From a bacterium (GTDB taxonomy: Bacteria > JAJVIF01 > JAGGVT01), in contig JAGGVT010000106.1 in NCBI GenBank assembly GCA_021157815.1, positions 1-15,555 on the forward strand: a stretch of 15,555 bases of DNA. The letters run 5' to 3'. The notes beneath the pieces were generated by a model. That model was given only the letters and a program-made list of their open reading frames with translations. It was not told where the DNA came from and made no database searches. A program made the position numbers and the translations under genes. Position 1 is the stretch's first letter, and each line of letters starts with the position of its first letter. Positions 1 through 15,555 of this stretch are shown one piece after another.

Positions 1-2022
1 GAGGGTAAGGACATTAGCACTGCAACAACAGATACAATTCAATTTAACCCTCCAACTATGGTTTGTCGCGGCTTTTATAATTCTTATTTTTCATATCGTG
101 ATTATGATATAAATTTTGATCTGTATGGTTTTGATGAAAATGGCGATTATTGTGGACATCTTGATCATGATGGGCCAATTCATCTGCAGTCAGACATCAT
201 TCACCCAACCGTTACAGCTGTCATTTCCGAGGAAACCTTATTAGACGAAGGTGGAAGCGAGCTCCCCTGTTCCATGCGTAAACGATATATGGTAACTGTA
301 ACAGGAGATGATGATCACTGCATCGAAAGGGACCCGTTATTCTATTATTTCTTTAAAGGTGACAAACAGTGCAGCCCAAATCCATTATCCAGGTTATTGG
401 ATGTAGATGCACGCCATAATCCACCACAAAGTGATCATCACTTTGAAAGAAGATATTTCATTATGCCCAATACGCTTGCATGTGTTCATTATATGAAAAT
501 AGTTATGTTCGATAAAAAAGGCAACTGGAATACGACAAAAGTGGTCTCTTATCCTGATACTGTTTTTGACCAGCTGCCTTACCCAACAGAATTAACGCTG
601 TCCTTCGATGATGAACACCGCGAAAGCAACAGGCAGTATGTGAACCTTGACGTATTTCCATTTGTTCCGATTGATCAACAGGTTTGCGCATATAAAATGG
701 ATCATCCAGATCACGGCAGTTTGATTTATCTTGAAATTTCCGTTACGCCACCAATTTATGGAATTACTGTTTTTATAACTTATGAGGACCCGCTTTTTGA
801 GATGGGAAGTAACATTTTACCGACTAATATAGTTGATGATCCATACAACCCTAGTCAATATTGGTCGTCTGGACATAATCCGGATTTAACGCCGAGTGAA
901 TTCAAGCTGCTTTGGGGCAGTCATGCAGCTTACGCTGGGGATAACCTTACTTTAGGTGATAATTATAATTACTTCACGGATGGTTCTGTAAGTTGCAGTG
1001 ATTTCCCGGATTGTAAAGAAGACGATCCTATCAATGATGGGCATGTTCCCCAAATACCATGTTTCTGGACATTCTATTGTCCACCGGGATTTATGTGTGA
1101 AGACAGCGAGTGTCTTAAAACAGGAATAGTACCGTTGAAAACAAATATATTCGGCAAAGCGGCAACTTACTTCGAAACACAGGGGCACGGTGGGGACAAC
1201 TTCAAATTCAAGGCATATACAATCTCCGATGTATGCGAAAAGGAATGTTTATTAAGTGAGCCCGAAGATGTTTTTACCGTTTGGAGAAGAATGACGGTGG
1301 ATTATGCCTGGATGGCTGATAGAAATGGTAGATATCCGGTAAATGATCAAGGTGAAGGATTGTGCAAGAATCCAGCTGGAGCTATTCAACCAGAACATGA
1401 AGGTGATCATCAGATTGGTTCCGGTGATTTTAACATGTATAAAGGCGTCTTTGATGATTGTTTTTTGGAAATTGAAGAAGGTGGGGAAAATGGCAATTTG
1501 CCCTATGAATTGGTTTTGAATGGTGGGTATGACCCTCCAGATGATAAAACCACTTATGACTATGCAAGCTGGTGGTATCCAGAAAGAGATGAAGTACTTA
1601 TGCTTGGAATAGATCATTTAAATTATAAATGCGTGAATATTAAATATGGTGATACTACGTGTGGTTCAATGTCGGAAAGGGAATTCTATAGTTATGTGGC
1701 AGTTGGCAATAGGGATGATGTTTATATGGTTGGTGGGTATGACTTCATTGATGGAAAAACATATGGATATGATCCATTACATGATTCTTCATCATTAGCA
1801 ATACCTTGCTTGAATACTGCAGCACACGAGCTTACTCATAATATCATTCGTATTGGCAATCCTTATCATGAAATTCCATACGGATTAATGTATGCTGGTG
1901 ATGCTCCTTTTGTATCTCTAGACGGTGAAGATGACAAAGTACCGGGGCGTCGTTTTTATCTTCACAGTATTCACATAATGGATTTCAGAGCAAGCATACC
2001 TTTTGACAGCTTAGCTTATTAA
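1..2022 (+). CDS. Large secreted-type protein with C-terminal metzincin-like zinc protease motif (5' partial)
   Basis: The reading frame is open from the first base of the window, so the ATG at 58 is probably internal and the true start and signal peptide lie upstream. There are 673 visible residues. A cysteine cluster spans residues 332-371 and ends in a C-x5-C-x5-C-x4-C pattern resembling small disulfide-rich modules of extracellular proteins. A VFTVWRRMTVDY segment (424-435) recalls a W-R-[RK]-[LM] motif I associate with uncharacterised bacterial secreted metalloprotease-like proteins. Near the C-terminus HELTH (609-613) is followed by a further His and then GLMY. This order, HExxH, third His, then LM(Y) as a possible Met-turn, resembles matrixin-like metzincins, but the HExxH-to-third-His spacing is longer than canonical. 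Zinc binding and proteolysis are therefore predictions. Its last ~117 residues recur in two downstream remnants, and a lipoprotein gene starts 17 bases after the stop, suggesting an operon. The composition is A+T-rich. Confidence 0.82.
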   Translation, partial: EGKDISTATTDTIQFNPPTMVCRGFYNSYFSYRDYDINFDLYGFDENGDYCGHLDHDGPIHLQSDIIHPTVTAVISEETLLDEGGSELPCSMRKRYMVTVTGDDDHCIERDPLFYYFFKGDKQCSPNPLSRLLDVDARHNPPQSDHHFERRYFIMPNTLACVHYMKIVMFDKKGNWNTTKVVSYPDTVFDQLPYPTELTLSFDDEHRESNRQYVNLDVFPFVPIDQQVCAYKMDHPDHGSLIYLEISVTPPIYGITVFITYEDPLFEMGSNILPTNIVDDPYNPSQYWSSGHNPDLTPSEFKLLWGSHAAYAGDNLTLGDNYNYFTDGSVSCSDFPDCKEDDPINDGHVPQIPCFWTFYCPPGFMCEDSECLKTGIVPLKTNIFGKAATYFETQGHGGDNFKFKAYTISDVCEKECLLSEPEDVFTVWRRMTVDYAWMADRNGRYPVNDQGEGLCKNPAGAIQPEHEGDHQIGSGDFNMYKGVFDDCFLEIEEGGENGNLPYELVLNGGYDPPDDKTTYDYASWWYPERDEVLMLGIDHLNYKCVNIKYGDTTCGSMSEREFYSYVAVGNRDDVYMVGGYDFIDGKTYGYDPLHDSSSLAIPCLNTAAHELTHNIIRIGNPYHEIPYGLMYAGDAPFVSLDGEDDKVPGRRFYLHSIHIMDFRASIPFDSLAY

Positions 2023-2039
2023 CATTAAGGAGAAGAAAA

Positions 2040-2786
2040 ATGAGATCTAAAATATTCAGTTTAATGTTCATTACCATATTTATGATAACTCTAACATCAT
2101 GTGGCTCATCATCTGTTAATGGAGATGAATCTGCATCCAATAGAAAAGGCACGAATGAAAATGCTAGTAACGAAACTGAAGAAATATTCGCAAGCGATAC
2201 TGCTAACGGTGTAACGGCAACCTGGGGTTTTAGCCCATTAACTTATGATATTTTTTTAGACTTCAGAAATGGTTCACTTGAGTTCACTCAATTTACACTG
2301 GATTACAGAAAATACATGAATCGTGATTCAAATGAGAGACCAAGAGAATATGAGTTTTTTGGTATTATAGCGGGTCATTATTTTAAAAGAACAGATATGA
2401 ATTCGATTACGGAGTTCGGTTCAGGTCTTGTAAAAATAGATAATATCAATATGACTCGTGAGAATCCGAGAAGATACTTTTCAAAAGAAGAAGTTGATGA
2501 AATTTTTAATTATCTTGATGCTAATAATGGATATTTTTTCAATGGTGAGGAATTTGAGGAGTTGGATAACCCGTACATAACTAATACAATAACAATGGAT
2601 TGGACTGATCATACTTTCACTTTAATAATTCCTAATACAGAAGTTCTTGATCCATCTTTTCAGGAGTCATACGTACCTGCGTGGGCAATAAACAAATGCA
2701 TTGATGAGGTTGATCTTTATCCTGACCATACACTCTCCGGTCTGTTCGATCTACTCGAAGACAATTTCATAAGCCAGTTTGAATAA
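2040..2786 (+). CDS. Lipoprotein, partner of metalloprotease-like gene, module 1
   Basis: A 248-residue protein with an N-terminal hydrophobic segment ending in the lipobox LTSC (Cys21), followed by a Ser/Asn/Glu-rich linker. It is predicted to be lipid-anchored; there is no Asp after the Cys, so outer-membrane sorting is plausible by the enterobacterial rule. The start is supported by AAGGAG (2027-2032), seven bases before the ATG. No known family is recognised. Two blocks are shared with the next lipoprotein (3170-3931): a region with FSKEEVDEIF and YFFNG near residues 144-170, and the C-terminal 40 residues, where 33 are identical. The gene sits 17 bases behind the metalloprotease-like gene, so they are probably co-transcribed. 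An inhibitor, immunity or chaperone role towards that protein is inferred from context alone. Confidence 0.85.
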   Translation: MRSKIFSLMFITIFMITLTSCGSSSVNGDESASNRKGTNENASNETEEIFASDTANGVTATWGFSPLTYDIFLDFRNGSLEFTQFTLDYRKYMNRDSNERPREYEFFGIIAGHYFKRTDMNSITEFGSGLVKIDNINMTRENPRRYFSKEEVDEIFNYLDANNGYFFNGEEFEELDNPYITNTITMDWTDHTFTLIIPNTEVLDPSFQESYVPAWAINKCIDEVDLYPDHTLSGLFDLLEDNFISQFE

Positions 2787-2802
2787 AAACTCTTTCTTTT
2801 AA

Positions 2803-3153
2803 GAAGTTAATCCGTGGGATTACTCAGACAAGGATTTTAGAGCATTCGTTGCAGTTGGTGATATATCGGATATGATTGAAAATAATGTATGGTACAGACT
2901 TATAGACAAGCGGAAATTCAAAGATTATCCTTACCCTAGCCTAAATACTTCAGCTCATGAGTTGACACATAGCATAGTTCAAAATCCTGACCATGTTCCC
3001 TCTTACGGATTAATGTGCCCTGGTCAGGTTAGATGGGCTCCAGTTAATCCGCCAGTTGATATGCGTAAAGTGCCAGCTCGCAGGTCATATTTGCATAGCT
3101 GCAATATTATGAAATTAAGATCAGGAATATTATTCGATCCTGTCGAATACTAA
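2803..3153 (+). pseudogene. Orphan C-terminal fragment of the metalloprotease-like protein, module 2
   Basis: Translation in this frame matches the end of the first gene: SDKDFRAFVAVG aligns with SEREFYSYVAVG, then HELTH (2956-2970), a His four residues before GLM, a K-V-P-x-R-R segment and a final acidic-Tyr end. The resemblance begins about 30 bases after the preceding lipoprotein stop, upstream of the first ATG (2872), and that ATG has no convincing ribosome binding site. The ~550 N-terminal residues present in module 1 are missing. This is most simply a 5'-truncated remnant. The intact zinc motif and open frame to the stop leave open a retained recombination donor, or an unusual start giving a ~94-residue protein. 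The next lipoprotein begins 16 bases after the stop, as in module 1. Confidence 0.65.
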
Positions 3154-3169
3154 CATACGGAGGCAGAAA

Positions 3170-3931
3170 ATGAATATTAAAACCAAACTGAATTTAGCGA
3201 TTTTTTTAATGATTTGTTTGCTTGTCATAACATGCTTAAATGCGTGTAGTCAAAGAAGGAATCCTGATACATCAGTCAATCCTGATAATGAAAAACGCAA
3301 TGAAGCTGTTGCTGGTCAAAGTGATTCAAATAAGGATACTTCCAGTAACGCGGATGTTAAATACGAAATAGATTACGCATACACTCCTTTAACACATGTT
3401 AAATTCCAAGATATTCGAAACAGTGTTGATCTATTCACAGCGATTGATATATATTATAAAAAGTCTGTGAATCCTGATCAAAATGGTCACAATCAATATT
3501 TATCTCGTTTTTACCTTGATGCTGGTGGTAGTTTTTCAATTAGCCACTATAATGACATAAGTGAATATGAAGGTACATTAGTATATCGTGATCTCACAGT
3601 GCCAATAGAGAAAGAGAAATTCAAGGTTTTTTCAAAAGATGATGTTAACGCAATATTTGACTATCTTGAAGCTAATCATGATTACTTTTTTAATGGCAAT
3701 GAATATGAAGGGCTTGAAATACCTTATCTGTGTCAAGGCATAAATATATGCAATGCAAACTACATCTTCACACTATCATTTTCTGATCCCTATTTCCTTG
3801 AAGAAGCTTTTCAGGAACAGTATTTTCCCGCCTGGGCAATTAGTAAATGCATTGATGAGGTTTATCCTGACCATCCACTCTACGGTTTGTTCGAGCTGCT
3901 CGAAGATGATTTCATAAGCCAGTTTGAGTAG
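3170..3931 (+). CDS. Lipoprotein, partner gene of module 2
   Basis: A 253-residue paralogue of the lipoprotein at 2040-2786. The signal peptide ends in lipobox LNAC with Cys26 as the lipidation site, and a polar Asn/Ser/Asp-rich linker follows. The start is supported by CGGAGG (3158-3163), six bases from the ATG. The best-conserved parts are FSKDDVNAIFDYLEANHDYFFNG in the middle (key residues F, S, K, V, I, F, Y, L, N, Y, F, F, N, G shared) and the C-terminus from PAWAI to the FISQFE end. The middle sections and N-terminal linkers are divergent. The gene looks intact although its upstream protease-like partner is a fragment, which suggests selection to keep the lipoprotein. No family is recognised, so the function is unknown. 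Confidence 0.85.
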   Translation: MNIKTKLNLAIFLMICLLVITCLNACSQRRNPDTSVNPDNEKRNEAVAGQSDSNKDTSSNADVKYEIDYAYTPLTHVKFQDIRNSVDLFTAIDIYYKKSVNPDQNGHNQYLSRFYLDAGGSFSISHYNDISEYEGTLVYRDLTVPIEKEKFKVFSKDDVNAIFDYLEANHDYFFNGNEYEGLEIPYLCQGINICNANYIFTLSFSDPYFLEEAFQEQYFPAWAISKCIDEVYPDHPLYGLFELLEDDFISQFE

Positions 3932-3970
3932 AATGGGCAATGGCGAAATGGGGCAGCTTCCTTTTTGTTG

Positions 3971-4391
3971 ACTGATCAGGATTTGCGCTCTATGATAAGT
4001 GCATGCGGAGTGTATCACGAAATATATTTTCAAGTTTGGACAACCCAAAAGAAGGACTCATTTTAGCGAATTGTCAAGGAGGGCATCCGTGATGGCATAT
4101 ATAATCAGCCACAAAAAAGGGCGCTGTCCCCTTTTCCCCAAGAGGATTGACTTGGAAGAAATAGATGAAGAGATCATTATAAGTGGAATTACTGCAACCC
4201 ATGAATTAGGTCATGCTATAGCTTTTCACAATCAGATTAGTCAGAAAACCATTGGCCATTTTTCAGGACCAGGATTAATGTGGAGTGTTCAAGGAATGCC
4301 TTGCACAGTTCTATCAAGAAAGAATGGTAGAAGAATGAGCTATTTCTGGGGAGATCATGTGTTCGTTATGCGGTTTGATCCTGAGATATAA
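3971..4391 (+). pseudogene. Frameshifted C-terminal remnant of the metalloprotease-like protein, module 3, with inserted repeat
   Basis: From 3971 one frame reads TDQDLRSMISACG, matching SDKDFRAFVAVG of module 2, and stops at 4064-4066. A different frame then carries HELGH (4200-4214), a His four residues before GLM, an RR segment and an MRFDPEI end, matching the two other modules. Between them lies a dispersed 49-base repeat (4086-4134) that also occurs at 11409-11457. The spacing from the TDQD segment to HExxH is about 229 bases, against 132 in module 2 and 153 in module 1, in keeping with an insertion. An open frame from a GTG at 3999 spans the repeat and would give 130 residues, but the break makes a functional product unlikely. 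The lipoprotein of module 3 follows after 33 bases. Confidence 0.6.
4086..4134. repeat. Dispersed repeat A, copy 1 (inside module 3 remnant)
   Basis: This aligns without gaps to 11409-11457 with 43 of 49 bases identical, including a 15-base block (GCATATATAATCAGC) and a 12-base block (AGGGCGCTGTCC). The AAAAGGG/CCCTTTT arms (4115-4121 and 4129-4135) can form a hairpin with A and T tracts on both sides, so it could act as a small bidirectional terminator-like element. The GGG-x-x-CTGTCCC core resembles the hairpin after lptD at 9908-9928. Confidence 0.75.
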
Positions 4392-4424
4392 TACAAGTAT
4401 CCTTTCTGAAAGAGGTATATTAAA

Positions 4425-5171
4425 ATGAGAATATTCAGTATTTTACTATTAATTGCAATTCTATTAACAATGTCTTCATGTTCTGGCGAGAAGAGTAGTG
4501 AACAAGATTTGCATTCCAATAGCGTGGCAAGAGTGGTTCACAACAACCAAAATACTGTTCCCGATTTGACAACTGATTTGGCAAGTCATAATCGACCAAC
4601 TCCACGCATTCCACGTGAACCAATAACGCAGGAGTACTTTGATGAATTCATTGAATCAACTTTGCAGTTTTCGCTTTTAAGGTTTGAGTATTCCATGTCA
4701 TATGATGAAAATAATCCAAATGCAAGAAAACAGGTTTTTCAGTTAAAAATACCAATGGATATAGATAACAGTACATATTTAATTCGCAATAGAGTGTTGT
4801 CAGATATTATCAATTACAAGGCTTATTACAAAGATAGAAATCTTGCACAAAGGTTTAAGTGCCTTTTTCCATCAAACACTATTTTACCAATTTTTCAAAC
4901 AATTCAATCTCAGGGTGATTACTATTTCAATGCGGGGGAATATGGTGGTGAGGAAAGTCTTGACATTGCATTGCCTAGAGCATTTGGTCATGTGAACTAC
5001 ATAACTATGACGATTCAAGAACCTGAGCTGGAACCCTTTGATATCCCGCCACACAAAACACTCTGCAAAGGATGGGATCCGGGTGATGATCCGCCTGCGG
5101 AACTGATGCCATTGATAGCTTATCTTGAAAGCGTGATAATCCCTGAAATGCGCCAGCATCCGTATCCGTAA
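4425..5171 (+). CDS. Lipoprotein, divergent partner gene of module 3
   Basis: A 248-residue protein with a short signal peptide ending in lipobox MSSC (Cys19), then a polar, Asn/Thr/Pro-rich linker. The start follows an AGAGG stretch in the right place. It is a distant relative of the two previous lipoproteins. The clearest shared block is the QSQGDYYFNAGEYGGEE segment, matching ANHDYFFNGNEYEG, and the overall length and layout are alike. The conserved C-terminal KCIDEV...FISQFE block is replaced by a different, Pro- and acid-rich end with an L-x3-L-x-Y-L type helix. The match of lipoprotein to the equally divergent HELGH remnant upstream suggests that pairs diverged together. No known function. 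Confidence 0.82.
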   Translation: MRIFSILLLIAILLTMSSCSGEKSSEQDLHSNSVARVVHNNQNTVPDLTTDLASHNRPTPRIPREPITQEYFDEFIESTLQFSLLRFEYSMSYDENNPNARKQVFQLKIPMDIDNSTYLIRNRVLSDIINYKAYYKDRNLAQRFKCLFPSNTILPIFQTIQSQGDYYFNAGEYGGEESLDIALPRAFGHVNYITMTIQEPELEPFDIPPHKTLCKGWDPGDDPPAELMPLIAYLESVIIPEMRQHPYP

Positions 5172-5202
5172 ATAGAAGATAACGGAGCAGTGTTCAAGGC
5201 GA

Positions 5203-5261
5203 AACCCGACACTTCGACAAGCTCAGTACAATCCTTCGGATTGAAATCCATTTCCCGGGTT
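5203..5261. repeat. Stem-loop between convergent genes
   Basis: AACCCG (5203-5208) can pair with CGGGTT (5256-5261) and encloses a perfect small hairpin, CAATCC-TTC-GGATTG (5229-5243). The stretch 5211-5230 (ACTTCGACAAGCTCAGTACA) looks like a dispersed motif I recall from intergenic repeats of many bacterial genomes. It lies between the ends of the lipoprotein and permease genes, where a bidirectional terminator would be expected, but no T-tract follows on either strand, so a terminator role is uncertain. Confidence 0.4.
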
Positions 5262-5281
5262 GCATTACACATTCTAAAAAC

Positions 5282-6682
5282 CTACACCATCAGTATCCAC
5301 CTGACCAGGAAAACGACAGCGAGGAGATATACGAGCCAGCTGACTTCCTTCTGGCGTCCGCATAGAACTTTGACGATTGGAAATGATATCAGCCCCAGCG
5401 CGAGGCCATCCGAAATTGAGAATGTGAGCGGTATTCCCATGAGTATCATAAACGCCGGGAGGGATTCCGTTATGTCATCCCAGTTAATATAGATTAATGA
5501 CTTCGCCATGAGGATTCCGACAATGACAAGCACGGGAGCGGTTACCGGGTAGAGAAACACCGGAGCGCCGCCCTCAATTGGAATCATGTATCCGCCGCCT
5601 ATCATCATCACAACTGGTGATATGAAAATCGCGAGGATGAAACAGATTGCGGTTACAACCGAGGTCAGCCCGGTACGCCCTCCCGCCTCGACTCCCGCCG
5701 CGCTTTCGATATAGCTTGTAACCGTGCTGGTTCCAAGCATCGCGCCGACTGTTGTTCCGACAGCGTCAGATAAAAGCGCTTTTCCCGCGCGCGGCATACG
5801 TCCCTTTTCATCGAGGAAATTAGCACGCTGCGCGATTCCAATTAGAGTTCCGATTGTGTCGAACATGTCGGTCAGAAGGAAAACGACAATAACTGAAACA
5901 AGGCCAACGCCCATCAATCCATGAAAATCGAATTTGAAAAAAGTCGGCTCAAGTGACGGCACTCTCCATACTGCCTCCTTGAGAATATCCGTTGACACAA
6001 CTCCCATCGGAATGCCTATCACGGCTGATATCAACATGCCCCACAAAACCGCGCCTTTGACTTTCTGCGCCATCAGAATCGAAATTAACACAATCCCGAT
6101 TACAGACAGGAGAAACGGTTTAAGGTATTCGGGATTCGCGCCGAAATTGGTCATCGCGACCATCGTGTTGGGATCGGAGTGAAGCAGTCCCGCGTGCTGC
6201 ATTCCGATAAACGCAATGAACAATCCGATACCGGCGGCAATCGCGCTCTTGAGTGAAACGGGGATGGCATCGAGAACAAGCTGCCTGACTTTGAAAAAAC
6301 TGAGGATGATAAATACTACTCCGCTGACTAAAACCGCGCCCATTACAACGTTCCAACTGATACCCATTCCGACAACGACAGTGAAAGCGAAAAACGCGTT
6401 CAGTCCCATGCCGCTGGCAAGTGCAATCGGGTAACGCGCGTAAAGCCCCATCATGAGTGTCGCAATCGCCGCTGAAATGCAGGTGGCAACCATGACACTT
6501 CCGAAAAACGACTGGTAATCCATGCCCTCCATTGGTGAACCGGGGATGTTAATCGGCGCCGACAGAATCGCCGGCTGAACAAAAATGATATACGCCATCG
6601 TCAGGAATGTAGTGATTCCAGCGATAACCTCCGTACGAATATCAGTTTTGTTCTCTTTGAGTTTGAAAAAGCGTTCCAGCAT
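5282..6682 (-). CDS. NCS2/AzgA-family purine (guanine/hypoxanthine/adenine) permease
   Basis: An inner-membrane nucleobase:proton symporter-type protein of the NCS2 AzgA branch (COG2252), 466 residues from the chosen start, the usual length. The ATG at 6682 (MLERFFKLKE) is preferred over the one at 6715 because GGGAGG (plus-strand 6690-6695) lies seven bases upstream and the family normally begins this way. Diagnostic segments are AGITTFLTMAYIIFVQP (21-37), GMGLNAFFAF (91-100), TDMFDTIGTL (271-280) and GTSTVTSYIESAAGVEAGGR (317-336), with the many hydrophobic membrane spans expected. The exact purine cannot be read from sequence. It is convergent with the lipoprotein array and more G+C-rich than that array. 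No purine riboswitch was seen upstream. A weak -10-like TAAAAT (plus 6755-6760) lies upstream without a good -35. Confidence 0.96.
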   Translation of the reverse strand: MLERFFKLKENKTDIRTEVIAGITTFLTMAYIIFVQPAILSAPINIPGSPMEGMDYQSFFGSVMVATCISAAIATLMMGLYARYPIALASGMGLNAFFAFTVVVGMGISWNVVMGAVLVSGVVFIILSFFKVRQLVLDAIPVSLKSAIAAGIGLFIAFIGMQHAGLLHSDPNTMVAMTNFGANPEYLKPFLLSVIGIVLISILMAQKVKGAVLWGMLISAVIGIPMGVVSTDILKEAVWRVPSLEPTFFKFDFHGLMGVGLVSVIVVFLLTDMFDTIGTLIGIAQRANFLDEKGRMPRAGKALLSDAVGTTVGAMLGTSTVTSYIESAAGVEAGGRTGLTSVVTAICFILAIFISPVVMMIGGGYMIPIEGGAPVFLYPVTAPVLVIVGILMAKSLIYINWDDITESLPAFMILMGIPLTFSISDGLALGLISFPIVKVLCGRQKEVSWLVYLLAVVFLVRWILMV

Positions 6683-6800
6683 CGCAAGACCTCCCGTAAT
6701 GACTGGATGATTCACGAAAGCCTAGTCCCACGAACGTAAAGATTTACACCACTCATTTTAGCACGAAATTAATCAACCTTAAAATCAAATGGCGAAATAA

Positions 6801-6820
6801 CAGAGGGTTTTAACCCTCTG
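6801..6820. repeat. Perfect palindromic hairpin
   Basis: CAGAGGGTT and AACCCTCTG are perfect inverted arms around TT. In RNA this would be a 7-bp stem with a six-base loop. A further ACCCTCTG follows at 6831-6838. It is 120 bases upstream of the permease start, so it is not a terminator of a known gene in the window; it may be a dispersed palindrome. Confidence 0.6.
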
Positions 6821-6899
6821 CTATTACCAAACCCTCTGCCGTTTACCAAAAAGAAATCTTCAAAAGAACAAATGTTCATCGATACAATCGGGTTAAATC

Positions 6900-6908
6900 T
6901 GATATAAT
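6900..6908 (+). promoter_or_regulatory. Possible extended -10 promoter
   Basis: The motif TGATATAAT is a perfect match to the extended -10 consensus TGnTATAAT. No good -35 hexamer lies 16-18 bases upstream, which is tolerated in extended -10 promoters. No gene starts soon after it. It could give lptD a ~580-base leader, or a small transcript, or be chance in A+T-rich DNA. Confidence 0.3.
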
Positions 6909-7040
6909 GACGGCTTTGCACTGGCGTTGTGATGATGATGTTTTGTTGTGTGCGCCGTGTTTGGATAAGCTTTTGTAAAAGGAAATTGACAAATCAATCG
7001 ACTGTCTCATTGATTGAGCGGCTCACAAGGTTGTAAAAAA

Positions 7041-7076
7041 AACTTGTAGTGTTGTGAAAATAACTTGCAGTGTTGT
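7041..7076. repeat. Short tandem direct repeat
   Basis: AACTTG-T/C-AGTGTTGT occurs at 7041-7055 and 7062-7076, 21 bases apart, with one difference. The second copy runs directly into the left arm of the inverted repeat at 7073. Confidence 0.55.
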
Positions 7077-7185
7077 CATTCTGAGCGTAGCGAAGAATCT
7101 ATTTGCGATAACGTAAATAATACTCATCATTTGTAATCATTAAACACAATAGCATGTAGATTCTTCACTACGTTCAGAATGACAA
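7073..7185. repeat. Interrupted inverted repeat (dispersed palindromic element)
   Basis: The left arm at 7073-7101 (TTGTCATTCTGAGCGTAGCG then AAGAATCTA) is a near-perfect reverse complement of the right arm at 7157-7185, with 55 bases between. A third partial copy, TTCAGAATGACAA, follows at 7190-7202. Sequences of this type (TGTCATTCTGAGCG...GAAGAATCT) are familiar as intergenic repeats in many environmental bacterial genomes. I see no transposase, so it would be a non-autonomous element. Confidence 0.7.
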
Positions 7186-7490
7186 TGATTTCAGAATGAC
7201 AACATTTAAGGTTCTTTTTTGAAATTTGAAACAGCCTCGTAAGGAATCGGGCTGCAGGATTTCTAATAATGAACCTAAGACGCTCTTCTCAATTCTAAAG
7301 AGTTGAGAATTTATTTTCCATATGTTCCGGTATATGAAATAACAAAGGCTGGGATATTCCAGTACAGGTTTGAGCGCAAAACTTGAACAGATCAGAATTG
7401 GTTATTCACATGCGAGTAACCTCACGAATTGGTAATAAGTGATTTACAGTCATTAATAATACAAGTTTAGTACGGAAAAGTTATACAAAA

Positions 7491-9872
7491 TTGGCGGGAG
7501 GCAGGATAAAATATTCAGAACTTGCCACGATTATTCTCCAGATCGTGCTCCTTTCGCTTGTCCTTGTTGATTCAGCCCACGCCGAGGAAACGGACATAAT
7601 ATTCGAGGCGGATCACCAGAGACGAATCCGCGACAGCAATGTTATCGTGCTGACAGGCAATGTTTATGTGAATTTCCAGGACTATGATTTCTACGCTGAT
7701 GAGGTTCGCCTTGACGAGGAGAAAAAGGAGATTTTCGGTATCGGCAATGTGAAAATCGAGGGTCAGGACCGTGTAGTCAACGCCGACAGTTTCTGGTATA
7801 ACTATGATCGGGATGATTTCGAGGCGACTAAAGCGAATGGAATGATTATGGTCGGAGGAGTCGGCGAACCTGTTTATTTTGTCTGCCAGAAGATCAAGGG
7901 AAATATCAACAACTACAAACTCATCTCGACCACCATGACTACATGCGAGCCGCATGAGAGCCAGGAGTATCATATCAGGGCCAATATGGTTAAAGTCCTG
8001 CCTGATAACAAAGTCATTCTTCGAAACGCATGGTTTTATTTTGGAAAGGTTCCGATTTTCTTTTTCCCTTATTATGTCTATTCACTTAAGGAAACGCCGT
8101 TTGAACTGCAGGTTGGAAAGAACCGTACCGAGGGAACCTATGTGAAGATACGCTACAACTATCTTTACAAGGAAAACATAATGGGCTCGCTTATTTATCA
8201 TTACCTTTCCAGGCTGGGAATGCGTTTCGGCGCTGATTATAAATACTACATTGATGGCCAGGGCGAGGGCGCATTTAATATTACGTACCTTAGAACAAGA
8301 AAGAGCGCTGGCGGCGGCTCGGATATCTCACTCAATACACGCCAGAAATTCAGATTCTCCCCGCAGTTCTCGGGAGATGTCAGCATACGGCAGGATCGGG
8401 ATGTCGATGTCGTTTCAGGCCGAACTCGAAATAATTTCCAGTCCAGAATCAGCCTTACAGACAGAACTCCAACAACCAACTCATCGTTTAACTACTCATA
8501 CAGCTCGCAGAAGGGCAACACGAATTCATCAAGCGCGACATCGCAGCTGACACATCGCAGGGACTGGAAAAAACGCAACCTAAATTTCGATGCGAACTTC
8601 AACTTCAACAGAAATAACACATCCACCGAGGATAAAAACGGCAGCCTTGTGGACGATACGGAATTGCAGGCGAGGCTTGACCTATCAAAACGCAAGGATC
8701 TGTATGACTGGAAATTCAAACTTGAAAAGCGATTTGACATAGATGGCAGCCGTTATGCCGGGGATGAAAATCGAACCTATTTCAACCGGCTTCCTGAAAT
8801 CACTCTTTCGGTAAAACCGGACTTTTTCTCATCTAAAAAAGAGCGGGAGGGGTACGGTGAGGGTCGGCCCGGCAATGGTTTCGTGATGAGGAAACTGGAA
8901 TTCAAAGGCGCACTCTATTATCAGGGCCCCAAAGACGATGAGATTCAGGGGTTCTTCGGGAAATTCAAAACCGACATAAACCGTGATTTCCCGGTAAGTG
9001 AATCAGCGCGATTCACATCCTCATGCGGATACCTGCAGAATATATCATCGACCGGCGACGCACTATACAGCTTCACTCCGCAAATAGGATTCCGCAAGGA
9101 GTTCTCGAAGAAACTGAAAATGGACATGAACTGGCGCAAGAGTGAATCGAACGGACGATCTCCTTTCAGGCAGGAATCCGGGTCTGGAAGCAACAATAGT
9201 CTCAACTGGAATATGAACCTGAATGACAAGAAATGGTCGCATCGCTGGAGCACCGGATATAATGTAAAGGGCAGCAGATGGCAGAACCTTAATTACAACA
9301 TGACATATAAAAGCGGGCAGAAATTCAGATACAACCTGTCAACATCATACGCGATAAAAGGCGGCGACTGGTCGCCATTGAACAATTCAATAACACTTAC
9401 AAACAGTAAAACATATACAACAGATTTCTCGCTTGTTTACAATTTAAAAGATAACAAACTCACATCATTTTCGAACAATACAAAAATGATTCTTGGCCCC
9501 AACTGGGATCTCGAATTCCAGATGCAACACTCGCACGGCTCGGATGATTCATTCCCCTGGTTGAAAACCATTTACCTCAACAAAAGGCTCGACTGCACAT
9601 TCTTCCAGATATCGTACGAATCATCGAACGACGCTATCATGTTCGCCTATGGAATAACGGCGTATCCGAAACTGAGTTACTCGTACCGCAACAACGATCA
9701 GGGAATGCGAAATACGCTGCCCGGCTTCGGCAGCGGCGGATTTGATTTCGGCGGCGGCACATTCGGCGGAATGGGCGGCGGCAGCGGTTACGGCGGCGGT
9801 GGCTATTACGGCGGTGGTGGCGGCTACGGCGGCGGTGGCGGCGGCTATTACGGCGGTGGCGGAATGTATTAG
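7491..9872 (+). CDS. lptD: LPS-assembly protein LptD (outer-membrane LPS translocon) with glycine-rich C-terminal tail
   Basis: A 793-residue LptD-like protein, which in the known family inserts lipopolysaccharide into the outer leaflet together with the lipoprotein LptE. The TTG at 7491 gives a signal peptide ending near SAHA (cleavage after residue 31). No ATG exists near the N-terminus and the upstream binding site is weak. Residues 34-125 form an OstA/LptA-like domain with repeated LTGNVYVNFQDYDFYADEVRLD-type strands. A TTCEPHESQEYHIRA segment and the PIFFFPYYVYSL motif (188-199) typical of LptD lead into a long barrel region of alternating aromatic/polar strands. Residues 745-793 are an unusual Gly/Tyr-rich tail, ending in Met-Tyr, not expected in LptD. 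No other lpt gene is in the window. The tail and TTG start are the least certain points. Confidence 0.9.
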   Translation: MAGGRIKYSELATIILQIVLLSLVLVDSAHAEETDIIFEADHQRRIRDSNVIVLTGNVYVNFQDYDFYADEVRLDEEKKEIFGIGNVKIEGQDRVVNADSFWYNYDRDDFEATKANGMIMVGGVGEPVYFVCQKIKGNINNYKLISTTMTTCEPHESQEYHIRANMVKVLPDNKVILRNAWFYFGKVPIFFFPYYVYSLKETPFELQVGKNRTEGTYVKIRYNYLYKENIMGSLIYHYLSRLGMRFGADYKYYIDGQGEGAFNITYLRTRKSAGGGSDISLNTRQKFRFSPQFSGDVSIRQDRDVDVVSGRTRNNFQSRISLTDRTPTTNSSFNYSYSSQKGNTNSSSATSQLTHRRDWKKRNLNFDANFNFNRNNTSTEDKNGSLVDDTELQARLDLSKRKDLYDWKFKLEKRFDIDGSRYAGDENRTYFNRLPEITLSVKPDFFSSKKEREGYGEGRPGNGFVMRKLEFKGALYYQGPKDDEIQGFFGKFKTDINRDFPVSESARFTSSCGYLQNISSTGDALYSFTPQIGFRKEFSKKLKMDMNWRKSESNGRSPFRQESGSGSNNSLNWNMNLNDKKWSHRWSTGYNVKGSRWQNLNYNMTYKSGQKFRYNLSTSYAIKGGDWSPLNNSITLTNSKTYTTDFSLVYNLKDNKLTSFSNNTKMILGPNWDLEFQMQHSHGSDDSFPWLKTIYLNKRLDCTFFQISYESSNDAIMFAYGITAYPKLSYSYRNNDQGMRNTLPGFGSGGFDFGGGTFGGMGGGSGYGGGGYYGGGGGYGGGGGGYYGGGGMY
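9721..9869 (+). repeat. Low-complexity GGCGGC/TACGGC tract encoding the LptD glycine tail
   Basis: The 3' end of lptD is a run of imperfect GGC/GGT/GGA glycine codons interrupted by TAC/TAT tyrosine codons, including GGCTATTACGGCGG units. Such tracts are prone to slippage, and the codons are mixed, which argues against a very recent expansion. Open frames in the other two frames here are products of this repetition. Confidence 0.8.
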
Positions 9873-10215
9873 ATGGGAGCTGTATCGCACTGTTTATGGT
9901 CTATTCCAGAGGGGACTGTCCCTTTTTTACACGGCAGTAAATACAGATTCTCAGAAAGTCTATTATGTTGATTTGGAGTAAAGAACAACCTGTAAAAGTA
10001 ACGTCACATTTCTAATATCTACTTTATCTCCCAATCTGCGTCAACTTCGATATCAGACTGTCTTGAAGACGTGCATTTTGCTGGGGCTGGCTTTGAGGTG
10101 TTAATTGCGCCAGACACTTTTATATTCGGAAAAATGGAACTTGCTCGAACCTTTCCCCCTCTTTTCGCCTCTAAACTAATTGAGATTAATCGCAGACACA
10201 GGTACAATTAATCTG
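9873..10215. other. Intergenic stretch after lptD
   Basis: A 343-base gap between two plus-strand genes. It carries the terminator-like hairpin at 9908-9928 and little else recognisable. A 62-codon minus-strand open frame (10019-10207, TTG start) reads as a hydrophilic peptide ending in IEVDADWEIK. It might be a remnant of a gene tail, but nothing supports expression. Confidence 0.5.
9908..9928 (+). terminator. Terminator-like hairpin downstream of lptD
   Basis: GGGAC (9912-9916) and GTCCC (9918-9922) are perfect inverted arms, extendable outward with A-T and G-T pairs, and six T residues follow (9923-9928). It lies 36 bases past the lptD stop. The one-base loop means the real stem must open by at least a pair. 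The GGGxxCTGTCCC core is shared with repeat A, so it may be a repeat co-opted as a terminator. Confidence 0.5.
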
Positions 10216-11280
10216 ATGATTCGTCAACTGCCAATTAAAATATCGATCTTTGTTTTTCTGGCGCTTTTATCTCAGGCGGCATATGCCCAGTCAACGCCGC
10301 CTATGAGAATCGAGCTTAACCTCTCGCGCGATACAGTGTTTGTCGGCGATACGTTTGACCTTACAGTCCATTTTGAGTACACGAGCGAGATGGGGCAAAT
10401 CGAAGTGGGGCAGCCTGAGTTTCCCGAGATGCTCGAATTTGAGAAGGTTGGTAGCATTCAGTATTCACAACGCCAGGATATATCGCGAAATTCGATAACC
10501 GGAAAATACCAGGCGCGAGCGCATTATGATTTCACGCGCACATACCGCGCGCTGACTCCCGGTGAGTTTATTATCCAGGGCATTGAACTTGAGATTGATG
10601 ACCCATCGCAGCCGGGCGGGAAGATGAAAACACGTACTGCACAAGCGAAAATCACTGTTCTGGCTGTAGGGCCTGATTCGGAAGAGAAGATTGTCGGGGC
10701 GGAATCTGAGGAACCGGAAGAAAAAGAGGATATCCGTGATATCAAGGAACCAATTTCCGCCCCGCGATGGATTTTATATCTGCTCGGGATAGGCGCATCC
10801 AGTATCCTTCTCGCGCTCGCGTTGATAATGGTGCGTGTAATCAAACCTCCGGCGGTTAAGATTCCTGAAAAGGTTACGACTCGTAAAATTGTAGACCCGT
10901 ATGGCCGCGCGATGGGTAAATTAAAGGAAATCAAAACACCGGAAATCGGCGCTGACGATGACCAAATAACTGCGTTTTATATACGGCTCAGCGACATTGT
11001 AAAGGAATATGTCGGCTCGAAACATAACGTACTGGGATTCGAGGCGACAACGTATGAGATTACATCCAGCATGAGACAGGTTTACCAGGAATTCACCGAT
11101 GGCGGCCGATTAATCGAATCACTTGAACGATTCCTCAATGAGATTGACCTCGGCAAATACGCTATGGCATTACGCGAGGAGAATTTCATGGAGGCGGGAA
11201 TAAATCGCGCGCGTGAATTTGTCGAGCTGGATAACCGTTACGCGAAACATGAGATGGGTGATGGTGAGGAGAATCCTTAA
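10216..11280 (+). CDS. BatD-like (oxygen-tolerance family) membrane protein
   Basis: A 354-residue protein from the ATG at 10216, chosen because it gives a clean signal peptide (MIRQ... to AYA, cleavage near residue 24); a TTG at 10180 would add 12 residues. The mature part starts with a periplasmic beta domain (DTVFVGDTFDLTVHFE), as in BatD N-terminal domains. A Glu-rich linker (about 155-178) and one membrane span (about 184-208) follow. The cytoplasmic helical domain contains TAFYIRLSDIVKEYVG, matching the F-Y-x2-L-S-D-[IV] pattern of BatD/DUF4381 C-termini. Known relatives are encoded with MoxR ATPases and BatA/BatB von Willebrand proteins, for which none is present here. Function in that family is poorly defined. 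The ribosome binding site is weak. Confidence 0.8.
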   Translation: MIRQLPIKISIFVFLALLSQAAYAQSTPPMRIELNLSRDTVFVGDTFDLTVHFEYTSEMGQIEVGQPEFPEMLEFEKVGSIQYSQRQDISRNSITGKYQARAHYDFTRTYRALTPGEFIIQGIELEIDDPSQPGGKMKTRTAQAKITVLAVGPDSEEKIVGAESEEPEEKEDIRDIKEPISAPRWILYLLGIGASSILLALALIMVRVIKPPAVKIPEKVTTRKIVDPYGRAMGKLKEIKTPEIGADDDQITAFYIRLSDIVKEYVGSKHNVLGFEATTYEITSSMRQVYQEFTDGGRLIESLERFLNEIDLGKYAMALREENFMEAGINRAREFVELDNRYAKHEMGDGEENP

Positions 11281-11303
11281 GCTCATGTCAAATTTATCCC
11301 TCT

Positions 11304-11349
11304 GGGAGCGCTGGAATCTTGCCGGCGCATAGAGCGCTAAAGCGCTCCC
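11304..11349. repeat. Palindromic intergenic repeat
   Basis: GGGAGCGCT (11304-11312) and AGCGCTCCC (11341-11349) are perfect inverted arms, with a second AGCGCT palindrome just inside the right arm. It lies 23 bases after the BatD-like stop. No T-tract follows, so it is more likely a dispersed repeat than a terminator. Confidence 0.6.
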
Positions 11350-11408
11350 GTCAAGAAATAAGATATCGAGCAAATCGGTACAGGAGCATGCAAATGTAAA
11401 CGAGGTTG

Positions 11409-11457
11409 TCCGCGAAAGCATATATAATCAGCGACATAAAAGGGCGCTGTCCTCTTT
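11409..11457. repeat. Dispersed repeat A, copy 2
   Basis: This is the partner of 4086-4134 (43/49 bases, ungapped), here in an intergenic setting. Its presence outside the protease remnant shows that the matching stretch in module 3 is an inserted element and not ancestral coding sequence. Confidence 0.75.
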
Positions 11458-11555
11458 ATCTCAACAAGTACGGGCGCGATGAATATTATAATCTATTAAG
11501 AAACAATAAACTCCCATTAACCCTCTTATAATGCGGCTTAGGGCGATTAAGCATC

Positions 11556-11584
11556 TTGTCCGAAAAGCGAAAATGTGGTATAAT
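11556..11584 (+). promoter_or_regulatory. Sigma-70-type promoter of the riboswitch leader
   Basis: TTGTCC (11556-11561) and a perfect TATAAT (11579-11584) are separated by exactly 17 bases. A start near 11591 would place the whole riboswitch aptamer at the beginning of the transcript. Position and spacing make this the most convincing promoter in the window. Confidence 0.75.
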
Positions 11585-11604
11585 AGGCTTTGTCGGTAAT
11601 ATAT

Positions 11605-11702
11605 CTTCGTCGATAAAGGCAAAATTGCCGTAAGGCAATGACGCAAAGAACCGGGTCTTTTTTTATTACATTAAAAGAGACAGCCGGACTGCCGAAGCGA
11701 AG
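11605..11702 (+). promoter_or_regulatory. Cyclic di-GMP-I (GEMM-I) riboswitch
   Basis: The conserved GEMM-I features occur in order. First comes AAAGGCAAA (11615-11623), then a hairpin ATTGCC-GTAA-GGCAAT with a GNRA tetraloop, then GACGCAAAG (11640-11648). A second hairpin, CCGGGTCT...AGACAGCCGG, has a variable T/A-rich end, and the closing element is CTGCCGAAG. The outer helix P1 can form from CTTCG (11605-11609) with CGAAG (11693-11697 or 11698-11702). In the known class these elements bind the second messenger c-di-GMP and control motility, biofilm and surface-polysaccharide genes. Here the element lies just after a good promoter and just before a terminator, with a GH123/DUF4091-like lipoprotein as the target. 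Covariance-model scoring was not possible by eye. Confidence 0.88.
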
Positions 11703-11723
11703 CTCCCCTGCGATTAAGAGGGC

Positions 11724-11770
11724 AACCAACCCTCAAGTTCAATGAGAGCTTGCGGGTTGGTTTCTTTTTT
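11724..11770 (+). terminator. Intrinsic terminator, riboswitch expression platform
   Basis: AACCAACCC (11724-11732) pairs perfectly with GGGTTGGTT (11754-11762). Inside it, after a single mismatch, CAAG pairs with CTTG, and a T-rich run (TTTCTTTTTT, 11761-11770) follows. It starts 21 bases after the aptamer and ends 60 bases before the coding start, the standard place for a transcription-terminating expression platform. Confidence 0.85.
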
Positions 11771-11829
11771 GCCCCTCGACGAAAATGCAATCCGGTTAAT
11801 AATGAATCTCATGCAAGGAGGCATGAATC

Positions 11830-13911
11830 ATGACAACAACAAGAATCCTCGGACTTTTCATATTGCTTTTACTCATATTTATCGGCTCATGCGCAAAACA
11901 AGGCGGATTAAACCCGTCATCTCCGAATCCTCCCGTAGGCAATAATGACATTCTGGATGGCTATATCACTGATTCCAACGATGAACCGCTTCCAGAAATG
12001 ATTGTGGAAATATATGATATGGACAATAATCCGCTTGGCCAGACAACAACGGATAACAATGGCTATTTTAAGTTCGACCTTGATCCCAATGACGATTATA
12101 AAATCTCAACCCGGGATGCATCCAGTGTTGCTTCTCTTGGTTTCTGGGAATATACAGGTCCAACAGACGATAATATCATCCCAATCAGTCCTGAGAAATC
12201 AGGCACGGTTGAGGGTTCAATCGGAATAAAAATCTGGATACCGTCAGGCGGAACAGTTTATACAATTCCGCCACTGGATCAATCAATAATCAACCCAAGC
12301 ACTGGTGTAAACTTGTCCTATTCCATTCGCGCGGCGAGTTCGATGCAGAAAATCCTGTATTCAACCGACCTTGATTCACTCGCGACATCAATGAGAATCG
12401 AGGGCGCTCGCGGTGAACATGAGGCATTCCAGCTTGTTCCGTATTTGAACCAATCCGCCAACAGCATTCATGGCGTCGAAGTTACAGCATCCGACCTTCT
12501 AAAAGGCAGCGACAGAATCACCGCGAATAACATAACAATTTTCCTTGAACATTATGTCGAAGTTACAGTGCCTACCGATGAAGGCGGCGGCATTGGATTC
12601 TGGCCCGATGCGCTTGTTCCATTGACAACACCATTTGATGTCCTGACAACATCGCCGTCTCCCGTGTGGATAGATGTCAACATACCGCAAAGCGCTGTTC
12701 CCGGCGAGTATCATGGCAGTATCAGGTTTTCATCCCCGGATGGCGGCAACTATACATTTCACTACAACCTTGAGGTTTGGAATATTGTTTTCCCAAGCAG
12801 GTTCTATATAAAAGCCAATATCGGCCTTGACCAAGAGGATATCGTAGGCGCGCATAATTTACCGTACGGCCTTGGAACTCCAGCCGGAAGGGAATTTACA
12901 AGAACGTACGCCGGGTTCCTGGCAGACAGGCATATATCAACGCACGGCGTTCCTCTATTCCAGCCGAATGTTACATTGAATCCGGATAATCGCTCTTATG
13001 AAATAAATTATGGTGAAATGCAGCTTGATATTGAAATGTTCCTGGATGGCTACGATCAAAATAACTTCCAGTTCCCGCTTGATCGTTTTGATGTAATAAA
13101 CGAAGGATTTATCCTTAGTGGTGAGGAACAGTGGACTCCGGATTTCAACGCCAGATTCGTTGATTTTACCGAGCAGGTTTCGAGTTACTTGTCAGCGCAT
13201 GGCTATCTCGACCGCTCCTACATGTGGATGATAGATGAGCCCAACAACAAGTATGATTATGATCAGGTCCGCAACTGGTCCAATTTAAACGATTACGCAT
13301 CAATTCATCCCGATTACATGGTCACCGAACAGCCCGCACCGCAGGATCCATCATTCGGTACGCTTCATGATCACGTTGATATTTTCACTATGTGCATACG
13401 GGTGCTTGATTATGGTGAATCACTTGTCCGTGCCGGCGCTGAGGATAAAGAGGAATGGATTTACACAAACACGAATGTGTATCCGTATCCCAGCATCGCG
13501 ATTGACAGGCAGGGTGTGGAGCTAAGGCTGTTTTTGTGGTTCGTATATCAGCACGGATTCGAGGGAATGTTGTATTCATCAGCGAACGACTGGACGATAG
13601 CTAACCCGTGGGAAAATCCGATGACTTACAATCCCGCTTTCGGCAACGGCTGCAGCAGCCTGCTTTATCCCGGCAACATGTGCTACACGTACACCGGACA
13701 GGATAATGTAAACGGGCCTGTCAGTTCCATAAGGCTTGAAATGATTCGAAATGGCCTTGAGGATACGCAGCTGCTTTATACTCTCGCGCATGGTTTGCCT
13801 GTAAACAAGGCGGACGAGCTCATGGCCAGCTGGACAGATTACACAGATGACCCGGATGAACTTCTGAGAGTTCGCGGGGAAATCGCTGATATGATTACGA
13901 GCGGGTCGTAA
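11830..13911 (+). CDS. Lipoprotein with carboxypeptidase-regulatory-like and GH123/DUF4091-like glycoside hydrolase domains
   Basis: A 693-residue predicted envelope glycosidase. The signal peptide ends in lipobox IGSC (Cys21). Residues 41-95 (DGYITDSNDEPLPEMIVEIYD...TTTDNNGYFKF) form a carboxypeptidase-regulatory-like beta domain. GARGEHEAFQLV (192-203) matches the N-terminal signature of GH123/DUF4091 proteins. MIDEPN, with Asp469-Glu470, fits the catalytic Asp-Glu pair of GH123 (substrate-assisted beta-N-acetylgalactosaminidases). The SSIRLEMIRNGLED segment (632-645), preceded by a GNGC-SSLLYPG block, is typical of DUF4091 C-termini. AAGGAGG (11815-11821) lies eight bases before the ATG. 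The leader carries a c-di-GMP riboswitch and terminator, so expression should follow c-di-GMP. The substrate is not readable; an exopolysaccharide or cell-surface glycan is a reasonable guess. Confidence 0.88.
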   Translation: MTTTRILGLFILLLLIFIGSCAKQGGLNPSSPNPPVGNNDILDGYITDSNDEPLPEMIVEIYDMDNNPLGQTTTDNNGYFKFDLDPNDDYKISTRDASSVASLGFWEYTGPTDDNIIPISPEKSGTVEGSIGIKIWIPSGGTVYTIPPLDQSIINPSTGVNLSYSIRAASSMQKILYSTDLDSLATSMRIEGARGEHEAFQLVPYLNQSANSIHGVEVTASDLLKGSDRITANNITIFLEHYVEVTVPTDEGGGIGFWPDALVPLTTPFDVLTTSPSPVWIDVNIPQSAVPGEYHGSIRFSSPDGGNYTFHYNLEVWNIVFPSRFYIKANIGLDQEDIVGAHNLPYGLGTPAGREFTRTYAGFLADRHISTHGVPLFQPNVTLNPDNRSYEINYGEMQLDIEMFLDGYDQNNFQFPLDRFDVINEGFILSGEEQWTPDFNARFVDFTEQVSSYLSAHGYLDRSYMWMIDEPNNKYDYDQVRNWSNLNDYASIHPDYMVTEQPAPQDPSFGTLHDHVDIFTMCIRVLDYGESLVRAGAEDKEEWIYTNTNVYPYPSIAIDRQGVELRLFLWFVYQHGFEGMLYSSANDWTIANPWENPMTYNPAFGNGCSSLLYPGNMCYTYTGQDNVNGPVSSIRLEMIRNGLEDTQLLYTLAHGLPVNKADELMASWTDYTDDPDELLRVRGEIADMITSGS

Positions 13912-13959
13912 GAAATAAATAGTCGCTTGTATTGTTGGATTGTCGTATGGGCGCTGCTT

Positions 13960-14303
13960 GGAAACTGTCTCAGAACTAATTGAAATGTGCAAATAACCAG
14001 TAATTTTGTGCTGCGGGCATCCTGGGGCTGTTGAAAAAGCCCTGAATGTAGGGGGTAGGTCTCTGTGCCTACCCTAAATATTGGCATAAATACAGGGCAA
14101 CCACGGAGAGTTGCCACTACGGTCTGGGATATAATGGGCTTTTTCAACAGCCCCATCCTGCCTGCATTTTTTAATGTAACTTAAGATTTGAAAAGATGCA
14201 GGCAAGATGCCCGCAGCACAAAACACAGCACAAACAACAGCACAAAATTGTTAGATATTCACAGGATATTTACTAGATATTTATTAGTTCTGAGACAGTT
14301 CCC
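13960..14303. repeat. Nested inverted-repeat element (three concentric pairs of arms)
   Basis: The outer arms 13960-13980 and 14283-14303 (GGAAACTGTCTCAGAACTAA type) are inverted with one mismatch in 21. The middle arms 14004-14021 and 14206-14223 (TTTTGTGCTGCGGGCATC) are perfect over 18 bases. The inner arms 14024-14042 and 14136-14154 (GGGGCTGTTGAAAAAGCCC) are perfect over 19. Within the innermost loop are hairpins at 14053-14074 (GGGTAGG/CCTACCC) and 14096-14115 (GGCAAC/GTTGCC). Another hairpin lies at 14159-14204 (TGCCTGCAT/ATGCAGGCA). No transposase is encoded. It may be MITE-like elements inserted into one another. Confidence 0.8.
14214..14249. repeat. Three 12-base tandem repeats
   Basis: CAGCACAAA begins at 14214, 14226 and 14238, exactly 12 bases apart, with variable three-base ends. 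The first copy overlaps the right middle arm of the nested palindrome, suggesting local slippage after the element formed. Confidence 0.6.
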
Positions 14304-14397
14304 TTGCTACGCCCCGATTTGACCATGTTTAATGCGGCACACCAAGGCGCAGCAAGCAACGCCCCTACATATTATAGTTTATATGAATAACCAGAAT

Positions 14398-15555
14398 CTA
14401 TTCCGAATATGTTATCTTCCTGCGGCACAACTCGACTCGACGGTTGCCCGTGACCGCGCATCGGTCAATTCGCACTCCCAACAAAATTGGCGTGGTTGAA
14501 TTTGATCTAAACTCATATTCCGCTTTGCCGTTTTCAATTTGCACTCTTTCTTCCGTAACCTGCGATGCAAGGTAGTTTTCCGGTGCGACATCGAACACGA
14601 TTGTTACTCCCTCGAAATCGGATGGCGATGAATCAGGCACCCATTCGGCGATTTCATCGGTGGTTACAACTAATGTGCAGGATTCACCCGGCTTGCAGGT
14701 TATTTCCTCAATGCAGTCGGCATAGATGTTGTCAGACTTATCGCCGTAGTAGTAACCGACCTCGAACGCGCACGTGGTCGCTGACTGTATTGGTTTCATT
14801 ACTTTATGCATTTTGGGAGGGAGGATTTGCGGTTTTAATTTTTCAGGAAGGTTTGATGTATCACTCGTTTCTTTCCATTCGCCAACTTCTTTTATTAATT
14901 GCTCTATCGCAGAATCTCCTGATTCACTGTGAATGAATTCCTTTATCTCAGTATTCAAAGGGAATGTATCTATCATTGTGTACATGGGCTCAGCGAATCC
15001 CGCAAGATTAATGTCATCGAACGCGGTTCCGTTGCTTTTCCGGACACAATCAAGGCCATAGAGAATGGCATCGACAGGATCATCACCGGATTCCCAGATA
15101 TCCCATGCGGCTATCGGGTAAAATCCCGCCTCAACCCACGACTTTGTTCCCAGCGATACACTAAACGGAATGGGGATGGATATCAATGCGTAGGTAACAC
15201 TGAATCCTGTGCCGTACTGGATTGCCGGTTGGATTGGTCCCGATTTGCCAAGTTTATAGAATGTTGTTGCTGAGGATATCCCAATTGACAGATTCGATGC
15301 AGGCCCAACGGGAACAGCAGCTTTGCTGAATGCGCTTGATGAGAATGTCATTCCGGAAAGGTCACCGAGATATTTTGTCGTTATGCGATCGCCATCCGGG
15401 GAGCGGACGATTCCGTAGAAGAAATCAAATCCCGCGTTGACATCAACTCCCGAATAAAGACACTCGCCTCCCTGCAATGAAACGTACATGCCCTCGGGTG
15501 CAAAGTGAACGACCCACGCGTACGATTCACCCTCCGGCATATAAGACTCCGAAAA
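14398..15555 (-). CDS. Extracytoplasmic-type protein of unknown function (probably 5' partial)
   Basis: The frame stays open to the window edge upstream of the first ATG (15540), reading FSESY before it. No signal peptide follows that ATG, so the coding region probably begins outside the window, although a CGGAG six bases before it leaves a local start possible. Numbered from that Met, 380 residues are visible. The N-terminal half is rich in Gly/Ser/aromatic beta-like stretches (GFDFFYG, SIGISSATTFY, ALISIPIPFSVSLG). The C-terminal ~90 residues, with GVTIVFDVAPE, a NGKAEYEF strand and Cys residues, resemble an Ig-like or invasin-type beta domain. At least seven Cys residues suggest an oxidising compartment. 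I recognise no family. It is convergent with the glycosidase lipoprotein across the palindromic region. Confidence 0.75.
   Translation of the reverse strand, partial: FSESYMPEGESYAWVVHFAPEGMYVSLQGGECLYSGVDVNAGFDFFYGIVRSPDGDRITTKYLGDLSGMTFSSSAFSKAAVPVGPASNLSIGISSATTFYKLGKSGPIQPAIQYGTGFSVTYALISIPIPFSVSLGTKSWVEAGFYPIAAWDIWESGDDPVDAILYGLDCVRKSNGTAFDDINLAGFAEPMYTMIDTFPLNTEIKEFIHSESGDSAIEQLIKEVGEWKETSDTSNLPEKLKPQILPPKMHKVMKPIQSATTCAFEVGYYYGDKSDNIYADCIEEITCKPGESCTLVVTTDEIAEWVPDSSPSDFEGVTIVFDVAPENYLASQVTEERVQIENGKAEYEFRSNSTTPILLGVRIDRCAVTGNRRVELCRRKITYSE

Follow-up and report, generated by a model that had tools for sequence, protein, structure and literature searches.

The leader of a predicted envelope lipoprotein gene, located in the window (the whole 15,555-nucleotide stretch of DNA analysed here), carries a c-di-GMP-I aptamer followed by an intrinsic terminator. 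With a probability of roughly two in three, it works as a transcription-terminating OFF switch on a beta-N-acetylgalactosaminidase-like (GH123-type) enzyme and is part of a regulon of three such leaders. RNA polymerase would start near 11591. At low c-di-GMP the 3' strand of the P1 helix (11700-11705) would pair with 11746-11751 into an antiterminator and the gene would be read, whereas at high c-di-GMP the ligand would lock P1, the antiterminator would be lost and the terminator at 11724-11770 would stop transcription. The other two leaders precede pilus genes, and the enzyme probably belongs to a programme of surface attachment.

Leader architecture and ligand class

The leader opens with a sigma-70-type promoter (TTGTCC-17-TATAAT, 11556-11584, + strand) that matches 10 of 12 consensus positions and has a TG before the -10 box; 1.4 sites of this motif are expected by chance in the region. 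Window coordinate 11556 is the start of the -35 box, and the predicted transcription start lies just 5' of P1. The aptamer as delimited by cmscan and folding spans 11605-11702 (+), including a P1 extension of CUUCG (11605-11609) and CGAAG (11698-11702). It corresponds to the sole Rfam gathering match in the window (11609-11697, + strand, clan CL00126; cmscan), the RF01051 aptamer running from 11608 to 11697. The expression platform 3' of the aptamer consists of a strong intrinsic terminator (11724-11770, +) and a competing antiterminator. The terminator has a 9 bp outer stem with the arms AACCAACCC (11724-11732) and GGGTTGGTT (11754-11762), an inner stem, and the U tract TCTTTTTT (11763-11770). 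The predicted antiterminator (11700-11751, +) pairs AAGCUC (11700-11705) with GAGCUU (11746-11751) and is exclusive with both P1 and the terminator. The initial annotation had described a c-di-GMP-I (GEMM-I) aptamer with its own promoter and terminator and had proposed scoring the leader with the RF01051 covariance model. All three elements are recovered, and the score is well over the cut-off (66.2 bits vs 35; E 1.1e-12 when all 3.2 Mb of the genome are searched).

The best clan match by E-value is nevertheless RF03167, the c-di-GMP-I-GGC family (61.4 bits vs a cut-off of 59; E 1.1e-12, cmscan of the window), which would fit a variant aptamer sensing another ligand, of the GGC or the cyclic AMP-GMP type. 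The bases at the ligand site make such a variant very improbable. We take positions 11618, 11645 and 11692 to be positions 20, 47 and 92 of Vc2, by a numbering that agrees with the Rfam consensi, and "GGC" presumably names the bases at these three contact positions, a meaning that fits the printed consensi (GACGCAAA in RF01051 vs GACGCGAA in RF03167). By alignment, the window has a G at 11618 (ligand-contact G20), as in c-di-GMP types, where cyclic AMP-GMP types have A. At 11645 the Rfam consensi and the alignment give the canonical A (A47) in place of the G of the GGC consensus, and 11692 is C (C92), which is invariant in the 24 aligned aptamers; nearly all of these carry the same G, A and C as the window. 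RF01051 also gives more bits than RF03167, and the GGC label is not diagnostic here, because it is likewise assigned to two other loci, L001 and L030, both of which carry A. The GGC assignment was rejected because the RF03167 alignment shows an A at 11645, although the score exceeds the cut-off, and the cyclic AMP-GMP (GEMM-Ib) type because of the G at 11618 in place of the required A. Since it carries G20, A47 and C92, the window aptamer is, by sequence, an ordinary c-di-GMP sensor and would be expected to bind c-di-GMP. An A for G at ligand position 20 does occur in two aptamers of other genomes, L030:1117-1191 (G001:C250, a same-class relative) and L043:1501-1591 (G055, an unrelated genome), and would mark both as putative cyclic AMP-GMP (GEMM-Ib) sensors.

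Downstream of the terminator, a perfect 6 bp inverted repeat (TCATGC/GCATGA, 11809-11826, +) encloses AAGGAG as its loop, placing the Shine-Dalgarno sequence AAGGAGG (11815-11821) within a potential hairpin just 5' of the GH123 start codon. This hairpin could provide an extra, translational layer of control.

Direction of switching in three leaders

In folds of the growing transcript, free RNAs ending at 11750-11755, shortly before the terminator is complete, pair 11700-11705 with 11746-11751 at a probability of 0.73-0.87. That probability drops to 0 when the aptamer is kept folded, and the terminator then forms; the antiterminator uses bases that P1 requires and blocks the terminator. At full length and equilibrium the terminator folds with or without the ligand-held aptamer, and control must therefore be kinetic. 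Kinetic control is usual for termination riboswitches.

Exactly three RF01051 matches are present in the 3.2 Mb genome, one in the window and one on each of the contigs C137 and C36. Downstream of the C137 switch (3745-3823) are four pilin genes of the Flp type (PF04964, E 4.7e-7, 2 bits short of the Pfam cut-off), along with a gene that weakly resembles Tad. On the minus strand of this locus (L044, G000:C137, about 1900-3830), the switch is followed by four near-identical tandem Flp pilin genes of 52-55 aa. The C36 switch (7852-7931) is followed by genes for TadE (PF07811, 61.5 bits) and for a Tad-like protein (36.7 bits). The competition between P1 and antiterminator amounts to 4.9 kcal/mol in the window leader, a value reached by 13% of dinucleotide-shuffled tails, so that for this leader the OFF wiring is only a trend. 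The same competition is 8.1 kcal/mol in the C137 leader (1.5% of shuffles as high) and 15.7 kcal/mol in the C36 leader (0/200 shuffles as high). The folding models suggest OFF wiring for each of the three leaders, with statistical support for the two pilus leaders and a trend for the window. In Clostridioides difficile, 7/7 functional class I switches are OFF switches acting by termination (PMC6366702).

The opposite polarity, by which c-di-GMP would raise the expression of pili and hydrolase as is usual for attachment genes, has a precedent in attachment pili, which are normally raised by c-di-GMP, e.g. through the class II pilA1 switch of C. difficile. It is unlikely here: in the leader folds no pairing was found through which a bound ligand would break up the terminator, and holding the aptamer abolishes the competing fold in 3/3 leaders.

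The genome encodes two GGDEF proteins, of which one keeps its GGEEF motif intact (a diguanylate cyclase) and the other is degenerate, together with five HD-GYP motifs and one PilZ; no EAL was found in the genome (assembly about 91%). With an intact cyclase, PilZ and HD-GYP motifs, c-di-GMP can be made, read and removed. Because the other two leaders precede Flp pilins and TadE/Tad genes, the hydrolase falls into a small pilus-centred regulon, as read from one incomplete genome assembly (about 91%). Through these two leaders c-di-GMP would also control the TadE/Tad pilus proteins and the Flp pilins. If the predicted wiring is correct, the hydrolase would rise and fall with the pilins and not in opposition to them. 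A tentative extension of the OFF-switch reading, which we hold at somewhat less than even odds, is that low c-di-GMP yields both Tad/Flp pili and an endo-type beta-N-acetylgalactosaminidase lipoprotein, and that the three class I switches turn both off. Such an inverted arrangement would belong to an uncultured lineage in which one intact diguanylate cyclase was found.

The GH123-type lipoprotein and the distribution of its leader

The controlled frame (11830-13911, +) starts 8 nt downstream of AAGGAGG. Beyond it, the nearest long frame lies on the opposite strand, so the leader controls one gene. The protein has a hydrophobic signal peptide that, by eye, ends in the lipobox IGS-C21, followed by a CarboxypepD_reg domain (aa 42-94; E 6.5e-8), a GH123 N-terminal beta-sandwich (Glyco_hydro_123_N_2, E 2.9e-9) and a GH123 catalytic barrel (GH123_cat, E 7e-14, 52.3 bits vs a cut-off of 23.1), all above their Pfam cut-offs. 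The catalytic Asp-Glu pair D469-E470 is intact: among 34 homologues E470 never varies, and conservation of D469 is at least 90%. The AlphaFold model (mean pLDDT 79.5, catalytic region mostly >90) contains the beta-sandwich and barrel fold of the GH123/beta-NGA superfamily, and in Foldseek its top 22 matches are all beta-NGA/GH123, with 8K2G at E 1.4e-34. The closest solved relative by phmmer is 8K2F (E 5.2e-25). Both structures are of NgaCa from Cohnella abietis, a Group 1, oligosaccharide-releasing beta-N-acetylgalactosaminidase (PMC11087588). The window protein shares with NgaCa the fold, the N-terminal beta-sandwich, the DUF4091 region and the DE pair, but the identity in the aligned fold is 22%, and it has an additional N-terminal lipobox and CarboxypepD_reg domain. 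The best matches suggest a Group 1 (oligosaccharide-releasing) enzyme, and beta-GalNAc chemistry is likely. The GH123/DUF4091-like lipoprotein of the initial annotation is thus recovered by the Pfam matches and the lipobox, and its proposed action on N-acetylgalactosamine-containing glycan is likely, NgaCa being the nearest solved structure.

Elsewhere in the window, three frames with zinc-protease-like HExxH motifs (58-2022, 2872-3153 and 3999-4391) alternate with lipoprotein-like frames (2040-2786, 3170-3931 and 4425-5171). The first two lipoprotein-like frames are clearly paralogous and the third is more distant; no Pfam family above cut-off was found for this repeated protease-lipoprotein pair (58-5171). 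The frame at 7491-9872 encodes an LptD/OstA-like outer-membrane protein with weak Pfam matches only, ending in a long Gly/Tyr-rich tail (GYGGGGYYGGGG...) that looks unusual for the LptD/OstA family.

The initial annotation had also suggested surveying other DUF4091 genes for the same leader and had counted the lack of a link in any relative against its reading; no link was found. A covariance model (R1) built from the 24 aptamers was applied to 80 named loci with GH123-like genes from many phyla; 73 were testable, having at least 300 nt upstream, and apart from the window the model found a switch at 0/73. A match in L068 is no better than chance (13.4 bits, E 0.56) and is located past the gene. 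RF01051 occurs in 79 of 385 sampled genomes, the present one included; the 78 others include 7 genomes with a total of 8 GH123_cat matches, and a switch stands beside 0/8 of these. The closest paralogue in the same genome (on contig C16, 53%) lacks a switch in its 658-base upstream region. A conserved link between switch and GH123 gene was therefore rejected for the named loci, the other switch-bearing genomes and the paralogue. The nearest other genomes belong to the same class only and are without the GH123 gene, and hence all that follows from the absence is that the link is not widespread.

Known switches and the role of the enzyme

The initial annotation did not regard this target type as a standard one for the riboswitch class, a view that finds no support. 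For GEMM, a survey of RNA regulons lists 21 genes of polysaccharide degradation (PMC3766115), Aeromonas hydrophila has c-di-GMP switches 5' of fimbrial and chitinase genes (PMC6366702), and in one of the compared genomes (L042, G055:C1:1090779) a c-di-GMP-I switch lies directly 5' of a gene for a secreted GH26+PA14 enzyme; a glycosidase is therefore not a new target type. In another genome (L048, G038:C94:8375-9598), two successive c-di-GMP-I switches each stand 5' of a paralogous small lipoprotein gene with CNCFVGKRMCECVDDEG stretches.

With the RF01051 class the window leader shares the aptamer, the ligand-site bases, the terminator platform and an envelope target; it differs in the particular target gene and in nothing structural. 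The A. hydrophila regulon likewise pairs pilus genes with a glycoside hydrolase (PMC6366702), but its hydrolase is a chitinase and not GH123, its fimbriae are other than Tad/Flp, and the organism is unrelated. The nearest tested logic is the class I switch of C. difficile zmpI/PPEP-1, which puts a secreted, surface-acting hydrolase under negative c-di-GMP control (PMC6366702), although this hydrolase is a protease and not a glycosidase. C. difficile regulates its adhesins opposite to ZmpI, whereas the pilus genes of the window genome appear to go in the same direction as the hydrolase.

This last difference bears on the suggestion of the initial annotation that the switch serves matrix remodelling or dispersal, i.e. 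that hydrolase made at low c-di-GMP cuts the cell's own GalNAc-containing matrix and frees cells. The predicted OFF direction, the position of the lipoprotein at the envelope and, in C. difficile, the control of ZmpI/PPEP-1, a protease that releases adhesins, by a class I OFF switch (PMC6366702) all fit this suggestion. Nevertheless, the two remaining switches are likewise predicted to be OFF and stand 5' of Flp/Tad genes, which are usually used for attachment; no exopolysaccharide cluster lies beside the gene (window frames and Pfam), and a GalNAc matrix is not known for the organism. Simple biofilm dispersal becomes less likely, because the hydrolase is predicted to move with the pilins; we regard dispersal as distinctly improbable. 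Alternatively, the lipoprotein may digest the glycans of other organisms or of detritus, together with adhesive pili, when cells settle on particles, the cell's own matrix being irrelevant. This view of the role is compatible with the OFF switch as best explanation and seems a real possibility, if short of an even chance. GH123-like genes of the same type are spread over many lineages that are unrelated and mostly free-living, and c-di-GMP-I switches precede the GH26 gene and polysaccharide-degradation genes (PMC3766115), although no sugar transporter or other carbohydrate-active enzyme adjoins the gene in the window. Foraging, or the cutting of surface glycans during attachment, is at least as plausible as simple biofilm dispersal.

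In the literature searched, no report of a GH123 gene with a riboswitch was found, and GH123 as a target with Tad/Flp pili as co-targets appears to be unreported there. The leader adds an example to a kind of control that is already known and does not establish a new kind, and through it a GH123-type enzyme joins the polysaccharide-degradation targets known for c-di-GMP-I switches. On the OFF-switch reading, the enzyme would be one output of a small surface-contact regulon, in which glycan cutting is made together with adhesive pili. In a lineage for which hardly any close relatives have been sequenced, a compact all-RNA regulon of three leaders would thus tie the cutting of glycans to Tad/Flp pili, and c-di-GMP should shift hydrolase and pilins together.
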